From a virus, in IMG/VR virus record IMGVR_UViG_3300029258_001506, positions 1 through 64,000 of that record: 64,000 nt of DNA. One strand, given 5' to 3'. Made by a program: the position numbers and the translations under genes. Within the stretch, counting starts at the first letter, position 1; every line of letters starts with the position of its first letter. The notes under the pieces were generated by a model, which was not told where the DNA came from, ran no database searches, and saw nothing but the letters and a program-made list of their open reading frames with translations. Below, one piece after another: positions 1 to 64,000 of the stretch.

Positions 1-1
1 T

Positions 2-3000
2 GGGGACGCGCGGTTGTACCTGTACGACGACGGTGCGAACGTCGGCGTTCGGCTTGGCGCGGCGGTTGACTCATACTTTATGGGTGGGAAGGTCGGGATT
101 GGTATCGATACTCCCGATACCCTATTGCATGTTGAAAGCGGTACAGCAGGAACAGTAACTCCTATCGGAAATACTAAATTAACTGTTGAGGCAGATAATA
201 CTGCTTACATTTCGATCCTCACACCAGATGCCAATGAGCGCGGGATCATTTTTGGCGAGCCAACCAGCAATGTGGCGGGCGGTGTCATCTACAATACGGC
301 GACCAATGCCGATGGTTTGCAGTTCCGTGTAAATGGCAATACCCCGGCAATAGATATTGAGTCTGATGGTACGCTACATGCGCTAACAACCGATTACGAG
401 AACTTGGTCACCCATGACGACGACATCCCGAATAAGAAGTACGTTGACGACGCGATCTCAGTAGAGGATCTTTGGGACAGAAGTAGCCCGTACACGTATC
501 TGGCGAACGCTGGGGATACGGTTGGGATCGGTGTTAGCGATCCAGATGGTAAGTTGACGATCAAGTCGGCTGGTTTGGGGAGCACGCCGTTCCGCATCGA
601 GCGATCAGCGAACGGCAACACGCTTGCCTATCTTTACGAGGACGCAGACGGCGACGCGCTGTACTATCTTTACGACAAGACGAACAACGTCGGCGTTCGT
701 CTGCATACCGCCGGTCTGTCGTACATCAACGGCAGCGGTAACAATCTGGCAGTTGGTAGCGACACCGATACCGGGCACCGGTTCCAAGTATGGGTCGACA
801 GCGACACGGTTTACAGCGCAGCGGCGATCCCGACGACGCAGGGAGCGCTGATCTACAACAACGGCGACAGCCTGACCGATGGCATGTTCTCGTCGCTCGT
901 GTTCCGAGTGCTCTCGAACACCTCGAACTCACTCGGCGCGATCAATCTGGTGCAGCCTCTCGACACATCTACGGGGAGCGAGTTTGCGTTCCAACTTCGC
1001 AACGACTCGGCCGCGTACTTCGAGGCGATGCGGATCGACAAGACCGGCCAGGTTGGCATCGGACTCGACCCGGCCGCGATGCTCGACATCAAGTCGAGCG
1101 GCACTGCGTCGAATGTGTTACGTATCGAGAATAGTGCCAACACAAACGCGCTATTGCTGGTTCAAGAGGACAGCGGCGGGGACGCGCGGTTGCATCTATA
1201 CGACGACTCGGGAAACGTTAGGATCAGGCTTGGCGCAGCGGTTCATTCATGGGTTAATGGTCTTAACTTCGGTGTCGGAAGTTCGACCGACAGTGGGCAC
1301 AAGTTCCAAGTTTACGTAGACAACGATAACCAATATAGCGCGGGGTCCGTCACAGCCACCGATGCGATGATTTACAACTTGTCGGATGGAGCGCTGGCGA
1401 ACGAGTTTTCCAGTCTCCGATTGCAGACAAGCTCCGACGACGGCACCACCAAATCGATCGGCGTGATCAACTTGATCCAGCCGACGAGCAGTGCGTATGG
1501 CTCGGAGTTTGCATTCCAGCTGCGGAACGATGGGGGCAACTACTTCGAGGCGATGCGGATCAAGAAGGACGGCGACATCGGGTTCGGAACGGATGACCCT
1601 CCGTATTCCTATGCGACCCTTGGTGCGTCGGCGCGGTATGTCTCGATTTACGCGGGCAGCGTACCGACTGCGCTGGAATTGGGAACCACCACCAGCACGG
1701 ACGGCAACCCGGTTGGCGTGGTGCAGTGGACCAACAAGGCCAATGCGGACTACGCCAACAACGATGCGGACGGCAGGATCGTCGCGCAGATCACAACCGA
1801 GATCGAAACTACCGACGGTAATGCTGACGACGACAGCGGCGGGCACTGGAAAGTCTACACCAAGCCTGAGGCCGGCTCGCTGACCGAACGTTTTTCGATC
1901 GCTGGTAGTGGGTTAATTGTCGGTGGGGCCGGTTCGCCGACATACGTCAGCGGCAACGGTGCCCTACTAGTCGAGTCGCTTGAGGTCAAGGGCAACAGCT
2001 ACCTGCTCGGGAACACGTACCATGATGGCGACGTTGGGCTACTCGATGATTTTGAGTTGGTGTTCGGCACCGGCAGCGATTCGATCATAGTCTGGGATAC
2101 CTCGCAGACTCCGAACTCGTGGATGTTTGGGACAAGTTCCGAAAGCAATGCCCTGATAATTGCTGAGAAAGCGGATATTGACGCTTCTTACGATTTCTCT
2201 CATGGATTGCAAACCAATCCAACGCTTTACATCCATAGCGCCAATCAATCTGGCACTGAGTATATTGCCTTTAGGCACAACGCTACCGAGGGCGTGGTTA
2301 CTACTGGTGCAGGGCCGCTAAAACTAACCCCTGCCACTTACGTCCGCGTGGGTACTGGCACCCCGCAGATCGTCAACACCGCTGGCGAGCTATTTGTAAC
2401 GAACCGCCTGGAGGTGGGTACGGAGGTGCACACCGAGAACGTGCACATTCGGGATCTCGGGACCGCGACTTATGGTCGGTTCCAGTTCGTTGCGGATGAT
2501 GGGTTGCATCTCGGCATCGGTTGGAACGACGGATTTGCCAACCGCAACTTTATGTTGGTGGACTATGCGAATATTAGCGACGACTACGACCACCAACCGG
2601 CAAGTTCACATCCGACATTCATCATTCACAGCGCGACAGCGGCGGCGGGCGGGACCGACCAATATATGTCGCTGTATCATACTACCGGAGGTGCATACGT
2701 TTCGACAGGAGCGGCTCCGCTTTATCTGCAACCTTCAAATGTAGTTATCGTAGGGTCTGGTTCTGGAAGTAGTGCAACCGGTGCTGGTGACTTGTATGTC
2801 CAAGATGCGATCGAAGCCAGCGGCGCGATCTACGCAAACGCTTCGGTCAACATTTCGGACGACACGTCCTGGCTCCAACTGAGCGCGGCCAGCGGCGCGA
2901 ACATCGAGCTTTACGGCTCGACCCATGGCAGCCAAGCGAACAATGCGTTTTATGACGCAAATGTTCACACGTTCCGGTCGGCGGCCGGTGCTTCCACATC

Positions 3001-5512
3001 GATGACGCTCACGCCTGGAACGTCGCTGCTCGCGCACGTCGATACCGGGGTCGGTGTTAGTGGCGCACCGCAGGGCCGGCTGGAAGTGCGCGAGGATCAG
3101 GACGGTGCACCGACTCGATTGATCATCAACAATAATGGAAACATTGAAGCGGGGACCGGCGCGCGGCTGTCGTTCTACTATGGCACGACCGAGGCCGCGT
3201 TCATCGAATACAACCAAGACGGCAGCGGTGATATGGAGATCACCAACAACGGTTCCGGCGAGATCATCATCACCACCGGACAGGAAGTCCAGATCGGATC
3301 TAACACCACGTCGCACAGCATCGGCGCGGGGTCGCTGCTTGTATCGGACGCTTTGGAGGCCGACGGGATCATCTATGCAGACGGCGGCATCGATCACACC
3401 AACGGCACCGACAACTTCAAGGTGACTTACGTCGGCGCGAACAATACCACGTTCGCGGCGTCAGTCGAAAGCTGGACGGCGTACAGCAACAAGAACATCG
3501 ACCTTTACGCAGTTACGGACTTGGATCTCGACGGGGCCAACGTTCAGATCGACGGCACGACCACGGTTACGATCGACAACGCGACCACCGGGACCGGCGT
3601 CTACGTCCAGGGTGTCCAGTTTTACGACGGCGAGGCCGGCGTCAAGAACATCGAGTGGGACTACAACACCGCGTCGGCGCTTGGTGTGCTGGACATTCGG
3701 TCGACCAACAGCGGCGCGACCAGCACGGCCAACCTGCGACTGTGGGCCGACGACGACATCATGCTCCAGTGCGAGGACATCGCCTTGAACGCCTCGCAGT
3801 CGATCACAGCGCCGATTACGATGACCTTCTCCGAGGACATCCAGATCGCTGGTGACAAGAAGATTTACAGCAACGTCGGCCAGACCGGCTCGATTGTGCT
3901 GAGGAATCAGTACCAGACCTACGATGCGATGACGTTCCACACCGGAACGGAGAGCGGTCAAATTCTGATCACCGCGTATGCGAATTGGGACGACAATTAC
4001 GCGCACGCACAGTCGACTAACCCCACGTTCATCATTCACAGCGCGACGGCAGCGGCGACGGCCACGAATGAATATGTGTCGATCTACCACGCCGGCACCG
4101 GGCAGAACGGTTACATCACGACCGGCACTGGCAACCTGTCATTGCAGCCGGCGACCTATGTTCGTGTGGGCAGCGGAACGCCGGGCGTTGTCTCGGCAGC
4201 GGGGGAGATGCTGGTCAGCGGCGATCTTGAAGTGCGCAAGGATCAGGACGGCGCACCGACCCGATTGATCATCAACAACGACGGCAACGTCGAGGCGGGG
4301 ACCGGCGCGCGGCTGTCGTTCTACTACGGCACGACCGAGGCCGCGTTCATTGAGTACAACCAAGACGGCTCCGGTGATATGGAGATCACCAACAACGGCA
4401 GCGGCGAGATCGTCATCACCACCGGCGGCGAGGTTCAGATCGGGGCGGGCAGCCCAACCCTTGCAACGGGTGCCGGCGACCTGTACGTGTCTTCGGATGC
4501 AGAGATCGACGGCATTCTGTACGCGGACGGCGGGATCACGATCACGGACGACACCAGCGGCCTCGACATCGCGGCAGCCAGCGGGGCGAATATTCATCTG
4601 CGCGGATCGACTCATGCCACCCAGGCCAATCAAGCCTACTACGACGCCACGCTGCACACGTTCCGCGACGAGGGGGGGAGCACCGCCTCGTTGACGATCA
4701 CGCCGGGAACCTCGATCGTAGCAGCCGACACCATCTACGCCGATGGCGACATCATCAACAGTAGTGGTGTTCTGACCCTTAATCCGGTCACGTACACACG
4801 CATTGGGAACGTCGGCACGACGTCCCACTCCCTCGGTGCTGACGATCTACTCGCAAGCGGCGATCTAGAGGTCGACGGCGTCAGCTACTTCGACGGCACG
4901 GCGACATTCTACAGTTCGGTGACCGTCGATGCCTCGATGAAGTTCACCAATGACAACCCGCTCCGATTCGGCACTGCGCCCAACTGCGCGATCGAGTGGA
5001 ACACTGACGGCGGCACCGACTCCTGGCGGTTTGGTGTGGACGAGACAAACCGTACGCTCGTCGTTTGTGATTACGGCGATATGGCTGAGGACTTCGGACT
5101 TATCGCGTTCAGCCATCCTACGATCGTGGTCCATGACGCCAGCACCACCGACGAGAACTACTTTGCGGTGCAGCACGATGGCACTGATTACGGAACAGCG
5201 GTCGGATCTGGCAGTTCGTACACGAATCATATGGCCCCGGTCAGTCTGGCCGACGATGGCACGTTCGATCTACCTGGCAACAGCGCTGGCTGGATCAACT
5301 TCGTCGTCGGCGACATGGATGCGTACGGGATCGTGTATTGGGACACCAGCGAGGTCGTGACGCTCGGCGCGTGCAGCTCGAACGTCACGAACGCCGACAC
5401 CGACGCGTACTTCTGCCTGTTCGACAACACGGGGAAGGTAACGGTCAAGAACCGGCTCGGCGCGGCGAAGAAGGTGATGTTCGATTACCACTTCACGACG
5501 AGCCCGACCTAG
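2..5512 (+). CDS. Tail fibre / appendage protein, 5' end outside window
   Basis: The frame is open to the left edge, and the codons before the first possible start (TTG at 14) match an internal repeat (GDARL-LYDD), so the gene begins upstream. More than 1,830 residues are visible. The protein is built of beta-type repeats with many 'VGIG..P...L.I' motifs, common in phage and bacterial adhesive fibres. Two long segments (nt 3081-3297, 4226-4442) are near-duplicates, and an 'HPTFIIHSATAAA' module occurs twice. No C-terminal S74 chaperone motif is seen; the end is a compact Gly/Asp-rich domain. Parts near nt 110-400 and 2130-2330 are more AT-rich than the rest, suggesting mosaic assembly. Likely a host-recognition fibre; the receptor is unknown. 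Confidence 0.82.
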   Translation, partial: GDARLYLYDDGANVGVRLGAAVDSYFMGGKVGIGIDTPDTLLHVESGTAGTVTPIGNTKLTVEADNTAYISILTPDANERGIIFGEPTSNVAGGVIYNTATNADGLQFRVNGNTPAIDIESDGTLHALTTDYENLVTHDDDIPNKKYVDDAISVEDLWDRSSPYTYLANAGDTVGIGVSDPDGKLTIKSAGLGSTPFRIERSANGNTLAYLYEDADGDALYYLYDKTNNVGVRLHTAGLSYINGSGNNLAVGSDTDTGHRFQVWVDSDTVYSAAAIPTTQGALIYNNGDSLTDGMFSSLVFRVLSNTSNSLGAINLVQPLDTSTGSEFAFQLRNDSAAYFEAMRIDKTGQVGIGLDPAAMLDIKSSGTASNVLRIENSANTNALLLVQEDSGGDARLHLYDDSGNVRIRLGAAVHSWVNGLNFGVGSSTDSGHKFQVYVDNDNQYSAGSVTATDAMIYNLSDGALANEFSSLRLQTSSDDGTTKSIGVINLIQPTSSAYGSEFAFQLRNDGGNYFEAMRIKKDGDIGFGTDDPPYSYATLGASARYVSIYAGSVPTALELGTTTSTDGNPVGVVQWTNKANADYANNDADGRIVAQITTEIETTDGNADDDSGGHWKVYTKPEAGSLTERFSIAGSGLIVGGAGSPTYVSGNGALLVESLEVKGNSYLLGNTYHDGDVGLLDDFELVFGTGSDSIIVWDTSQTPNSWMFGTSSESNALIIAEKADIDASYDFSHGLQTNPTLYIHSANQSGTEYIAFRHNATEGVVTTGAGPLKLTPATYVRVGTGTPQIVNTAGELFVTNRLEVGTEVHTENVHIRDLGTATYGRFQFVADDGLHLGIGWNDGFANRNFMLVDYANISDDYDHQPASSHPTFIIHSATAAAGGTDQYMSLYHTTGGAYVSTGAAPLYLQPSNVVIVGSGSGSSATGAGDLYVQDAIEASGAIYANASVNISDDTSWLQLSAASGANIELYGSTHGSQANNAFYDANVHTFRSAAGASTSMTLTPGTSLLAHVDTGVGVSGAPQGRLEVREDQDGAPTRLIINNNGNIEAGTGARLSFYYGTTEAAFIEYNQDGSGDMEITNNGSGEIIITTGQEVQIGSNTTSHSIGAGSLLVSDALEADGIIYADGGIDHTNGTDNFKVTYVGANNTTFAASVESWTAYSNKNIDLYAVTDLDLDGANVQIDGTTTVTIDNATTGTGVYVQGVQFYDGEAGVKNIEWDYNTASALGVLDIRSTNSGATSTANLRLWADDDIMLQCEDIALNASQSITAPITMTFSEDIQIAGDKKIYSNVGQTGSIVLRNQYQTYDAMTFHTGTESGQILITAYANWDDNYAHAQSTNPTFIIHSATAAATATNEYVSIYHAGTGQNGYITTGTGNLSLQPATYVRVGSGTPGVVSAAGEMLVSGDLEVRKDQDGAPTRLIINNDGNVEAGTGARLSFYYGTTEAAFIEYNQDGSGDMEITNNGSGEIVITTGGEVQIGAGSPTLATGAGDLYVSSDAEIDGILYADGGITITDDTSGLDIAAASGANIHLRGSTHATQANQAYYDATLHTFRDEGGSTASLTITPGTSIVAADTIYADGDIINSSGVLTLNPVTYTRIGNVGTTSHSLGADDLLASGDLEVDGVSYFDGTATFYSSVTVDASMKFTNDNPLRFGTAPNCAIEWNTDGGTDSWRFGVDETNRTLVVCDYGDMAEDFGLIAFSHPTIVVHDASTTDENYFAVQHDGTDYGTAVGSGSSYTNHMAPVSLADDGTFDLPGNSAGWINFVVGDMDAYGIVYWDTSEVVTLGACSSNVTNADTDAYFCLFDNTGKVTVKNRLGAAKKVMFDYHFTTSPT
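3081..3297 (+). repeat. In-frame tail-fibre duplication, copy 1
   Basis: 217-bp segment inside the fibre gene encoding 'LEVREDQDGAPTRLIINN...' and ending at an 'ITTG-EVQIG' motif. It is nearly identical to 4226-4442, with differences mostly at third codon positions. The copies lie about 1.1 kb apart in the same frame, consistent with module duplication or recombination within the fibre. Confidence 0.85.
4226..4442 (+). repeat. In-frame tail-fibre duplication, copy 2
   Basis: Second copy of the 217-bp fibre module (see 3081-3297). The encoded peptides differ at only a few residues (for example EVRE/EVRK, NNNGNIE/NNDGNVE, EIIITTG/EIVITTG), while synonymous changes are frequent. The module is therefore under protein-level selection rather than a fresh duplication. 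Confidence 0.85.
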
Positions 5513-5521
5513 GAGATAGCA

Positions 5522-5713
5522 ATGGGAGCACCCGCACAGGTCATCAACAACACGGTCCATTACGTCGAGGGCGATGCGTCGGCGCCTGGCAATTCGAATG
5601 AGGACAAGGAGTTCAGCATCGACGCGCTGGACGCGGAAATTATTCGGACCGAGGAGAGACTGCTGCGACTCCGGGGACAGCGAGAAGCGTTCTCTAAGTC
5701 CAGCGGTCAGTAA
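5522..5713 (+). CDS. Small hypothetical protein downstream of fibre
   Basis: 63 residues, ATG preceded by AGGAGATAGCA. The second half (about residues 28-58) is charged and predicted helical, with repeated Glu/Arg/Leu, so a short coiled coil is likely. It follows the fibre stop by 9 bp, so it may be a fibre accessory or trimerisation factor. No family recognised. Confidence 0.6.
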   Translation: MGAPAQVINNTVHYVEGDASAPGNSNEDKEFSIDALDAEIIRTEERLLRLRGQREAFSKSSGQ

Positions 5714-5758
5714 CAATAGCCAGACCCTGATAGGGGCGGCGGAAAGGCAGGGGCGACG

Positions 5759-6325
5759 ATGATAGTCAAGTGGAGAAGGGGCGAGATTTTCGAGGCGGAG
5801 AAGGCCAGCAACTTGCTGGCGGCGAGCAAAACCAAGATGAAGGGCGCGCTGGTGATCGCGGCGAACCGTCGGCTGATCAAAATCCAGGCCGACGATCTGC
5901 GAGAGGCGACCCAGCGAGAGGCGACCGATCAGGATCGGGAGTACAACGACCGGATCGAGGAACTGCGCCAGAAGTTCGCGGCGCGCGCTGCGGACGGCAA
6001 GCTGATCGAGGACGAGCAGGGGACCAAACTCGCCGACGTTGGAGGGTACGCCGAGGCGAAGAAGGCGCTCGACGAGGAGTTCGCCGACCTGCTCGAGGAG
6101 CGGCGCGAGTTCATGCGTGAGCGCAACGAGTTGATGAAAGAAGAAGTTGAAATCGTGCTGCACGAGATGAAGCTCGACCTGTTGCCGAAGCAGCTCGAAC
6201 CGGCCCAGCTCGGTCCGCTGTTTATGCTCGTGACCGGGACCGACCTCCCGAAGCTCGAGCAGCTCGAGGAGCCGAAGAAGGGCAGCGACGAGGACGACGA
6301 GGACGACGACGGAGACGAGGACTAG
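5759..6325 (+). CDS. Coiled-coil protein with acidic tail
   Basis: 188 residues. Residues 35-145 are rich in Glu, Arg, Lys and Leu with heptad-like spacing, so a long helix or coiled coil is expected. The C-terminus ends in an Asp/Glu run after 'KKGSDEDDE'. It lies between the fibre and the gpI-like baseplate gene and ends 3 bp before the next ATG, so it is probably cotranscribed with tail genes. Function not recognised; a tail assembly or structural role is inferred from position only. Confidence 0.65.
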   Translation: MIVKWRRGEIFEAEKASNLLAASKTKMKGALVIAANRRLIKIQADDLREATQREATDQDREYNDRIEELRQKFAARAADGKLIEDEQGTKLADVGGYAEAKKALDEEFADLLEERREFMRERNELMKEEVEIVLHEMKLDLLPKQLEPAQLGPLFMLVTGTDLPKLEQLEEPKKGSDEDDEDDDGDED

Positions 6326-6328
6326 CAG

Positions 6329-8461
6329 ATGACCGTGACGGTCGAGCAGGTACTGGCGACCCTTTCCCTCGAGGAAGCGTCGCTCGCGACGGTGTCCGGG
6401 GCGCTGGTGCTGATCCTCCGGGATCCGCAACCGAACGATTCCGCCGCACCGATCGGCTCGACTGTCGGTGTCCGCGTCGTCGACCTCGAAGCCGATCCCG
6501 CGCTCGGCTCCTGGGGTCGAGTGGTCACCGTCCAGATCGACCAGGGGGCCGGCTGGGAGACCGCGTACTCGACGGCCAGTGGATTCGGCGCGGCCTGGAA
6601 CGGGGCCGACAGCGCGGTCTCCTCGCACGCCTCGAGTGATCCGTACGCGTACATCGACATCGTCTGCGACCAGACCGGCGCGGGGATGTTCGACGGCGAG
6701 GAAACGGTGCAGGTCCGGGTCGTCTGCGAGGGGGGCGGGTTCGGGCACGCATCGTTCGGTCACTACCCGTTCGGGAGTCCGCCGGCGGCGGCCGAGCTGG
6801 ACGAGACGTGGAGCTTCGTCACCGAGGACACGACCTCGCCGCGGCTGCTCTCGGCCGAGGCGATCGATCAGGTCACGGTCCGGGCCACATTCGACGACGC
6901 GATGACGGGGACCAGCCCGGACGGCCGGGCCGCGGCGAACACCTCCGGAACAGAGACCTGGGATCTTTCCAGCGGCGGTGAAACCCTGACGGTCAAGGTC
7001 GACGGGGGCACCGAGCAGACGGTGACCTTCGCCGTCGACATGTGGCTCGATCCTAGCGCCGTCACGGCGGCTGAGCTGGCGTACAACCTCTCGGCCCTGG
7101 TGTCGGGAGGGGTCGCCGAGGAGACGGTCTCAGGGGCCGTCTCGTTGCTCTCAGAGACGGTCGGCGATGACTCGAGCATCCAGATCACCGGGGGGACGGC
7201 GAACACCGAGTTGTCTTTTCCGACCACACTGCAAACCGGCTCGTTCACCGGCGCGGCCGAGGCGGCGAACTACACCTTCACCAGGCAGAACGTTTACCCG
7301 GCCGTGGCCGTCAACCTCGAGGCCGTGTCCGTCGCGTTCGTCGACGGCTCCGGTCAGACGCAGGTCGACATCACGGTCGACTGGCCGATGACTCCGGACG
7401 CTCCGTACCAGCTCACCGTCGACAGCGACCTCACCGACACGTCGGAGAACACCATCGACGGGGACTACCTGACCGCGAGCTTCTCCGGGTTCGTCCCGGA
7501 TTGGCCGGCGCTGCGCAGCACGGAGATCAAGCTCCCGCAGACCATCTGGGATCGGGATTACCAGCAGGTCGCGCGCGCGCTGCTCAACATCTTCCAGGAA
7601 GCCGAGGATCTGACGGTCACGACGATCGACCAGTTCCTCGAGCAGCTTGACCCGGACAGGATGGTCGAGTCGATTATCGACCTGGCGCTGTACGGTATGG
7701 GAAACCCGTTCACCCGTGCCGAACTGGACCTGACCGCGCACGAGAAGAAGAAGCTCCTCGACCTGCTCCCGGTACTGTACCAGTACAAGGGGCTCGGCGT
7801 CGGCATCGAGGCGGCGATCCAGCTCCTGCTCGGCCTGGACGTGCAGGTCGTGCCGTGGGTCTCCGACGGCTGGCGGCTCGGCGAGGACTACCTCGGCGAC
7901 ACGTTCCCGGCCGAGGTCGTCGCCGGCAACGCCGAGACCTACAACCTGACGGGAGGCGGGACGCTCACGGTCAGCATCGACGGCGGATCGGACCAGACGG
8001 TGACGTTCGTTGACGGCGATTTCGACACGCCGTCGGCCGCGCTCGCCGAGGAAGTCGCCGCGGTGATCGTGGCCCAGCTCGTCGGCGGGTCAGCGGCGGA
8101 GACCGACCCGGGGACCGGGGCCGCGGTAACCATCACCTCGACGCTCTGGGGACCGGAGGCGTCGGTGCAGGTCACCGGCGGGACGGCGAACAGCGCGCTC
8201 GGGTTCGACACGACGAAGCACCACGGCGGCGGCGGATGCCTGCTCGCGCCGAGCACCAGCCGCGCGATCCGTACCTTTGACATCGAAGTGCAGTCGTCGG
8301 TAACATCGACACAAGAGTCGATCATTTGTTGGATCGCTACGTACATGAAGGCAGTAAACGAACACGTCGGAGAGATCCGCACCGCCCGAACCGTACCAAC
8401 ATCCGACGAGTGGTCTCTCGGTGACAGCCGGCTCGGCGAGGGGACGATCCTCGGAGAGTAG
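6329..8461 (+). CDS. Baseplate / tail protein with P2 gpI-like domain
   Basis: 710 residues. The central region (about 390-515) carries the gpI-like signature: 'LPQTIWDRDYQQVARALLN' followed by 'LDLLPVLYQYKGLGVGIEA', the pattern of the TIGR02242/P2 I tail-protein family that joins baseplate wedge and fibre. The N-terminal 200 residues look like Ig-type beta domains. Two homologous beta modules of about 100 residues (near 205-305 and 530-630) share 'LTV.(V/I)DGG..QTVTF' and 'Q(I/V)TGGTAN..L.F', flanking the gpI core. Family identity of the core is fairly sure; the role of the beta modules (carbohydrate or fibre contact) is inferred. Confidence 0.78.
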   Translation: MTVTVEQVLATLSLEEASLATVSGALVLILRDPQPNDSAAPIGSTVGVRVVDLEADPALGSWGRVVTVQIDQGAGWETAYSTASGFGAAWNGADSAVSSHASSDPYAYIDIVCDQTGAGMFDGEETVQVRVVCEGGGFGHASFGHYPFGSPPAAAELDETWSFVTEDTTSPRLLSAEAIDQVTVRATFDDAMTGTSPDGRAAANTSGTETWDLSSGGETLTVKVDGGTEQTVTFAVDMWLDPSAVTAAELAYNLSALVSGGVAEETVSGAVSLLSETVGDDSSIQITGGTANTELSFPTTLQTGSFTGAAEAANYTFTRQNVYPAVAVNLEAVSVAFVDGSGQTQVDITVDWPMTPDAPYQLTVDSDLTDTSENTIDGDYLTASFSGFVPDWPALRSTEIKLPQTIWDRDYQQVARALLNIFQEAEDLTVTTIDQFLEQLDPDRMVESIIDLALYGMGNPFTRAELDLTAHEKKKLLDLLPVLYQYKGLGVGIEAAIQLLLGLDVQVVPWVSDGWRLGEDYLGDTFPAEVVAGNAETYNLTGGGTLTVSIDGGSDQTVTFVDGDFDTPSAALAEEVAAVIVAQLVGGSAAETDPGTGAAVTITSTLWGPEASVQVTGGTANSALGFDTTKHHGGGGCLLAPSTSRAIRTFDIEVQSSVTSTQESIICWIATYMKAVNEHVGEIRTARTVPTSDEWSLGDSRLGEGTILGE

Positions 8462-8472
8462 AGGAGAACATC

Positions 8473-10902
8473 GTGGATAAAAGAGACTGGTATTATCGAC
8501 AGCTCGTGACCGAGAGCGACCTCGACGAGTCGTTCGATTGGGCCGAGACGGCTGACCGGGCCCAGAACGAGGACTTCGGGATCGTCGGCGCATTCTCCGG
8601 ACTCGGTGTCACGCCGAACGCACCGGCCGACCTCAACGTGCTGGTCGCCGCCGGCGTCGGCTGCGACAAGGACGGAAAGCGGCTGTACATCTCGAGCCAG
8701 CAGATCGTCGACTGCTCGGAGGACGTGTACGGTGCGTCGACCTCGGTGTCCGGAGGGAGCAACGAGAAGTTCATCTCGATCTTCCTCGGCTTCGATCAGG
8801 TTCTGTCGACGCCGGAGACCGACGGCAACGGGCTCTCCGTCTACACGGAGATCACCGAGTCGTTCGAGCTGTACGTGCTGCAGGGGACCGAGACCGCGAT
8901 CGGAGCGGCGACACCTCCCGCGCTGCAATCCGACGCGATCCTGCTCGCCGACGTCCGTCTCATCAACGCGCAGACGCAGATCGTCGCCGCCGACATCGAC
9001 GTAAACGAGGACGTGACGTTCACGTTCTCGATCCGTAGAGAGGACTGGTACCGCGACGACCTGACCAACCTCGGCGAGACCGGGTACGGCACGTCGCGCG
9101 ACGCCGTGGCCGCGCTGTTCACGCTGGTCGATGGGCTATCGTCTGGCGGAGGAGTCAGCTTCAGCGCATCTGGCAACTGGCATGATGCCAGCGGGTTGTC
9201 GTCGACAGACGTCGAGGCAGCCATCAATGAGATTGTCTCGGATCTGACAGCTGACGCTGGCTCGGATCGCGTTGGGTCGGCGGCAATCAGCGGGACGCCA
9301 GGTGGCTACGCTGACCAGGCTGCTGGTTCGGTGTTCGACCAGCTTGGCGGGATAGCCACGGACGTGGCAGGCCATATCAACGGCGGAGCGCCAGCGCATA
9401 CAGCGGCGGCGGTGACTTCTGCCAGTGTCGGCGGGGCGCCTGAATCACACACCGGGAGCAACGTCCAGACGGCGATCTCAGAGCTGTTCGGACACGTCAA
9501 CGCCCGCACTGAGCGATCGACCGACGAGACCATCGACGCGGCCTGGATCTTCGACAACGGGACCAGCGACCTCGAGGATGACCAGATCGACTTCAAGGAC
9601 TCGCCGCGGTTCCGGACGCTGATCGGTGGATCGGCGGCGCCGGCGACCAGCGACGCCGACCTGGCCGGGAAGAACGTCGTCACGACTACCGGCTGGGCCT
9701 GGCCGTTCAGCAACCAGAACGACGCGAACATGTCGTCGACGCTCGAGCTGGTCGACGTCTGCGTCGGGTTCGTCGACGGCGCTCGACGGATCCTGGCGCT
9801 GTCCGCGAGCAACAACCAGATCGCCGTGATCGACCCGACCGACATGCACGTCGACTCCACGTCTGGATCGAACCTGGCCTCCGGCCTCCCAGCTCCGCAG
9901 GTCAGTCAGTGGAATCCGACGGCGATGTGCTGCGATGGGACGTACGTCTACGTGATGTTCGAGGGCGACCACGCGACGCCGGGATCGCGGACGCACTACA
10001 TCCAGGCGTACGCGCTCACCGACTGGTCGGTGCGCAGCGGCTGGGCCGCGACGGGGACGGTGCTTCCGGGGGCCTCGCCGACGACCGGAGTGTACGGCGG
10101 CAGCGAGACGATGACCGACCGGTGCATCATGGTACCGGGGCAAGCGAAGGTCGCCACGCTGAACAGCTGGGTTCCGGTGGCGAACTCGAACTCGCCGGTC
10201 GTGAGCGTGATCGACGCGACCGACGGTTCGGTCGACGGGTACGGCGCCGGCGACGTGTCGAACACCGGCGCGTCCGTGTACGCCTCCGGCGGGCTCGCCA
10301 GCGACGGGACGAACATCTTCTTCTCGACCTACGACACGACCCCGGGTAACGGTGAGCTGGCGACTTGCACGGTAGCCAGTCCGTCGACGGGAAGCTCGAT
10401 CAACGACTTCCCGAAAGCGATCTCGTCGGACTACTGCCAGGAACTTATCTTCGATCACGACTGCTTGTGGGCGCTGATCTTCGGCACCTCGACGGCGCGC
10501 GGAGCGATCTGGTTCCACGATTGCGACAGCTCGAGCGGCGCCTGGCTCACATTCCAGGACAGCTCCGGCACCGACACCGCGGCGATCCGCTGGGGTGCGT
10601 TCGACGGGCTCAACATCTGGGTACTGATTCAGGACGAGACCTCCGGCGGCGGCGAGCACGTTGCGCTCGGCCGGTTTCCGGTCGGCCGTGTTCAGTACGA
10701 GAACAACACGAGCGACGGCCTGACGAAGCTGATCGACGGGCGGTTCAAGATCACCAGGAAGTCCGAGGTCAACGACGTGTCGGCTGAGAACTTCGGCCGG
10801 ATATGTTTCGACGGCGACGGGATCGTCGTGTGCTGCGATTCCCGAGGCAGTCAATCGCTGTCCGGGCAGGTCCGCAAGCTGCCTCGAGCTGGGATGCGAT
10901 AG
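8473..10902 (+). CDS. Tail fibre-like / baseplate-distal structural protein
   Basis: 809 residues with a GTG start; GAGGAGA lies 6 bp upstream. The N-terminus (about 1-190) reads as a virion-attachment domain ('MDKRDWYYRQLVTESDLDE' start). A Gly/Ser/Ala-rich linker follows, then a C-terminal half of repeated beta blades ('QIAVIDPTD', 'DGTYVYVMFEG', 'DGTNIFFSTYD', 'DGLNIWVLIQD') that looks like a beta-propeller. It directly follows the gpI-like gene, the usual place for a fibre or receptor-binding protein. No enzyme motif seen. Confidence 0.7.
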   Translation: MDKRDWYYRQLVTESDLDESFDWAETADRAQNEDFGIVGAFSGLGVTPNAPADLNVLVAAGVGCDKDGKRLYISSQQIVDCSEDVYGASTSVSGGSNEKFISIFLGFDQVLSTPETDGNGLSVYTEITESFELYVLQGTETAIGAATPPALQSDAILLADVRLINAQTQIVAADIDVNEDVTFTFSIRREDWYRDDLTNLGETGYGTSRDAVAALFTLVDGLSSGGGVSFSASGNWHDASGLSSTDVEAAINEIVSDLTADAGSDRVGSAAISGTPGGYADQAAGSVFDQLGGIATDVAGHINGGAPAHTAAAVTSASVGGAPESHTGSNVQTAISELFGHVNARTERSTDETIDAAWIFDNGTSDLEDDQIDFKDSPRFRTLIGGSAAPATSDADLAGKNVVTTTGWAWPFSNQNDANMSSTLELVDVCVGFVDGARRILALSASNNQIAVIDPTDMHVDSTSGSNLASGLPAPQVSQWNPTAMCCDGTYVYVMFEGDHATPGSRTHYIQAYALTDWSVRSGWAATGTVLPGASPTTGVYGGSETMTDRCIMVPGQAKVATLNSWVPVANSNSPVVSVIDATDGSVDGYGAGDVSNTGASVYASGGLASDGTNIFFSTYDTTPGNGELATCTVASPSTGSSINDFPKAISSDYCQELIFDHDCLWALIFGTSTARGAIWFHDCDSSSGAWLTFQDSSGTDTAAIRWGAFDGLNIWVLIQDETSGGGEHVALGRFPVGRVQYENNTSDGLTKLIDGRFKITRKSEVNDVSAENFGRICFDGDGIVVCCDSRGSQSLSGQVRKLPRAGMR

Positions 10903-10935
10903 GGTTGTTTCTCCGGGGGGAGAACGGAGCTTGAG

Positions 10936-11433
10936 ATGGGAGACGGTGACGCGGCGGTGATTACGGCTGTAACGAACCTGGGTACGACTCTAGGTTCCGA
11001 GATACGCGAGTTGAGCAGTTCCGTCGGAGAGCTTCGCGTCGCCGTCAACGGAGCGCAGAAGGACGTCAAGAACCAGGGGCGTGAGATCGGAGAGTTAAAG
11101 CGCGAGCAGTCAGGGATGCGCGAGAAGGTCGAAGGCATTCCCACGGCGATCCTCTCGACGATCAGGGAGCACAAGGCCGACTGCGAGAAGGAGCGCGACA
11201 AGCTGGCTGACGCGACCGGAGCAGTCAACATGCCGACGGCAGCTGAGCGCGCGTCGATGGGGACCGGCAACGGCGATAGGGCGCTCGGGTCGCTGTTTCG
11301 GAAGCTGCTCCCGTACATCATAGCGATCATCGCTTCACTGGTCGCCGGAGGCGGAGCGGTGAAGATCGTGTTCGACGACGACGCGACGCCGGAGGTGCAG
11401 AAGCAGCACGTTCGCCAGATCGACAGGCCCTAA
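10936..11433 (+). CDS. Coiled-coil protein with C-terminal membrane segment (XhlA/holin-accessory-like)
   Basis: 165 residues. Residues 20-75 form an amphipathic coiled coil; residues about 121-142 ('LLPYIIAIIASLVAGGGAV') are a single transmembrane helix followed by a short charged tail. Coil-then-TM is the layout of XhlA-like lysis accessory proteins and some holins, but no specific motif proves it. A weak GGAGC precedes the ATG. It is the last gene before a probable new promoter. Confidence 0.6.
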   Translation: MGDGDAAVITAVTNLGTTLGSEIRELSSSVGELRVAVNGAQKDVKNQGREIGELKREQSGMREKVEGIPTAILSTIREHKADCEKERDKLADATGAVNMPTAAERASMGTGNGDRALGSLFRKLLPYIIAIIASLVAGGGAVKIVFDDDATPEVQKQHVRQIDRP

Positions 11434-11435
11434 GA

Positions 11436-11462
11436 TTGTCGCAAAGGTGCAACCTTTATGAT
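11436..11462 (+). promoter_or_regulatory. Possible promoter with internal inverted repeat
   Basis: TTGTCG and TATGAT are separated by 15 bp, slightly short for sigma70. Between them a perfect inverted repeat AAAGGT-GCA-ACCTTT (11443-11457) could be an operator. The leader to the next ATG is about 70 bp and includes a GGGG/CCCC mini-hairpin. Weak call. Confidence 0.35.
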
Positions 11463-11533
11463 AGTGTGAGCATCAACCGGGGAGTTGCCCCAATGAAGTA
11501 GCCGAGAGGCACGGATCGGAAGGAGAGAGACAG

Positions 11534-12160
11534 ATGACCATCACCAAGCGGACCGAGGAGCAGCTCGCCGGGACCGGGCTCAGCAGCCAGCACGGACAGG
11601 GGACCGGCGGCAACCGCGGGTACATCGAGGAGATCGTCGATCTCGTCAACACCAACGAGGCCGCGATCGCGGCGAATCTGGTGTTGATCGAGGCGATGGA
11701 CACTCCGTCGGAGTTCCCGTACACGCCGGACGACGCGACCGACTGGCCGGGCACGGCGCCCGACAACATGCAGGACGCGCTCGACGGCTTGGCCGCGAAC
11801 CAGCCGACGATCATCGGCTCGGCCTCGGTGGACATGGCGGCCACCGGGAACAACGCGGTCGCGCTGCCTGGCGCGGCGACCAAGGCGTTCGTCCCGCGCG
11901 AGGCGATCTTCCTCGTCGCGGCAGACGACACGCTCTCCGGTGACGTCGCGGTGTCGATCGGCACCTCGGCGGGTGGGGCGGAGATCATGGCGCAGGCGAC
12001 GCTCACCGGGCTCGACGGCTCCGGGAAGTCGTTCCGCGTCGACCTGACCGGGCTGCTCCCGTCGATCGCCGGGAACGCCAGCCTGGACGTTACCGTCGAG
12101 TCGGCGGACAGCGGGACGTCGGGCACGATGACCGCGTACATCATCGGCGACCAGTTCTAG
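11534..12160 (+). CDS. Virion surface / decoration-type protein A
   Basis: 208 residues after GGAGAGAGACAG. The N-terminal 80 residues hold a short coiled segment; the C-terminal 110 residues form a beta domain with 'SIGTSAGGAEIMAQATLTGL' and 'DVTVESADSGTSGTMTAYII'. That domain is clearly homologous to the C-terminus of the next gene (12188-12664), so these are paralogues. Ala/Gly/Thr-rich beta proteins in pairs near tail genes are usually head decoration or fibre-tip proteins; the exact role is not known. Confidence 0.65.
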   Translation: MTITKRTEEQLAGTGLSSQHGQGTGGNRGYIEEIVDLVNTNEAAIAANLVLIEAMDTPSEFPYTPDDATDWPGTAPDNMQDALDGLAANQPTIIGSASVDMAATGNNAVALPGAATKAFVPREAIFLVAADDTLSGDVAVSIGTSAGGAEIMAQATLTGLDGSGKSFRVDLTGLLPSIAGNASLDVTVESADSGTSGTMTAYIIGDQF

Positions 12161-12187
12161 GCTCGGCCGAGGTGAAAGGAGACTGAC

Positions 12188-12664
12188 ATGATCAGACTGA
12201 GCGCAAGCAAGAACCTGGACGCCACCGAGGCGGCAGCTCTTACCACACACCGCACCAGCGACGGGGACGACCACTCGAGGGTCGAGCATCTGGTGCAGGC
12301 GTTCTGCACCGGGCTGGCGATCGAGACCGACGAGAACGAGGTGTCGGACGCGCTCGACGGGGACTCCGCGGAGTCCTTCGTCGCAACCGACGTGATCCTC
12401 GTCGTGACCGAAGTCGACGGAAGCGTCGCGGCAGACGGCACCGTCAACATCGGCACGTCGTCCGACGGCTCGGAGCTGCTCTCGGCGCAGGCGCTGACGG
12501 GGCTCGACACCGTGGGCGACGCGCGCTGGATCCCGCTCTCCGAGGCGACCTTCGTCATCGCCGGCGACGCGACGATCTACGCCAACGTCGAGGCGGCGGA
12601 CTCCACCGCGACGAGCCTCACGCTGGACGTGTACCTGATCGGTCGCACGGTGCCGTCGAGCTAG
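12188..12664 (+). CDS. Virion surface / decoration-type protein B (paralogue of A)
   Basis: 158 residues. An N-terminal Asp/His-containing segment ('TTHRTSDGDDHSRVEHLV') leads into the same C-terminal beta domain as the upstream gene ('NIGTSSDGSELLSAQALTGL', 'NVEAADSTATSLTLDVYLIG'). GAAAGGAGACTGAC precedes the ATG and the gene follows its paralogue by 27 bp. Last gene of the left structural block. Confidence 0.65.
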   Translation: MIRLSASKNLDATEAAALTTHRTSDGDDHSRVEHLVQAFCTGLAIETDENEVSDALDGDSAESFVATDVILVVTEVDGSVAADGTVNIGTSSDGSELLSAQALTGLDTVGDARWIPLSEATFVIAGDATIYANVEAADSTATSLTLDVYLIGRTVPSS

Positions 12665-12759
12665 TAGCTCGCGCCAAAACACCAGCCAGCCTGCAACCGC
12701 TGCGAAGTGAAAACGAGTAGCGGCACACCAAAAAAATATTGCGGTTTCAAAAAAAGAAG

Positions 12760-12796
12760 TTGACAGCCGCAAAAAATTAGTTTAGACCTGGGTCAG
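12760..12796 (+). promoter_or_regulatory. Promoter of the lipoprotein/receiver cassette
   Basis: Consensus TTGACA (12760-12765), 17-bp spacer, TAGACC (12783-12788). A run of A-tracts lies directly upstream (12730-12757), as in an UP element. The first ATG (12797) starts at the predicted +1 region and is in frame with the Shine-Dalgarno-led ATG at 12824. This is the same arrangement as the eight repeated promoters further right. The upstream 95 bp (12665-12759) holds no gene. Confidence 0.65.
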
Positions 12797-12823
12797 ATGA
12801 GAGCCGCAGGAACGGAGGCACAG

Positions 12824-13012
12824 ATGACGCAGGCAGAAATCAACAACATCGAGGCAAGTCGAGTGGCGGACGCGCCGACCTGGACGTACGACACGGCGGA
12901 GATCGGGCTGGTGAGATGCCCGGTTTGCTTCACCGTAGTTTACGACGACGACGCGCACCGGATCTGCCCGGCCTGTTGCTGCGATGTGGACGAGGCCGGA
13001 GGATGGCAGTAG
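12824..13012 (+). CDS. Small zinc-ribbon protein
   Basis: 62 residues from ATG 12824, which has CGGAGG 7 bp upstream; an in-frame ATG at 12797 lies at the predicted transcription start and would add nine residues. Two Cys pairs ('RCPVCF' and 'CPACCCD') near the C-terminus form a probable zinc ribbon. First gene of the accessory cassette; its 3' end overlaps the lipoprotein start. Could be a small DNA- or protein-binding adaptor; function unknown. Confidence 0.65.
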   Translation: MTQAEINNIEASRVADAPTWTYDTAEIGLVRCPVCFTVVYDDDAHRICPACCCDVDEAGGWQ

Positions 13013-13554
13013 CAAGAACAATGGTGATCGTACTCCTGCTCGGCGGCTGTTCGGCTGCCGGTCAGGACTGGATCGTGTACGATGACGCCGGCGTCGACGA
13101 CACCGACGCGGACGCCGACACGGATGTCGACACGGACGCCGACACGGACACCGACACGGACGCCGACACGGACACCGACGACGAGTGCGCTGGTGTCGTG
13201 TGCGACGATCCTCCCGACGACGAGTGCGCCGACGAGAACGTGCTAATCGACTACCAGTCGGAGGGAGAGTGCGTCGACGGCGAGTGCGTGTACAGCTACA
13301 CCGACTGGCCGCCGTGCGAGCACGGCTGCGTCGAACTGGACGGCGACGACGAGTGCATCGATCCCGGCGAGTGTTACGACCAGCTGTGCACCACGCCTCC
13401 CGACGACGAGTGCGCCGACGAGAACACGCTGCTCGAGTACGAGAGCGACGGGCACTGCGTCGACGGCGAGTGCGTGTACAGCTACACCGACTGGCCGCCG
13501 TGCGAGCACGGCTGCGTCGAACTGGACGGCGACGACGAGTGCGCGGAGAGTTAG
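13003..13554 (+). CDS. Cys-rich lipoprotein with Asp/Thr repeat (moron candidate)
   Basis: 183 residues from ATG 13003 (GGAGG immediately upstream). The N-terminus 'MAVARTMVIVLLLGGC' is a lipoprotein signal with lipobox LGGC, so it is likely lipidated on the cell envelope. A flexible Asp/Thr/Ala linker follows (about residues 28-60), then two copies of a roughly 49-residue Cys-rich domain ('DDECADEN' ... 'CVYSYTDWPPCEHGCVELDG'). Such linkers and Cys-rich repeats are typical of surface lipoproteins of Myxococcota and Bradymonadota rather than of phage structure. It probably alters the host surface (exclusion, adhesion); the role is inferred. Confidence 0.8.
   Translation: MAVARTMVIVLLLGGCSAAGQDWIVYDDAGVDDTDADADTDVDTDADTDTDTDADTDTDDECAGVVCDDPPDDECADENVLIDYQSEGECVDGECVYSYTDWPPCEHGCVELDGDDECIDPGECYDQLCTTPPDDECADENTLLEYESDGHCVDGECVYSYTDWPPCEHGCVELDGDDECAES
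13210..13356 (+). repeat. Lipoprotein Cys-domain repeat, copy 1
   Basis: 147-bp direct repeat unit, encoding one Cys-rich domain. It matches 13396-13542 almost perfectly over its last 90 bp and less well in the middle. Tandem duplication with about 40 bp between units. Confidence 0.85.
13396..13542 (+). repeat. Lipoprotein Cys-domain repeat, copy 2
   Basis: Second 147-bp unit. The shared stretch encoding CVDGECVYSYTDWPPCEHGC is identical at protein level, while the 'DENTLLEYESDGH' part differs from 'DENVLIDYQSEGE' in copy 1. Confidence 0.85.
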
Positions 13555-13563
13555 GAGCACGCG

Positions 13564-13932
13564 ATGAAGATCCTGATCGTCGACGATAACGAACGCATAT
13601 TGACCTCACTGGCGAGCTGGTTCGAGAACGCGGAGTTCGAGGTGATCACCGTGACCAGTGTCGGCGAGGCGGCGGTAGCGCTGGGACAGCAGTTCGAGAA
13701 GTACGACGTCGTGCTTAGCGACTTCGAACTCGGAGACGGTGACGGCTCGCAGGTACTGGCCGAGGCGAGACAGCAGCATCCGGAGGCGCTGCGGATCCTG
13801 ATGTCCGGCCGGAGCAAACGCGACACGATGATCAGGACGACCGTCGCGGTACTTGCTGACGGGGGGTTCTTCGAGAAGGGGCGGTCTCCGGTGTCACTGC
13901 TCGAGCGGATCCTCCCGCTGCTGGGCGGTTGA
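13564..13932 (+). CDS. Stand-alone CheY-like response regulator receiver
   Basis: 122 residues, a complete REC domain and nothing else. Acid pocket D7-D8 ('ILIVDDN'), phosphoacceptor D53 ('VVLSDFELGDGDG'), switch S81 ('LMSGR') and conserved K105 ('FFEKG') are all present, so it should accept phosphate from a host histidine kinase. No output domain or kinase is encoded nearby. It follows the lipoprotein gene by 9 bp and ends just before a terminator. Receiver domains are rare in phages; capture from the host to bias a two-component or motility pathway is the simplest reading. Confidence 0.88.
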   Translation: MKILIVDDNERILTSLASWFENAEFEVITVTSVGEAAVALGQQFEKYDVVLSDFELGDGDGSQVLAEARQQHPEALRILMSGRSKRDTMIRTTVAVLADGGFFEKGRSPVSLLERILPLLGG

Positions 13933-13939
13933 TTCGCGG

Positions 13940-13960
13940 CGGGCGAGCTCGCCCGTTTGT
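13940..13960 (+). terminator. Intrinsic terminator closing the accessory cassette
   Basis: Perfect palindrome CGGGCGAGCTCGCCCG (6-bp GC stem with AGCT loop possible) followed by TTTGTT, starting 8 bp after the receiver stop codon. Together with the promoter at 12760 it insulates the three-gene cassette. Confidence 0.7.
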
Positions 13961-14027
13961 TGATCCCAACGGTGCGACGCGGAATAATAACCAGCTAGAA
14001 TCGTTGGCGGAATGCAGAAGCGTCCGA

Positions 14028-14055
14028 TTGACAGCAAATAGTCCTGCGTTACAAT
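14028..14055 (+). promoter_or_regulatory. Sigma70-type promoter for recombination/replication genes
   Basis: TTGACA (14028-14033), 16-bp spacer, TACAAT (14050-14055). The sequence after it (GTAACC) is shared with the eight repeated cassettes (CACACTGTAACC), showing related promoters. The leader then contains GGTCCG/CGGACC (14063-14081) and CCGGC/GCCGG hairpins before the Shine-Dalgarno GGAAGGGGA. Region 13961-14027 shows nothing else. Confidence 0.75.
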
Positions 14056-14122
14056 GTAACCAGGTCCGGAACGATCGGACCGGACAGAAGATACCCGGCG
14101 AGATGCCGGAAGGGGAGTCAAA

Positions 14123-15007
14123 ATGCCTGGCAAAGTCATCCGTGTAGACCTTGGTGCGCGCCTCCGCTGGGAGGTCGAGGTCCACGAGGACTACCTCCTC
14201 GGGACCTGCGACGTGCTTGGGCTGACCGCCATGGGGGACTCGCACCGGGACCTGTTCGAGAACATCGTCGAGATCCTCGACGACCTGTTCCACGACCTGA
14301 TCACCACCGGAGAGCTGGCGCAGTTCCTCAACGACCGCGGGTGGGCGCGCCAGAAGGGAGATCATGATGTCAAGAAAGCTCCCGCCGCTCGGGTCAGGCC
14401 CGGAGGGGCTGCTCGAGATCAACGGCGAGTTCGTGCCGGCCGGTTGGATGTTTCACGACGAGATCCGCGGCCTACAAGTGTGCGGCGGCGGGAAGTGCTT
14501 CGCGTTCTCGAATGTCGTGTCGAGTGGAGATGTGAAAGGCGGGTGCATGGTCGACCCGCGCAACAAGCCGAACTGTGTGGCGTACGTGGTCGTCGGAGAG
14601 AGTCTGTGTCCGCTGGCGGCTCAGCGCAATTACGAGACGCTCAGCCAGGCGCTCGAATGGATCGAACACGTTCAGGACAGGGGGAGACCGTGAAGCTCAA
14701 CGCGACGCACGCGAAGAAGTTGCAGCAGTACGTCGACCGCATGTGGGGCGAGAACCTGTGCGATCGGTGCAAGGGGAAGCAGTGGAGTTTGACGGGGCCG
14801 TACAAGCTGGTGATCCAGGAAAAGATCATGACCACCAAGACGGCGGTTGGCGGCCCGGGGATCGCGCTTGGCGCGCTGACGTGCGCGCGCTGCGGATATA
14901 CGATGCTGCTCGACCTGGGTTTGACTGGTATACTGCCTGACCTCAAGGACAAGGAGAGCAAGCCGGCGCCGGTCGTGCCGGCGCCGAACGGGAAACCGTA
15001 CAACTAG
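14123..15007 (+). CDS. HicB-like protein, reading frame fused through to next genes
   Basis: Starts at ATG 14123 after GGAAGGGGAGTC. Only the first about 80 residues look like a gene: 'VLGLTAMGDSHRDLFENI' and the following helix resemble a HicB-type antitoxin fold. There is no stop before 15007, so the frame runs 'through' the gene at 14364 (where it reads as Arg-rich shadow) and then into the gene at 14690, which shares this frame. A stop (TGA 14365-14367) exists one frame away, so a frameshift may have removed the native end. It may be a true 294-residue product or a sequencing/mutation artefact. Confidence 0.45.
   Translation: MPGKVIRVDLGARLRWEVEVHEDYLLGTCDVLGLTAMGDSHRDLFENIVEILDDLFHDLITTGELAQFLNDRGWARQKGDHDVKKAPAARVRPGGAARDQRRVRAGRLDVSRRDPRPTSVRRREVLRVLECRVEWRCERRVHGRPAQQAELCGVRGRRRESVSAGGSAQLRDAQPGARMDRTRSGQGETVKLNATHAKKLQQYVDRMWGENLCDRCKGKQWSLTGPYKLVIQEKIMTTKTAVGGPGIALGALTCARCGYTMLLDLGLTGILPDLKDKESKPAPVVPAPNGKPYN
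14364..14693 (+). CDS. Hypothetical protein with conserved Cys/Gly motifs
   Basis: 109 residues (second ATG at 14367 has better spacing from AAGGGAG). Contains 'LQVCGGGKCFAFSN', 'KPNCVAYVVVGESLCPL' and a C-terminal helix. Amino-acid usage is balanced, unlike the other frames here, so it is the real coding frame for this stretch. It overlaps the extended 14123 frame and ends in GTGA with the next gene. No family recognised. Confidence 0.65.
   Translation: MMSRKLPPLGSGPEGLLEINGEFVPAGWMFHDEIRGLQVCGGGKCFAFSNVVSSGDVKGGCMVDPRNKPNCVAYVVVGESLCPLAAQRNYETLSQALEWIEHVQDRGRP
14690..15007 (+). CDS. Small zinc-ribbon protein
   Basis: 105 residues from GTG 14690, overlapping the previous stop (GTGA) with AGGGGGAG upstream. 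Two Cys pairs, 'ENLCDRCKGKQW' and 'ALTCARCGYT', bracket about 45 residues and likely bind one zinc. The tail is Pro/Lys-rich. In the same frame as the 14123 gene but with its own start signals. Region 15008-15130 to the next gene has no clear feature. Confidence 0.6.
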   Translation: MKLNATHAKKLQQYVDRMWGENLCDRCKGKQWSLTGPYKLVIQEKIMTTKTAVGGPGIALGALTCARCGYTMLLDLGLTGILPDLKDKESKPAPVVPAPNGKPYN

Positions 15008-15130
15008 TTCGCGGCTCGTCCAGGCCGGTCGAGGGCGCTGCGTGTCTCTCATCAATTCACGTCGGGCTCTTGCCTCTCCGTGCTCGACTGGCCTGTACGG
15101 TACGCGAACAACAACGAAAGGAGTCGAGGG

Positions 15131-15553
15131 GTGGACAAGGACAACGAGAAGAAGAAGCGCGAGCGCAGGATGCCGAAGCTGGTGCTCGAGAAGTTCACCA
15201 AGGAGACGACCGACGAGAGCGGCGAGAAGTATCCGATCCGTCTGATCCGCGCGACGTTCGGCGACAGGACGGCGGAGTTCCGCAAGCGGGTCGACGCTGA
15301 GAAGTGGGGCAAGGAGAAGCGCTCCGAGTGGAAGAAGCGCGACCTGCTCGACAAGCAGCGGGGAGCGGCGCGCAAGGTCGTCGAGCGCTGCGCGGCGAAC
15401 CTCGTGCTGATCCGGGAGGACGCCAGCTCGGCGGCCGGGCTGTTCACGCCGGCGATGTTCGGGCACCTCGACCAGGCGATCCAGCAGCTCGAGCAGTACA
15501 TCGAGGCGGCCGAAGTCGCGGTCGAACTGGTCGCCGAGGAAGGTGAGAAATGA
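15131..15553 (+). CDS. Charged helical protein preceding recombination genes
   Basis: 140 residues from GTG 15131, chosen because AAAGGAG lies 7 bp upstream. The N-terminus is Lys/Arg-rich; the rest is helical with Lys/Glu pairs and a final hydrophobic-acidic helix. Overlaps the following HTH gene by 4 bp. Unknown function; position suggests a recombination or regulatory accessory protein. Confidence 0.65.
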   Translation: MDKDNEKKKRERRMPKLVLEKFTKETTDESGEKYPIRLIRATFGDRTAEFRKRVDAEKWGKEKRSEWKKRDLLDKQRGAARKVVERCAANLVLIREDASSAAGLFTPAMFGHLDQAIQQLEQYIEAAEVAVELVAEEGEK

Positions 15554-15780
15554 CCAAGGCCAAGGCGAAGAAGAAGCAGGACAGCCGGCTCAGCCGACAC
15601 GTCAGGTCGATCATGGTCAAGAAGGGACTCACGCTCGACGAGGTCGCCGCGGCGATGGGGGTCTCGGCGGCCTCGGTGTCGACGACGCTCCGGCGCGGTC
15701 GGCCGACGACGACGAGCCTCAAGAAGATCGCCGAGGCGATCGACGAGCCGGCGGAGTCGCTGCTCGAGTACTGCGGGTAA
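15550..15780 (+). CDS. Cro/CI-like helix-turn-helix regulator
   Basis: 76 residues. HTH about residues 27-46: 'LTLDEVAAAMGVSAASVSTT' then 'LKKIAEAIDEPAESLLEY', the standard XRE layout. Lacks a C-terminal dimer or protease domain, so Cro-like in size. It sits directly before the exonuclease gene and probably controls this operon. Confidence 0.78.
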   Translation: MTKAKAKKKQDSRLSRHVRSIMVKKGLTLDEVAAAMGVSAASVSTTLRRGRPTTTSLKKIAEAIDEPAESLLEYCG

Positions 15781-15789
15781 GGGGGCACC

Positions 15790-16746
15790 ATGAACGACCA
15801 GACAACCTGGCAAGAACAACGACAGCTCGGCATCGGCGCCAGTGAGATCGGGATCCTGATGGGGGCGCCGGCGTTCGAGCGCGACGAGCTGGACGTCTAC
15901 CTGTCGAAGATCGGGCCGCCGGTCGTCAACGACGAGGACATCGCGGACTTCCGCCGCGGGCACACGTACGAGGCGCTCGCGCTCGCGCTCGCTGCCGAGG
16001 CCGTCGGTGTCGGCATCGATCGCGCGACGGGGGGCGACGTTCAGCGGTTCTGCTTCACGGCACCGGACGCACCTCACGTTCGGTGCACGCTCGACGGGCG
16101 CTTCGACGACGGCTGGCTGGCGGAGGCGAAGGCGCCGCGGCCGTGGATCCTGTCGGAGATGCTCGAGAAGGGGATCCGCGATCTGTACGCTTGGCAGATG
16201 CAGGCGCAGCTCGCCTGCGTGCCAGACGCTCCGGGGGTCCGGTTCATCCTGTACGACGTGGTCGAGGTGAAGGTACACGTCGTCGAGGTGGAGCGCGACG
16301 ACGAGATGATCCGGCAGCTCAAGGAGAAGGCCGAGCAGTGGTGGGCCGATCACGTCGACGCCAGGATCCCGCCGGACCCTGACCAGGCAGGAGAGGGCGC
16401 CGAAAGGCGGATAATCAAGGTACCTGGCGAGTACGTCGACATCGACGGCGACGCCTGGCTTGACGCGCTCGAGCAGTTCGTCGACACCGCGGCCGCGCTC
16501 GATCAAGCGAAGGAGCAGCACGACAAGGCCAAGAGCAGGATCCAGGCCGCGATGAAGGAGTCCGGGCTAGGTAAGGTCCGGATCGCCGGCCACCGGTTCA
16601 AGTGGCACGAGCAGCCAGGCCGGATCACGTTCGACAAGCGACGGCTCTCCGCCGAGCATCCGGAGATCGACATGTCCAGGTACGAGAAGATCGGGAAGCC
16701 GTTCTTCAAGTGGGGATATTGGGCACCGAAAGGAGTGAAGTCATGA
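15790..16746 (+). CDS. YqaJ-family (lambda Exo-like) recombination exonuclease
   Basis: 318 residues. N-terminal 'GIGASEIGILMG' (about 14-25), 'FRRGHTYEALAL', then catalytic 'CTLDGRFDDGWLAEAKAP' (D..ExK of the PD-(D/E)XK fold, about 100-116) and 'WQMQAQLACV'. This is the YqaJ/lambda Exo pattern: a 5'-3' dsDNA exonuclease that makes ssDNA for an annealase. The RecT gene overlaps its stop by 4 bp, the usual exonuclease-annealase pairing. C-terminal 100 residues are helical and may contact RecT. Confidence 0.9.
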   Translation: MNDQTTWQEQRQLGIGASEIGILMGAPAFERDELDVYLSKIGPPVVNDEDIADFRRGHTYEALALALAAEAVGVGIDRATGGDVQRFCFTAPDAPHVRCTLDGRFDDGWLAEAKAPRPWILSEMLEKGIRDLYAWQMQAQLACVPDAPGVRFILYDVVEVKVHVVEVERDDEMIRQLKEKAEQWWADHVDARIPPDPDQAGEGAERRIIKVPGEYVDIDGDAWLDALEQFVDTAAALDQAKEQHDKAKSRIQAAMKESGLGKVRIAGHRFKWHEQPGRITFDKRRLSAEHPEIDMSRYEKIGKPFFKWGYWAPKGVKS

Positions 16747-17861
16747 ACCAGAAGAAGGGCAACGGGGCGGCGCTCACTGTCTGGGATCACGCGAAGGGGA
16801 TGCTGAACAAGTACAGCGCCAACATCAAATCGATCGCGCCAACAGGCACCGACGCCAAGCGGATCCAGGCGACGGTGTTCGAGGCGATCCGGAGAGAGCC
16901 GAAGTTGCAGCGCTGCTTCCAGACTGAGGACGGTTTCACCGCGCTGATCAATTCGGTGATGCTGAGCGCGCAGTACGGTCTCCCGCCGGACGGCGTGCAC
17001 GCGGCGATCACTCCGCGGCGTTTCGGCCACGTCGCCGGGGCGATCTTCATGCCGATGTGGCAAGGACTGGTCTCGGTCGCGTACCGGAGCGGCCTCGTGC
17101 AGGACGTCCGGGCCCGGGTCGTTTACGAGAAGGATCTGTTCGACTTCGAGGACGGCCGGGACTGGAAGCTGACACACACACGCCACGTCGGCGGTGATCC
17201 CGGCAAGGTGATCGCGGCCTGGTGCATCGTGACACTGACCAACGGTGGACAGATCCCGGAGGTCGTGTACGAGTACGAGGTCGAGCGGGTGATGCGCTCG
17301 AGCGGCAGCGTCGAGAACGGCACCGCCAAGCCTGGCAGCGTCTGGGATACGTGGGCCGACGAGATGTGGCGCAAGACGGCGGTCAAGCGTGCGCTCAAGT
17401 TCGCGCCGGTCGACGATAACATGCGCCAGCTGATCCACGTCGACGGGCTCGGCGAGGCCGGGCTGTCGCAGACGGACAAGACGATCGATCTCGACCCGTC
17501 GGACTTCGAGGTCTCACCGGGTCCGGGGGCGCCGGAGGTGGACCAGGATGCAGTCGCCGACATGGTCGGCGAGGCGGCAAGCCGCGGCGGCGGTCGGCAG
17601 TCCAGGGTCGTGAAGCCGCAGGAGAACGGCCAGGGGCGCTCTCAGTCCGCGGACAAGGGGGAAGGGGGCGGAGGGGCCAGCGGGCAAGGAGCGGCGGATA
17701 GCGGGCCGTCTGGCGAGCCCGACAGGCACTGCGAGGGGTGCGGGGCTGTCGGTGTCGAACTGGTCGACGGGCAGTACTGCTCGAGCTGTCTGCCGGAGCC
17801 ACCGGACGACGAGCCGGAGCCTACCGGAAACGGCGGCCAGCGGACCCTGCTCGACCCGTGA
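16743..17861 (+). CDS. recT: RecT-family ssDNA annealing protein with C-terminal zinc ribbon
   Basis: 372 residues from ATG 16743 (ATGA overlap). Residues 1-250 carry RecT hallmarks: 'LQRCFQTEDGFTALINSVML', 'AQYGLPPDGVHAAI', 'MWQGLVSVAYRSG' and 'DEMWRKTAVKRALK'. After a Gly/Gln/Ser-rich linker the C-terminus has 'HCEGCGAVGVELVDGQYCSSC', an added zinc ribbon not part of classical RecT. It catalyses strand annealing with the upstream exonuclease. Confidence 0.9.
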   Translation: MNQKKGNGAALTVWDHAKGMLNKYSANIKSIAPTGTDAKRIQATVFEAIRREPKLQRCFQTEDGFTALINSVMLSAQYGLPPDGVHAAITPRRFGHVAGAIFMPMWQGLVSVAYRSGLVQDVRARVVYEKDLFDFEDGRDWKLTHTRHVGGDPGKVIAAWCIVTLTNGGQIPEVVYEYEVERVMRSSGSVENGTAKPGSVWDTWADEMWRKTAVKRALKFAPVDDNMRQLIHVDGLGEAGLSQTDKTIDLDPSDFEVSPGPGAPEVDQDAVADMVGEAASRGGGRQSRVVKPQENGQGRSQSADKGEGGGGASGQGAADSGPSGEPDRHCEGCGAVGVELVDGQYCSSCLPEPPDDEPEPTGNGGQRTLLDP

Positions 17862-18328
17862 GCGCGGCCGGGGACCAGATCGCGCCGTACGGGGGAGAGC
17901 CACCGCGGCAGCGGCACAGCTCGACCTCGTGCGACGCGGCAGACTCCGTCGTCGCCGTCGAGGGGACCATCAAGGACCGCGTGCTCGCGTTCATCACCGA
18001 GCGGGGCCCGTTCGGGGCCACCGACCAGGAGATCCAGGACGGGCTCGGCCTGACCGTGAGCACGCAGGTTCCTCGGCGACGCCAGCTGCAGCTCGAGGGG
18101 CTGATCGGCGACTCTGCGCTGGTGCGCGAAAACAGGTCCGGCCGGATGGCTGTCGTCTGGATCCGGCACCAGTTCGACCGCGTCGGGTTCGATCCGGTGA
18201 AGTCGACGAAGGAGAAGTTGCGCGACGCGCTCGAGCGGGTTGCCCAGCTCGAGGCCGACCTCGAGGACGCGCGGCGGGAGATCGCCGTGCTCAAGAAGGA
18301 CGGCCCGCAAACCAGCTTCCGATTCTAG
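17858..18328 (+). CDS. Winged-helix / coiled-coil DNA-binding protein
   Basis: 156 residues from GTG 17858 (GTGA overlap with recT). Residues about 28-85 look like a winged helix: 'RVLAFITERGPFGATDQEIQ' and 'RRRQLQLEGLI'. A C-terminal coiled coil (about 115-150) has Leu/Glu/Arg heptads. Likely a small DNA-binding regulator or replication accessory of the recombination operon. Confidence 0.68.
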   Translation: MSAAGDQIAPYGGEPPRQRHSSTSCDAADSVVAVEGTIKDRVLAFITERGPFGATDQEIQDGLGLTVSTQVPRRRQLQLEGLIGDSALVRENRSGRMAVVWIRHQFDRVGFDPVKSTKEKLRDALERVAQLEADLEDARREIAVLKKDGPQTSFRF

Positions 18329-18339
18329 GGAGGGGGATC

Positions 18340-18606
18340 ATGGAACGAATACAACTCAGGTTCGAGAAGGTCGAGAGGGGCGACATCGTCCAGCGACCGG
18401 TGAACAAGGGAACCGGGTTTCTCTCGGTCAAGGCACCGGGCGCCGGTGTGTTGATCACCGACGCCGACGATCGCTCGCGGTACGTCAGGCGCGATCAGCT
18501 GCTGGCGTTCATCTCGAGCGGGGAGCAGGAGATGATCGTCAACCCGTGGGAGGAAGCAACCGAGGCGGTCCGAGTCCCGCCGACGGGGAGTGGGAATTCG
18601 GAGTAG
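18340..18606 (+). CDS. Small beta-rich hypothetical protein
   Basis: 88 residues; ATG 18340 follows AGGGAGGGGG. Alternating beta pattern ('LRFEKVERGDIVQRPV', 'GVLITDADDRSRYVRRDQLL') suggests an SH3/KOW-like barrel with a disordered acidic tail. Last gene of the recombination operon; its stop abuts a new promoter. Confidence 0.62.
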   Translation: MERIQLRFEKVERGDIVQRPVNKGTGFLSVKAPGAGVLITDADDRSRYVRRDQLLAFISSGEQEMIVNPWEEATEAVRVPPTGSGNSE

Positions 18607-18635
18607 TTGATCGACTCGGTTCGAGCTGGCATACT
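18607..18635 (+). promoter_or_regulatory. Promoter upstream of replication genes, with inverted repeat at -10
   Basis: TTGATC (18607-18612), 17-bp spacer, CATACT (18630-18635). The -10 sits inside a perfect inverted repeat GCTGGCA-TAC-TGCCAGC (18625-18641), a natural repressor site or +1 hairpin. Moderate -35 and -10 matches. Confidence 0.5.
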
Positions 18636-18675
18636 GCCAGCAGGCAGACTGTCAGGACGAAACTCAGTGAACTGT

Positions 18676-18756
18676 ACGTCGACACACAGAGCCGGCCGAG
18701 TCCCTCCCTACTCGTCCGGGGTGGTCTGCCGCTCGGCTGGCTCTTTGTGTCGACGT
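18676..18756 (+). promoter_or_regulatory. 25-bp stem-loop in the leader of the replication initiator gene
   Basis: Arms 18676-18700 (ACGTCGACACACAGAGCCGG...) and 18732-18756 pair over 25 positions with two non-Watson-Crick pairs, one of which can be G-U; the loop is 31 nt. The structure ends 15 bp before the initiator ATG, next to its AGGGGA ribosome site. It could be a translational attenuator, a transcript-stabilising hairpin or part of the replication region. Confidence 0.7.
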
Positions 18757-18771
18757 GCCAGGGGATAGCCG

Positions 18772-19776
18772 ATGCGCAGAACCGGACCGCACTTCTCGCA
18801 GGTCGAGAGCAACATCGATCGCGAACCAGAATTCCGTTCTCTACCGCGCGACGCGCGCGACCTTTGGAAGTACCTGATCATCACCGGACGCAAGGCGCGT
18901 CCGTGCGACGGGCTCGTCGTCGCCAGCCTGGCCGAGGTGGCGATCGACCTGCTCTGGGAACCACCGACGATCGAGGGGCTGCCGGGCGCGCTCCCGCAAG
19001 TGCGCGACGCGTTCCGGGTGCTGATCGAGCGGCGTTGGGTTCTCGCCGACTGGTCGGCCTGCGTGCTCCTGCTCCCGCGGCTGCTCCGACACCGTCCGCC
19101 GGCGAACCCGTCGGTCGTCGCCGGATGGCAGTCCGCGCTTGCCGACGTGCCGGAGTCGCCGCTCAAGGCCGAGTGGCTCCGGATAGCGTTCGAGGTGGTG
19201 AAGGAACTGCCGGCAGACGACAAGGGAAAGCGCAATCGTCTTGACACCTTCGTCGAGCTGTTCGGCGAGCAGGAACCGTCGACACTAGACGGTGTACCAG
19301 ACGGCCTCGACACCGTGTCACAGACGGTGTTGCCAGGGTTGGATACACCGTGTCGACACACTAAGACCGGGACTCTGACAGGGACTGTTACTGGAACCAG
19401 CGCGCGGACGCGCGTCGAAAAAGAAATAGAGATCGAAGAAGAAGAACCAGGACGTGCTCGACATCGTCTCGTAGCGGTCTGCCTCGAACTGTGGCCAGCC
19501 TGGCCGGAGGAGCAGGCGACGTCGTCCGTTATGCGGCTCAAGGGGGCTGGGCTCGGCCTCGACGACACGGCCTGGGAGCGCGTGATCCGCGACGCGTACA
19601 ACAGGGCGGACCCGAACCTCCCGAATACGCAGATTCACCGGACGATTTACGATCAGGCACAGTACCATCTCAGGACGCGCGAGAGGGCCTCTGATGGCGC
19701 CGGCGACGCACGCAGGCTCAAGCCGCTGTTGCAGGTCGTCAGCGAGCAGGAAGGCGGAGAGGGGGCCTCACGATGA
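18772..19776 (+). CDS. Replication initiator / helicase-loader-like protein
   Basis: 334 residues. N-terminal 130 residues read as a winged-helix replication-organiser type domain ('FRSLPRDARDLWKYLIITGR', 'LPQVRDAFRVLIERRW'), common in phage O/DnaD-like proteins. The middle (about 170-215) is low-complexity Asp/Thr/Gly where the DNA forms an iteron array, then an acidic KE/E-rich stretch and a helical C-terminus. It lies directly upstream of dnaB and overlaps it by 4 bp, as O-P or DnaD-DnaB pairs do. Role inferred from context and fold impression. Confidence 0.65.
   Translation: MRRTGPHFSQVESNIDREPEFRSLPRDARDLWKYLIITGRKARPCDGLVVASLAEVAIDLLWEPPTIEGLPGALPQVRDAFRVLIERRWVLADWSACVLLLPRLLRHRPPANPSVVAGWQSALADVPESPLKAEWLRIAFEVVKELPADDKGKRNRLDTFVELFGEQEPSTLDGVPDGLDTVSQTVLPGLDTPCRHTKTGTLTGTVTGTSARTRVEKEIEIEEEEPGRARHRLVAVCLELWPAWPEEQATSSVMRLKGAGLGLDDTAWERVIRDAYNRADPNLPNTQIHRTIYDQAQYHLRTRERASDGAGDARRLKPLLQVVSEQEGGEGASR
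19287..19358 (+). other. Putative replication origin: iterons inside initiator gene
   Basis: A 35-bp unit is repeated twice: AGACGGTGT-N14-ACACCGTGTC. The 7-bp core ACACCGT / ACGGTGT occurs at 19289, 19310, 19324 and 19345 in alternating orientation, with spacings 21, 14, 21. GTCGACAC sequences flank both sides. An A/G-rich, easily melted tract follows (19411-19447). Iterons plus AT-rich DNA within the initiator gene is the lambda ori layout. No binding or replication data. Confidence 0.55.
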
Positions 19777-21143
19777 ACGAGGAGCGGAGACGAGAGGGGC
19801 GGGTTCCTCCGTACAGCGCCGAGGCCGAGGAAGCCGTACTCGGTTCTGTGCTGCTGAACAACGACGTGATCGCCGAGCTGCGCGGGATACTGACCCCGGG
19901 GGACTTTTACGTCGAGACCAATCGCAGGATCTACGAAGCGATCCTCGAGCTAGCCCCGAAGTCCGTCGTCGATCATGTGACTCTCGGCCAGGAGTTGAAG
20001 CGGCGCGGAGATTGGGATCGGATTGGAGGAGCGGCCGCGCTCGACGGACTGACCGACACGGTCGCGGCCGTCGCCAACTTCGAGCACTACGCGGGGATCG
20101 TCCGCGACAAGGCCGCGGTCCGAAGGATGATCTACGCGGCGCAGCAGATCGTCGCAGACGGGTTCGCCGATCACGACGACCTCGGCGAGTACCTCGGCAA
20201 ATCTCAGCAGTCGATCAACGCGGCGGCGACAGCCGGGCTCGGCGCACTTGAAGGCCCGGAGCTGGTCGGCGCGAGAATCCTCGACGTCATCGAGCAGGCG
20301 GTACAGGGCAAGGAGCCAGAAGGCATCGTCCCGACCGGGTTCTCGCACATCGACAACACGACCGGCGGGCTCTGGCCGGGAGAGATGACGATCTTCGCAG
20401 CTCGTACCAAGATGGGTAAGACGGCGTTCGCTCTCAACCTCGGGAAGAACGCAGCGCGGAAGGCCGGGAAGCGAGTACTCTGGTTCAACCTCGAGGACAG
20501 CAAAGCCAACATGCAACAGCGGCTCATTGCTCAGGACACCAAAGTATCGATGACCAGTATCCGGCGGCGCCAGGTTCCGCCGGAACTGGCACCGATCATG
20601 GTCGACGCCGGAGCGTCGATCAGCGAGCTTCCGTTCTGGGTTCTCAATCGAGCTGGGCTCACCGCAGATCAGATCGTCTCGATCTCTACCACGTTCAAGG
20701 CGAAGCACGGACTCGACCTCGTGATCATCGACCACCTTCGCAGGGTCAAGCACTTGAAGGGGCAGGACTTCCGGATCGGTGTCTCGTACGTCGGCACAAC
20801 GATCGCCGACATGGCGTTGAACCTAGGAGTTCCAGTGCTCGCACTGCACCAGCTCAACCGCTCGGTCGAGAACAGGGAGGACAAGCGGCCGAGGGAGTCT
20901 GACCTGCGCGAGAGCGGGATGCTCGAGGAAGATGCGCGCAACATCTGGTTCCTGTACCGAGATGCATATTACGACGAGAACGCGGACACCAACATCGCAG
21001 ATCTGATCGTATCGAGGTCGAACCACGGACCGACCGGAGTCGTCAAGCTGTTCTGCGACATGCCAACGATGAAGTTTACAGACCTGGCCGACGACAACCC
21101 GTACGCTACGCGTACACGGGCGGACACTGGAACAAGCTACTGA
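19773..21143 (+). CDS. dnaB: Replicative DNA helicase, DnaB family
   Basis: 456 residues, full length for DnaB. N-terminal domain 'PPYSAEAEEAVLGSVLLNND'; RecA-like ATPase with Walker A 'RTKMGKTAFAL' (about 211-221), Walker B 'LVIIDHLRRV', and 'HQLNRSVENREDKRPRESDL' followed by RESGMLEEDA, the DnaB motif 3-4 region. Variants: HQLNR instead of SQLSR and IDHLRR instead of IDYLQL. Forms the hexameric fork helicase, presumably loaded by the upstream protein. Confidence 0.95.
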   Translation: MNEERRREGRVPPYSAEAEEAVLGSVLLNNDVIAELRGILTPGDFYVETNRRIYEAILELAPKSVVDHVTLGQELKRRGDWDRIGGAAALDGLTDTVAAVANFEHYAGIVRDKAAVRRMIYAAQQIVADGFADHDDLGEYLGKSQQSINAAATAGLGALEGPELVGARILDVIEQAVQGKEPEGIVPTGFSHIDNTTGGLWPGEMTIFAARTKMGKTAFALNLGKNAARKAGKRVLWFNLEDSKANMQQRLIAQDTKVSMTSIRRRQVPPELAPIMVDAGASISELPFWVLNRAGLTADQIVSISTTFKAKHGLDLVIIDHLRRVKHLKGQDFRIGVSYVGTTIADMALNLGVPVLALHQLNRSVENREDKRPRESDLRESGMLEEDARNIWFLYRDAYYDENADTNIADLIVSRSNHGPTGVVKLFCDMPTMKFTDLADDNPYATRTRADTGTSY

Positions 21144-21154
21144 CGGAGGGGACA

Positions 21155-21463
21155 ATGACAGACGAACCGCAAGAGACGAACGAGTACATCGAGGAGCGCG
21201 TCGCGGAGGTGATCGACGAGACGTTCACGCAGATCGACGCGGCCGTCGCGCCGTATCTCAGGTTGCTCCGGGGGAAGCTGCTCGAGGTGACGACTACCAA
21301 GCTGAACGACGAATTGATCCAAGGGTACGCCGAGTCGCTGATCCGGGCCGAGGCTGACATCGCTATCCGCAAGCGCCAGGTCGAGGTCAGGTTCCGCGTG
21401 ATGTTCCTCGGCCTGGCCGACCAGATCAGGACGCCGGGAAAGGAGAGCGACGATGAAGGCTAA
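21155..21463 (+). CDS. Helical hypothetical protein
   Basis: 102 residues, GGAGGGGAC before ATG. Acidic N-terminus, then continuous helix including 'YLRLLRGKLLEVTTTKLND' and a basic segment 'AIRKRQVEVRFRV'. Stop codon overlaps the next start region. No family recognised. Confidence 0.6.
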   Translation: MTDEPQETNEYIEERVAEVIDETFTQIDAAVAPYLRLLRGKLLEVTTTKLNDELIQGYAESLIRAEADIAIRKRQVEVRFRVMFLGLADQIRTPGKESDDEG

Positions 21464-22202
21464 GTACAGCTGCCCGCACTGCGGCGGGCCGATGAACGTG
21501 GAGGTGACCGAGGTGTCAGTCAAGATCACGAGAGAGAGCACGAGCAGAAAGCTCGACCCGGCGATGTCGCTGGTCGTGTACCAGTCGACGAACAGGGCGG
21601 GGCGACACGATGCGACCGGGGCGTTCAAGCCGGAGGCGCTCGAGTACAAGAGGTTGCACAGCGTTTCGCCGAAGTTGATGCTCCCGATCCCGCACGGACT
21701 GGACGCGGTGAATAAGGCACGAAAGGTGCTCGGCGCGCTGCGCGGGATTGGAGACGGACAGCTCGACGCGTTCGTGTACTTCGGACACGGGACGACAAAG
21801 TCGTTCCCGTCGATGGGGTTCGGTCTCGGCTTCTCCGGTGACCGCGACGTGCGCCAGCTGGCGGCCGAGATCGCCAGGGTCGGCGGCGGGAACATCTTCG
21901 TCTGCCTGTACGCGTGCCTGACCGGGAAGGGGTTCGGCGTCGCCGACTGGCTCGGAGACGAGCTGCGCGACCGGCTCGACGAACCCGGCGCGCGGGTGTT
22001 CGCTCACCTCGGAGCTGGGCACACGACGAAGTTCCCGTTCGCCGAGTACTCCGGAGAAGGCGCCGGAGACCTCGGCGTGCCGGTCATCGGCTCGAAGGAT
22101 CCGCTCTGGCGCAAGTGGGTCAACAAGCTGCAGAACGACCAGGCGTTCCGGCTGTCAATCCCGTTCATGACCAAGCAGGAGATCAGGGAGGCGCTCGCGT
22201 GA
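21453..22202 (+). CDS. Caspase-fold-like protein with N-terminal zinc ribbon
   Basis: 249 residues. N-terminus has one Cys pair ('YSCPHCGGPMNVEV'). The core shows a His-Cys pairing like clan CD / DUF4347-type proteins: 'DAFVYFGHGTTKS' (H112) and 'NIFVCLYACLTGKGFGVADW' (C155), each after a hydrophobic strand, then 'GARVFAHLGAGHTT'. These positions match the catalytic His and Cys of caspase-like peptidases. Could be a protease, or a pseudo-enzyme; it lies between replication and lysis genes. Family assignment is by motif only. Confidence 0.6.
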   Translation: MKAKYSCPHCGGPMNVEVTEVSVKITRESTSRKLDPAMSLVVYQSTNRAGRHDATGAFKPEALEYKRLHSVSPKLMLPIPHGLDAVNKARKVLGALRGIGDGQLDAFVYFGHGTTKSFPSMGFGLGFSGDRDVRQLAAEIARVGGGNIFVCLYACLTGKGFGVADWLGDELRDRLDEPGARVFAHLGAGHTTKFPFAEYSGEGAGDLGVPVIGSKDPLWRKWVNKLQNDQAFRLSIPFMTKQEIREALA

Positions 22203-22498
22203 AAATCACGATCATCTGGATCGTCATTTGGGCGATAGGGTTCAGTTTAGCGTTCATCGGCGGATACGGTTTCGGAATGAATCACGCCGAGTCGGACGAG
22301 CCGACAGTCGAGGTCGGTCCGGTCGGGCAGTGTCCGCCGTGTCCGGACGCGGGGCCGCGAGAAGTCAGCATCGACCCGTGGGCGTTCAACGTTCTGGAAA
22401 AGGCGATGCGCGCGCTGCGCGAGTGCGACGCCGATCGGAAGCACTGGCAAGAACTCGCCGAGCAGTGCACGGCGACGAAGCTCGAGGTGAAACGATGA
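22199..22498 (+). CDS. Single-pass membrane protein, spanin-like layout
   Basis: 99 residues from GTG 22199 (GTGA overlap). Residues 3-25 are a transmembrane helix ('IIWIVIWAIGFSLAFIGGYG'), followed by a Pro/Cys segment ('GQCPPCPDAG') and a C-terminal amphipathic helix. N-in anchor plus coiled tail resembles an inner-membrane spanin (Rz), and a transglycosylase is nearby, but no specific spanin motif is present. Confidence 0.6.
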   Translation: MKITIIWIVIWAIGFSLAFIGGYGFGMNHAESDEPTVEVGPVGQCPPCPDAGPREVSIDPWAFNVLEKAMRALRECDADRKHWQELAEQCTATKLEVKR

Positions 22499-22848
22499 CG
22501 GCGAACCCAAAGGTGATCGTCGAGGGTGGGAAAGTCTACTTCGGCGAGTGGTATCTGTCGCTACTGATCAACAGGGGGACGGACATTCGCTCAGGAGAAC
22601 CAGACCTCGGACTCGAGATCAGGATCGGCGGAGGGTGTTCGTCGGCTGGCACAGACTGGCGGAAGGAGTTGTCGGCGCTCTTATCTGAACCTGGATCGTC
22701 CATCGACTACAAGACTGCGGGGCAAATAGAGGCGCGCGTTGCACAGCGTCTAGCTCCTGTCGCGGAGAGGTTCATGCGGGAACTGGTCGAGGAACTGGAC
22801 AAGGCCGCAAAGGACGAGGCCGCGAAGCTCTCCTTGTCTGGGGACTAA
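22495..22848 (+). CDS. Hypothetical protein
   Basis: 117 residues from ATG 22495 (ATGA overlap). First half beta ('VIVEGGKVYFGEWYLSLLIN'), second half a charged helix ending in 'AAKDEAAKLSLSGD'. No family recognised; in the lysis-adjacent operon. Confidence 0.6.
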   Translation: MTANPKVIVEGGKVYFGEWYLSLLINRGTDIRSGEPDLGLEIRIGGGCSSAGTDWRKELSALLSEPGSSIDYKTAGQIEARVAQRLAPVAERFMRELVEELDKAAKDEAAKLSLSGD

Positions 22849-22858
22849 GTGCGACCTG

Positions 22859-22867
22859 TGATAGAAT
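22859..22867 (+). promoter_or_regulatory. Extended -10 promoter before lysis genes
   Basis: TGATAGAAT is an extended -10 (TGN plus TAGAAT, 5/6). No good -35 lies 17 bp upstream. The Shine-Dalgarno-led ATG at 22914 is about 40 bp downstream of the predicted start; the ATG at 22866 would lie inside the -10 and is not used. Confidence 0.45.
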
Positions 22868-22913
22868 GCGAGCAACCGAAAAGGGCGCGCGGTGTGCCCG
22901 ACAGGAGAGATCG

Positions 22914-23051
22914 ATGCGACAACGCGGATTTAAGATAGGACGACGACTGCTAATGACCAAGGACGAGCAGCGCAGAACGGACAGGATCGACGCTGTCTGT
23001 GCGGTGATCGTCATCATTGCTGTCATCGTTCTCTCCTGTCTAGTTCGGTGA
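22914..23051 (+). CDS. Short transmembrane protein, holin candidate
   Basis: 45 residues from ATG 22914 (ACAGGAGAGATCG upstream). Basic N-terminus 'MRQRGFKIGRRLLMTKDEQRR' region, then one strongly hydrophobic helix 'AVIVIIAVIVLSCLV' at the C-terminus. It precedes the transglycosylase gene by 10 bp, so a holin or lysis-timing role is possible. Confidence 0.55.
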   Translation: MRQRGFKIGRRLLMTKDEQRRTDRIDAVCAVIVIIAVIVLSCLVR

Positions 23052-23061
23052 GGAGAGACGG

Positions 23062-23934
23062 ATGATCGACTACAACGACCCTCGGTTGAAGCGAGCGCTG
23101 ATTGCTGTTGTTGTGACGCTGGCGCTGGCGATCCTATGGCTACTGATCTTTGCTCCGGCGCTGGCGTCCGGACGGGAGGCGGAACCATTCGATGTGCAAC
23201 TCGAGGGGGCGGAGCAGACGAGCGGCTGGTGTGAACTCGACGGCTGGTGTCCGCCGGAGTACGTAGAAGGGCCGCAGACGGCGGAGGTCGACTTCCCGCG
23301 GGCCGAGCACTTGCGGACGATCGGCCGGCTGTCCGACGGCATCTGGGAGTACTACACCAAGCGCGGCGAGCTGCCGTTCTGGACCTGCGGCGAACCGCTC
23401 CGCGGCGACCAGGCCCGCGACAAGATCCTCGAGGTGGCGTACAACGTCGTGAGAGCAGCGCACGAGGCAGGAGACGAACGACACCAGCTCAACGTCTGGG
23501 GCTGGGCCGGGACGATCTCGACGGAGTCACGGTTCGACATCTGCGCACTCGGCACGAACCCACGGAAGCTGGCCTATCGACTGCACGTACTGAAACCGCG
23601 ACGGCTCACGGTGTCTCACACCAAGGCCGACATCGTCCGCGCGATCAACGATCCGCGGATGGAAGCGCGGTGTCGCTCGTACGATCTCGGGATGGCCCAG
23701 ACGCTCGACACGCATTATCGCAAGTGGCTTCGCCGGAATCACCAGCAAGGGAACAAGGCCGACCTGCTCGAGTACCGCGGTCTCAACTGGCAGGCGGTCT
23801 ACATGCACTCGCTCGCGGTGACGTACGACACCGATCGGCCGTGGCGGTACTGGCCGGGGCGACCATCGGACGACAAGGACGCGAAGGTGACACGACACGC
23901 TCGCCGCCTCGGAGCGACGAGAGAGGAGATTTAG
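23062..23934 (+). CDS. Membrane-anchored lytic transglycosylase-like endolysin
   Basis: 290 residues. N-terminal signal-anchor at about 11-35 ('LIAVVVTLALAILWLLIF'). The lysozyme-like core has 'GTISTESRFDICALGTN' (catalytic E155 in the SLT 'ESxF' motif) and 'SYDLGMAQTLD' (210-213 equivalent to the GLMQ motif), plus several Cys that could form disulphides. Exported muramidase/transglycosylase activity fits lysis. Far from the tail genes but next to two small membrane proteins. Confidence 0.72.
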   Translation: MIDYNDPRLKRALIAVVVTLALAILWLLIFAPALASGREAEPFDVQLEGAEQTSGWCELDGWCPPEYVEGPQTAEVDFPRAEHLRTIGRLSDGIWEYYTKRGELPFWTCGEPLRGDQARDKILEVAYNVVRAAHEAGDERHQLNVWGWAGTISTESRFDICALGTNPRKLAYRLHVLKPRRLTVSHTKADIVRAINDPRMEARCRSYDLGMAQTLDTHYRKWLRRNHQQGNKADLLEYRGLNWQAVYMHSLAVTYDTDRPWRYWPGRPSDDKDAKVTRHARRLGATREEI

Positions 23935-23936
23935 CG

Positions 23937-24281
23937 ATGCAGAAGAAGTTCACGGTCGCAGTGTTCGAGGAGCAAGCCTGGACCGACAGGACGCAATCTC
24001 CTCCGAAGGCAAAGCGGCTCGACAACATCACGATCACGCTGGACCTCGTCGGACAGAACGGGATCCGTTCAGTCCGGAACTTCGCGCGCGGTCGGGCCGA
24101 GGCGGTGAAGCAGGCGAAGCAGCTCGGCCTCGTCGTGCGGAAGGTCTCGCTGGTCGCCGACGCCGACGCAGGGTTCGACCTCGTCGTGTACGTGGCGAAC
24201 CGCGGAGCGGCCGGAGCCGCGGCCGGGCTGGCGAGCAAGAAGAAGAAGGCCGTCCGGCCGAACATCCTATCAAAGCGCTAG
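23937..24281 (+). CDS. Hypothetical protein with basic tail
   Basis: 114 residues from ATG 23937. Beta-rich first half ('KFTVAVFEEQAWTD', 'NITITLDLVGQNG'), helix, second beta pair 'FDLVVYVANRG', then a Lys-rich tail 'ASKKKKAVRPNILSKR'. Probably nucleic-acid or membrane-surface binding. No family recognised. Confidence 0.62.
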   Translation: MQKKFTVAVFEEQAWTDRTQSPPKAKRLDNITITLDLVGQNGIRSVRNFARGRAEAVKQAKQLGLVVRKVSLVADADAGFDLVVYVANRGAAGAAAGLASKKKKAVRPNILSKR

Positions 24282-24283
24282 CG

Positions 24284-24721
24284 ATGGGGAGCAGGATCTG
24301 CGATCTGGTCTCGGCCGTCGACGCTCCGTACCAGTTCGGCCTCGACAACGCCGATGGCGACGTCGTCGCTGGTGCGAACGAGTACCCGGACCTCGAGGTG
24401 CGGTCGGTCACGAACAGCGAGGTCGAGCGGCTGGTTTGGCAGACGGTCGACGTCGAGCCGCTCGAGCAGGGCGCCGACCAGCTGATCGTCGGCCGGCTGG
24501 TCGCGGTGCTCGCCGGCGGTGGAGAGGTCGAGGTCGGCGAGCGGGTGGTCGTGCCGAAGCTGCTCGTCGAGCAGGGGATCGACACCAGCGTTTGCTCGGC
24601 CTGTCGCCGGCCGATCCGTGATGGCGATTATGTGATCGTCGAGGGGGTGGCCTGTCATCCTGAGTGCGTCGAGTACGACGACGACGAGGAGCAAGGAGAG
24701 ATCGATGACGACGTTCGATGA
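24284..24721 (+). CDS. Hypothetical protein with C-terminal zinc site
   Basis: 145 residues. The C-terminus has 'SVCSACRRPIRDGDYVIV' and 'ACHPECVEYDDD', a CxxC...HxxC LIM/zinc-knuckle-like site, then an acidic tail overlapping the next gene. N-terminal 95 residues are beta-rich and unrecognised. Confidence 0.6.
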   Translation: MGSRICDLVSAVDAPYQFGLDNADGDVVAGANEYPDLEVRSVTNSEVERLVWQTVDVEPLEQGADQLIVGRLVAVLAGGGEVEVGERVVVPKLLVEQGIDTSVCSACRRPIRDGDYVIVEGVACHPECVEYDDDEEQGEIDDDVR

Positions 24722-25199
24722 CATCCGCGACGCGGTGCGCGCGGTCGCAGACGCGCGGAGCGACCGCGCGCAGCTTTCGCTCGGCACACCGGGCGGTGAT
24801 GCTGTCGAGATCAACGGCGAGTACAAGGACGTTGGCGCGGCCTGGGGAGAGAACAAGCCGTTGCAGATCCTGCTCGAGGGGGTCGCCAGCTACATCGAGG
24901 CGACGGCGAACCCGACGCGACTCGAGATCACCGGCGACATCATGGTCGCCGAGACCGACTACTTCCTCGCCGTGACGTCGATACCAGGGGGCGGCCTGAC
25001 GATCACGCTGCCGACGCCGACTGGCGACGGCGTAGCGTACGTCGCGAAGGACGAGAACGGGAACGCGAGCGGCAGCGACCCGATCACGATCCAAGGGCAG
25101 AACGGAGAGACCATCGACGGCGCTCCCTCGGTGTCGCTCACCGGTGCGCTCTCGTACGTGCGCGTCTACGCTGGCGACGGCTCCTGGCACATCTGGTGA
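24705..25199 (+). CDS. Structural-type beta protein (fibre or head-fibre tip)
   Basis: 164 residues. After an N-terminal helix, the C-terminal 90 residues have the pattern 'DYFLAVTS..GGGLTITLPTP', 'YVAKDENGNASGSDPITI', 'GETIDGAPSVSLTG', seen at the tips of many phage fibres and head-fibre proteins. An outlier among lysis and accessory genes, so it may be a late structural gene. Confidence 0.6.
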   Translation: MTTFDDIRDAVRAVADARSDRAQLSLGTPGGDAVEINGEYKDVGAAWGENKPLQILLEGVASYIEATANPTRLEITGDIMVAETDYFLAVTSIPGGGLTITLPTPTGDGVAYVAKDENGNASGSDPITIQGQNGETIDGAPSVSLTGALSYVRVYAGDGSWHIW

Positions 25200-25531
25200 T
25201 CGGCAGCCTACAGAAGCAGAAGATCCGCAAGGATCCAGAATTCCTGCGCTGGGCCAAGCGGCACGGCGGGATCTGTTGCGTGTGCCGGTGGCTTCACGGT
25301 CTGACGGTTCCGTTCGAGGAACTGCACCATCACGGGGACAAGGGCACCGGGCAGCGCGGCGACGACTACTTCGTCGCGCGGATGTGTAAGACGCATCACC
25401 GAGAGTACCAGGGCAAGCGCGGGATCGGCTTCGACCGGGCCGGGGAGTGGGAGGTCGCAGCGGCGATTCGACGCGACAACTCCGAACTACTCGCCGACTA
25501 CATCGAACACCTCAAGCGGAGCAAGCGATGA
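25196..25531 (+). CDS. HNH-type nuclease (DUF968/Ref-like)
   Basis: 111 residues from GTG 25196. Conserved 'GGICCVCRWLHG', 'ELHHHGDKGTGQRGDDYFVA' and 'MCKTHHREYQG' place zinc Cys and catalytic His residues as in the DUF968/Ref beta-beta-alpha-metal nucleases that act in phage recombination. Overlaps the next start by ATGA. Confidence 0.72.
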   Translation: MIGSLQKQKIRKDPEFLRWAKRHGGICCVCRWLHGLTVPFEELHHHGDKGTGQRGDDYFVARMCKTHHREYQGKRGIGFDRAGEWEVAAAIRRDNSELLADYIEHLKRSKR

Positions 25532-25965
25532 CAGAACACGACCTCGAGCGCGATTTAGAAAAACGACAGCGGCTGGCCCAGCTCGACTCGAATCAGATGT
25601 GCTCGCAGGACGGAGCGACGACGCGGAGCTGGAAGTTCACGATCGACACCGGGAGAAGCCGAGCACACTTCCATTGTCACGTTTCGTTCGCCGATGACGG
25701 TCGACCGATCAGGATAGCGATCGACGGGTATAAAGACGAGGCGTATGTCCAGCGCGGACCGGTGTCGATGATCTGCGAGCTGGTGTCCGAGGCGCTCCGC
25801 CTCCGGACGACGACGCTCGAGCAGGTGTTCGCGCGCTGGGTCGGCGAGTCGTTCTGGCCGGGCGGCACATGCGAGCAGACGCGCGGCTTGCTTCGTGACG
25901 GCGATGTCTGCTCTCCGCTCGACGCGGTGGCGATCGTCGTCGGCTCCGACCTGTATCCTCGCTAG
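25528..25965 (+). CDS. Hypothetical protein, TSCPD-like region
   Basis: 145 residues from ATG 25528. The segment 'RAHFHCHVSFADDGRPIRIA' followed by a helix with 'CELVSEALRLRTT' is reminiscent of TSCPD domains found after ribonucleotide reductases, but no reductase is present. Last gene before the first repeated promoter cassette. Confidence 0.55.
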   Translation: MTEHDLERDLEKRQRLAQLDSNQMCSQDGATTRSWKFTIDTGRSRAHFHCHVSFADDGRPIRIAIDGYKDEAYVQRGPVSMICELVSEALRLRTTTLEQVFARWVGESFWPGGTCEQTRGLLRDGDVCSPLDAVAIVVGSDLYPR

Positions 25966-25999
25966 ACGCTAGAAACAGTCCAGAAACATCCGAGCGGCG

Positions 26000-26098
26000 C
26001 CGGAAACCCTTGCGGGAGTAGGGCGAAAACTTTTTTAAAAAAAAGTGAAAAAAGTTGTTGACACCTCCCGGGGGCTGTGTCACACTGTAACCATGATG
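26000..26098 (+). promoter_or_regulatory. Repeated promoter cassette, copy 1
   Basis: Terminator/UP-type block 'CGGAAACCCTTGCGGGAGTA' then an A/T palindrome (CTTTTTTAAAAAAAAG), TTGACA 26058-26063, 17-bp spacer with TGACA/TGTCA arms, TGT-CACACT (extended -10, 26081-26086), GTAACC, ATGATG at 26093. One of eight copies. Confidence 0.85.
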
Positions 26099-26125
26099 AG
26101 GGACGCAAACAACACGGAGCGCAAA

Positions 26126-26305
26126 ATGAGCAACCCGGCATACACCAAGGCGTACCGCACCAACATGAACCCGACCGACGCTCAGATCGAGCAGTGGGAG
26201 AAGGAGCACGAGGCCCGCGAGAGCAACCGCGACCACGGGCCCGACTTCGATTACGAGAACGCGATCCTGATCGAGCAGGAGAACGACGAGAGCTGGTGGG
26301 GCTAA
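26126..26305 (+). CDS. Small acidic hypothetical protein
   Basis: 59 residues from ATG 26126, which has CGGAG upstream; the leader ATGATG at 26093 is in frame and would add 11 residues. Sequence is Asp/Glu/Asn-rich ('DAQIEQWEKEHEARESNRDH'), helical, ending 'DESWWG'. First gene of a promoter-cassette operon; probably an early host-takeover protein. Confidence 0.62.
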   Translation: MSNPAYTKAYRTNMNPTDAQIEQWEKEHEARESNRDHGPDFDYENAILIEQENDESWWG

Positions 26306-26325
26306 CGATGAAGAAGGAGAACGAC

Positions 26326-26637
26326 ATGCACGTAACAGCCGAGAGAACGATCTCCGTCAAGGTCACGGTGATGAAGGACGACAACCCGGACAACTACTGG
26401 TTCAACCAGCCGGACAAAATCATCGCGACGTACGACTGCACCGCGCTTGCAGTCGACCCTCGGTTCTCCGATCGTCTCTGGGCCGCGGACGTTCCGCACC
26501 CGGACGCGCTGTCCGAAATCGAGAAGCTGCATCCCGGATGCACCTTCGTCTATTACAAGCCGCTGCACATGACGCGCGAGCGGTTGAACGAGTACCGGAG
26601 CCCGGCCTACATCGCCAGGGTCGAGGGGAGGAGCTAG
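26326..26637 (+). CDS. Hypothetical protein
   Basis: 103 residues from ATG 26326 (AAGGAGA upstream); an in-frame ATG at 26308 is possible. Beta-rich N-terminus 'AERTISVKVTVMKDDNPDN', then 'IIATYDCTALAVDPRFSD' and a C-terminal Tyr-rich segment. No family recognised. Confidence 0.6.
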   Translation: MHVTAERTISVKVTVMKDDNPDNYWFNQPDKIIATYDCTALAVDPRFSDRLWAADVPHPDALSEIEKLHPGCTFVYYKPLHMTRERLNEYRSPAYIARVEGRS

Positions 26638-26639
26638 AG

Positions 26640-26894
26640 ATGTACGCAAGGTGCACCGAGTGCGGAGAGATCAAGCAGATCGTACGGAGCGGAGACGGAC
26701 GCGTGCCGATCAGCGGCTCGCCGACCAAGACTCGCAAGGGCCGACCGTGGCGTCACTGCCAGGACTGCATCGACGCCGACAACGAGAGGTTCCAGCGGGA
26801 GGCGCGGGCGTCGCAGGAGAGACTGATCGCCGAGGCCCGCGCGGCCGGGTTCGACGTGTCGAAGTTGGAAGCCAAGATCAAGGCGAGGGACTAA
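26640..26894 (+). CDS. Small zinc-ribbon protein
   Basis: 84 residues. 'YARCTECGEIKQIVRSG' and 'WRHCQDCIDADNERF' give two Cys pairs; a C-terminal helix follows. Starts 2 bp after the previous stop. Probably a small nucleic-acid- or polymerase-binding protein. Confidence 0.65.
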   Translation: MYARCTECGEIKQIVRSGDGRVPISGSPTKTRKGRPWRHCQDCIDADNERFQREARASQERLIAEARAAGFDVSKLEAKIKARD

Positions 26895-26940
26895 TCAACA
26901 ACGCGGGCCGCGAGCGGTTCGCCAACAACAGGAGCTAACG

Positions 26941-27408
26941 ATGAACGAGAACAACCTGACGGACGAGCAGAAGAAGGCCGGCGACGCGATGGCGAAGGCG
27001 GCGATCGAGATCGCAATCTTGAAGCTCAGCGATCAGGACAACTGGCTCGAGGAGAGCACCAACCTCGACCGCGAGCTGGCGAACCTGGCGCTGTCGGTCT
27101 GGGACGCGGTCGACAAGGCGATGCCGGGGGCGGTCCGCTACGGGTCGCACTGCCTGGTGGTGGCGAAGCTCCGCGAGTGGGCCGACCAGACGAAAGCCGG
27201 GCGCCTGATCACGAAGGTAACGCTGCTCGTCAGCGAGCACTACTCCGGGCGGTCGCCGCGGTCCGTCCGGATCGACCCGAACGGACCGAACGGCGGAGGC
27301 GTGTTCGTGACGCTCGACCACGACAACGGACACGACGAGTACTTCATCGGCACCGCCGGGAACGTGCTGGCCGGTGAGTTGCCGGAGTGTCTGACGCCGG
27401 CCGAGTAG
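26941..27408 (+). CDS. Hypothetical protein
   Basis: 155 residues, AACAGGAGCTAACG before ATG. Helical N-terminal half ('DAMAKAAIEIAILKLSDQD'), C-terminal beta ('GGVFVTLDHDNGHDEYFIG'). Last gene of its operon; the second cassette follows. No family recognised. Confidence 0.6.
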   Translation: MNENNLTDEQKKAGDAMAKAAIEIAILKLSDQDNWLEESTNLDRELANLALSVWDAVDKAMPGAVRYGSHCLVVAKLREWADQTKAGRLITKVTLLVSEHYSGRSPRSVRIDPNGPNGGGVFVTLDHDNGHDEYFIGTAGNVLAGELPECLTPAE

Positions 27409-27424
27409 CTAGCTCCCAGCTCCG

Positions 27425-27520
27425 CAAACCCGCGTCGCAGTAGGCCCAGAAAAAAAGTGAAAAAAGTTTAAAAAAGATGTTGACAGGTTCGGAAACCTGT
27501 GTCACACTGTAACCATGATG
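27425..27520 (+). promoter_or_regulatory. Repeated promoter cassette, copy 2
   Basis: A-rich block, TTGACA 27480-27485, 17-bp spacer containing the perfect inverted repeat ACAGGTT...AACCTGT, TGT-CACACT (27503-27508), GTAACC, ATGATG at 27515. Belongs to the 'GTAGG(T/C)CCAGAAAAAAAG' upstream subtype (copies 2, 5, 8). Confidence 0.85.
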
Positions 27521-27550
27521 AACGGAACAAACAACACAGCGGAGGCCACG

Positions 27551-27826
27551 ATGACCCGGACGATGACCAGCGAAGAAAGCTACCTCGACACCATCGCCAA
27601 GCAGACCGCCGACCTTCTCGAGCAGGTCGTCGCCGATCAGAAGTCGGCCAGCGACTCCGAGCGCGAGAACGACGCGTACCAGATCGCCGAGTCTCTCCGC
27701 GAACTGGCCGCGGCGGTCGACGATGTAGCCGGCTTCCTTTCCTGGGGTTGGACGTGGGACGCGAAGCTGGTCTGGACCGAGACGGTGATGTGCCGGGCCG
27801 AGGACTTCCTCGGCATCGAGGGCTAA
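27551..27826 (+). CDS. Small helical protein
   Basis: 91 residues from ATG 27551 (GCGGAGG upstream); leader ATGATG at 27515 is in frame. Entirely helical, with Leu/Ala/Glu/Asp, and Trp-rich 'FLSWGWTWDAKLVWTET'. Possibly a protein-interaction inhibitor; function unknown. Confidence 0.62.
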   Translation: MTRTMTSEESYLDTIAKQTADLLEQVVADQKSASDSERENDAYQIAESLRELAAAVDDVAGFLSWGWTWDAKLVWTETVMCRAEDFLGIEG

Positions 27827-27860
27827 CACAACCGCCCGCAAGGGCAGAAAGGGTCATCCA

Positions 27861-28130
27861 ATGACCATCACTACTGAGCAGAAGGCGGCGGCGGCGGAGA
27901 TGGCGGATTGGGATCTGATCGTGGCCGCGCTCCACTGGAACGGCGAGCTGCATAGCTGCCTCGACGAGAACGAGGCGCTGCTCGTTTACTCGCTGGCAGA
28001 CGGGTACGGCCGCGCTCCGCTGGCGGAGTTGATGGCGTCGATCGGTTGGGACTGGTCGCACATCCGGGACAGCTCGGACGATGCGTGCAAGACGATGGCC
28101 GCGACGATCCGCGGCCTGCTCGGAAGCTAA
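27861..28130 (+). CDS. Small helical protein
   Basis: 89 residues. All-helical: 'AAAAEMADWDLIVAALHW', 'NEALLVYSLADGYGRAPLAE'. Its stop codon is followed at once by a tRNA-like T-arm and the structured RNA region. Unknown function. Confidence 0.6.
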   Translation: MTITTEQKAAAAEMADWDLIVAALHWNGELHSCLDENEALLVYSLADGYGRAPLAELMASIGWDWSHIRDSSDDACKTMAATIRGLLGS

Positions 28131-28172
28131 CCGCGGTTGGAGCTGGGCCGGGTTCGAATCCCGGACGCGGTA
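28130..28172 (+). ncRNA. tRNA-like acceptor/T-arm minihelix
   Basis: ACCGCGG (28130-28136) pairs with ACGCGGT (28165-28171) over six of seven positions. CCGGG-TTCGAAT-CCCGG (28148-28164) is a perfect T-arm with canonical T-loop. Only 11 nt lie between, so D and anticodon arms are absent. It may be a tRNA-like processing signal, a tRNA relic, or an attachment-site remnant, next to the structured RNA at 28190. Confidence 0.5.
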
Positions 28173-28189
28173 TCGGTTCTTTGACAATT

Positions 28190-28501
28190 CGAGACTGAGC
28201 AGCGGCAGGCTGCAGAACGTCTGCCGAAAGCGTGGGAAACTGGACGCGGTTTCCGGTGAGGTAGCGACCCTGAAGTCTGGGAGCGATGCTCGCAGTCCCC
28301 GACCCGCCCTGGTTGCGGTAGGGATAGAAGCGGTCAAGAAAACCAAAAGCCGGGACCTGGGAGCAGTACGGTGCTTACCGCAACGACCGGGGCAACCCGC
28401 GAGCTGGGCCGAAGCCGAAAGGCGGGAAAGCCGGTGTAGCTGACGACGCGCCTGTAAACGAAGCGCCTGGGAAGGTACAGCGATGTCGCTGCTCAGTCTC
28501 G
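28190..28501 (+). ncRNA. Candidate large structured RNA closed by 18-bp stem
   Basis: CGAGACTGAGCAGCGGCA (28190-28207) pairs with TGTCGCTGCTCAGTCTCG (28484-28501) with a single G-U. The interior has an 8-bp pair TTGCGGTA/TACCGCAA, GGAAAC/GTTTCC, CGGG-GCAA-CCCG and GCC-GAAA-GGC (GNRA loops), and several shorter stems. No convincing ORF occupies it. This accounts for the about 400-bp stretch without a gene (28131-28526). Size, long terminal stem and adjacent tRNA-like element recall phage ornate RNAs such as GOLLD or ROOL, but no family match is claimed. Confidence 0.65.
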
Positions 28502-28526
28502 GATGGTCAAGGAAAAGGAGAGAGCG

Positions 28527-28802
28527 ATGCGATGGAACGACGTGTGTATGCCACTGCTCGACGACGTGCTCGAGTCGGAGCTGGTGCTATCCAAGCAGGA
28601 AGTGGCGAACCTCAACCGGGCGGTGGGTACGCTGGCGATGATACGCAAGCAGCTCGAGCAGGAGTATGGCGAGGACGACGCGTTCGAGTTGCCGGAGGCG
28701 GAGCCGTGGATCTCCGCGGCGAGCTATCTCTCGGAGGCGCTCGACAACCTGGCGGCCGGGGCGCTGATCAAGTTGCCGGCGCGGCCGGCTCTCGAGAAGT
28801 GA
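28527..28802 (+). CDS. Small helical acidic protein
   Basis: 91 residues from ATG 28527 (AAAAGGAGAGAGCG upstream). Helical with 'DVLESELVLSKQEVANLNRA' and acidic 'GEDDAFELPEAE'. The 3' arm of the structured RNA ends 25 bp before this start. Function unknown. Confidence 0.62.
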   Translation: MRWNDVCMPLLDDVLESELVLSKQEVANLNRAVGTLAMIRKQLEQEYGEDDAFELPEAEPWISAASYLSEALDNLAAGALIKLPARPALEK

Positions 28803-28805
28803 ATT

Positions 28806-28833
28806 TTGTCATCGTTCAGCGCTGTGTTATAAT
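28806..28833 (+). promoter_or_regulatory. Strong sigma70 promoter before RecF/SbcC-like ATPase operon
   Basis: TTGTCA (28806-28811), 16-bp spacer, perfect TATAAT (28828-28833) with TGT extension. Starts 3 bp after the preceding stop. Transcripts should begin near 28840, at the foot of the leader stem-loop. Confidence 0.85.
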
Positions 28834-28838
28834 GGCGC

Positions 28839-28903
28839 TGCGATGATCGGAAGCCAGAACAATTGACTCGAAGCGTCGGTCCGGGATCCTCTTGATCATC
28901 GCA
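28839..28903 (+). promoter_or_regulatory. Leader stem-loop at transcript 5' end
   Basis: Perfect 10-bp inverted repeat TGCGATGATC / GATCATCGCA (28839-28848 and 28894-28903) enclosing 45 nt, beginning at the predicted +1. It could protect the mRNA 5' end or control translation of the ATPase 40 bp downstream. Confidence 0.6.
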
Positions 28904-28942
28904 CCGGGCCGGCGCGTCGAGACCATGCACAGGGAGGCGGGC

Positions 28943-30241
28943 ATGGCAGACGAGAAGCGACAGCGGATCATCCGCTTGGAAGCAACCAACGTGAAGCGAT
29001 TGCGCGCGGTGACCATCGAGCCCGGAGGAGCGCTAACCATCGTCGGCGGCAAGAATGCGGCGGGGAAGTCCAGCGTGCTCGACTCGATCGCTATGGCGCT
29101 CGGAGGAGCGAGGGCGGCCTGCGAGAGGCCGGTGCGCGACGGGGCGGACAAGGGCGTGATCGTCTGCGAGCTGGACGACTACACGGTTCGGCGCTCGTTC
29201 ACGGCGGCCGGCGGTGGACAGCTCACGGTACGCGCGCGCAACGGGGCCGACGTCAAGTCGCCGCAGAAGTTCCTTGACCGGTTCATGGCGGACGTATCGT
29301 TCGACCCGCTAGCATTCTCCCGGATGGCGCCGAAGGAGCAAGGAGAGGCGCTCAGGCGGCTCGTCAAGCTCGACCTGTCCGACGTCGACTCCGAGCGCGA
29401 GCGGGTGTACGCCGAGCGGACCGACGTCAACCGGGAGGTCAAGCGTCTGTCGGCCAAGGCCGAAGGGCAGCAGACGATCCCGACCGACGTTGTCGTGAGG
29501 CAGTCGGCAGCGGAGATCAATCGGCAGCTCGAGCAGGCTCGTCAGACGAACGCGGACAACGCCGAGATACGCCGACACCTCGAGGCGGTGAAGCAGTCGC
29601 ACGAGCTACAGACCAGGCGCAGGCAGGAAGCACAGCAGCGCGTCGCGGAACTCGAGCAGCGGCTCGCCGCGGCGAAAAACACGCTCGCCGAGTGCGTCGA
29701 ACTGGTGTCGGTCGCCGGGGCGGCGGTGTTCGAGGTGCAGTCCGAGGTCGACCAGCTCGAGGACGTCCGGACCGAGCCGCTCCTCGAGCAGCTCGAGCAG
29801 CTCGACGAGAACAACCGAGCGGTCGATCACAACGAGCGAGTGCTCCAACTCCGCGCTGACCTCGAGGCCGAGCAGGACAAGGCCGACCAGCTGACGAAGA
29901 AGCTCGACGAACTGGTCGCCGAGCGCGAGCGGAGGATCGCCGAGGCGAAGATCCCGGTCCGCGGTCTGTCGTTCGGCGACGGCGGGGTGACGTTCAACGG
30001 GCTGCCGTTCTCGCAGGCATCCGCGGCGGAGCAGCTCGAGGTCTCGGTCGCGATGGGGATCGCGCTGAACCCGACGCTCCGCGTGATGCTGATCCGCGAC
30101 GGCAGCCTGCTCGACGACGACAGCCTGGCGATGGTGCGTGCGATGGCCGAGCGGAACGACTTCCAGGTCTGGCTCGAGCGGGTCGGCGACAACGACCAGG
30201 CCGCAATCGTGATTGAGGACGGAGAGGTGAAAGGGGAGTAG
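28943..30241 (+). CDS. RecF/SbcC-like AAA ATPase
   Basis: 432 residues from ATG 28943 (AGGGAGG upstream). N-terminal 'IVGGKNAAGKSSVLDSIAMA' Walker A (about 34-50); a long central coiled coil (about 165-320) with Gln/Glu/Ala heptads; C-terminal 'LPFSQASAAEQLEVSVAMGI' signature and 'LRVMLIRDGSLLDDDS' Walker B, as in SbcC/Rad50-type phage ATPases. Likely a DNA-end processing or repair ATPase; no MRE11-like partner seen beside it. Confidence 0.85.
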   Translation: MADEKRQRIIRLEATNVKRLRAVTIEPGGALTIVGGKNAAGKSSVLDSIAMALGGARAACERPVRDGADKGVIVCELDDYTVRRSFTAAGGGQLTVRARNGADVKSPQKFLDRFMADVSFDPLAFSRMAPKEQGEALRRLVKLDLSDVDSERERVYAERTDVNREVKRLSAKAEGQQTIPTDVVVRQSAAEINRQLEQARQTNADNAEIRRHLEAVKQSHELQTRRRQEAQQRVAELEQRLAAAKNTLAECVELVSVAGAAVFEVQSEVDQLEDVRTEPLLEQLEQLDENNRAVDHNERVLQLRADLEAEQDKADQLTKKLDELVAERERRIAEAKIPVRGLSFGDGGVTFNGLPFSQASAAEQLEVSVAMGIALNPTLRVMLIRDGSLLDDDSLAMVRAMAERNDFQVWLERVGDNDQAAIVIEDGEVKGE

Positions 30242-30243
30242 CG

Positions 30244-30981
30244 GTGCGGATAATCTACGAACCCAGCGGACGCGCGGCGGAGTACTCCGACCTGGCGCTG
30301 TCGATGTATCGCGGATGCGAGCACGCGTGCTCGTACTGCTTCGGGCCCAGCGTGATCAGGGTCGACCGCGCGACGTTTGCGTCGGCATCGGCGAGAGCTG
30401 GTGCGCTGCGCAAGGTCGAGCGCGACGCGGCCGAACTGGCCGAGGCCGGAGACGAGCGCGCGATCATGATGTCGTTCACGACGGATCCGTACCAGCCGCT
30501 CGAGATGCAGATCGGGCTCACACGCCAGGCGCTCGAACTGCTCAAGAAGTACGGACGGCACGTCGAGATCCTGACGAAGGGAGGACTCCGGGCCGAGCGC
30601 GACTTCGACCTGCTCGACGACGGCGACGCGGTGGCCTGCTCGCTGACGCTGGCGAAGGCCGAGGAGTCGAAGGAGTGGGAGCCGTACGCGGCGCTCCCGG
30701 AGGAGCGAATGCTCCTGCTCAAGCACGCACACGAGCGCGGGTTCCGGACCTGGGTCAGCATCGAGCCGGTGATCGATCCGCTGCAATCGATCGCGCTGAT
30801 CGTCGCCAGCTTGCCGTACGTTGACACGTACAAGCTCGGCGCGTGGAACTACGACAAGCGCTCGAACGACGTCGACTGGCCTGAGTACTACCGGAGAGCG
30901 CGCGATGTTCTCGCCGGAGAGGGGAAGCAGGTAATCATCAAGGCCGACCTGCTCGAGCGAGCTGGGGTGCGCAATGGCTGA
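30244..30981 (+). CDS. Radical SAM protein (SPL/DNA-photolyase-like)
   Basis: 245 residues from GTG 30244. 4Fe-4S motif C25-xxx-C29-xx-C32 ('YRGCEHACSYCF'), then 'IMMSFTTDPYQPLE', 'GRHVEILTKGGL' and 'TWVSIEPVIDPLQS', the pattern of SplB-like radical SAM proteins. It would generate a 5'-deoxyadenosyl radical; the substrate is unknown (DNA lesion repair or nucleic acid modification). Overlaps the next gene by 8 bp. Confidence 0.85.
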   Translation: MRIIYEPSGRAAEYSDLALSMYRGCEHACSYCFGPSVIRVDRATFASASARAGALRKVERDAAELAEAGDERAIMMSFTTDPYQPLEMQIGLTRQALELLKKYGRHVEILTKGGLRAERDFDLLDDGDAVACSLTLAKAEESKEWEPYAALPEERMLLLKHAHERGFRTWVSIEPVIDPLQSIALIVASLPYVDTYKLGAWNYDKRSNDVDWPEYYRRARDVLAGEGKQVIIKADLLERAGVRNG

Positions 30982-31630
30982 GCAGAAGCCGAGGGAGTTC
31001 GGGCTGGTGTTCGGAGACGAGAGCATCCTCGCATTCCGCGACGGGAACAAGTCGCAGACGCGGAGGCTCCCGAGCGTCGGGAACTGCTACATCGACGGTC
31101 ACAGCGCGCGCGGGAGTTGTCGCGTGTTGTGGCCGTGGCTCGACTTCGGATCCGACCGCGTGTTCGTCGACGGCGGACCGAGCCCGGCCGGGAACGCGGG
31201 CCCGTACCTGCATGTCCCGGAGAAGGACGGCTCTCCGTACACCCCGACGGCGGTGCACCGGATCTATCCGGCGGTGATGGTCGGCGATCACGTCTGGGCT
31301 CGCGAGGCGTTCCGGAGGAAGGCCGACGGAGTGTCGTACCGAGCTGACGAACCGTGGTGCGATCTCCGTTGGACGTCTCCGATCTACATGCCGCGGGTGC
31401 ACTCTCGGTTCGAGTTCAAGGTCGCCGAGGTGATGATCCATCGGTTGCAGGAGCTGACCCGCGAGCAGGCGATCGCCGAGGGCTGTCCGATGCCGACGCA
31501 GCGAGACGGGATGCATCCGTGGCCGGAGGATCAGTACCGGGCAGTTTGGGACCAGCTCAACGCGAAGCGCGGCGCGAGCTGGGACTCGAACCCGTGGGTA
31601 TTCGCGTACCGATTGGAGCCGAGGCGATGA
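30974..31630 (+). CDS. ASCH/PUA-like phage protein
   Basis: 218 residues. 'AFRDGNKSQTRRL' near the N-terminus and 'SPIYMPRVHSRFEFKVAEV' followed by RLQELTREQAIAEG near the C-terminus match the common phage ASCH-like family. 'GDHVWAREAF' lies between. ASCH folds bind RNA or modified nucleotides. Cotranscribed with the radical SAM gene. Confidence 0.78.
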   Translation: MAEQKPREFGLVFGDESILAFRDGNKSQTRRLPSVGNCYIDGHSARGSCRVLWPWLDFGSDRVFVDGGPSPAGNAGPYLHVPEKDGSPYTPTAVHRIYPAVMVGDHVWAREAFRRKADGVSYRADEPWCDLRWTSPIYMPRVHSRFEFKVAEVMIHRLQELTREQAIAEGCPMPTQRDGMHPWPEDQYRAVWDQLNAKRGASWDSNPWVFAYRLEPRR

Positions 31631-32139
31631 TCGAGTTCGTTGTCGAGGTCGGCCCGGATCGGGTCGACGGGATCTTGGCCGCGGCCGTCGGTCTCGGCGG
31701 GATCGAGCTGCCCCTCGAACCTGTCGGTCCGGACGACCACCGGGAGATCCGATGTCAGGGCGTCCAGGTTGCCCGTGTATCCGCTGACGGCGACGGGTGG
31801 GCACTGGTGGCCTTGCGCTGTATCCAGCCAGTACACGGCTGTCAGGGGCGCTGGAAGGACGTCGAGCGCAAGCTCCGGGATCTGATCCCGGAGGAGAGGC
31901 GGACGAAGGAGAGCGATTGCCAGATGTGCGGCGGGTCCGGATGGCTCCCGGCCGGAGGAGAGCAGGCGACGTTCGTGGCGTCGGCGGCGATCTCGATGGG
32001 GGCGTTCCGCGGGATCCTGCTGTCGAGGGATCGGTTCTCGGCGGCCGAGCTGCAGAAGCGTCTCGGCCTCGGAGCGATCGGCGCGCTGGTAACACCGGGC
32101 GCGCTGGTGCAGAACGGAGGTGATGACAATGGGGCGTGA
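31627..32139 (+). CDS. Hypothetical protein with CxxCxGxG motif
   Basis: 170 residues from ATG 31627 (ATGA overlap). 'SDCQMCGGSGWLPAG' is a single DnaJ-type CxxCxGxG. The first 90 residues are beta-rich with acidic patches; the last 60 form helices with 'FSAAELQKRLGLG'. No family recognised. Confidence 0.62.
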   Translation: MIEFVVEVGPDRVDGILAAAVGLGGIELPLEPVGPDDHREIRCQGVQVARVSADGDGWALVALRCIQPVHGCQGRWKDVERKLRDLIPEERRTKESDCQMCGGSGWLPAGGEQATFVASAAISMGAFRGILLSRDRFSAAELQKRLGLGAIGALVTPGALVQNGGDDNGA

Positions 32140-32425
32140 ACTCGAAGTGATACCGCGACAGGTCGGAGAACAAGTGCTCGCGCTCGACCCGGCCGGTGTG
32201 CCGTACCTGGCTGAGATCGAGCTGGTCGAGATATTCGAGGACGAGGACGACGGCTTCGCTGGCTGGGTCAACGCTCCGGATCCGGGCGAACACTATCCGC
32301 AGAACATGATCGTGTACCTGCTCCGATCGCTCGAGGGTCGTACCGCGATGGACGAGTACGCCGGCGACGTGCACCTCGTCGGTACGAGCTGGGACGACTG
32401 GCCGGGCGAGAGGCCGAGTCGATGA
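32129..32425 (+). CDS. Hypothetical beta protein
   Basis: 98 residues; ATG 32129 chosen because GGAGG lies 8 bp upstream (GTG 32120 and ATG 32123 also in frame). Beta-rich, acidic: 'YLAEIELVEIFEDEDDGFAG', 'DVHLVGTSWDDWPG'. Overlaps both neighbours. Function unknown. Confidence 0.6.
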   Translation: MGRELEVIPRQVGEQVLALDPAGVPYLAEIELVEIFEDEDDGFAGWVNAPDPGEHYPQNMIVYLLRSLEGRTAMDEYAGDVHLVGTSWDDWPGERPSR

Positions 32426-33078
32426 AGTTCGAACTGCAACCGACGAGACCGGAGGCACAAGGCAAGGCGGAGGCCGAGCACTACCCGACACCGCCGGAGC
32501 TGGCGGCCGAGGCATACCGCGCGGTGTATCTGTTACATGCTCGGTCGTTAGATGGTCGACATATGCGAGTGTTAGAGCCTGGCTGTGGTGACGGTGCGCC
32601 GTTCCTGCGAGCGGCAACGATGGGCGTCACCGGCAGACGGTTAGGGTGTGACGTTCGGGAAATAGGAGAACCTGTCACCGGGGCGAGCTTCTTGTCCGGG
32701 GTGGATTTCTTGGACGTCGAGCAGTGCTTCGAGGTCGCCGAGAAGTCGTTCGCCTATCGGAGTTGGGATCTGATCATCACGAACCCGCCGTTCTCGATGG
32801 CCGTCGAGTTCGTCGAGCGCTCCCTCGAGTTGGTGCACCCGTTCGGGCTGGTTGCGATGCTGTTGCAGACCGGCATCGAGGCGTCGAAGAAGCGCGTCGA
32901 GTTCTGGCGCCGGCATCCGTTCGTGGTGAAGTACAACCTCGTCCCCAGGCCAGTGTTCATCAAGGGCGGGGACATGCGGGAGTACGCCATCTACGTCTGG
33001 CCGGGGCCGGCGCTGGCCGCGGCTCTCCGCAACCTCGGCCGGAGCTGGTCGGAGGTGCGCGTGCTCAACTGGCGATGA
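32422..33078 (+). CDS. DNA N6-adenine-type methyltransferase
   Basis: 218 residues. SAM motif I 'RVLEPGCGDGAPFLRAA' (about 49-65), acidic strand 'LGCDVREI', catalytic motif IV 'DLIITNPPFSMAVEFVE' (NPPF 121-124). No target-recognition domain, so probably a small orphan MTase protecting phage DNA. 'EHYPTPPELAAEA' at the N-terminus is typical of phage Dam-like enzymes. Confidence 0.85.
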   Translation: MKFELQPTRPEAQGKAEAEHYPTPPELAAEAYRAVYLLHARSLDGRHMRVLEPGCGDGAPFLRAATMGVTGRRLGCDVREIGEPVTGASFLSGVDFLDVEQCFEVAEKSFAYRSWDLIITNPPFSMAVEFVERSLELVHPFGLVAMLLQTGIEASKKRVEFWRRHPFVVKYNLVPRPVFIKGGDMREYAIYVWPGPALAAALRNLGRSWSEVRVLNWR

Positions 33079-33446
33079 CACCGAGCCTCGAAGATGTGAT
33101 CGCTGCGCTGCGCACGATCCGGATGCACTCGACGAGTGACGAGTACCAGATACACGTCGCGGTATCGACGGCGCTAACCGACCACGGGATCGACCACGCG
33201 CACGAGGTACGGATTGCTGAACGCAGCCGGATCGACTTCGTCGCCGGCCGGGTTGGTGTCGAGGTGAAGCGCGGCAAGCCGAACACCGCGGCGGTCGCCG
33301 AGCAGCTCGAGCGGTACTGCGCGTCGGACCAACTCGACGCGGTGATCCTCGTCACCGAGCGCGGGCTGTTCACGTACCCGCGGGAGTGCAACGGGAAGCG
33401 CGTCGAGCGCGTGGTGCTGAGCAAGCGCTGGGGGTTGGCAACGTGA
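33075..33446 (+). CDS. Small PD-(D/E)XK nuclease-like protein
   Basis: 123 residues from ATG 33075 (ATGA overlap). 'HEVRIAERSRIDFVAGRVGV' then EVKRG gives the D...ExK active-site spacing of the PD-(D/E)XK fold, with 'LDAVILVTERG' as the next core strand. Could be a Holliday-junction or repair nuclease; lies between a methyltransferase and a helicase. Confidence 0.7.
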   Translation: MTPSLEDVIAALRTIRMHSTSDEYQIHVAVSTALTDHGIDHAHEVRIAERSRIDFVAGRVGVEVKRGKPNTAAVAEQLERYCASDQLDAVILVTERGLFTYPRECNGKRVERVVLSKRWGLAT

Positions 33447-35263
33447 CCAGGATCCCGGACTACCTCGCCGAGCCGTCGCTGTCTGGTCATCTGTACGGAC
33501 AGATGGACTACAGCAACAAGGGAGATAAGGATTCGTTCTACCTGGCCGGCGAGCCGGCGATGCGAGAGCTGGCGAAGCGGCTGTTCCCTGGCGCGGTCAC
33601 GTACCACCGAGAGATCGTGCGCTTCCGTGCTACGCGTCGAGCAGTCGGCGATCTGAACTGGTTCCTGCTCCGATACCCGCTCGAGCTGACCGACAATGCG
33701 AAGGAGAAAATCGCCGAGGTGATGCCGGCCGCGATCGAGCACGCACTCCGTAGAGAGAGGAATACCAAACTCGAACTTGCTACTACGCCTCCGACATTCC
33801 TGGCGCAGCTGTACGATTATCAGCGAGAGGGAGCTGCGTTCATGATCGCCAACGAGCGCGCGCTCCTCGCCGATGGCACGGGGACGGGCAAAACGTTCAC
33901 GGCGCTGGGAGCAGCGGCGACCGTCAACAGGTACCCGATCCTGTGTGTTGTCCAGCCGCACGTTCAATTTCAATGGCGACGAGTGATCGGAGCGCTGTTC
34001 GATCTGCCTGGCGAATACCAGCTCGACATCGAGGACGACCAGTTCACCGTCGCCGATAAGCGCGGCGAATCGTTGGTCCACATCTGCGCTGGGCTCAAGC
34101 CGTCGGCGCTGCCGGACAAGCCGTTTGTTATCTGTCACTACTCGATACTCAGGGCCTGGGGCGAGAGGCTGCTCGAGTACGGGTTCCCGACACTGATTTA
34201 CGACGAGGTCCAGGAGCTGCGTCACACAGGGACTGCGAAGTACTCCGAGGCGTCGAAGTTGTCGTCGGCTGCCGACAACGTCTGGGGCCTGAGCGGGACT
34301 CCGATCTTCGGGTACGGCTCAGAGATTTGGGCGGTACTCAACGCGATCGATTTTCATTGCCTTTCAGATTACGAGGCGTTCACCCGCGAATGGTGCACCG
34401 GGTACGGGGAGAAGATCGTCAAGGAACCTAGCGTGCTGAACGATCACCTCCGCCGAGAGGGATTGATGATAAGGCGCAGGCTTCACGAGGTCGAGGCCCA
34501 GATGCCGAAGTCCCTCCGGAAAGTCCAGCCGGTCGAGAAGGACGACGACGTGTACTCCGAGGCGATCGGCGTGGCGGTGGAGTTGGCGAACCAGTACGAC
34601 AGGACAAACGAATTTCACACGCGCGGAAAGATGGCGCGAGAGATTGAGCAAAGGACCAGGAGAGCAACGGGGGTTTCTAAGGCTGGATACGTCGCGCACT
34701 TTGTCCGTGCGCTGCTCGAGGCCGGCGAGAAGGTGATGCTGTTCGCTTGGCATCACGACGTTCACAACATCTTGACCGAGCACCTCTCCGAGTTCGAACC
34801 AGCAGTGCTCACTGGACGGCAGACCACGAAACAGAAGGACGGAGCGCTGCGCAGGTTCGTCCGAGGAGAGACCAACCTGGCGCAGCTGTCGCTCCGCTCA
34901 GCGGCCGGGCTCGACGGCCTGCAGCACCGGGCGACCTGCGGTGTGTTCGCCGAGCTGGACTGGTCTCCGGCGGTGCACACTCAATGTGAAGCGCGGCTGG
35001 CGCGCATCGGATATAACCCGGACCTGACGGAGTTCCCGTTCTGGTACTGCGTCACCGACGCAGGGTTCGACGAGGTGATGCTAGACGTGCTCGGGCTCAA
35101 GACTGCGCAGTTCGTCGGCATCATGGACGACGAGCCGGAGAGCGAGGAAGAACGCCAGCTCGCAGAGCAGGCCGCGGACAACCGAATCAGGCGCATCGTT
35201 GAGAAGTTGAAACACGAGGAGCGTTCGAAGTGCCCACGGTGGTACTGCGGTATTGACAGATAG
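33443..35263 (+). CDS. SNF2-like superfamily 2 helicase
   Basis: 606 residues from GTG 33443. Helicase motifs in order: 'LYDYQREGAAFM' (Q), 'LLADGTGTGKTFTALG' (I, 143-157), 'YDEVQE' (II, D255-E256), 'LSGTPIFG' (III, 285 on), 'FAWHHDVHN' (IV), 'SLRSAAGLDGLQH' (V) and 'CEARLARIGY' (VI). DEVQ rather than DEAH. Phage SNF2-like helicases act in recombination or replication; here next to an MTase and nuclease, which also suggests a defence- or repair-type set. Confidence 0.88.
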   Translation: MTRIPDYLAEPSLSGHLYGQMDYSNKGDKDSFYLAGEPAMRELAKRLFPGAVTYHREIVRFRATRRAVGDLNWFLLRYPLELTDNAKEKIAEVMPAAIEHALRRERNTKLELATTPPTFLAQLYDYQREGAAFMIANERALLADGTGTGKTFTALGAAATVNRYPILCVVQPHVQFQWRRVIGALFDLPGEYQLDIEDDQFTVADKRGESLVHICAGLKPSALPDKPFVICHYSILRAWGERLLEYGFPTLIYDEVQELRHTGTAKYSEASKLSSAADNVWGLSGTPIFGYGSEIWAVLNAIDFHCLSDYEAFTREWCTGYGEKIVKEPSVLNDHLRREGLMIRRRLHEVEAQMPKSLRKVQPVEKDDDVYSEAIGVAVELANQYDRTNEFHTRGKMAREIEQRTRRATGVSKAGYVAHFVRALLEAGEKVMLFAWHHDVHNILTEHLSEFEPAVLTGRQTTKQKDGALRRFVRGETNLAQLSLRSAAGLDGLQHRATCGVFAELDWSPAVHTQCEARLARIGYNPDLTEFPFWYCVTDAGFDEVMLDVLGLKTAQFVGIMDDEPESEEERQLAEQAADNRIRRIVEKLKHEERSKCPRWYCGIDR

Positions 35264-35282
35264 TGTCTGAATGATCTATTCT
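35253..35282 (+). promoter_or_regulatory. Promoter before RHH gene
   Basis: Consensus TTGACA (35253-35258), 18-bp spacer, TATTCT (35277-35282), overlapping the end of the helicase gene. The RHH ATG is 11 bp downstream of the -10, so the leader is very short or absent. Confidence 0.55.
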
Positions 35283-35293
35283 GGTGACTAGCG

Positions 35294-35512
35294 ATGGCGA
35301 TGCAGAAACAAATGGTCTCGTTCTCCGGGCCGCAACTTGCGTTCCTTCGAAGTAGAGCGAGGAGACTTGGACTGTCTGTGTCGGAGCTAGTGAGAACAGC
35401 GGTGACTGAGTATTGGGAAAGTCATCCGCTGAACGGAGTTGATCATGATGACCACTACCACGGAAAGCAAGAAGGAGACCCGACGGGGGCCGGTGATCAT
35501 CGAAGGAACTGA
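35294..35512 (+). CDS. Ribbon-helix-helix (CopG-like) regulator
   Basis: 72 residues. N-terminal 45 residues fit RHH: strand 'KQMVSFSG', helix 'QLAFLRSRARRLG', turn 'LSVSELVRTAVTEYWE'. The last about 22 residues (His/Asp/Gly-rich) overlap the start of the next gene and look like read-through, so the original stop may have been lost. Confidence 0.65.
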   Translation: MAMQKQMVSFSGPQLAFLRSRARRLGLSVSELVRTAVTEYWESHPLNGVDHDDHYHGKQEGDPTGAGDHRRN

Positions 35513-35651
35513 CGAGCAGCTCCGCGAGTTGCTGCGTCTGCTTGCCGACGAGCGCCAGGACCATCGCCGAGTGCTCGAGCAGTACCAGCGAATGATCGAG
35601 AGGCAGGCCGCGGAGATCAATCGCTTGAAGGCTCGGAGGCTCGCGTCGTAA
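35445..35651 (+). CDS. Small coiled-coil protein
   Basis: 68 residues from ATG 35445 (GGAG upstream; ATG 35448 also possible). Basic-acidic N-terminus then a coil 'LRELLRLLADERQDHRRVLE' to 'RQAAEINRLKARR'. Overlaps the RHH gene by 68 bp in another frame. Unknown. Confidence 0.6.
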   Translation: MMTTTTESKKETRRGPVIIEGTDEQLRELLRLLADERQDHRRVLEQYQRMIERQAAEINRLKARRLAS

Positions 35652-35672
35652 CAGAATCAACGAGGGGCGGAG

Positions 35673-36173
35673 ATGAAGGCGATCACAATCTGGGGCGCGT
35701 GGGCGGCGGCGATCATGCACCTCGACAAGCGCGTCGAGAATAGAGTCTGGTCACCGTCGAGCACGGAACTGTCAGGAGCGTTCGCGCTTCACTCAGGAGT
35801 AAACCTCGGAGCCACCTCGAGCAGGAGCGCGGCCGACCGCGAGATCAACGGAGTGATCGACATGGCGTACCGGGCCGGCTGGCTGTGCCGGTGGGTCGCT
35901 CCCGGAGTGACCGTGTTCAAGCGCGGCAACGAGACGGCCGTGATCGAGTGGCCGAAGGTACCGCTCGGTCAGGTGTTCGCCGTGGCCCAGCTCGGCGGGA
36001 TGCTGTACACTCCGGAGGGCGAGGATCCGCGGAGGCCGTGGTGCGTTCCCGGTCAACACCATTGGGTTCTGGCTAACGTCAAGATGCTCAAGAACCCGGT
36101 CGCGTGTCGAGGTCGACAGCGACTCTGGAACCTCCCGCCGCTCGTCGAGCGCGCGGTACGGGCCCAGCTGTGA
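35673..36173 (+). CDS. ASCH-domain protein
   Basis: 166 residues. 'MKAITIWGAWAAAIMHLDKR' with VENRVW at the N-terminus and 'HHWVLANVKMLKNPVACRGR' with LWNLPP at the C-terminus are the classic ASCH/PUA-like phage signature. Second ASCH protein of the window (see 30974). Predicted RNA or modified-base binding. Confidence 0.8.
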   Translation: MKAITIWGAWAAAIMHLDKRVENRVWSPSSTELSGAFALHSGVNLGATSSRSAADREINGVIDMAYRAGWLCRWVAPGVTVFKRGNETAVIEWPKVPLGQVFAVAQLGGMLYTPEGEDPRRPWCVPGQHHWVLANVKMLKNPVACRGRQRLWNLPPLVERAVRAQL

Positions 36174-36221
36174 CCAAGCAATCTCACCGGAAGAAGCGCC
36201 GGCGGAAGGAGACCGAACAAC

Positions 36222-36500
36222 ATGGTCGAGTTTACCAGCGAACCAGCGCGCGAGCTGACACCGGAGGAGAGGATCGCCGAACTCGAGCAGGCGCTCGAGC
36301 AGGTGCGCGACCGATACCAGACGACGGTCCGGACGATCAAGGCCGCTCTCGGTGACGACCAGCGCTCGAAGGGCGGAGGCTACCCGGAGCAGGAGCTAGC
36401 CAAGGACATCGAGCGGATTCGCGCGGAGCGCGACAACCTGGCGCGCGAGTGCGAGCTGACACGAGAGGCACGCGACCGGGCCGAGGCGCTGGTCCGATGA
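36222..36500 (+). CDS. Coiled-coil protein
   Basis: 92 residues; GGAAGGAG about 10 bp upstream. Two helices, 'ERIAELEQALEQVRDRYQ' and 'ERDNLARECELTREARDRA', form coiled coils. Overlaps the next gene (ATGA). No function known. Confidence 0.62.
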   Translation: MVEFTSEPARELTPEERIAELEQALEQVRDRYQTTVRTIKAALGDDQRSKGGGYPEQELAKDIERIRAERDNLARECELTREARDRAEALVR

Positions 36501-36640
36501 CTGACGCGCTGATCGTGTTCGCGGTGGTTCTGCATCTGCTCACGCTGCTCGGCATCAACGCGAAGCTCAGCAGGATCAAGAAGCTGCTCGAGACACCGGC
36601 CGCGGTCAAGCGGCTCGAAGAAATGGAGGGCAACCGGTGA
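36497..36640 (+). CDS. Very small membrane protein
   Basis: 47 residues from ATG 36497 (ATGA overlap). Residues 3-20 'DALIVFAVVLHLLTLLGI' form a transmembrane helix, followed by a basic-amphipathic tail 'AKLSRIKKLLETPAA'. Overlaps the next gene by GTGA. Possibly superinfection-exclusion or membrane targeting; inferred only. Confidence 0.6.
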   Translation: MTDALIVFAVVLHLLTLLGINAKLSRIKKLLETPAAVKRLEEMEGNR

Positions 36641-36897
36641 GACGATTCTCGTGTCCAAACTGTAGAGACAAGATGTGCGTCACCAGACAGGGCAACCTCG
36701 ACGAGTCGACCTGGAAGAAGAAGCGCGGAGGCTGGGTCAAGAAGAAGGCGCCGAGCCGATACCTACTCGAGCTGACGTGCCGCGGCCGAAGCGGAACGTG
36801 CAGCAAGCCAGACAACCGGCTCACGATCCAGATCAAGGCTCCGAGCAAGGCGCTGGCGATCAGGCGTGCGCGCGTCGCAACCGCGACCGGTCAATGA
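36637..36897 (+). CDS. Small zinc-ribbon protein
   Basis: 86 residues from GTG 36637. 'RFSCPNCRDKMCVTR' and 'LTCRGRSGTCSKPDNR' supply four or more Cys; very basic overall ('STWKKKRGGWVKKKAPSR'). Likely nucleic-acid-binding. Confidence 0.63.
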   Translation: MRRFSCPNCRDKMCVTRQGNLDESTWKKKRGGWVKKKAPSRYLLELTCRGRSGTCSKPDNRLTIQIKAPSKALAIRRARVATATGQ

Positions 36898-37130
36898 CTC
36901 TCGCCTGGAAGCGAGAGGTCCGTCCGCTGATCTGGGATAGTCAGTACGACTCGACCGACGACAACGGCGATCGATTCCGGATCGTCCGCAACCGGCGGAC
37001 GCGATCGATCAGTCTCACGATCTGGCGCGGTCGAGCTTTCGCCAGCGAGACATTCAAGCACATCCCATCGGTCAGGCTGGCCAAGAAGTTCGCCGAGACC
37101 AGGAGAGCTGGTTTCGGCCTGACTTGGTAG
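36894..37130 (+). CDS. Small basic beta protein
   Basis: 78 residues from ATG 36894 (ATGA overlap). Beta hairpins 'DRFRIVRNRRTRSISLTIWR' then a basic helix. Ends the operon before cassette 3. No family recognised. Confidence 0.6.
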   Translation: MTLAWKREVRPLIWDSQYDSTDDNGDRFRIVRNRRTRSISLTIWRGRAFASETFKHIPSVRLAKKFAETRRAGFGLTW

Positions 37131-37141
37131 CGAGACAGCGC

Positions 37142-37240
37142 TCGAAACCCTTGCGGCAGCAGGGCGAAAACTTTTTTAAAAAAAAGTAAAAAAAAGATGT
37201 TGACAGGCTCGGGATACCGTGTCACACTGTAACCATGATG
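37142..37240 (+). promoter_or_regulatory. Repeated promoter cassette, copy 3
   Basis: Upstream block 'TCGAAACCCTTGCGGCAGCA', A/T palindrome, TTGACA 37200-37205, 17-bp spacer with TGACA/TGTCA arms, CACACT 37223-37228, GTAACC, ATGATG at 37235. Confidence 0.85.
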
Positions 37241-37276
37241 AGGGACACACAAGACACCAACACCGCGGAGGAAAAG

Positions 37277-37576
37277 ATGTCCTACAGCAACACTCCGATC
37301 GTCGTCGAGTTCGAGACCACCAACTGTCGGACCAAGGCCGTCAAGGTCCAGACCTACCAGGGCATCGACTCCGGCCTGCTCAAGGTTCGGGAGGGTCACT
37401 ACTGCGCGACCCGGCAGATGTTCCTCCGCGGGCCCCGCGGCGGTGACTACGCGCTGACCACGTACACTAATGGTTATTGGGCGCTCATCAACCTGAACGG
37501 CGGCAAGCTGATCCGCGACGGGTACGTCGACGAGAGCTTCCCCCGGGTGATCAAGCTGGACGCGGTAGAGAACTAG
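37277..37576 (+). CDS. Hypothetical beta protein
   Basis: 99 residues from ATG 37277 (GCGGAGGA upstream); leader ATGATG at 37235 is in frame and adds 14 residues. Beta-rich: 'PIVVEFETTNCRTKAVKVQT', 'GDYALTTYTNGYWALINLNG'. First gene of an operon with a PP-loop enzyme. Unknown. Confidence 0.62.
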   Translation: MSYSNTPIVVEFETTNCRTKAVKVQTYQGIDSGLLKVREGHYCATRQMFLRGPRGGDYALTTYTNGYWALINLNGGKLIRDGYVDESFPRVIKLDAVEN

Positions 37577-37588
37577 GGAGAGTTGACG

Positions 37589-38698
37589 ATGACCACCGAC
37601 AAAATCGAAATCACGATCGACGGCAACTGCGGCAACCTCCCGGCTCCGCGCAACGTGAAGGCGCCGACCGCCGAGGAGCAGGACGCGATCGACATGATCA
37701 AGGCCGGCGATGTCACCGGCTGGGAGCTGTTCGAGTCCGTGGTCGTCGCGTTCTCCGGTGGCAAGGATTCGCTGGCCGCGGTGTTGCAGCTCCTCGAGCT
37801 GGGGTGTCCGCGGGAGAAGCTCGAGCTGTGGCACCACGAGATCGACGGACGCGAGTCCGTGTCGGCCTTCATGGACTGGCCGATCACTCCGGACTATTGC
37901 CAGCGAGTCGCCGACGCGCTCGAGCTGCCGCTCCGCTACTCCTGGAAGCAGCACGGGTTCCGCGGTGAGATGCTGCGCAACGACCGGCCGACCGCTCCGA
38001 CCTCGTTCGAGTGCGGCGACGGCGAGACCAGGACCACCGGCGGCAAGGGCAAGAACGGAACGCGGATGAAGTTCCCGGCCGTGTCCGCCGACCTGCAGGC
38101 GCGCTGGTGCTCGAGCTACCTCAAGATCGACGTCGCTGCCACCGCTTACCGGAACGACCCGCGTTTCAAGCAGGGCGGCCGGTTCATGATGATCACCGGC
38201 GAGCGTCGCGAGGAGAGCGCGAACCGCGCGAAGTACGCCGAGACCGAGCGTCACAAGTCGAGCAACTCGAAGCGGACCGTCATCCAGTGGCGGTCGGTGA
38301 TCGACTGGACCGAGGCCGAGGTCTGGGAGATCATCGAGCGGCACGGCGTCACCCCTCACCCCTGTTATCGGGCCGGGTTCGGTCGCTGCTCCTGCGCGTT
38401 CTGCATCTTCGGTTCTCCGAACCAGATGGCCGCCGCGGCCGACCTGCTCCCGGAGCAGTTCGACGAGCTGGTCAAGGTCGAGAATGAGATCGGGTACACG
38501 ATGCACAGCCGGAAGGTCAAGCGCCAGACGGTCGGCGTCGACCTGCTCGAGTACGTCGCCAGGGGCGAGAGCTTCGCGGCCGACGCTCCCGCCGAGGTCC
38601 GGGAGGCGTGCGGCTCGAGGGAGTACACCGGGCCCGTGCTGACCGACTCCTGGCAGCTCCCGGCCGGGGCGTTCGGCGAGTCGAACGGGCCCAGCTGA
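37589..38698 (+). CDS. PAPS-reductase-like PP-loop ATPase, copy 1
   Basis: 369 residues from ATG 37589. PP-loop 'VVVAFSGGKDSLAAVLQLL' (SGGKDS 56-61); 'RFMMITGERREESANRAK' is the second PAPS-family motif; 'GFGRCSCAFCIFG' is a Cys cluster possibly binding Fe-S or zinc. Enzymes of this superfamily (CysH, DndC) adenylylate substrates or move sulphur. In phages the substrate is unknown; DNA or tRNA modification or sulphur metabolism are possible. Confidence 0.85.
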   Translation: MTTDKIEITIDGNCGNLPAPRNVKAPTAEEQDAIDMIKAGDVTGWELFESVVVAFSGGKDSLAAVLQLLELGCPREKLELWHHEIDGRESVSAFMDWPITPDYCQRVADALELPLRYSWKQHGFRGEMLRNDRPTAPTSFECGDGETRTTGGKGKNGTRMKFPAVSADLQARWCSSYLKIDVAATAYRNDPRFKQGGRFMMITGERREESANRAKYAETERHKSSNSKRTVIQWRSVIDWTEAEVWEIIERHGVTPHPCYRAGFGRCSCAFCIFGSPNQMAAAADLLPEQFDELVKVENEIGYTMHSRKVKRQTVGVDLLEYVARGESFAADAPAEVREACGSREYTGPVLTDSWQLPAGAFGESNGPS

Positions 38699-38699
38699 G

Positions 38700-38799
38700 C
38701 CGGAAACCCTTGCGGGAGTAGGGCGAAAACTTTTTTTAAAAAAAAGTGAAAAAAGTTGTTGACACCTCCCAGGGGCTATGTCACACTGTAACCATGATG
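38700..38799 (+). promoter_or_regulatory. Repeated promoter cassette, copy 4
   Basis: 'CCGGAAACCCTTGCGGGAGT' block, A/T palindrome, TTGACA 38759-38764, spacer CCTCCCAGGGGCTATGT, CACACT 38782-38787, GTAACC, ATGATG at 38794. Nearly identical to copies 1 and 7. Confidence 0.85.
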
Positions 38800-38829
38800 A
38801 GGGACACAACAAACACCACGGAGGAGAAA

Positions 38830-39036
38830 ATGAGCCAGGTCGAAATCAATCACGAGGAGCTGCAGATGAAGGCCCGCAACATGACCGACGACGAGCTGTT
38901 CTTCGTCCGCGACGACGCGAAGGCGGCCTGGCTGGCGATGCCCGACAATCCGAAGGGCCGCGTCTACCGCTGGGAGATGTGCTACGCACTCAACGAGATC
39001 GCCCGCCGCGGCCTGGCCGTCGACGGCTGGAACTAG
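38830..39036 (+). CDS. Small helical protein
   Basis: 68 residues from ATG 38830 (CGGAGGAG upstream); leader ATGATG at 38794 in frame. Helical: 'HEELQMKARNMTDDELFFVR', 'YRWEMCYALNEIARRGLAV'. Unknown. Confidence 0.62.
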   Translation: MSQVEINHEELQMKARNMTDDELFFVRDDAKAAWLAMPDNPKGRVYRWEMCYALNEIARRGLAVDGWN

Positions 39037-39046
39037 GGAGGGCACG

Positions 39047-39517
39047 ATGAACGACCGCGAGAAAATCGACAGGCTGCTCAACGACGAGTGGAACCACGCC
39101 GCGGCGGCCGGCGACGCCGGCCGGCTGGCCGAACTGCGGCTGGCCTTCGAGAACAACGAGCTGAGCATCGGAGACCAGCCGGTGCTCGTCCGGGGCCTGA
39201 CCGACAACCAGACCGCGATCGCCTGCGACGTCTACCCGGAGAGCGACGACATCCTGGCGAGCGGCAAGACCTGGATCCTGTTCCGGAGCGTCGACCGGGT
39301 CCGCGACGTGATCTCCGAGCGCGACAACCTGATCGACGAGTGCGTCGACCGGGCTCTCGGAAATAACCTCGACATGACCGAGGCTCAAGAGGCGTTCACG
39401 ATCCGCGCTGCGACCAAGTCGATCGCCAGCTTGTGTGAGAAGCTCTACAAGGCAATCTCACCGGCGATCAACCGGCCGACCACTACCGACACCGCCCGCC
39501 GACTGGGCCGGGCATAG
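39047..39517 (+). CDS. Hypothetical protein
   Basis: 156 residues, GGGAGGGCACG before ATG. N-terminal helix, central beta 'TWILFRSVDRVRDVISER', then helical C-terminus ending in 'TTTDTARRLGRA'. No family recognised. Confidence 0.6.
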   Translation: MNDREKIDRLLNDEWNHAAAAGDAGRLAELRLAFENNELSIGDQPVLVRGLTDNQTAIACDVYPESDDILASGKTWILFRSVDRVRDVISERDNLIDECVDRALGNNLDMTEAQEAFTIRAATKSIASLCEKLYKAISPAINRPTTTDTARRLGRA

Positions 39518-39527
39518 GGGGCACACG

Positions 39528-39908
39528 ATGAACGTCAAGACGAAACGAGTTTACTTGCTAGCACAACTCGCCGCGGCCGGGTTCCAGAACGCGTCGAGGC
39601 GGCGAGAGTTGCAGGTCCGGACCATCTTCGATCAGGACGACGACGGGCAACGGTTCGAGCGGTTGCTCAAGGCCGGCGTCGAGGAGTGGACCGGCGATAC
39701 GGTCAGCTGGTCCGAGGGGCTCAAGATGATCGAGCCAGGCCAGCGGGTCGACGTCGAGGTCGCCGAGCGTAACGAGATGCGCGAGCTGCTCGACATCGTG
39801 ACCGTGACCTGTCCCACCGACGCCGAGCACAACGAGCGACTGTGCGAGGAGCACCGCGAGAAGGTACGCAAGTTCAACGCCAGCATAGATCGATTGTCGC
39901 GCTGCTAA
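39528..39908 (+). CDS. Hypothetical protein
   Basis: 126 residues from ATG 39528 after GGGGGCACACG. Mixed fold: basic N-terminus, 'GQRVDVEVAERNEMRELLDI' and a C-terminal charged helix 'EHNERLCEEHREKVRKFN'. Last gene before cassette 5. Confidence 0.6.
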   Translation: MNVKTKRVYLLAQLAAAGFQNASRRRELQVRTIFDQDDDGQRFERLLKAGVEEWTGDTVSWSEGLKMIEPGQRVDVEVAERNEMRELLDIVTVTCPTDAEHNERLCEEHREKVRKFNASIDRLSRC

Positions 39909-39918
39909 CCAGTTCCCA

Positions 39919-40020
39919 GCCCCGCAAACGCCCGCCGCTGTAGGTCCAGAAAAAAAGTGAAAAAAGTTAAAAAAAGATGTTGACAGGTCCGCGGTCCCGT
40001 GTCACACTGTAACCATGATG
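39919..40020 (+). promoter_or_regulatory. Repeated promoter cassette, copy 5
   Basis: 'GTAGGTCCAGAAAAAAAGTG' upstream subtype, TTGACA 39980-39985, spacer with GGTCCGCGGTCCC dyad and TGACA/TGTCA arms, CACACT 40003-40008, GTAACC, ATGATG at 40015. Same spacer as copy 8. Confidence 0.85.
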
Positions 40021-40034
40021 AACGAAACAAACAC

Positions 40035-40120
40035 GGCGACGCGCAGCAAAAAGGGAGCCGGTAGCTCCGCCCGCCAGGGTGCTTGCGAGTCTAACGAGGG
40101 TTCGACTCCCTCCGTCGCCT
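40035..40120 (+). ncRNA. tRNA-like element in cassette-5 leader
   Basis: 86 nt. Perfect 7-bp acceptor GGCGACG/CGTCGCC, perfect T-arm GAGGG-TTCGACT-CCCTC, discriminator T. The middle does not fold as D plus anticodon arms: instead CGCAGCA can pair with TGCTTGCG, enclosing GGAGC-CGGTA-GCTCC and CCC-GCCA-GGG hairpins. So it is a tRNA-like structure or a degenerate tRNA, transcribed 20 nt into the mRNA from the cassette-5 promoter. It carries no CCA. Confidence 0.55.
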
Positions 40121-40155
40121 CTCAGGGTCCGGACAGCAGCAACAAGGAGTGCACC

Positions 40156-40401
40156 ATGACGACGAACACGGTAGTCGAGACGGCCAAGAACTTCACCCGT
40201 ACGATCCTCGACGACATGCTCGAGGCGGCCGAGTACTACGTCGACAACGCGGTCGAGCTGTACAAGCTCTGGAAGTCGATCGACGCGGCCTCCGACCTGG
40301 CCGGTGTGTACCGGCTGTACACCGAGGCGGCGACGCTGTACGGCGACCGCGTGCTCGACATCGACACCTTCGAGGAGCGCTGCTCCCGGATGGCGCGGTA
40401 G
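40156..40401 (+). CDS. Small helical protein
   Basis: 81 residues from ATG 40156 (AAGGAG upstream). The leader ATGATG at 40015 is in frame and open through the tRNA-like element (47 extra codons). Helical with Tyr/Leu/Asp: 'LEAAEYYVDNAVELYKLWKS'. Unknown. Confidence 0.62.
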   Translation: MTTNTVVETAKNFTRTILDDMLEAAEYYVDNAVELYKLWKSIDAASDLAGVYRLYTEAATLYGDRVLDIDTFEERCSRMAR

Positions 40402-40410
40402 GGGGCGGAC

Positions 40411-40665
40411 GTGGAAACCGTCACGAAACAGATGATCGAGACCGTGAGTCGCCGAGCGGCGGCGATGGGAGAGGCCGGAGAGTTGGTCGAGAACGAGTTC
40501 GGCCTGGCCTACCTCTGGTCGCAGGAGTACGGCTGGAACTTCGACGGGATGACAGCTCGTCAGCAGTCGCGGGTCGCCAACGCAATCAAGCGCGCATGGA
40601 AAGAGGCCACTACAGCTCGCGTGATGGCGTTCTTTGCGAAGCGCGACAAGGAGCGGACACGATGA
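40411..40665 (+). CDS. Small helical protein
   Basis: 84 residues from GTG 40411. Helical, 'SRRAAAMGEAGELVENEFGL', 'QQSRVANAIKRAWKEATTAR'. Overlaps the next gene by ATGA. Unknown. Confidence 0.6.
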   Translation: METVTKQMIETVSRRAAAMGEAGELVENEFGLAYLWSQEYGWNFDGMTARQQSRVANAIKRAWKEATTARVMAFFAKRDKERTR

Positions 40666-41177
40666 CGAACGACACACAGTATCACAAGTTCGAGGCGGCC
40701 GGGCTGGGCCGGGCCCCGTTCCGGTTCGTCGGTCACGAGCACCGGACCTATCAGGCTTGCCCCGGGGCGCCGATCCAGGTCGGCGGCTCGTGCGACTACT
40801 GCGGCACCGGGATCTCCGACTTCTACTGGATCCAGGACGCCGACGGCAAGCGGTTCAAGGTCGGCTGCGAGTGCGTAAAGAAGCTCGGCGACAAGGGGCT
40901 CGTCAAGCAGGTCGCCGAGGCGAAGCGCAAGGTCGACCGCGAGAAGCGACACGCGCGGGAGCGGGTCAGGCTGGACGAGCTGGACGCGCTGCTCGACGAG
41001 GGAGGGATCGAGGCCGAGCTGCTCGAGCACCCGCACCCGATGGCGGACAGCGGGGCCTTCTTCGCGTCGCTGACCCTGCTCGATTGGGTCGGGTATATGA
41101 TGCAGAACGCCGGGACGTCCGGCCGGCTGCGCGTACTGACCAAGCTCCGGAAGGTCCGGAAAGCCGCGCGGCAGTAG
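40662..41177 (+). CDS. Zinc-binding hypothetical protein
   Basis: 171 residues from ATG 40662. 'GSCDYCGTGISDFYWIQD' and 'FKVGCECVKKLGDKGLVKQV' form the zinc site of a family seen in many phages (a similar start occurs in the gene at 45469). A coiled coil follows (about 85-120), then a Met/Leu-rich end. Role unknown. Confidence 0.65.
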   Translation: MTNDTQYHKFEAAGLGRAPFRFVGHEHRTYQACPGAPIQVGGSCDYCGTGISDFYWIQDADGKRFKVGCECVKKLGDKGLVKQVAEAKRKVDREKRHARERVRLDELDALLDEGGIEAELLEHPHPMADSGAFFASLTLLDWVGYMMQNAGTSGRLRVLTKLRKVRKAARQ

Positions 41178-41254
41178 GGCGAAAACTTTTTTTAAAAAAA
41201 GTAAAAAAATAGTTTGACAGGGTCCGGGGTGTGTGTAACACTGTAACCATGATG
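41163..41254 (+). promoter_or_regulatory. Repeated promoter cassette, copy 6 (divergent)
   Basis: Begins inside the end of the preceding gene. A/T palindrome, TTGACA 41214-41219, 17-bp spacer, TGT-AACACT (41237-41242), GTAACC, ATGATG at 41249. This copy has AACACT instead of CACACT and lacks the intact TGTCA right arm. Confidence 0.82.
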
Positions 41255-41281
41255 AGGGACACACAAACCAAGGAGAGCACG

Positions 41282-41698
41282 ATGAGCAACGAGAACGAGA
41301 ACTTCTGGGCCGACGCCGATGTTATCAGCACCTACACCCGCGAGCAGGCGATCGACGACGGCGTGCTCGTCGACCTCTCCGAGCTGGGCCGCGAGGCTGG
41401 GTTCAAGTTCCCGGTCGCCGTGACCGCGCGCCTCTGGGCCGAGTACATCGCCAACGAGTCCGCGCTCGAGGCTCCCGGTCAGTCGGAGCAGGGCCGGGCC
41501 TGGGACGTGCTCTCGATGCTGATGTTCGCAGTCCGCCTCGGCCGCGCCAGCGGGTCGGAGACCTACTACAAGGTGATCTTCACGATGCCGAAGGCGCGCA
41601 AGGGTTACAAGCAGCAGACGGTCGTTCTCAAGTCGCTGGTCGGACCTGGCGACAACATGGAGCCGGTCATCACGATCATGCTCACGGACGAGGACTAG
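41282..41698 (+). CDS. DUF6573-like protein
   Basis: 138 residues from ATG 41282 (AAGGAG upstream); leader ATGATG 41249 in frame. 'TYTREQAIDDGVLVDLSELG' with REAGFKFPVAVTARLW fits the widespread plasmid/phage family annotated DUF6573. Function unknown; family often carried by accessory regions. Confidence 0.7.
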   Translation: MSNENENFWADADVISTYTREQAIDDGVLVDLSELGREAGFKFPVAVTARLWAEYIANESALEAPGQSEQGRAWDVLSMLMFAVRLGRASGSETYYKVIFTMPKARKGYKQQTVVLKSLVGPGDNMEPVITIMLTDED

Positions 41699-41710
41699 AC
41701 ACCAACGAGA

Positions 41711-41734
41711 CGCCGGCGGGCCGTCCCGCCGGCG
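41711..41734 (+). promoter_or_regulatory. Strong intergenic hairpin
   Basis: Perfect 10-bp stem CGCCGGCGGG / CCCGCCGGCG with CCGT loop, between a stop (41698) and the GGAGG of the next gene, with no U-tract. More likely an mRNA-stability or processing hairpin than a terminator. Confidence 0.55.
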
Positions 41735-41746
41735 ACGGAGGCCGAC

Positions 41747-41989
41747 ATGGTTATAGAGGTAGGACAGTTCAAGATCGAGACGCGGACGGGAACGATCGAG
41801 GCGCCGGCGGAGTACATGAACGAGCAAGGGAACGCGAAGCTCGACCGGATCCTCGAGGGACGGGATCAGGTGTTCAACATGTCGAGCCACTTGTCGCCGA
41901 ACCTGCACACGGCGATCCTCGTCGCGCTGCAGACGGACTTCGCGGCCTGGCGCGGGATGCGTCTCACGATGGCCGAGCTGAGAGCCTAG
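41747..41989 (+). CDS. Small hypothetical protein
   Basis: 80 residues, CGGAGGCCGAC before ATG. Beta start 'MVIEVGQFKIETRTGTIEAP', then helices 'NLHTAILVALQTDFAAWRGM'. Three bp to the next gene. Unknown. Confidence 0.58.
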   Translation: MVIEVGQFKIETRTGTIEAPAEYMNEQGNAKLDRILEGRDQVFNMSSHLSPNLHTAILVALQTDFAAWRGMRLTMAELRA

Positions 41990-41992
41990 CCG

Positions 41993-42295
41993 ATGCCAGC
42001 GCGAGCCATACTCACACCGGCCCAGCTCAGCGCCTGGGAGGTGTACGTGAGCGATCCTATCCACCTCGAGGCCGACGACCTCGACGACGAGTACGGGCCG
42101 ACGGCGGCCGAGTACCGGACCGCGGCGGGCTGCCTCCGCGGCCGACGGTTGGTCGTACCGCGCGACCAGTTCGAGCAGGTCGACAGAGTATTGACCGAGG
42201 CGTGCAACAGCGCGGACTCGGAAGGGACGAAGGCCGGGAACGGAGCAGCGCGCGCGCTGGTCAACCTGGCCGACAAGCTACGGAGGAGCGAGTGA
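41993..42295 (+). CDS. Hypothetical protein
   Basis: 100 residues. Acidic centre 'HLEADDLDDEYGPTAAEYR', basic 'LRGRRLVVPRDQF' and helical C-terminus 'NGAARALVNLADKLRRSE'. Its last codons lie in the 14-bp repeat that recurs at 42595. No family recognised. Confidence 0.58.
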   Translation: MPARAILTPAQLSAWEVYVSDPIHLEADDLDDEYGPTAAEYRTAAGCLRGRRLVVPRDQFEQVDRVLTEACNSADSEGTKAGNGAARALVNLADKLRRSE

Positions 42296-42522
42296 TGCTG
42301 ACGAAAGAACAGGCCGAGGAGATCGCCGAGCAGATCAGAGACGAGCTGTCGCAGGCAGCGCAGAACACGCTCGATGATTACAACCAGACCGACGCGGACG
42401 CGATCGCCGATGCGTTGATCGAGTCGATCCGCGTGAACGGGCTCGACTGCTGTCGTACGAGACGTCGACCCCTGCCGCCAGCGCAGCGCGAACGATCCGT
42501 TCAAAGATCCGCGCCTTGCTGA
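42295..42522 (+). CDS. Helical protein with foreign C-terminus
   Basis: 75 residues from ATG 42295 (ATGA overlap region). Residues 1-50 are a normal acidic helix ('QAEEIAEQIRDELSQAAQNT', 'TDADAIADALIESIR'). From about residue 53 the sequence becomes Arg/Pro-rich because it reads antisense to an inverted gene fragment (42452-42598). The original end is therefore replaced: probably a truncated gene. Confidence 0.5.
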   Translation: MLTKEQAEEIAEQIRDELSQAAQNTLDDYNQTDADAIADALIESIRVNGLDCCRTRRRPLPPAQRERSVQRSAPC

Positions 42523-42598
42523 CGTCCTTATTGTACGTGCTGTGCGCCTGCTTGAACCGCGAGAGCGCGTTCTTGATCCGGCCGACGTCGGCCGCAAG
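42452..42598 (-). pseudogene. Inverted gene fragment
   Basis: On the minus strand, 42598 down to 42452 reads 'LAADVGRIKNALSRFKQAHS' then TYNKDVSKARIFERIVRAAL then AAGVDVSYD, a normal helical protein segment. The frame has a stop (TAG) immediately upstream and no start, and beyond 42452 it turns into antisense of the neighbour. The 14-bp sequence CAAGCTACGGAGGA occurs at 42274 and 42595 near its edges. Remnant of an inversion or inverted insertion in an otherwise plus-strand region; parent gene not identified. Confidence 0.6.
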
Positions 42599-42612
42599 CT
42601 ACGGAGGAAGCT

Positions 42613-42852
42613 ATGCCGATCAGGGACGCAGTGATGACGGAGAAGGAGTTCGCCGAAAAGCAGGAGCTGCTCGGATTGAAGGATGCGGAACTTGCCGAGG
42701 AGCTGGGAGTGTCCCGGCCGCTGGTGACCATGATGAGATCCGGCGATCGCAAGGTGACGGCGACGGTCGGCCGGCTGCTCGACCTGCTGTGCAAGCGGCG
42801 CGAACGGCTCGACAGGCAGAAGGCAAAGCGGGAGGAGAAAAAGGCCAGCTAG
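42613..42852 (+). CDS. XRE-type HTH protein
   Basis: 79 residues (ATG 42613, CGGAGGAAGCT upstream; ATG 42634 also possible). HTH about 22-45: 'LKDAELAEELGVSRPLVTMM' then 'SGDRKVTATVGRLLDLL'. Basic Lys/Arg/Glu tail. Could be the repressor of one of the nearby promoter cassettes. Confidence 0.72.
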   Translation: MPIRDAVMTEKEFAEKQELLGLKDAELAEELGVSRPLVTMMRSGDRKVTATVGRLLDLLCKRRERLDRQKAKREEKKAS

Positions 42853-42867
42853 GCCAGGCGAAGGGGG

Positions 42868-42965
42868 CGGAAACCCTTGCGGGAGTAGGGCGAAAACTTT
42901 TTTTAAAAAAAGTGAAAAAAGTTGTTGACACCTCCCGGGGGCTGTGTCACACTGTAACCATGATG
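42868..42965 (+). promoter_or_regulatory. Repeated promoter cassette, copy 7
   Basis: 'CGGAAACCCTTGCGGGAGTA' block, A/T palindrome, TTGACA 42925-42930, spacer CCTCCCGGGGGCTGTGT, CACACT 42948-42953, GTAACC, ATGATG at 42960. Virtually identical to copy 1. Confidence 0.85.
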
Positions 42966-43001
42966 AGGGACACACAAGACAGCAACCGCACGGAGGGCGC
43001 G

Positions 43002-43211
43002 ATGATCATCACCGAGGGAATGCAGATTCGGATCAACGGTCGGAAGTTCACGGTCACCAAGCACGGCGAGTGCGGGTTCGACCTCGTCGGTCCGCGCGGC
43101 GGCCAGGCCACCGCGATCCAGAACATTCACGACCGCCGGAACATGTGGCTGATTTACGGCGGGATGAACGTCAAGTCCGAGCCGATCACCTCGATGATCG
43201 CTGGCTGGTAG
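43002..43211 (+). CDS. Small beta protein
   Basis: 69 residues from ATG 43002 (CGGAGG upstream); leader ATGATG 42960 in frame. 'EGMQIRINGRKFTVTKHGEC' and a closing Met-rich strand; compact SH3-like beta pattern. Unknown. Confidence 0.62.
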   Translation: MIITEGMQIRINGRKFTVTKHGECGFDLVGPRGGQATAIQNIHDRRNMWLIYGGMNVKSEPITSMIAGW

Positions 43212-43221
43212 GGAGGCGACA

Positions 43222-43557
43222 ATGACCAACGACAACACCACGCACACCGACACCGAGTTCGAGAAGGCGCTCACGGCCTGGCTGGCGACGGCGCAGGAGA
43301 TCATCGAGGTCAACCACGAGCGCGCCGGGTATCACTCCCCGGCCGCCACCCTGTCGACCATGTACGGCCGGCGCTACGTCCGGATCGTCCGGCACGACCT
43401 CGGCCCGAGCCGCTCGGCTCACTGCTTCATCGACCGCACGAACGGCGACGTCTTGAAGGCGGCCAGCTGGAAGGCGCCGGCCAAGAACTTCGCGCGCGGC
43501 AACATCTACACCGGCAACGCTGGCGTCACCGAGTACGGCGCTCACACCTGTTACTAG
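43222..43557 (+). CDS. Conserved phage protein of unknown function
   Basis: 111 residues. 'GRRYVRIVRHDLGPSRSAHC' with FIDRTNGDVLKAASWKAPAK and 'ARGNIYTGNAG' is a conserved small phage protein pattern that I recognise but cannot name. Precedes the second PP-loop enzyme by 15 bp. Function unknown. Confidence 0.7.
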   Translation: MTNDNTTHTDTEFEKALTAWLATAQEIIEVNHERAGYHSPAATLSTMYGRRYVRIVRHDLGPSRSAHCFIDRTNGDVLKAASWKAPAKNFARGNIYTGNAGVTEYGAHTCY

Positions 43558-43572
43558 GGAAGGGGGCCCACG

Positions 43573-44739
43573 ATGACCACGAACAACGACAAGCCGGCGA
43601 AGGTGGTGCTCAGCTACGGTATGGGGGTTGACTCGACGGCGATCCTGGTTCGGTGGCTGACCGATCCCAGCTCGAGAGACTTCGACCTGTCCGACCTCGT
43701 CGTCATCACGGCGCAGGTCGGCGACGAGTTCCCGGACACGCAGCGACTCGTCGAGGAGTACATGCTGCCGTTGATGCGCGAGCACGGCGTCCGGTACGTC
43801 CAGCTCAGCCGCAAGGGGCCGCGGGAGGCCGACGGGATCGAGGTACACGACGACACGACCGAGCCGACCAGCTGCTTCACCGAGGGCGGGGAGTGGACAC
43901 TGTATTCGGAGATGACCGAGGCCGGGACGGTGCCGCAGTTCCGGACCGGCGCGCGTCGCTGCTCGTTGCACTTCAAAGGCTGGCCGCTCGACACCTGGCT
44001 CCGGAACGAGTTCGGCGACAGGCCGTATCGTCACGTCATGGGGTTCAACGCGGAGGAGCAGAAGCGGATCGACCGCGACAACTCGTACAGCACCGAGCAG
44101 CGTCAGAGCGAGTACCCGCTCCTCGACTGGAAATGGGGCCGGAAGGAGTGCGAGGACTACCTCGAGAGCTGGGCCGGCGAGCCGTGGAAAAAATCGTGCT
44201 GCACGTTCTGTCCGTTCGCCTGCAACAAGAAGGGGATCGAGGCGCACCTCGAGCGGCTGGCCGAGCACCCGGTCGAGGCCGCCGACGTCGCCATCATGGA
44301 GCGCGTATCGACGGCGCTCAACCCGCGTCAAACGCTGTACAGCGGTCACTCGATCGAGGTGCTGCTCGAGGGTAGCGGGGACCACGGCGAGGCGCTCAGA
44401 ATCCGTGACGCGAAGCTCAGCGAGAACGACTGGACTCTGTACCGGATCCGGCGCGCGTTCGCGGCGAAGTGCAACGCAGCTCGAGAGGTCAAGATCATCA
44501 CGACGGGCGAGCGCTTCGACGTCGAGGCGGAGCTGGCGATGGTCGCCGACGAGCACGGCCTGGACATCGAGGACGACGGCCGGAGCTACCGCGTATGGCT
44601 CTCGCGGAAGGGCGAGGTGTTCCCGTGTCCGGAGGAAGTGTTCGTCGTCGCGCCGGCGCTGGCGCGCGAGAAAGTGCGCAAGGGATTCGACAAGCGGTGG
44701 GCCAAGGCACTTGCCGCGGCCGGGGGTTGCGCAGAATGA
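43573..44739 (+). CDS. PAPS-reductase-like PP-loop ATPase, copy 2
   Basis: 388 residues. Variant PP-loop 'VVLSYGMGVDSTAILVRWL' (SYGMGVDST 14-22), 'CSLHFKGWPLDTWL', and Cys cluster 'KKSCCTFCPFACNKKGIEAH'. Same superfamily as 37589 but a different branch, common in phages. Probable ATP-pyrophosphatase acting on sulphur or nucleotide substrates. Last gene before a terminator, so it closes its operon. Confidence 0.83.
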   Translation: MTTNNDKPAKVVLSYGMGVDSTAILVRWLTDPSSRDFDLSDLVVITAQVGDEFPDTQRLVEEYMLPLMREHGVRYVQLSRKGPREADGIEVHDDTTEPTSCFTEGGEWTLYSEMTEAGTVPQFRTGARRCSLHFKGWPLDTWLRNEFGDRPYRHVMGFNAEEQKRIDRDNSYSTEQRQSEYPLLDWKWGRKECEDYLESWAGEPWKKSCCTFCPFACNKKGIEAHLERLAEHPVEAADVAIMERVSTALNPRQTLYSGHSIEVLLEGSGDHGEALRIRDAKLSENDWTLYRIRRAFAAKCNAAREVKIITTGERFDVEAELAMVADEHGLDIEDDGRSYRVWLSRKGEVFPCPEEVFVVAPALAREKVRKGFDKRWAKALAAAGGCAE

Positions 44740-44762
44740 AGGCGTGTGATTCAATCGAGACT

Positions 44763-44822
44763 CGGCAGCGGTCTCGATCCAAGATGCCCCCCCACATCCA
44801 CCGGGTCCGCTGCCGTTTTTTT
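44763..44822 (+). terminator. Rho-independent terminator
   Basis: 9-bp perfect stem CGGCAGCGG (44763-44771) / CCGCTGCCG (44807-44815), 35-nt loop, followed by seven T. Ends the cassette-7 operon just before a new Shine-Dalgarno (AAGGAGAGAG). Confidence 0.85.
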
Positions 44823-44845
44823 ATCCAGACAAGGAGAGAGCGACG

Positions 44846-45055
44846 ATGGGATACGTAGGCCCGAAGGTGGTCTGCTCGCGGTGCGGTTTGACGTACGAGC
44901 TGCCGGACTGTTGCGAGTGCGAGCAGTACAGCGACGAGGAACTCCGAGCGATGTTGTCGGGAGGCGACGACGAGGACTTCACCGACGACGATCACCCGGA
45001 CGACAGCGCGAGCGATCGCGCTCAGTCGAGCTGGGAAAAATGGAGGGGGATATGA
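44846..45055 (+). CDS. Small zinc-binding acidic protein
   Basis: 69 residues; AAGGAGAG upstream. 'KVVCSRCGLTYELPDCCECE' supplies a Cys cluster, then a long acidic tail ('GGDDEDFTDDDHPDDSAS'). Overlaps the next gene by ATGA. Its promoter is not obvious downstream of the terminator. Confidence 0.62.
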   Translation: MGYVGPKVVCSRCGLTYELPDCCECEQYSDEELRAMLSGGDDEDFTDDDHPDDSASDRAQSSWEKWRGI

Positions 45056-45396
45056 GTCGGAGAAAAACGAAACTCGAACAGGCACTCGAGGCCGGGTACT
45101 GGATGCACTGCGACTGCTTCGCGTCGCACGGAGAGTCGGACGGCCTGCACGCGATCGGCGAGGTCGTCGACGTCCAGCTCCCGACCGGCGACTGGTGCCG
45201 CGGACACATCACGGAGATCCTCACCGGCGATTACGACGACGGACGCGACGCCTACTATTCGGTGATGATCACCAGGCACAAGAAATGGGAGATCAAGATC
45301 GAGGGACAGCGGCGGATCAAATCACGCGGCCGGCTGCTACCGCGTGATCAGTACGTCGGCTTGTGGCGAAAGCCGCGGAAACCCGCGCGGCTGTAG
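45052..45396 (+). CDS. Hypothetical protein
   Basis: 114 residues from ATG 45052 (TGGAGGGGG upstream). Mixed fold with 'GEVVDVQLPTGDWCRGHITE' and 'DDGRDAYYSVMITRHKKWEI', SH3/Tudor-like in pattern, basic C-terminus. Ends before cassette 8. No family recognised. Confidence 0.6.
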   Translation: MSRRKTKLEQALEAGYWMHCDCFASHGESDGLHAIGEVVDVQLPTGDWCRGHITEILTGDYDDGRDAYYSVMITRHKKWEIKIEGQRRIKSRGRLLPRDQYVGLWRKPRKPARL

Positions 45397-45474
45397 GTCC
45401 AGAAAAAAAAGTGAAAAAAGTTCAAAAAAGATGTTGACAGGTCCGCGGTCCCGTGTCACACTGTAACCATGATG
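45374..45474 (+). promoter_or_regulatory. Repeated promoter cassette, copy 8
   Basis: 'GTAGGTCCAGAAAAAAAAGT' subtype, TTGACA 45434-45439, spacer identical to copy 5, CACACT 45457-45462, GTAACC, ATGATG at 45469. Here no internal Shine-Dalgarno start follows, so the gene must begin at ATGATG. Confidence 0.85.
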
Positions 45475-45852
45475 AACGAAACAAACACCAACACCGAGTA
45501 CAAAATCCTGGGAGTCAGCGACGAGGTCGAGGCGTGCGAATTGTGCGGCAAGAAGAACCTCAAGCGGACGGTCGTTCTCACCTCCGACGAGGGCGGCGAA
45601 ATGTACGTCGGCACCTCGTGCGCTGGCAAGCTGCTCCACGGTAACAAGTCACGCAAGAACACGAAGCGCGTCGACACGATCGCCAAGACGATCGCACTCG
45701 CCGAGCAGCTCCTCGCCGAGGGTCACGACGCGGACAAAGTAGCGAAGGCAGTTTGGAACCGGACAGGGTACGGAGTCGATCGCCGGCACGGCCGGTTCGA
45801 CATCTGCTTCTCCTGGCCGGACAACATTGTTTCGATCAACGTGGAGGGTTAG
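45469..45852 (+). CDS. Zinc-site protein read from a leaderless-type start
   Basis: 127 residues. 'EACELCGKKNLKRTVVLTSD' and 'YVGTSCAGKLLHG' match the phage zinc family also seen at 40662. The start ATGATG lies at the predicted +1 with no ribosome site upstream and no downstream SD-led ATG, so translation should be leaderless (or start at 45472). Overlaps nothing; next gene 5 bp downstream. Confidence 0.72.
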   Translation: MMNETNTNTEYKILGVSDEVEACELCGKKNLKRTVVLTSDEGGEMYVGTSCAGKLLHGNKSRKNTKRVDTIAKTIALAEQLLAEGHDADKVAKAVWNRTGYGVDRRHGRFDICFSWPDNIVSINVEG

Positions 45853-45856
45853 ACAA

Positions 45857-46051
45857 ATGACCAACGACGAAATCTGGGACGCGATCAAGAAGTCCGACGA
45901 GGAGTACGGCCGGCAGCTGCTCGGCGACGAGGAGTACGAGGAGCGCGAGCAGGATCGCGCGGAGTCGGCGCTCGTGTATCCGTGGCACCCGGAGCACGGG
46001 ATGACCGCGCGGCTCGATCACAACGCACCGTCGCAGCGGCGGAACGACTAA
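45857..46051 (+). CDS. Small acidic protein
   Basis: 64 residues from ATG 45857 (GGAGGG upstream). Helical, Glu/Asp-rich 'LLGDEEYEEREQDRAESALV'. Unknown. Confidence 0.6.
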   Translation: MTNDEIWDAIKKSDEEYGRQLLGDEEYEEREQDRAESALVYPWHPEHGMTARLDHNAPSQRRND

Positions 46052-46066
46052 AGGGAGGGCGAGACG

Positions 46067-46294
46067 ATGACCGACAAGAGAACAATCAAGACGGGTCGAC
46101 TGGTCGCGGCCTGCTATTACGTCGAGTGTCCGTACTGCGGCGAGTCGATCGCCAACAACGACACCGGGTCGATCCGCTGGGAGTCGGCGGAGAGCTACAC
46201 ACTCTGGCAGGATCACGACTACATTCAATGTGCCGGCGAGGACGGGTGCGGCGGTTGCGGCGCCAAAGTCCGGATCCCGAAGGTGCTCCGGTGA
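46067..46294 (+). CDS. Small zinc-ribbon protein
   Basis: 75 residues. 'YVECPYCGESIANNDTGS' and 'CAGEDGCGGCGAKVRIP' form the zinc ribbon. Overlaps the next gene by GTGA. Confidence 0.67.
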   Translation: MTDKRTIKTGRLVAACYYVECPYCGESIANNDTGSIRWESAESYTLWQDHDYIQCAGEDGCGGCGAKVRIPKVLR

Positions 46295-46569
46295 CGGACA
46301 AGCGCAAGACGAAGGCCGAGCGCTTCGCCGGCCTGGCCGGGTTCAAGGACGCCAGGCGGAACGCGTTGACGGGCGACTGGACGGCGGTCTACCTGTCCGC
46401 TGCTCAGGGGCTCGAGGCCGAGGACAAGTACGCTGTCGTGTGCGAGAAGCACGGGACGCTGGTCACGGTGCAGACGCTGCGCGACGCGGTGTACATCGCC
46501 GGCGACGCGACGGAGTTCTGCGACGACTGCCGGGAGCTGGACAAGGACAACAAGAAGGGAGGCGGCTAA
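46291..46569 (+). CDS. Small protein with Cys/His site
   Basis: 92 residues from GTG 46291. Cys and His at 'VVCEKHGTLVTVQTLRD' and 'EFCDDCRELDKDNK' suggest a zinc site at the C-terminal half. Unknown. Confidence 0.62.
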   Translation: MTDKRKTKAERFAGLAGFKDARRNALTGDWTAVYLSAAQGLEAEDKYAVVCEKHGTLVTVQTLRDAVYIAGDATEFCDDCRELDKDNKKGGG

Positions 46570-46570
46570 C

Positions 46571-46816
46571 ATGGGTTGGGGAATGCTGAGCAAACCGGGG
46601 ACGGAGTTCGGACCGTGCGTCGACGAGGACTGCGGACACACGGACTGCGCGGCGACGCGAGCGGACGCGGCGAAGGCGTGCGACATCTGCGGCAAGCCGA
46701 TCGAGTACGGCGTCAAGTTCTACTACACCAAGCAGGGCACCGGCATCGAGCACGCGTTGTGCACCTGGCGCCAGGCCGACGCGGAGCGAGCAGCTCGAGG
46801 GGAGTCGTTGCGATGA
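46571..46816 (+). CDS. Small zinc-binding protein
   Basis: 81 residues. 'GPCVDEDCGHTDCAAT', 'KACDICGKPIEYGVKFYY' and a final His/Cys ('EHALCTW'). Two possible zinc sites. Overlaps the next gene by ATGA. Confidence 0.65.
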   Translation: MGWGMLSKPGTEFGPCVDEDCGHTDCAATRADAAKACDICGKPIEYGVKFYYTKQGTGIEHALCTWRQADAERAARGESLR

Positions 46817-47370
46817 TCAAGATCACCGAGTACGTGAGGACGGAGGAGTTGCGCGCGCGATGGGGCGACGACTGGCAGTCCCAGCTCGACCGGTACTCCG
46901 ACGAGATGTGCGCGCGGTTGATGCGTAGCTCGTTGATGGCGTTCTACAAGAACGGCGTCGACCTGCTGTTCATCGCGGTACCGCGGAACGGCGTCGCCGG
47001 CCTGTCGTTCACCTCCGACGACGAGGAGATCGACCAGGACGCGGTCAGGCTGGCGGGCTGGGACGAGCACACGCTGCGCGATCGGTTGAAGGGGTTCTTC
47101 GATCAGGTCCGCGACGAGCTGATCGACGAGATGTGCGGGGAGCCTTACATCCGCTATGACGAGGACGCGGGACAGACGATCGTTGAGGACGAGGAGCGCA
47201 ACGTATGGTTCCGCCTCGGCTGGCTTGCGTCGAGGGAGCAGGTCGTCGAGGTCGTCGAGTTGCTCGAGCGGGAGATCGAGAGGGGCGAACGGTACGGGCG
47301 AATGAAGCTGGCCGATGACATCCGGCGCCTGCTCGGCGTCGACGCGGGGAGCGGAGCGAGAAATGTCTGA
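46813..47370 (+). CDS. Hypothetical protein
   Basis: 185 residues from ATG 46813. Helical/mixed, acidic: 'RARWGDDWQSQLDRYSDEMC', 'DGVDLLFIAVPRNGVAGLS'-like strand region and a C-terminal helix 'LLEREIERGERYGRMKLADD'. Overlaps the next start by 8 bp. No family recognised. Confidence 0.6.
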   Translation: MIKITEYVRTEELRARWGDDWQSQLDRYSDEMCARLMRSSLMAFYKNGVDLLFIAVPRNGVAGLSFTSDDEEIDQDAVRLAGWDEHTLRDRLKGFFDQVRDELIDEMCGEPYIRYDEDAGQTIVEDEERNVWFRLGWLASREQVVEVVELLEREIERGERYGRMKLADDIRRLLGVDAGSGARNV

Positions 47371-47623
47371 TCAGACGTACGAACAGCCGTTACACAAGAC
47401 GTGTCCGAAGTGCTGGGCCGCGCTCGAGTTCGGAGAGCGGGTCGAGGTGAAGAACCGCAACGGGAAGGTTGCGCTCGATGGCTGGTCGATGAAGTGTTCG
47501 GATCCCGAGTGCGACTACCAGGCGCGCGGGGCTCGGCCGCCGTACAGCTCGAGGGCAGTCGTCGAGGCGATGATCGCGCAGAAGGTCACCGTCGACCACG
47601 CGAAGGCAGTCCGCGATGAGTAG
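47363..47623 (+). CDS. Small zinc-ribbon protein
   Basis: 86 residues from ATG 47363. 'KTCPKCWAALEFGERVEV' and 'KCSDPECDYQARG' form a typical zinc ribbon. Overlaps the next gene by 8 bp. Confidence 0.66.
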   Translation: MSDQTYEQPLHKTCPKCWAALEFGERVEVKNRNGKVALDGWSMKCSDPECDYQARGARPPYSSRAVVEAMIAQKVTVDHAKAVRDE

Positions 47624-47954
47624 CAAGCAGTACAAGGGGCGGGTCGACGTGCTGATCATCGACGACGTACGGCACCCGGCGACGCAGAAGAAGTTTGACG
47701 CCGTGACGTATCCGGTCGAGAGGATGTCGCGGCCGGTGAACTACCTGGCCGACGCGGTGAAGGTCGCCGAGCAACTGACGTTTCGCGAGAAGGCGCGCGC
47801 GGTGATCGAGGCGGAGACGTACCAGACGATCGGCGAGCGCTTGATGATCGAGGCGTTCCTGGCCGGAGAAATGGCGCTGGTCTGGAACTTGAAGGCGCTG
47901 ATCGATGTGCGGTACGAGCAGGTCGACAAGCAACGGGGCAAATCAAATGTATAA
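47616..47954 (+). CDS. Hypothetical protein
   Basis: 112 residues. 'YKGRVDVLIIDDVRHPATQK' then helices 'EKARAVIEAETYQTIGERLM'. The 'LIIDD' strand may be fortuitous. Overlaps the next gene. Unknown. Confidence 0.6.
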   Translation: MSSKQYKGRVDVLIIDDVRHPATQKKFDAVTYPVERMSRPVNYLADAVKVAEQLTFREKARAVIEAETYQTIGERLMIEAFLAGEMALVWNLKALIDVRYEQVDKQRGKSNV

Positions 47955-48126
47955 GCTACGACAAGACGACGTCCAGCGCGACCCAATCTTCTTACTCGAG
48001 GTCCGTCGGTGTATTCACTATCCCGATCCGCCTGATGAGGTCGAACACGGCGACGGTCACACGTACAAAGAGGTCCAGTTCGCGTCGAACGTGTTGAAGG
48101 AGCACGCGCGGAGGCTGGCGGGATGA
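47947..48126 (+). CDS. Very small hypothetical protein
   Basis: 59 residues from ATG 47947 (8-bp overlap with the previous gene). 'RRCIHYPDPPDEVEHGDGHT' then a basic helix. Overlaps the next gene by ATGA. Unknown. Confidence 0.55.
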   Translation: MYKLRQDDVQRDPIFLLEVRRCIHYPDPPDEVEHGDGHTYKEVQFASNVLKEHARRLAG

Positions 48127-48632
48127 GCGACGACAATGTGCAGTTTGATGTCAACTACAGTGATCGTAAGTGGTTCTGCTCTGCGGAGCAACTCGAGCGG
48201 GCGCGCAAGTTCGTACGGGACGCACCGCCAGACGCGTCGCCGGCGAAGATTGCCTGGGTCAAGCGATTGATCGAGATCGCTGTCGTGATCCCGACGATGC
48301 CGACCGAACTGGTCGAGGTTGGGGAGTCCCGGCCGGTTGACTTGACGACGGGGAGTCCGTTCGTCGCGGTGTGCCAGAATCCACCAGCCGAGCGGGCTGA
48401 GTCGATGGGGCCGCTCGAGGAACTCGGAGCCGAGATGCGCAATCATGTTGCGGGCGAGGTGACGAAGGCAGCTATCGCCGGCGATCCGTACGGCGAGCAC
48501 GTATTCGAGATCGAGATCGAAGGGGAGCGGCACGAGGTGTCGTTCTGGGGCAAGCGGTCGGACGCGGAGAAGAAGGCGCGCGAGTGGGCCGCGAGCGAAG
48601 GCGTCCGTCTGATCGGACCGGTCGAGAAGTAG
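48123..48632 (+). CDS. Hypothetical protein
   Basis: 169 residues. N-terminal helix 'SAEQLERARKFVRDAPPDAS' followed by AKIAWVKRLIEIA, Pro-rich middle, C-terminal beta-alpha 'EHVFEIEIEGERHEVSFWGK'. Unknown. Confidence 0.6.
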   Translation: MSDDNVQFDVNYSDRKWFCSAEQLERARKFVRDAPPDASPAKIAWVKRLIEIAVVIPTMPTELVEVGESRPVDLTTGSPFVAVCQNPPAERAESMGPLEELGAEMRNHVAGEVTKAAIAGDPYGEHVFEIEIEGERHEVSFWGKRSDAEKKAREWAASEGVRLIGPVEK

Positions 48633-48649
48633 GGGCAAAGGAGAGAGCT

Positions 48650-49609
48650 GTGCGAGAGAGATTTATCAACAAGACGTTCAACGACGAAGCACTCGAGCTG
48701 ATCGAGGAATGCGACGCGGTGATCGAGAAGTACGTCGAGGCCGGGTACGAGTTGACGGTGCGGCAGCTTTACTACCAGATGATCGCGCGCGACCTGTTCC
48801 CGGACAGCTGGATCGACTACGCATACAACCATCGGTACGGGCTCGACGGCGACACCAAGAACACGCAGAAGAACTACAAGCGATTCGCCGGTCTGGTGAG
48901 CGACGCGCGGCTGGCCGGGCTGCTCGATTGGGAAGCGATCGTCGACCGTGTCCGCGCGACGGTGACGAACCCGCATTACCGGGACGTCGATCACTTGCTC
49001 AAGGTCGCGGTGAACTGGTTCGAGATCGACAAGCGCTCCGACCAGCCGGTGCACCTCGAGGTGATGTGCGAGAAGGACGCGGTCGCCGGCATCCTCGAGC
49101 CCGTCGCGTCTCGCTGGGATCTGCCGTTCACTGCTTGCCGTGGGTACGCGTCGCAGTCGCTGTTCTACCGGATCGGCAAGCGGCTCGAGGCCGCGCTCGA
49201 CGGAGGCCAGGCCGTTGCGATTCTGTACTTCGGCGATCACGACCCGAGCGGTCTCGATATGGACCGCGACATCCGGAAGCGGCTCGCGCAGTTCGCGCAC
49301 TACACGCCGGACAGCCTGACGTTCATCCGGCTTGCGCTGACGGCCGAGCAGATCCGCGAGTACGCATCTCCGCCGAACCCGGCGAAGGTGACCGACAGCC
49401 GGGCGAAGGCGTACATCGAGTTACACGGCCGGGAGAGCTGGGAGCTTGACGCGCTCGACCCGGACGTGCTCGTCGGCCTGCTCGACCGCATGGTCAGGCG
49501 GATCCAGGACAACGGGCTCTGGCGTGCCGCGGTCGAACGGGAGAAGGAACTGGTCTCGGAGTTGAAGGAGCGCGTCGGGTACGACGCAATCGAAAGGGGC
49601 GACCGATGA
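48650..49609 (+). CDS. Toprim-domain protein (Spo11/TopoVI-A-like)
   Basis: 319 residues from GTG 48650 (AAAGGAGAGAG upstream). 'GYELTVRQLYYQMIARDLFP' resembles the winged-helix/catalytic Tyr region; Toprim acidic residues at 'VMCEKDAVAGILEPV' (E141) and 'AILYFGDHDPSGLDMDRDI' (D196, D198). Likely a DNA-binding Toprim nuclease/topoisomerase-like enzyme; the exact chemistry is unknown. Confidence 0.75.
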   Translation: MRERFINKTFNDEALELIEECDAVIEKYVEAGYELTVRQLYYQMIARDLFPDSWIDYAYNHRYGLDGDTKNTQKNYKRFAGLVSDARLAGLLDWEAIVDRVRATVTNPHYRDVDHLLKVAVNWFEIDKRSDQPVHLEVMCEKDAVAGILEPVASRWDLPFTACRGYASQSLFYRIGKRLEAALDGGQAVAILYFGDHDPSGLDMDRDIRKRLAQFAHYTPDSLTFIRLALTAEQIREYASPPNPAKVTDSRAKAYIELHGRESWELDALDPDVLVGLLDRMVRRIQDNGLWRAAVEREKELVSELKERVGYDAIERGDR

Positions 49610-50175
49610 AGATCGAAAAGTGGATAAGCATCGAGCGGGAGATCGAGGTCGAGATCACGGCCGAGGATCTGCGGACGCTGTACCTCGAGGACAAGGCCGA
49701 GACGCAGTCGCAGGTCGCGAGGCTGGCCGCGCGCGCTCACCAAGTACTCGAGGCGCTCGACGTCGATATGCTCTCGGAGAAACAGCGGGACGTGATCGCG
49801 GCGGCGATGCTCCGGCTGGCGGAGAAGTACGAAACCGGCATGGGGCCGTCGCGGTACCTGGCGCTCGACCTGAACGCGGCCGGGAAGGAGCAGCGCTCCG
49901 GCGGCCGGATGGTCGCGGGGACTCGGACGTTCGAGGAGACGCTCAACGACGACGGGCGCTGGCTCCTCCGGGAGCTGGCGCTAACGTCGAAGGTGGTAGA
50001 TGATCTGCGCCAGGCGTTCAAGCATGAATTCCCGGAGTCGTTGACGTCCGAGCAGCGGGAGGAGCTGTTCACCGCGATCGCCAGCTGGAAACGCGGCAAA
50101 GGTTACGGACTGACGACCGAGGACATCAACGCGTTGAGCCGGGAGGCCGACAAGAAAGGGGCGGACGACCAATGA
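49606..50175 (+). CDS. Hypothetical helical protein
   Basis: 189 residues from ATG 49606 (ATGA overlap). 'REIEVEITAEDLRTLYLEDK' then helical stretches; C-terminal 'LSREADKKGADDQ'. Cotranscribed with the Toprim gene. No family recognised. Confidence 0.62.
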   Translation: MKIEKWISIEREIEVEITAEDLRTLYLEDKAETQSQVARLAARAHQVLEALDVDMLSEKQRDVIAAAMLRLAEKYETGMGPSRYLALDLNAAGKEQRSGGRMVAGTRTFEETLNDDGRWLLRELALTSKVVDDLRQAFKHEFPESLTSEQREELFTAIASWKRGKGYGLTTEDINALSREADKKGADDQ

Positions 50176-50185
50176 AGGAGTACAA

Positions 50186-50701
50186 GTGACGAAGGCCGTT
50201 CGAGTACCAGGAGAGGTCGACGAGTCGCAGGCGCTGACACCGGAAGCGATGAAGGCGATCGTCGATCGGGCGTACGGTGACGACTTCACGGTGATCACTC
50301 TCAAGGCCGCGGCCGACGAGTTCTATTTCCGGTACAAGGCCGCGCGGATCCTGTACGCCTGTTTCTGTTCGGCGAAGGACACCTGGCAGCTGGCGGAGAC
50401 CAGGGTCGACGGCCAGGCGTGGGTCAACCCAGCTCGGCGCCTGTACGTCATAGCGTCGGTCGAAAAGCACACCGACGGCAACTTCTGGCTCCACCTCTCG
50501 ATGAGTCACGCGAAGCGGATCCCGAACTACCAGGAGATGCAGCTGCTCAAGCGGTTGTGGGCCGGACGGGAGGCGAAGGCGGTCGAGGTCCATCCGCCGG
50601 AGGCGGAGCACGTCAACATCTGCGAGCGGGCCCGGCACTTGTGGGTCTGTCTGTCGGCGGAGCCGCTCCCGGACTTCACGCGCGGGAACGGGTCGATCTA
50701 G
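50186..50701 (+). CDS. DUF7694-like phage protein
   Basis: 171 residues from GTG 50186 (GGAGTACAA upstream). The C-terminus 'LSMSHAKRIPNYQEMQLLKR' ... 'HPPEAEHVNICERARHLWVC' is the recurring phage pattern annotated DUF7694. Last gene before the RHH/terminase region. Confidence 0.68.
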   Translation: MTKAVRVPGEVDESQALTPEAMKAIVDRAYGDDFTVITLKAAADEFYFRYKAARILYACFCSAKDTWQLAETRVDGQAWVNPARRLYVIASVEKHTDGNFWLHLSMSHAKRIPNYQEMQLLKRLWAGREAKAVEVHPPEAEHVNICERARHLWVCLSAEPLPDFTRGNGSI

Positions 50702-50841
50702 GGGGCCAGCCTGTCCAGGACAGCGCAGGGCGGCCGGGTTCTCCCGGTCCGACTCCTGACACCCGGAAGGACTCGAGCCAATCTGGGGGCGTCTGGGGGG
50801 CTCTGGGGAGCGTGAGGTTTCCACCCCGAAACCTTACACAG
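50702..50841 (+). other. Intergenic region with hairpins and G-runs
   Basis: No gene. Contains CTGTCC-A-GGACAG (50711-50723), CCGGG-TTCT-CCCGG, and three G-runs (about 50790-50815) that could form a G-quadruplex. No U-tract, so not a clear terminator. Confidence 0.5.
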
Positions 50842-50917
50842 TTGACGCCGGCCGGGGGGTTGGAGTACAACGGGAGTACAACGGGACGACAACGGGAGTA
50901 CAACGGGAGTACAAACG
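50842..50917 (+). promoter_or_regulatory. Promoter overlapped by five 11-bp iterons (RHH operator)
   Basis: TTGACG (50842-50847), 18-bp spacer, TACAAC (50866-50871). Five consecutive units GGAGTACAACG start at 50862, 50873, 50884 (GGACGACAACG), 50895 and 50906 (with one extra A). One helical turn per unit, covering the -10 and reaching 3 bp before the RHH start; the last GGAG may also serve as ribosome site. Classic autoregulatory operator geometry for RHH proteins. Confidence 0.75.
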
Positions 50918-50920
50918 GCG

Positions 50921-51115
50921 ATGGCGGCCAAGGAGAAGCGCCTGCAGGTCCGCGTTACCGAGCGACAGTTCGATGACGTCCAGGAAGCGGCGCGGAAGTA
51001 CGAGATGAACCCGGCCGAGTATTGCCGGATGGCGATATTCGATCGAATACGACGAGACAAGCGTGAGCGCTTCCAGGGGCTGCTAAGAGCGCGCTTGCCG
51101 GAGGACGACCAGTGA
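50921..51115 (+). CDS. Ribbon-helix-helix (Arc/CopG-like) regulator
   Basis: 64 residues. Strand 'KRLQVRVTERQFDDVQEAAR', helix 'KYEMNPAEYCRMAIFDRIRR', then a basic tail. Sits at the end of an 11-bp iteron array that should be its operator. Overlaps the next gene by 4 bp, linking it to packaging genes. Confidence 0.75.
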   Translation: MAAKEKRLQVRVTERQFDDVQEAARKYEMNPAEYCRMAIFDRIRRDKRERFQGLLRARLPEDDQ

Positions 51116-51813
51116 CACCTCCAAAGGGAAAGAAGGGCACCAGCAAGGCGCAGGGGGGCGCCAGGAAGCCGAAGAAGAAGAACCCTAGACGCAAACCATC
51201 CAGCGGTGCCAAGAACCGGAAGCCGAAGAAGCGGGTCAACATCACGATCGCGCAGTACAACAAGCTGCAGGACGGGTACTTCGAGAAGCAGGACATCCGG
51301 CACGCAGCTCGAGTCGCTGGCGTGCACCACTCGACTGCCCGCCGGTACATCCTCGGCGAGGCGGCGCCGGAGCTGGGGATGCTCCCGATCAACGAGCGCT
51401 GGCTGCACATCCAGGCCGAGGCGCAAGAGGAAGTCGAGTTCAGCTGGAAGGAGTACGCGACCGAGTCGCTGCGTCACTTGAAGGTCGTGTCGCAGATGCA
51501 CTTCAAGGAGTTGGAGCTGCTCAAGGACGACCTCGTGCGGCGGCGGAAGAAGTACGACGACGAGATGTCAGCGTACCGGGAGAAGGTGGCGGAGGCGGAG
51601 GAGACAGGTTCACCGATCCCGGAGATGCCGATGAACTTGAAGCAGCTGGTCGAGTCGTACGACAGGCTGGCGCGGTTGATGTCGTTCCTCGCCGGCGGTC
51701 CGGACTCGAGGCCGGATGACGGGCGGGGAGAGTTCGCCGACTGGACGGTCGAGGAGCTGCGCGAGTACTGGAAGAAGGGGATCCAACCGGAGAGGCTGCG
51801 AGTCTCGAAGTGA
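51112..51813 (+). CDS. Probable terminase small subunit
   Basis: 233 residues from GTG 51112. Very basic N-terminus ('KGKKGTSKAQGGARKPKKKN'), HTH at about 65-95 ('KQDIRHAARVAGVHHSTARR'), then a long helical/coiled region and acidic end. Layout fits TerS (DNA-binding HTH plus oligomerisation). It is 9 kb from TerL, so function rests on motif and layout. Confidence 0.55.
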   Translation: MTPPKGKKGTSKAQGGARKPKKKNPRRKPSSGAKNRKPKKRVNITIAQYNKLQDGYFEKQDIRHAARVAGVHHSTARRYILGEAAPELGMLPINERWLHIQAEAQEEVEFSWKEYATESLRHLKVVSQMHFKELELLKDDLVRRRKKYDDEMSAYREKVAEAEETGSPIPEMPMNLKQLVESYDRLARLMSFLAGGPDSRPDDGRGEFADWTVEELREYWKKGIQPERLRVSK

Positions 51814-51829
51814 GAAAGAGAGGGGCGAA

Positions 51830-52246
51830 ATGATCGGAGTCGAGAGAGTGGAGTTCGAGGTCGAGCGCAACATCCGGAAGGGTACTGTCGACCTGTACGT
51901 GTTCGTTCGCCGGAGAGAGGTCCAGGGGAAAGCAGACGGGATGTTTTACTTGACGCAGTCGGGAGAGGTGAAGCTGCCGGAAGATCCCGGAGCGCGGGTC
52001 GAGGTTCCTCTCGAGCCGCTGCTGTCGATCCCGTACAGCAGTATCACCGGAGACCTCGGCTCGTTGATGGACGGACTCTGGCGTGCGGGGTTCAGGCCGA
52101 GCGACATGTCCGGCACGGCCTCGGAGACCGAAGCGATGCGCGCGCACATTGGCGACCTGCAAAAGGTGGCGTTCGGCGATCGGGTGCTGGCGGTCGAGGA
52201 CGTTGCGAAGCTGGCCGACGCAGTCAAGCGGGAGCTGCCGAGGTAG
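51830..52246 (+). CDS. Hypothetical protein
   Basis: 138 residues from ATG 51830. Beta-rich N-terminus 'GVERVEFEVERNIRKGTVDL', C-terminal helix 'DVAKLADAVKRELPR'. AGAGGGGCGAA upstream. No family recognised. Confidence 0.62.
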   Translation: MIGVERVEFEVERNIRKGTVDLYVFVRRREVQGKADGMFYLTQSGEVKLPEDPGARVEVPLEPLLSIPYSSITGDLGSLMDGLWRAGFRPSDMSGTASETEAMRAHIGDLQKVAFGDRVLAVEDVAKLADAVKRELPR

Positions 52247-52260
52247 AAAGCGGGGCGAGT

Positions 52261-53154
52261 ATGAGTCCGAGTGACAAGGCGATGAACGCGCGACTCGAGG
52301 CGGTGATCGGTGAGCTGGTCGCCGAGCGCGACGGGTTGGTCAAGCGGGCCCAGCTCGTCGACGATGCGATCGCAACGCTCGAGCAGGTGATCGGCCTGAC
52401 CGACGACGGGAAGGCGGAGCCCAGCTCGGAGCCGGCCGAGGCGTTGCCACCGTCGCCGGTGCCAGGCACGACGAGGTCGGAGAAGCCGACACCGACGCCG
52501 AAGAAGAAGGTCGTCCGGCGGAAGCCGACGAAGGTCAAGCCGACGGGCAAGAAGCCGGTCGCCAAGACGTCGCTTCTCGAGGATCTGCTGGCGACGCTGG
52601 CCAGCTACCCGGAGCAGTGGCTCACCGCGAGACGGACGCGCAAGCGGGCCGGACTCGGCGACGATGGCGGGTACGCGAAGAAGGTGCTCGTCACGGCCGC
52701 GGAGAAGGGGCTGGTCAAGATGGATGTCGACGACGCCGGCGTCGCACGGTTTCAGCACAAGGGGGCCGACGGGCCGCCGGTAGTCAAGACCAAACCGAAG
52801 CCGAAGCCACCGGCCAAGGCGAAGCCAGCACCGCGGGCGCCGGCGAAGAAGAAGCGAGCAGCCAAGAAGCCGGCCGCCAAACCGACCCAGCTCCCGCCGC
52901 GGCCGACGGACAGCGAGGCCGAGCAGATCCTGTCGATGGCCTCCGACCACATGATGCCGGATCAGTGGTACACGGCCGAGGGAGTCATCCGCTCAGCGCG
53001 CACGATACACGGCAAGGTTCCGCGGGAGCTGGTGCGCAAGGTCGAGGGGACGCTGTCACGGTCCGACGGGTTCGATATGGAGGACGACGGCGGGCGGTTG
53101 CAGTTCCGTCTGCAGAAGGGGTTCAAGTACGTACCACCGGGAGGGGCGGAGTGA
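52261..53154 (+). CDS. Histone-H1-like linker with winged-helix domains
   Basis: 297 residues. N-terminal coiled coil, a Pro/Lys-rich linker ('TPKKKVVRRKPTKVKPTGKK'), a winged-helix-like domain (about 100-165, 'LLATLASYPEQWLTARRTRK'), a second Lys/Pro/Ala linker ('AKAKPAPRAPAKKKRAAKKP') and another wHTH-like domain at the end. Suggests a DNA-compacting or chromatin-like protein. Function inferred. Confidence 0.68.
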   Translation: MSPSDKAMNARLEAVIGELVAERDGLVKRAQLVDDAIATLEQVIGLTDDGKAEPSSEPAEALPPSPVPGTTRSEKPTPTPKKKVVRRKPTKVKPTGKKPVAKTSLLEDLLATLASYPEQWLTARRTRKRAGLGDDGGYAKKVLVTAAEKGLVKMDVDDAGVARFQHKGADGPPVVKTKPKPKPPAKAKPAPRAPAKKKRAAKKPAAKPTQLPPRPTDSEAEQILSMASDHMMPDQWYTAEGVIRSARTIHGKVPRELVRKVEGTLSRSDGFDMEDDGGRLQFRLQKGFKYVPPGGAE

Positions 53155-53567
53155 TGAATGTAAAAGGGTACGAGAATCTCGAGCAGCTGCGCAAGGCACT
53201 CGAGCCGTACGGCGACGAGCCGGAGTTCGCCGAGAACGTCGTCGACTCTGGCGACGCGCATCACTTTCTCGAGGTGCTGCTCGAACTGATCGGGAAGGCG
53301 GAGAAGGTCGAGGAACAGCTCGAGCACAGTCGCAAGCACATCCGCGAGAAGGTGTGGGTCGATGCAACACCTGACCGCGAACTGCCCGCGCGCATCTTGA
53401 AAGCGTACATCGACGAAACGCACGACACAGACAACCTGATCGGGCTTGATCCAACAAGCCCGCTGTGCATCGAAATGAACAAGGCACGCGACGAACGAAA
53501 CGCAATCATCCGAGAAGCAATCCGCGCCCTGGCCAGCACCGACAGCGGGAAGGAGGAGGGCGAGTGA
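53154..53567 (+). CDS. Helical protein with modular C-terminal tail
   Basis: 137 residues from ATG 53154. Helical ('[20 protein letters not shown]', '[19 protein letters not shown]') and ends '[11 protein letters not shown]', the first of five related tails at gene junctions. Codon and GC usage shift here relative to upstream genes. Unknown. Confidence 0.62.
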
Positions 53568-54184
53568 TGGCAGACAAGAAACAAGTAGAGCGGCTACGGT
53601 CGTCGGTGTCGCGGTGGAACGCATGGCGGGCGCGGTACGGCAAGCCGGTTGACCTGTACAGGGCCGACCTGTCCGGGGCCGACCTGTACGGGGCCGACCT
53701 GCGCCGGGCCAACCTGACCGAGGCCGACCTGTACGGGGCCGACCTGCGAGGGGCCAACCTGCGCCGGGCCAACCTGTCCGGGGCCAACCTGCGCGGGGCC
53801 GACCTGTGCGGGGCCGACCTGTCCGGGGCCAACCTGTACGGGGCCCACCTGCGCGAGGCCAACCTGCGCGGGGCGCGCGTCTCCCCGCCCGCCCTGCTGC
53901 TGGCCCGGTGGGGCGACGTGTCCGACGACCTATGCCGCGATCTGATGCGGTACGACGTGGTAAACCACCCTGGCGGCGAGGCAGCGTTCCAGCAATGGGC
54001 GGACGGTGGCGGCTGCCCGTACGGGTCGACGCATTGGTTGCGCGCTGCGAACTTCGCCGAGCGCCGCGAGTGCTGGTCGCCCGGCCCGTCGCCGTCAGCG
54101 CTGGAGCTTTGCGAGCGGCTGATCGCTGAGAAATGCAACCACACCGCCAGCACCGACAGCGGGGAGGGGGCGGGTGATGAATAA
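53567..54184 (+). CDS. Pentapeptide-repeat protein
   Basis: 205 residues. About 14 consecutive pentapeptides A(D/N)LxG-type from residue 30 to 100 ('[20 protein letters not shown]'), predicted right-handed beta-helix. C-terminal half with Trp/Cys/Gly, ending '[13 protein letters not shown]'. Pentapeptide proteins can mimic DNA and inhibit gyrase, but that is not shown. DNA is highly repetitive here (GGGGCCGACCTG). Confidence 0.8.
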
Positions 54185-54671
54185 GGACATCGCGCACTAC
54201 CGCGCACGCTGCGAGGAGCTAGAGGCCGAGGTCGCGCGGTTAGAACGAACCGTCAGCGAATATGAAGGCAGCGACCTAGCCAGCACCCGCCGCGCAATGA
54301 TGGAGGCGCGCATCGAGCGAGACGACGCCATCACCCGCGCGGAGCAAGCCGAGGCACGCGCCGACGAAATCGAAGGGCAGCTAATAGCCGAGCACGAGTT
54401 GCGCGTGTCCATTTCGCGGAGGTTGGAGCAAGCCGAAGCCGAGCGTGACAAGTGGAAACGGGAGGCACTGATTTCACAACGGGGAGAGGCGCGCGAGGTG
54501 GAGAGGCGCGAGGAACTGGAAGCGCGCGCCGACAGCGCCGAACCACAACTGCCAAGGTGCCCGAAGCATCGAACGCTGTTGATCATCTCGGATGCCTATT
54601 GCGAGCAGTGCCAAGAAGAACACAACGAAACGCCGCGCACCGACAGCGCCGAGGGGGATGACGATGAATGA
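54177..54671 (+). CDS. Coiled-coil protein with C-terminal zinc site
   Basis: 164 residues from ATG 54177. Long coiled coil (about 5-120: '[20 protein letters not shown]', '[20 protein letters not shown]'), then Cys pairs 'PRCPKHRT' and '[10 protein letters not shown]', tail '[11 protein letters not shown]'. Part of the modular tail block. Unknown. Confidence 0.66.
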
Positions 54672-54867
54672 GCACATGAGGTACTTGGGGTGTCTGAAAT
54701 TGTTGGAGGAATGTTCCCCGTACGTCGATGAAGATATGCGCGAGTGTATCGAGTGTGCTTTTGATGATGCGGTGGAAGCATCGGGCGGAACACTGCGGTG
54801 GCGACGCATTCTTGATCGATGTGAGATCGAAGCCTGCACACCCAGCGCCGAGGGGGAGGGGGAATGA
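54664..54867 (+). CDS. Small helical protein, modular block
   Basis: 67 residues from ATG 54664. 'LGCLKLLEECSPYVDEDMRE' helices with several Cys, tail 'CTPSAEGEGE'. Overlaps both neighbours. Unknown. Confidence 0.58.
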   Translation: MNEHMRYLGCLKLLEECSPYVDEDMRECIECAFDDAVEASGGTLRWRRILDRCEIEACTPSAEGEGE

Positions 54868-55088
54868 TGAGTGCATACGCAACAGCACTATTAGAGTCGC
54901 CACACGGGGAGGTCGTGGACGAGTGTCTACGCCAGCGAGACAGGGCGATCGCCGCAGAGTCGCGGCTGGAGGCGGTGCAAGCGGTCTTAAACAAGTGGGA
55001 ACTATACCCGACATTTGCCGATGCACGAACAGACCTCAACCGCGCCCTGGCCAGCACCGCCAGCGGGGAGCAGGATGACGATGAATGA
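54864..55088 (+). CDS. Small helical protein, modular block
   Basis: 74 residues (ATG 54864 or 54867). Helical 'ALLESPHGEVVDECLRQRDR', tail 'ALASTASGEQDDDE'. Fifth member of the shared-tail set. Unknown. Confidence 0.58.
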   Translation: MMSAYATALLESPHGEVVDECLRQRDRAIAAESRLEAVQAVLNKWELYPTFADARTDLNRALASTASGEQDDDE

Positions 55089-55395
55089 CATCAAACCGGA
55101 GATGGTGGACGGGGAGGCGGTGTGTTGTGAGGATGAGGACCGGTGCGTGTCATACGCTTACTATGACGGGCCGCGCTGCGCCAAGATCTGCGGCGGTGAG
55201 GTGATGTGGCTGGATGACAACGATCCCAATAAGCACTATCCCTGCTGGCCATACTACCCCGCCCGCGTGTCCGAGCTAGAGGCCGAGAACGACCAGTTGC
55301 GCGGGCACCGCGATCGGCTGCTCGCCATCCTCGACGCCGGGCACACCTCGGCCGAGGATCTGCGCGACGACATCCGCGTCGAGCTGGGCGAGTGA
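55081..55395 (+). CDS. Cys-rich small protein, modular block
   Basis: 104 residues from ATG 55081 (ATG 55075 also in frame). 'EAVCCEDEDRCVSYAYYDGP' and 'CAKICGGEVMW' are Cys-rich, followed by a C-terminal coil 'LEAENDQLRGHRDRLLAIL'. Possible zinc or disulphide protein. Overlaps the next gene. Confidence 0.6.
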   Translation: MNDIKPEMVDGEAVCCEDEDRCVSYAYYDGPRCAKICGGEVMWLDDNDPNKHYPCWPYYPARVSELEAENDQLRGHRDRLLAILDAGHTSAEDLRDDIRVELGE

Positions 55396-55640
55396 TGGGG
55401 TGGGCCGGCAAGCACGGAGGCCCGGCGAACTTTCGCTGCTCGAGCTGCTCGAGGAGTCGAGCGCGCTGGCCGCGGGGTGCACACTCGCACGTCGAGCTAA
55501 CCGGCCGGTCGCGCGCACTGCCGAGGAAGCAGCACCCGGGGTCGAGCGACCGACTCAGGGAGTACCGTTGCAACGACTGCGGACACATCGGCTGGTCGAG
55601 GCACGTTGACCTCGAGGTGAAGGAGAAGCACGGACGATGA
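55395..55640 (+). CDS. Small zinc-ribbon protein
   Basis: 81 residues from ATG 55395. 'FRCSSCSRSRARWPRGAH' and 'YRCNDCGHIGWSRH' form a split zinc ribbon. Basic. Overlaps the next gene by ATGA. Confidence 0.62.
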   Translation: MGWAGKHGGPANFRCSSCSRSRARWPRGAHSHVELTGRSRALPRKQHPGSSDRLREYRCNDCGHIGWSRHVDLEVKEKHGR

Positions 55641-55837
55641 ACGACGACACGAACACTCTCAGCTCGAGGCGCGCGGTTGTCGGTGGTGAGTACTGCGAGT
55701 GCAAGCACTGCGGATTCGTCGGCAACGCTCACGGTATGCCGACGGCGAGCGGTAACCGGCTGCCGTGGTGTCCGTGGTGCGGGAGCAGCTCCGGGCTCAC
55801 GGTGTACCCGGAGGAGAACGATCGAAAGGAGAGGTGA
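55637..55837 (+). CDS. Small zinc-ribbon protein
   Basis: 66 residues. 'YCECKHCGFVGNAHGMPTAS' and 'WCPWCGSSSGL' give a clear four-Cys ribbon. Unknown partner. Confidence 0.66.
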   Translation: MNDDTNTLSSRRAVVGGEYCECKHCGFVGNAHGMPTASGNRLPWCPWCGSSSGLTVYPEENDRKER

Positions 55838-55843
55838 GGGGCG

Positions 55844-56092
55844 ATGCTGGACGACAAAGTGATCACGATCAGGACGAACGGACTCGAAGCTCAGGACGTG
55901 CTCGAGAAGCTCGGCGGCATCGGCCGCGACAAGCCAGTGCGCGCGATCTCGATCGGGACCGACTTGTTCGCCAAGGAGACCGCGGTCCAGAAGTGGCTCG
56001 ATCAGGTGTTCGTCAAGGGGCACGCCGACGACGGCGACCTCGAGAAACTGCAACGGATAGTCGACAGCGACGACGGAGGGGCGGATGTGTGA
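55844..56092 (+). CDS. Small hypothetical protein
   Basis: 82 residues. Beta-alpha mixture: 'KVITIRTNGLEAQDVLEKLG', 'RAISIGTDLFAKETAVQKWL'. Overlaps the tiny gene at 56085. Unknown. Confidence 0.6.
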   Translation: MLDDKVITIRTNGLEAQDVLEKLGGIGRDKPVRAISIGTDLFAKETAVQKWLDQVFVKGHADDGDLEKLQRIVDSDDGGADV

Positions 56093-56231
56093 ACCAATGA
56101 TCGAGCCGGAGGTCACCGAGGCCGGCGAGCGAGTGTGCCGCGAGTGGTTCAAGGAACACCGCAAGGGAGAGATCAGGCCGAGCGACTACGACGAGCAAAT
56201 AGACGCGGTCGAGATCGGAGGGCGACGATGA
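56085..56231 (+). CDS. Very small protein (48 residues)
   Basis: 48 residues from ATG 56085 to TGA 56229-56231, overlapping both neighbours by 8 and 4 bp. Sequence 'MCEPMIEPEVTEAGERVCRE' then WFKEHRKGEIRPSDYDEQID and AVEIGGRR. Codon usage and tight translational coupling support it. It is below common length cut-offs and easily missed. Function unknown. Confidence 0.55.
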   Translation: MCEPMIEPEVTEAGERVCREWFKEHRKGEIRPSDYDEQIDAVEIGGRR

Positions 56232-56593
56232 TCGGTGACGAGCTAGAGTTCGAGGCCGAGGGAGGCGGGCCGCTCCGCGTCCGTGTCGAGCGCGACGGTG
56301 TGCGGTACGAGATACGGGTCGCCGTTGTGGTGATGGCCGTCACCGACGACGGAGTGTCCGAGGACGGCAAGGCGCGGTTCGATGTACAGGCGAACCTGGC
56401 GATCGACACGCGACGGCTCAGATACCCGGCCTGGATACCGTGCGACAACTGCGAGGAGTACTGGTGTACCATTCACGAGAAGCACGCGTTCGAGTGCGAC
56501 TGTCCGCCGATCGAGGAGTGGACGGTCGACCCATACAACGAAGGCGGAACCCATCACGGACTCGAACTTGAGCCGTTGCGGTTAACAGGATGA
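56228..56593 (+). CDS. Hypothetical protein with Cys/His site
   Basis: 121 residues from ATG 56228. Beta-rich N-terminus 'GPLRVRVERDGVRYEIRVAV', then 'WIPCDNCEEYWCTIHEKHAF' and 'ECDCPPIEEW', a probable zinc site. Unknown. Confidence 0.62.
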   Translation: MIGDELEFEAEGGGPLRVRVERDGVRYEIRVAVVVMAVTDDGVSEDGKARFDVQANLAIDTRRLRYPAWIPCDNCEEYWCTIHEKHAFECDCPPIEEWTVDPYNEGGTHHGLELEPLRLTG

Positions 56594-56823
56594 GATCAAT
56601 GCAAGACTACATCAACAAGCTGACGCTTCGATTGCAGCCGGGATTGGTCTTTGGCCCGAACAACAGCGAGACAGCGTGTTTGGACCGTGGACGGTCGCCA
56701 GGCGAATGGATGCTGAAACATGCCGGTCGTGTGCGTTGGGGCAACTCGACCGAAATTCAACAGGACATCGATCACTTTGAGACGTTCGGGAGTCTCCCCG
56801 AGCGGCGCACGGGAGGATTCTAG
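56590..56823 (+). CDS. Small protein, lower-GC block
   Basis: 77 residues (ATG 56590; ATG 56599 also in frame). 'YINKLTLRLQPGLVFGPNNS', ending 'LPERRTGGF'. Base composition from here to about 58440 is visibly less GC-rich than the rest. Unknown. Confidence 0.58.
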   Translation: MRSMQDYINKLTLRLQPGLVFGPNNSETACLDRGRSPGEWMLKHAGRVRWGNSTEIQQDIDHFETFGSLPERRTGGF

Positions 56824-56825
56824 CC

Positions 56826-57224
56826 ATGGATAAGCGGTTTTCAGAAATGACCTTTCCTGAACAACTGTCTGCGTATGAATCGGCTTTGGCAGAGGTGTCA
56901 CGGCTGAAGGCGCAGCTAGGAGAATACAGCTCTCAGCCAATCGCTGACCCACCGGAGGCCACAGGTAAGTACGTGGATGTCATGGGTGAGATGACCATAG
57001 CTTTCACGGCAAAGCTTCCGGTGGAGCTTTGCCACGAGCCGATAGCGTGCGACGACCCCGCAGTTGAGGCTGCGCTACAGGCCGTTTCGGGGCATATCTG
57101 CACCTATATTTGGGGCGAGGACAGGAAGCCCGCCGTTGTCTATTGCGACGTTGGCGACCAGAATGTCGAGATCGAAAGCGACGACAGAAAGTGCTTGGAA
57201 AAGATTCAAGGGAAGCGGGTCTAG
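56826..57224 (+). CDS. Hypothetical protein, lower-GC block
   Basis: 132 residues, GGGAGGATTCTAGCC before ATG. N-terminal coil 'LSAYESALAEVSRLKAQLGE', then 'GEMTIAFTAKLPVELCHEPI' and beta C-terminus 'KPAVVYCDVGDQNVEIESDD'. No family recognised. Confidence 0.62.
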   Translation: MDKRFSEMTFPEQLSAYESALAEVSRLKAQLGEYSSQPIADPPEATGKYVDVMGEMTIAFTAKLPVELCHEPIACDDPAVEAALQAVSGHICTYIWGEDRKPAVVYCDVGDQNVEIESDDRKCLEKIQGKRV

Positions 57225-57260
57225 GAAAGTGACCGGTGCGTTTAACAAGGAGAGATCAAA

Positions 57261-57425
57261 GTGAGCGTTTCGGTGTCAATCGTTTGCGACATATGCGGAA
57301 AAAGTGAGTCGTGCGGTGCGGGAGTTGAGCGGGCCAAAGTTCATGCTGTTCGATCACGACTAAAGCTGATTGGCTGGATCCATCGCGGAAGCTGTGACCT
57401 ATGCCCACAGTGTAAGGACAGGTGA
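57261..57425 (+). CDS. Small zinc-ribbon protein (54 residues)
   Basis: GTG 57261 with AAGGAGAG upstream to TGA 57423-57425. 'IVCDICGKSESCGAGVERAK' and 'GSCDLCPQCKDR' make a clear four-Cys ribbon. Its stop overlaps the methyltransferase ATG, so they are translationally coupled. Short enough to be overlooked. Confidence 0.65.
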   Translation: MSVSVSIVCDICGKSESCGAGVERAKVHAVRSRLKLIGWIHRGSCDLCPQCKDR

Positions 57426-58348
57426 TGCGTGAGCTGGCACTTTTTGCAGGGGCAGGAGGCGGCTTGCTGGCCTCACGCTTGCTTGGATGGCGCACCGTAT
57501 GTGCTGTCGAAATTGATTCCTACTGTCAGCAACGGCTGCTTGACAGACAGCGGGATGGGTGTTTGCCGCGATTCCCAGTGTGGGACGACGTTTGCACATT
57601 CGACGGGCGCCCCTGGCGCGGACACATTGATGTCATCAGCGGAGGATTTCCATGCCAGGACATCAGTGCAGCGGGTCAAGGTGCAGGAATTACCGGATCA
57701 CGTTCTGGCCTTATCTTTGAAATGCTCAGAATTGTTGATGAAGCTCGGCCTACGTTTGTGTTCGCGGAAAACAGTCCGCAGCTTCGTACCAAGGGGCTGG
57801 CCACAATCATCGAGAGATTTATCCGCATGGGGTATGTGGGACGAGTCGGGGTATTGGGAGCTGGGGACATCGGTGCAAACCACGAGCGAAAGCGAATGTG
57901 GATCGTTGCCGTCTCCAAGAGCCTCAGATGCGGACAGGGGAGGGAGGGGCGACTTGCTACAGGCACTCAGAGGCAACAGCAACTCCCATTTCTCGGTGAA
58001 GGTGCCGACGCCAAGAGCAAACAAGTGGGGGCTGTCCTCCAGATCGGGCAATGGTTTGGCTGCAGTACTGAACAAATTACCGACACCGAAAGTGTGCGAA
58101 GGGGCCGATTGTCCTGCAGAGAGGAGGAGAAACACCCCCAATCTCGGAACAACGATCAACATGCGGACAGGATCGAGATTACTGACTGGTGGTGTCTACC
58201 CCGCTTTGCGGGAGTGGATGATGGGATGGCCGATAGGATGGACCGCGTCAAGGCCACTGGCAACGGACAGGTTCCAGGAGTGGCTGCGCTCGTTTGGAGC
58301 GTGCTCACAAGTGATCTCACGGCTGTTAACCCGGACGCAACCGTTTAA
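57425..58348 (+). CDS. C5-cytosine DNA methyltransferase
   Basis: 307 residues from ATG 57425. Motif I 'LALFAGAGGGLLASRLLGWR', motif IV 'GGFPCQDIS' (catalytic C77), motif VI 'FAENSPQL' (E115), motif VIII 'NHERKRMWIVA', motif IX-X 'GVDDGMADRMDRVKATGNGQ'. All catalytic elements are present. Orphan phage MTase, likely against host restriction. The same DNA also encodes a long second frame with phage-family hallmarks (57630-58406). Confidence 0.88.
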   Translation: MRELALFAGAGGGLLASRLLGWRTVCAVEIDSYCQQRLLDRQRDGCLPRFPVWDDVCTFDGRPWRGHIDVISGGFPCQDISAAGQGAGITGSRSGLIFEMLRIVDEARPTFVFAENSPQLRTKGLATIIERFIRMGYVGRVGVLGAGDIGANHERKRMWIVAVSKSLRCGQGREGRLATGTQRQQQLPFLGEGADAKSKQVGAVLQIGQWFGCSTEQITDTESVRRGRLSCREEEKHPQSRNNDQHADRIEITDWWCLPRFAGVDDGMADRMDRVKATGNGQVPGVAALVWSVLTSDLTAVNPDATV

Positions 58349-58406
58349 CAGCCGTGAGACGGTTAACACTGACATCAACAACGACGGCAACTTAGAGGAA
58401 GGTTGA
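57630..58406 (+). CDS. Second reading frame overlapping the C5 MTase
   Basis: 258 residues from ATG 57630, +1 relative to the MTase; the frame is open from 57429. It contains 'MSSAEDFHARTS', 'RDLSAWGMWDESGYWELGTS', 'GSLPSPRASDADRGGRGDLL', 'VPTPRANKWG' and 'WMMGWPIGWTASRPLATDRF', motifs I recognise from phage proteins annotated as MTase-associated. No ribosome site is visible. Either an overprinted protein, or conserved out-of-frame translation mistaken for genes elsewhere. Confidence 0.4.
   Translation: MSSAEDFHARTSVQRVKVQELPDHVLALSLKCSELLMKLGLRLCSRKTVRSFVPRGWPQSSRDLSAWGMWDESGYWELGTSVQTTSESECGSLPSPRASDADRGGRGDLLQALRGNSNSHFSVKVPTPRANKWGLSSRSGNGLAAVLNKLPTPKVCEGADCPAERRRNTPNLGTTINMRTGSRLLTGGVYPALREWMMGWPIGWTASRPLATDRFQEWLRSFGACSQVISRLLTRTQPFNSRETVNTDINNDGNLEEG
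58316..58358 (+). terminator. 14-bp stem hairpin after C5 MTase
   Basis: CTCACGGCTGTTAA (58316-58329) and TTAACAGCCGTGAG (58345-58358) are a perfect 14-bp inverted repeat with 15-nt loop, spanning the MTase stop (58346-58348). No U-tract follows, so it may be Rho-dependent, a processing site or an mRNA stabiliser. Confidence 0.45.
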
Positions 58407-58442
58407 GAGATGGGTTGCGACCATGATTTTGGGAAGGAGAAC

Positions 58443-58778
58443 ATGATGCGAGAACGAACGAGCGGAAAAGAGTTAGCGAAGGCGATCGGCCTGGCGTTGC
58501 TGCCGTGGGTCGTGCTGCTCGCGGTGGCACTCGACAGCGGCTGCGTCGACGACGGGTGCAAGTCCGGGTCGACGAGGTGTCGGAACAACCGCGTCGAACA
58601 GTGCGATTACGAGGACAACGACGGCGACGCCACCGACGGCGATTGGGGGATGGTCATCAACTGCGACGAGTACGGCTGGATCTGTTGCGACGGGTTTCCG
58701 TACGGCGGCGAGGACGAGCACAACTGCGTCCCGGCGCCGACCTGCGAGGCGTGGTACGCCGACGGGGGGCTGTCATGA
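58443..58778 (+). CDS. Cys-rich exported protein, lipoprotein-like
   Basis: 111 residues from ATG 58443 (GAAGGAGAAC upstream; ATG 58410 also in frame). Hydrophobic segment 'AIGLALLPWVVLLAVALDSG' then 'CVDDGCKSGSTRCRNNRVEQ', and many Cys to the end ('GWICCDGFPYGG'). The Cys after the hydrophobic run could be lipidated although the lipobox is poor. Resembles Myxococcota-type 'C.NN.VE.C' lipoproteins. Second host-surface-style gene in the window. Confidence 0.68.
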   Translation: MMRERTSGKELAKAIGLALLPWVVLLAVALDSGCVDDGCKSGSTRCRNNRVEQCDYEDNDGDATDGDWGMVINCDEYGWICCDGFPYGGEDEHNCVPAPTCEAWYADGGLS

Positions 58779-59020
58779 TCGCGCCGCTCCTCGCTCCGAT
58801 CGTTCACTGGTTCATGCGGCTGGTCGGGAAAGAGGTCGAGAAGAAGCTCGACAAGCCGAAGAAGAAAAAGAAGAAGCCCGCCGACCCGGTACCGAAGCGC
58901 AGGCACAAGACGATCGACGAAGTGTCCGCCGAGTCGCGTGAGCGGATGAAGAACGTCAAGCGCGACGTCGGTCCACCGGTGGCGCTCGACAACAACCCGT
59001 ACGACGAGGGAGGCGAGTAG
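58775..59020 (+). CDS. Small basic amphipathic protein
   Basis: 81 residues from ATG 58775 (ATGA overlap). N-terminal amphipathic/hydrophobic helix 'IAPLLAPIVHWFMRLVGKEV', then a Lys-rich stretch and 'DEVSAESRERMKNVKRD'. May associate with membrane or DNA. Unknown. Confidence 0.58.
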   Translation: MIAPLLAPIVHWFMRLVGKEVEKKLDKPKKKKKKPADPVPKRRHKTIDEVSAESRERMKNVKRDVGPPVALDNNPYDEGGE

Positions 59021-59021
59021 C

Positions 59022-59633
59022 ATGTTCAAGGCGAGACCATCTGACGTCCGCGCGCTGGTGCGGCACCTCGAGAAGAAGCACGACGCGAAGGTCGTCACCA
59101 AGAATGACACCGCGGAGATCAAGGCGGTCGCCGACGACCTCCGCCTCTTGGGGATCAAGAATCCGGCCTGGTTCCTCGACAACTTCTCGTTCACTCTCGG
59201 CCGGTACGTTGTGCTCTCGTTCGAACCTGGCGAGACGGGCAAGGGAGCGATCCCGCTGTACGTCCAGATCGCGGTCATCTGTCACGAGTTCCATCACATC
59301 CGGCAGTATCACACCGATTCCGACTTCATACTGCTGTACGTCGGCAGCTCGGCGAAGCGGGCCCGGTACGAGGCGCGAGCCGACCACGTCTACATGGAAA
59401 TGTACTACTGGCAGCGAGAGCGGCTCGTGAGTCCGACCGCGCTGGCGGCGAAGCTCCCGGCCTATAAGGTCACCAAGGGCGACACCAAGTACTTCGTCAA
59501 GCACCTTCGGATCTGCGCGGCGGTGGTCAGGCAGGGAGAGGTCAGGCACAACCTGATCAGCCGACAGGCGCAGGACTTCTTGAAGCGTCGCGCTCGGCGG
59601 CGGTCTCGGCGGCGCACGCTCAAAGCGGCCTAG
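59022..59633 (+). CDS. HExxH zinc metallopeptidase-like protein
   Basis: 203 residues. 'IAVICHEFHHIRQYHTDSDF' holds H88-E89-x-x-H92, followed by 'ARYEARADHVYMEMYYWQRE' where Glu/Asp could be the third ligand. Basic Arg-rich C-terminus. Similar small peptidases occur near terminase genes in phages. Role (prohead, host factor) unknown. Confidence 0.72.
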   Translation: MFKARPSDVRALVRHLEKKHDAKVVTKNDTAEIKAVADDLRLLGIKNPAWFLDNFSFTLGRYVVLSFEPGETGKGAIPLYVQIAVICHEFHHIRQYHTDSDFILLYVGSSAKRARYEARADHVYMEMYYWQRERLVSPTALAAKLPAYKVTKGDTKYFVKHLRICAAVVRQGEVRHNLISRQAQDFLKRRARRRSRRRTLKAA

Positions 59634-59635
59634 CG

Positions 59636-60394
59636 ATGGCGACGGCGAAGAAGAAGGTCGGCAAGCGGACCGCGGCGACGGTGAAGCGCGGACGAGGCAA
59701 GAACGCCAAGCCGGTCGAGCAGGAAGTCGACCTCACCATCGCCGACGGGATCGCGGTACACTGTGCGTGCGACTCCGTCGTCGACGTGACCCAGCTCGTA
59801 CCGCACCCGCGCAACCCGAACAAACACCCGGAGAAGCAGATCCTGCTCCTGGCGAAGCTGATCTTGAACCAGGGCTGGCGTGCGCCGATCACGGTGTCGA
59901 GGCGGTCCGGGTTCGTGATCCGCGGGCACGGCCGGCTCGAGGCTGCGATCAAGCTCGGCGTCGCCGAGGTGCCGGTCGATTACCAGGACTATCCGGACGA
60001 GGCGAGCGAGTGGGCCGACCTGATCGCTGACAACCGGATCGCCGAGCTGTCGAACGTCGACTTCGGCACGCTCAAGGATCTAGTCGTCGAACTGGACACC
60101 GGCGCGTTCGATATGGACCTCACCGGGTTCGACGCGGACGCTCGGGAGGATCTGCTGACCTACGTCCCGACGGGGAGCGGCAAGGACGGCGACGACGACG
60201 GGCCCGGCGACCCGGATAAGTGGTCCGACTTCGACAAGGACAACGACGGGATGGCTGGGCTCGAGGAAGTCGACATCGTGATCGTCGTGCCGAAGAAGCA
60301 CGTCGAGGCCGTGCGCGCCTGGCTGGCCGACGGAGAGCAGGACACCGGGCCCGGTATGGGTAAGGGTGTGATGAAGCGATGCGGATTGCTCTAG
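59636..60394 (+). CDS. ParB/Srx-like nuclease-domain protein
   Basis: 252 residues. 'QLVPHPRNPNKHPEKQILLL', 'NQGWRAPITVSRRSGFVIRG' and 'GHGRLEAAIKLGVAEVPVDY' match the ParB N-terminal domain common next to terminases. Overlaps the terminase start by 16 bp. May act in DNA modification, packaging or partition; uncertain. Confidence 0.8.
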   Translation: MATAKKKVGKRTAATVKRGRGKNAKPVEQEVDLTIADGIAVHCACDSVVDVTQLVPHPRNPNKHPEKQILLLAKLILNQGWRAPITVSRRSGFVIRGHGRLEAAIKLGVAEVPVDYQDYPDEASEWADLIADNRIAELSNVDFGTLKDLVVELDTGAFDMDLTGFDADAREDLLTYVPTGSGKDGDDDGPGDPDKWSDFDKDNDGMAGLEEVDIVIVVPKKHVEAVRAWLADGEQDTGPGMGKGVMKRCGLL

Positions 60395-62118
60395 TCGACA
60401 GCCAGCGCAAAGCGAGCCCAGCTCCGACACGACCGCGCGAAAGTGAACGCCAAGTGATGCAGGCCGCGGTCGCAGTCGGGGCGCTTCACGAGCGGTATAG
60501 GCCGCCTGTAGGCTACCTCGAGAAGTGCGACCCTGACAACGCGATCTCTCCGGCCAGTTCGCTCGAGGCGGCGGCACGCACCGCGGCGCTCGACAAGCTC
60601 CGGATCCAGCAGGCGCGCGAGTCCTTCCAGCACTTCGTCGAGTACGCGATCACCGACGACCAGATCGGTGAGCCGCTGGTTGTGCAGTGGTATCAGGACG
60701 AGTGGTCGGCGGCGATGGACAACGAGAAGCGTCTGCTCGTCATCGCTCCGCGGTACCACGGCAAGACATCGATCATCGTGGCGCGCGCCGTCTGGGAGCT
60801 GGGGCGAAACCCGAACCTCCGGATCAAGATCGTCTGCTCGTCGGACGGTAAGGCGATGGACCGGCTGTTCGAGGTCAAGCAGCTGATCGAGGACAACGAC
60901 CGAGTCCGGAAGGTGTTCCCGAATCTGGTTCCCGCGGACGAGGGGAGCTGGACGAAGCACAAGCTGATCGTCAGGCGTACGGCGCTATCTCGAGACGCCA
61001 GCATCGAGGCGCTCGGCATCACCTCGACGGCCACCGGCGGCCGGGCCGACCTGCTGATCGCCGACGACGTCGTCGACCGGCGGAACGCGCTCACGATGCC
61101 GGCGCTCCGCGAGCAGATCAAGCAGGCTTGGAAATCTGACTGGACCCAGCTCCTCGATCCCGAGTCTCGGATCTGGTACATCTGCACGCTCTGGCACAAG
61201 GACGACCTGTCGCACGAGCTGATCGAGAACGAGGCGTACGCGGTGGTCTCCTACTCCGTCGACGAGAACTTCGGTTCGCTCTGGCCGGCGAAGTGGTCCG
61301 AGGCCGCGCTGCGCGAGCGCTTCGTCGAGATCCAATCCATCGAGTTCAACCGCGCTTTCCGGAACATCGCGCAGGACGAGTCGATCACTCCGGTCAAGCA
61401 ACACTGGTTGCAGTTCAAGCCGGTGTCTGAGTTCCCGCCGATCGAGCAGCTGCACTTCCTCACCAGCTACGACACCGCGAAGGGGCTCAAGGAGTCGAAC
61501 GACTTCACGGCCGAGGTCGTGATCGCGGTGCACCGGGAGAGCAAATCTATCTACGTCGTCGACGCGTCGCACGACCGACAGACGCTGGCGCAGCAGGCGA
61601 GCTGGGTATTCAACTCGTACACCAGATACAACCCGTTCAAGATCCGGATCGAGGACGTCGGTCTCGCTGGCTTGTACTCCTGGGTCGTCGAGCAGTACCC
61701 GGACCTCGAGGGGATCACCGATCCGGTCGTGCCCGGGTCGAACAAGTACCAGCGACTCGTCGACGTGACGCCGTACCTCGAGCGGGGCCAGGTCGTGTTC
61801 GCCTCTCACCTCAACCCTCACGGCTCGGACTACATACCCGGCCGGGGGAACCTGATCGGAGAGCTGACCGACTTCCCGATCGGCAAGCACGACGACATGG
61901 TCGACGCGTTCAGTCAGGCGCTCGACGGCGCGCGGAGATACCTGCTTGACCGCTGGGCCGAAGCGGGAGAAGATAAGAACCAGATCAAGGTCGAGGCGAT
62001 ACGTAGCAAGGGGCCGAAGATTTACGAGGAGTCGCCGGACGAGGACACCGAGGGACAGGGCCCGGTCTACTACACGTCGGGCGGCCGACCGCGACGAAGG
62101 CCGCCGTCAACGAAATAG
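60379..62118 (+). CDS. terL: Terminase large subunit
   Basis: 579 residues. ATPase: Walker A 'VIAPRYHGKTSIIVARAVWE' (about 121-140), Walker B 'DLLIADDVVDRR', coupling 'WYICTLWHKDDL'. RNase-H-like nuclease: 'FLTSYDTAKGLKESNDFTAE', 'IRIEDVGLAGLYSW' and 'IGKHDDMVDAFSQALDGA'. Packages DNA into proheads. Followed by surface proteins and portal. Confidence 0.95.
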   Translation: MRIALVDSQRKASPAPTRPRESERQVMQAAVAVGALHERYRPPVGYLEKCDPDNAISPASSLEAAARTAALDKLRIQQARESFQHFVEYAITDDQIGEPLVVQWYQDEWSAAMDNEKRLLVIAPRYHGKTSIIVARAVWELGRNPNLRIKIVCSSDGKAMDRLFEVKQLIEDNDRVRKVFPNLVPADEGSWTKHKLIVRRTALSRDASIEALGITSTATGGRADLLIADDVVDRRNALTMPALREQIKQAWKSDWTQLLDPESRIWYICTLWHKDDLSHELIENEAYAVVSYSVDENFGSLWPAKWSEAALRERFVEIQSIEFNRAFRNIAQDESITPVKQHWLQFKPVSEFPPIEQLHFLTSYDTAKGLKESNDFTAEVVIAVHRESKSIYVVDASHDRQTLAQQASWVFNSYTRYNPFKIRIEDVGLAGLYSWVVEQYPDLEGITDPVVPGSNKYQRLVDVTPYLERGQVVFASHLNPHGSDYIPGRGNLIGELTDFPIGKHDDMVDAFSQALDGARRYLLDRWAEAGEDKNQIKVEAIRSKGPKIYEESPDEDTEGQGPVYYTSGGRPRRRPPSTK

Positions 62119-62127
62119 GGAGGAACG

Positions 62128-62922
62128 ATGTTCACCAACTTGACCGTAGACTGGCCGAGGGACGGTGCAGGTGACATCGCGGTCGGCGACAGCTACGCTT
62201 CGTCGAACCGCGACGCCGACACCGCACTCAACAACACGACAACGGCTGTCGGCCAGTCGTTCACGGGCAACGGACAGCAGCTCGACGCGGTCCAGTTCGT
62301 GCTCTCGAAGTCGAACAGTCCGACGGGGAACGCAGTAGCGAAAATCTACGCGCACACCGGGTCGTTCGGCACCACCGGAAAGCCTACCGGCGACGCGCTG
62401 GCGACCTCGAAGGCGGTCGACGTGTCGACCCTCACGGGGACGCCGACGCTGACGACGTTCTCCTTCCCATCGGACGAGGTGATCACGCTCGCCAACGGGA
62501 CGAGGTACTTCGCGGTGATCGAGTACTCCGACGGCGATGCGTCGAACACGGTGGACGTCGGACACGACGCCTCGAGCCCGTCGCACGGCGGGAACCTGGC
62601 AACGTACGCGGCGGCGGCCTGGTCGGCGGACGCGACGAAGGACGGCTGCTTCGTCATCGCCTCCGCGGGAGTTCCGCTCGACGTCTCCGGCCTGGACCGG
62701 CTGACCTTCGACGTCGACATCAACGGCAACACGATCACCGGCCAGCTTCAAGGGTGTTACTCGACGAGCGACGGCACGACCTGGACCGACATCAACTCCG
62801 TCGGCGCCGACGCCGGCGGGGACATCTCCGCACACTACGCACGAGTTCGGATCCGACTGACCGCGTTCACGGCCGGGACCGGCGGCGAGCCGCGCTGCGA
62901 GGTCAACGGGAATCGCATCTAG
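62128..62922 (+). CDS. Virion surface protein, beta-sandwich type
   Basis: 264 residues. N-terminal about 150 residues are a beta domain ('VAKIYAHTGSFGTTGKPTGD', 'ITLANGTRYFAVIEYSDGDA') like carbohydrate-binding or choice-anchor modules. The C-terminal 90 ('LDRLTFDVDINGNTITGQLQ', 'HYARVRIRLTAFTAGTGGEP') are homologous to the whole next gene. Likely head decoration or fibre protein. Confidence 0.68.
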   Translation: MFTNLTVDWPRDGAGDIAVGDSYASSNRDADTALNNTTTAVGQSFTGNGQQLDAVQFVLSKSNSPTGNAVAKIYAHTGSFGTTGKPTGDALATSKAVDVSTLTGTPTLTTFSFPSDEVITLANGTRYFAVIEYSDGDASNTVDVGHDASSPSHGGNLATYAAAAWSADATKDGCFVIASAGVPLDVSGLDRLTFDVDINGNTITGQLQGCYSTSDGTTWTDINSVGADAGGDISAHYARVRIRLTAFTAGTGGEPRCEVNGNRI

Positions 62923-62936
62923 CAGGGGAGAGCAGG

Positions 62937-63242
62937 ATGTTCATCAACTTGACCGTCCCGATGCCAGTGAGCACCGACGGCACCGGTGAAGGGGAAGCCG
63001 TCGACGTGGGAGGGATGGAAAATCTCACGTACGACATGAAGCTCGACGGGGCCGTGCTGACGGGCAACCTCGAGGGCAGCTACAGTTCCGGCGGACAGCC
63101 GAACGATCCGAACTGGACAACCATCGCGGCGATCGCCGACGGCGGTGGAGATGTGACCGCGGCGTACGCGCGGGTCCGCCTCAACGTCTCGGCCTACACC
63201 TCCGGGACACCGCGCGTCGAGTTCAACGGGGTTCGGCGATGA
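62937..63242 (+). CDS. Virion surface protein, paralogue of preceding C-terminus
   Basis: 101 residues from ATG 62937 (AGGGGAGAGCAGG upstream). 'MFINLTVPMPV' mirrors 'MFTNLTVDWPR' of the previous gene, and 'AAYARVRLNVSAYTSGTPRV' matches its C-terminus, so this is a shortened duplicate. Overlaps the portal start by ATGA. Decoration or neck role inferred. Confidence 0.65.
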   Translation: MFINLTVPMPVSTDGTGEGEAVDVGGMENLTYDMKLDGAVLTGNLEGSYSSGGQPNDPNWTTIAAIADGGGDVTAAYARVRLNVSAYTSGTPRVEFNGVRR

Positions 63243-64000
63243 CGGGAAAGCCGAGCAAGCGACAGCGGAGACAGGCGCGGACAAGGGAGGCGCTCAAGGG
63301 TGACCGCTCGGCGCGCGTCGCGCTGGTCAAGGCCCGCGTAATCTCCGGCGCGTCGGTCGACGAGGTTGCGGCCATCCAGTCGATCACCGACGCCGAGCGG
63401 TTCTACAACGAGCACGACGCGATCATTCCGCCGTACGACCCGGTCGGGTTGATGTCCGCGTACGAGTTCTCGAACGCGCTGCGCCAGAACATCGACGCGT
63501 ATGTCCAGAACATCGAGGGGTTCGGGCATCACTTCAAGGCACGGATCGACCTCGACGCCGATGGCGCGCTCGAGCGGGTCCGTGAGGCGATGATCGTCGA
63601 GCAGTATCACGACCAGCTCGCCGAGCAGGACGCGGCAGCAGACGAGGCCAGGGCGCGCGGAGAGGAACCTCCGGACGAGGACGAGGATCAGCCGGACAAC
63701 GAGACACAGATCGCCGTCCCGACCGACGAGGAAGTCAAGAAGCGGATCGAGGAGCTGCGCGGGGAGATCCGTCTGCAAAAGATGGTGGCGCAGGCGTGGT
63801 TCGAGAACGCCGGCGCGGACGGGGTCTCGTTCTCCGAGCTGCGCAAGCGCAAGCGCGCCGAGCAGGAGATCATCGGACACGGATGCTGGGAGGCCGTGCG
63901 CGACAACCGCGGCCGGCTGCGGCGCTTCGCTCACGTCCCGGCCTTCACCGTCTACCCGGTCAAGGACGACGGGGAGCGGGTCGAGTCCGAGGAAGTCGAG
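63239..64000 (+). CDS. Portal protein, 3' end outside window
   Basis: 254 residues visible from ATG 63239, frame open to the right edge. 'PPYDPVGLMSAYEFSNALRQ' then NIDAYVQNIEGFGHHF, an acidic insert, and 'SFSELRKRKRAEQEIIGHGC' followed by WEAVRDNRGRLRRFAHVP are PBSX/phage portal signatures. Position after TerL is standard. Remaining C-terminus and head genes lie beyond the window. Confidence 0.85.
   Translation, partial: MTGKPSKRQRRQARTREALKGDRSARVALVKARVISGASVDEVAAIQSITDAERFYNEHDAIIPPYDPVGLMSAYEFSNALRQNIDAYVQNIEGFGHHFKARIDLDADGALERVREAMIVEQYHDQLAEQDAAADEARARGEEPPDEDEDQPDNETQIAVPTDEEVKKRIEELRGEIRLQKMVAQAWFENAGADGVSFSELRKRKRAEQEIIGHGCWEAVRDNRGRLRRFAHVPAFTVYPVKDDGERVESEEVE

Follow-up and report, generated by a model that had tools for sequence, protein, structure and literature searches.

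What does a phage encode in a gene-free stretch that lies between two small protein genes, and could the transcript of that stretch be an RNA in its own right? We pursued this question in an uncultured phage, for which the window, that is, the whole stretch of DNA analyzed, covers the initial 64 kb of a virus record of 98,187 bases in which all predicted genes are on the plus strand. The original prediction described a structured RNA closed by an 18-bp stem, with a boxA-like segment and a tRNA-like T-arm just upstream. Our analysis supports a non-coding, stem-closed RNA beside a tRNA-like element and an rRNA-type boxA. We see about an even chance that it is cut from an early polycistronic phage transcript by signals of the type used in pre-rRNA.

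The gene-free stretch and its presumed transcription unit

The absence of genes was borne out, in that a gap of 396 nt separates the flanking genes (table 1) and none of the six reading frames that span the RNA has a coding signature (scores of -0.30 to -0.53 per codon, versus a median of +0.34 for phage genes). The two flanking genes themselves score +0.37 and +0.41 per codon. The stop codon of the upstream neighbor ends on the first base of the acceptor stem of the tRNA-like fold described below.

Table 1. Features of the element and its surroundings, with positions in the window.
Feature	Position	Strand	Basis or remark
Probable promoter of the presumed RNA-carrying transcript	27480..27515	+	TTGACA-17-CACACT; promoter function putative
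Small protein gene, upstream, same presumed operon	27515..27826	+	No family match
Small protein gene, 89 aa	27861..28130	+	No PHROG or Pfam match
tRNA-like acceptor/T-arm minihelix, 43 nt	28130..28172	+	Sub-threshold mascRNA match, E 0.16; structural scan
boxA-like element GTTCTTTGACAATT	28176..28189	+	Consensus GYTCTTTAANA, PMC5725501
Closing helix, 5' arm, includes boxA	28177..28207	+	Inverted-pair search, folding
RNA interior, about 276 nt	28208..28483	+	Folding versus shuffled sequence
Closing helix, 3' arm; end adjoins the ribosome binding site of the 28527 gene	28484..28514	+	Inverted-pair search, folding
Downstream protein gene, 91 aa counted from 28527 (possible alternative ATG at 28503)	28527..28802	+	No PHROG or Pfam match

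The probable promoter belongs to a set of eight close, near-identical copies of the TTGACA-17-CACACT block in the record (at 26058, 27480, 37200, 38759, 39980, 41214, 42925, and 45434), all on the plus strand and each followed by ATGATG, which suggests leaderless starts. A ninth match, at 14028, is divergent. These promoter-like blocks comprise an A-tract, TTGACA, in some spacers an inverted repeat such as ACAGGTTCGGAAACCTGT, GTCACACTGTAACC, and ATGATG; the inverted repeat is a possible operator. Elsewhere in the window, we noted a strong sigma-70-like promoter with an extended -10 (TTGTCA-16-TATAAT, 28806-28833, plus strand) within a hairpin directly before an ATPase gene, and 1185 nt without a well-scoring gene (57225-58409). 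Within the latter, a frame of 325 aa (57429-58406), which matched nothing in Pfam, may represent a gene of foreign composition.

A closing helix that begins in a boxA-like element

The closing stem exists, and its length had been understated. It consists of 30 pairs in 31 positions, arranged as one segment of 21 pairs (28187-28207/28484-28504) and another of nine (28177-28185/28506-28514) on either side of a single A.G mismatch, with pair probabilities of 0.97-0.98. The proper extent of the RNA is about 28177-28514 (338 nt) rather than 28190-28501. With a score of 28, this stem is the top long-range inverted pairing in the 98-kb record, where the runners-up score 19, and it exceeds the maximum of 21 reached in 40 dinucleotide shuffles of the record. 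The folding energy of the whole element lies 4.9-5.3 s.d. below that of shuffles, and this is due to the closing helix, because the interior alone is no more stable than shuffled sequence (z -0.26). Of the four positions at which the arms differ, three form G.U wobbles and so remain paired in RNA, which gives a weak hint of selection at the RNA level.

The boxA-like segment is present as described, yet it forms the outer end of the stem rather than lying just upstream of it. The match of GTTCTTTGACA to the Escherichia coli boxA consensus, GYTCTTTAANA (PMC5725501), extends to 10 of 11 positions. When G is allowed at the mismatch (GYTCTTTRANA), it is the only sense-strand match in the 724 kb that make up the record and its terminase relatives.

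The upstream T-arm was also recovered, within a 43-nt acceptor/T-arm fold that ends 3 nt before GTTCTTTGACAATT. Its T arm (CCGGG-TTCGAAT-CCCGG) has a perfect five-pair stem, the discriminator is A, and the acceptor (28130-28136/28165-28171) has six of seven pairs and one mismatch. An 11-nt linker takes the place of the D and anticodon arms, leaving only the acceptor and T arm, and neither ARAGORN nor Rfam RF00005 detected a tRNA cloverleaf in the window. Because the minimum-energy fold (MFE) of the isolated sequence is a different one, formation of the minihelix is likely rather than certain. The mascRNA-type minihelix (RF01684) likewise combines an acceptor and T arm with reduced D and anticodon arms; the likeness is of form only, since the score of 21.2 bits compares with a curated 42.5 bits and the mascRNA context is eukaryotic and unrelated.

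For the interior, the proposed stems TTGCGGTA/TACCGCAA and GGAAAC/GTTTCC are indeed firmly predicted (probability ~0.95), with helices at 28235-28242/28247-28254 and 28306-28322/28374-28393. Both of the GNRA hairpins that had been named (CGGG-GCAA-CCCG and GCC-GAAA-GGC) were, in contrast, displaced by alternative pairings with probabilities of 0.91-0.97, namely 28306-28313/28386-28393 and 28396-28400/28422-28426 together with 28407-28409/28414-28416. Since these strands are predicted to pair elsewhere and the interior is no more stable than shuffles, folding models do not support an 'ornate' interior.

Searches for homologues and known families

Rfam searches at gathering and relaxed thresholds (to E 5) recovered no family match apart from the sub-threshold mascRNA hit on the minihelix, and no rRNA family was detected inside the element, even at E 5. 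Of the families against which the RNA had originally been compared, GOLLD and ROOL, and likewise OLE, had no covariance-model match at the gathering score or up to E 5; nor did group I or group II introns match their models. For HEARO/omega RNA (IscB and TnpB guides) there was no RNA match at either threshold, PF07282 was absent from the record, and the adjacent genes matched no such family. Retron msr-msd and diversity-generating retroelement (DGR) RNAs were rejected in that the record has no RVT_1 (reverse transcriptase).

Direct searches likewise exposed no homologue. The region matched phages and plasmids by blastn only at chance level (29-34 nt), two exact core motifs had three chance matches in IMG/VR (L249, L302, L303), and no core homologue was present among the loci retrieved. 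None of the 21 terminase relatives contained a convincing counterpart of the RNA, nor did the four longest, which were also searched for an equivalent stem; the element is absent from relatives at about 50% terminase identity. A 64-nt match (72%) in relative G020 lies inside a coding gene and is not a homologue, and IMG/VR scans with the ATPase and the DnaB helicase found no relatives. A 'new class' of RNA, as first suggested, cannot be shown, because there is no Rfam match, no excess interior structure, and no homologue in these searches.

tRNA-boxA arrangements in other phages

The remark on boxA proved the better lead: within the phage group the motif is unique, and other phages have it again downstream of tRNAs. 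In the IMG/VR collection, T-arm sequences with TTTGACAA within 35 nt downstream came from 93 distinct contexts, and the commonest 4-mer preceding TTTGACAA was GTTC (7 of 93, versus 0.4 expected for a uniform 4-mer). The complete T-arm and boxA arrangement occurred in 15 IMG/VR records, several of which place it in tRNA arrays or beside tRNAs; examples from such settings, or near arrays, are L171, L263, L253, L292, L142, L161, and L181. A scan of GTDB with the 18-mer boxA returned 13 loci, about the chance level, one of which is a genuine case of boxA behind a tRNA: in L292, a contig of a Bryobacterales MAG, the exact 18-mer stands behind the first of 17 tRNAs in an array. A boxA in tRNA arrays makes sense because these are long untranslated RNAs exposed to Rho. 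In one phage tRNA array (L263:1-1100), we also noted recurring inter-tRNA spacer units (TTTTGCTTGTACC ... GGTACAGGCCG ... TTGGGTTATC), one with boxA.

The combination of boxA with a long closing helix was found once more. Among about 20 independent loci with GTTCTTTGACAATNCGA, one (L269, IMG/VR 3300038315_001610; identical in L279, 3300037195_001941) has a long closing helix, with boxA at L269:6108. Its helix score is 20.3, whereas none of 2640 random positions reached 20, and the fold of L269:6108-6300 has a z of -4.96 and places boxA toward the outer end of the helix. Like the window RNA, this locus is non-coding, has GTTCTTTGACAATTCGA at the outer end of its closing helix, and belongs to a phage in which a terminase gene is close by. 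It differs in being shorter and AT-richer, in an interior of unrelated sequence, in a second boxA-like GTTCTTTAACA inside, and in that no tRNA was found. A single boxA-helix case among about 20 loci (roughly p 0.01) is suggestive only.

tRNA-shaped RNAs in the phage group

A second tRNA-like element in the record (40035-40119, plus strand) has a seven-pair acceptor and a five-pair T arm and is not called by ARAGORN; the promoter-block copy at 39980 runs directly into it. A scan for tRNA-like minihelices in 22 records, the window record and its relatives, yielded six sense matches and one antisense. Relative G020 has an unusual tRNA-like element at 7244 (L101:7244-7359), and relative L117 has tandem elements (660-780 and 784-882), of which Rfam calls one a tRNA with a long insert. 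Given these elements and a tmRNA in a further relative (L123), the group thus makes tRNA-shaped RNAs freely.

Several other observations were made in these relatives. The tRNA-like elements of L117 and L101 have aberrant middle arms (an anticodon-loop-like GTT without U33, long inserts), and downstream of those in L117 lies a segment closed by CGATGCCAG/CTGGCATCG. The phage-encoded tmRNA (L123:8676-9016, minus strand) specifies the tag AENAWKLAA, and a 102-kb relative has a type II hammerhead ribozyme (L094:15587-15654, minus strand; Rfam RF02276, 49.9 bits). Terminase stretches matched by tblastn in L012, L018, and L022 contain in-frame stop codons under table 11, possibly reflecting recoding, frameshifting, or over-extended matches.

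A pre-rRNA-like unit without rRNA

In E. coli, the flanks of the rRNAs form long leader-trailer helices that are cut by RNase III (25-40 bp long for bacterial pre-16S), and boxA is one of the pre-rRNA cis elements that load the antitermination complex (PMC10250234). The phage element resembles rrn operons in that a single transcript unites a tRNA-type element, boxA, and a non-coding RNA closed by a long helix, and its 30 pairs fall within that range. It differs in enclosing about 276 nt that contain no rRNA and in having boxA itself within the helix. With a boxA that fits the consensus, a long near-perfect closing helix, and no rRNA inside, the element would work like a pre-rRNA unit yet hold no rRNA.

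By this analogy, boxA in the nascent RNA would recruit host NusB/S10 as the polymerase leaves the upstream gene, allowing ~400 untranslated bases to be crossed without Rho termination and keeping the downstream genes expressed. After synthesis of the 3' arm, boxA and the bases following it would pair with that arm in the 30-bp helix, a leader-trailer-like substrate for RNase III, while the upstream minihelix could provide a clean 5' boundary via RNase P and RNase Z or exonucleases. The presumed product would be a stable RNA.

Excision is favored by the helix score (28 against at most 21), the z of about -5, the G.U compatibility of three of the four arm differences, the precedent of the E. coli rRNAs, the non-coding frames, the unique boxA, the recurrence of tRNA-boxA, the L269/L279 locus, and the other tRNA-like elements. 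Against it stand the lack of a core homologue, of excess interior structure, and of a terminator, the minihelix not being the MFE in isolation and having an acceptor mismatch, the relatives at ~50% terminase identity without the element, and L269 sharing architecture and not sequence. Because no terminator follows the RNA, it may be nothing more than an mRNA spacer.

The same features can be read in other ways. The boxA and stem might act in cis on the downstream gene, through Nus-dependent antitermination or repression or through RNase III processing of the mRNA, and release no separate RNA. The 3' arm adjoins a ribosome binding site, two phage loci (L284 and L267) have the same 17-mer directly before one, the interior has no excess structure, and the boxA in the suhB 5' UTR, likewise a non-rRNA boxA in the untranslated region that precedes a gene, mediates Nus-dependent regulation (PMC5725501). 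The suhB boxA, however, represses an ordinary mRNA, whereas the phage boxA starts a long stem-closed non-coding stretch; an insert of 338 nt is large for such a purpose, the tRNA-like element would be left unexplained, and the downstream small protein matches no family, so that no regulatory logic can be named. We therefore regard control in cis as rather unlikely. In rrn operons, the 16S-23S spacer has the order tRNA, boxA, and leader-like helix. That order is mirrored here, phage tRNA arrays contain tRNA-boxA, and the tRNA-like element has no D and anticodon arms, as might be expected of a captured spacer or tRNA array in which the tRNA decayed, boxA was kept for antitermination, and the rest is neutral. 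Neutral decay would not, however, leave a 30-pair helix with one true mismatch, and no rRNA family matched even at E 5, making such a remnant quite unlikely.

Two further readings have little probability. Imperfect inverted repeats of 31 bp, about 280 bp apart with no gene between them, could belong to a MITE-like insertion whose terminal repeats mimic an RNA stem at the DNA level. Such a mobile element is very unlikely because the flanks have no target-site duplication and no second copy appeared in the record or in the blastn and IMG/VR motif searches; moreover, the repeat includes boxA and abuts the tRNA-like fold. In the least probable reading, the RNA is a small representative of the large, ornate phage-encoded RNAs and folds and assembles as an RNA complex. 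GOLLD and ROOL are often near tRNA islands (PMC12286853), and the likeness to them drawn in the original prediction holds in the loosest sense, that of a phage-encoded non-coding RNA beside a tRNA-like element. It fails in that the element has no Rfam match, is about half the length or less (338 nt versus about 600-800+), and has an interior that is neither conserved nor unusually stable.

Returning to excision by pre-rRNA-style signals, we tentatively suggest, as a somewhat doubtful generalization, that phages use a portable pre-rRNA-like cassette (tRNA-like cap, boxA, and leader-trailer helix) to make stable non-coding RNAs and excise them from protein-coding operons. The class would be defined by the cassette and not by the enclosed sequence, and L269 would be its second, unrelated member. 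Phage non-coding RNAs have mostly been found via sequence families, and orphan RNAs like this one are invisible to such detection. Should excised RNAs indeed be marked by a boxA where a long closing helix starts, architecture alone would suffice to screen phage genomes for processed RNAs, and phages would be borrowing the rRNA antitermination of the host in transcribing tRNA arrays and long untranslated RNAs.
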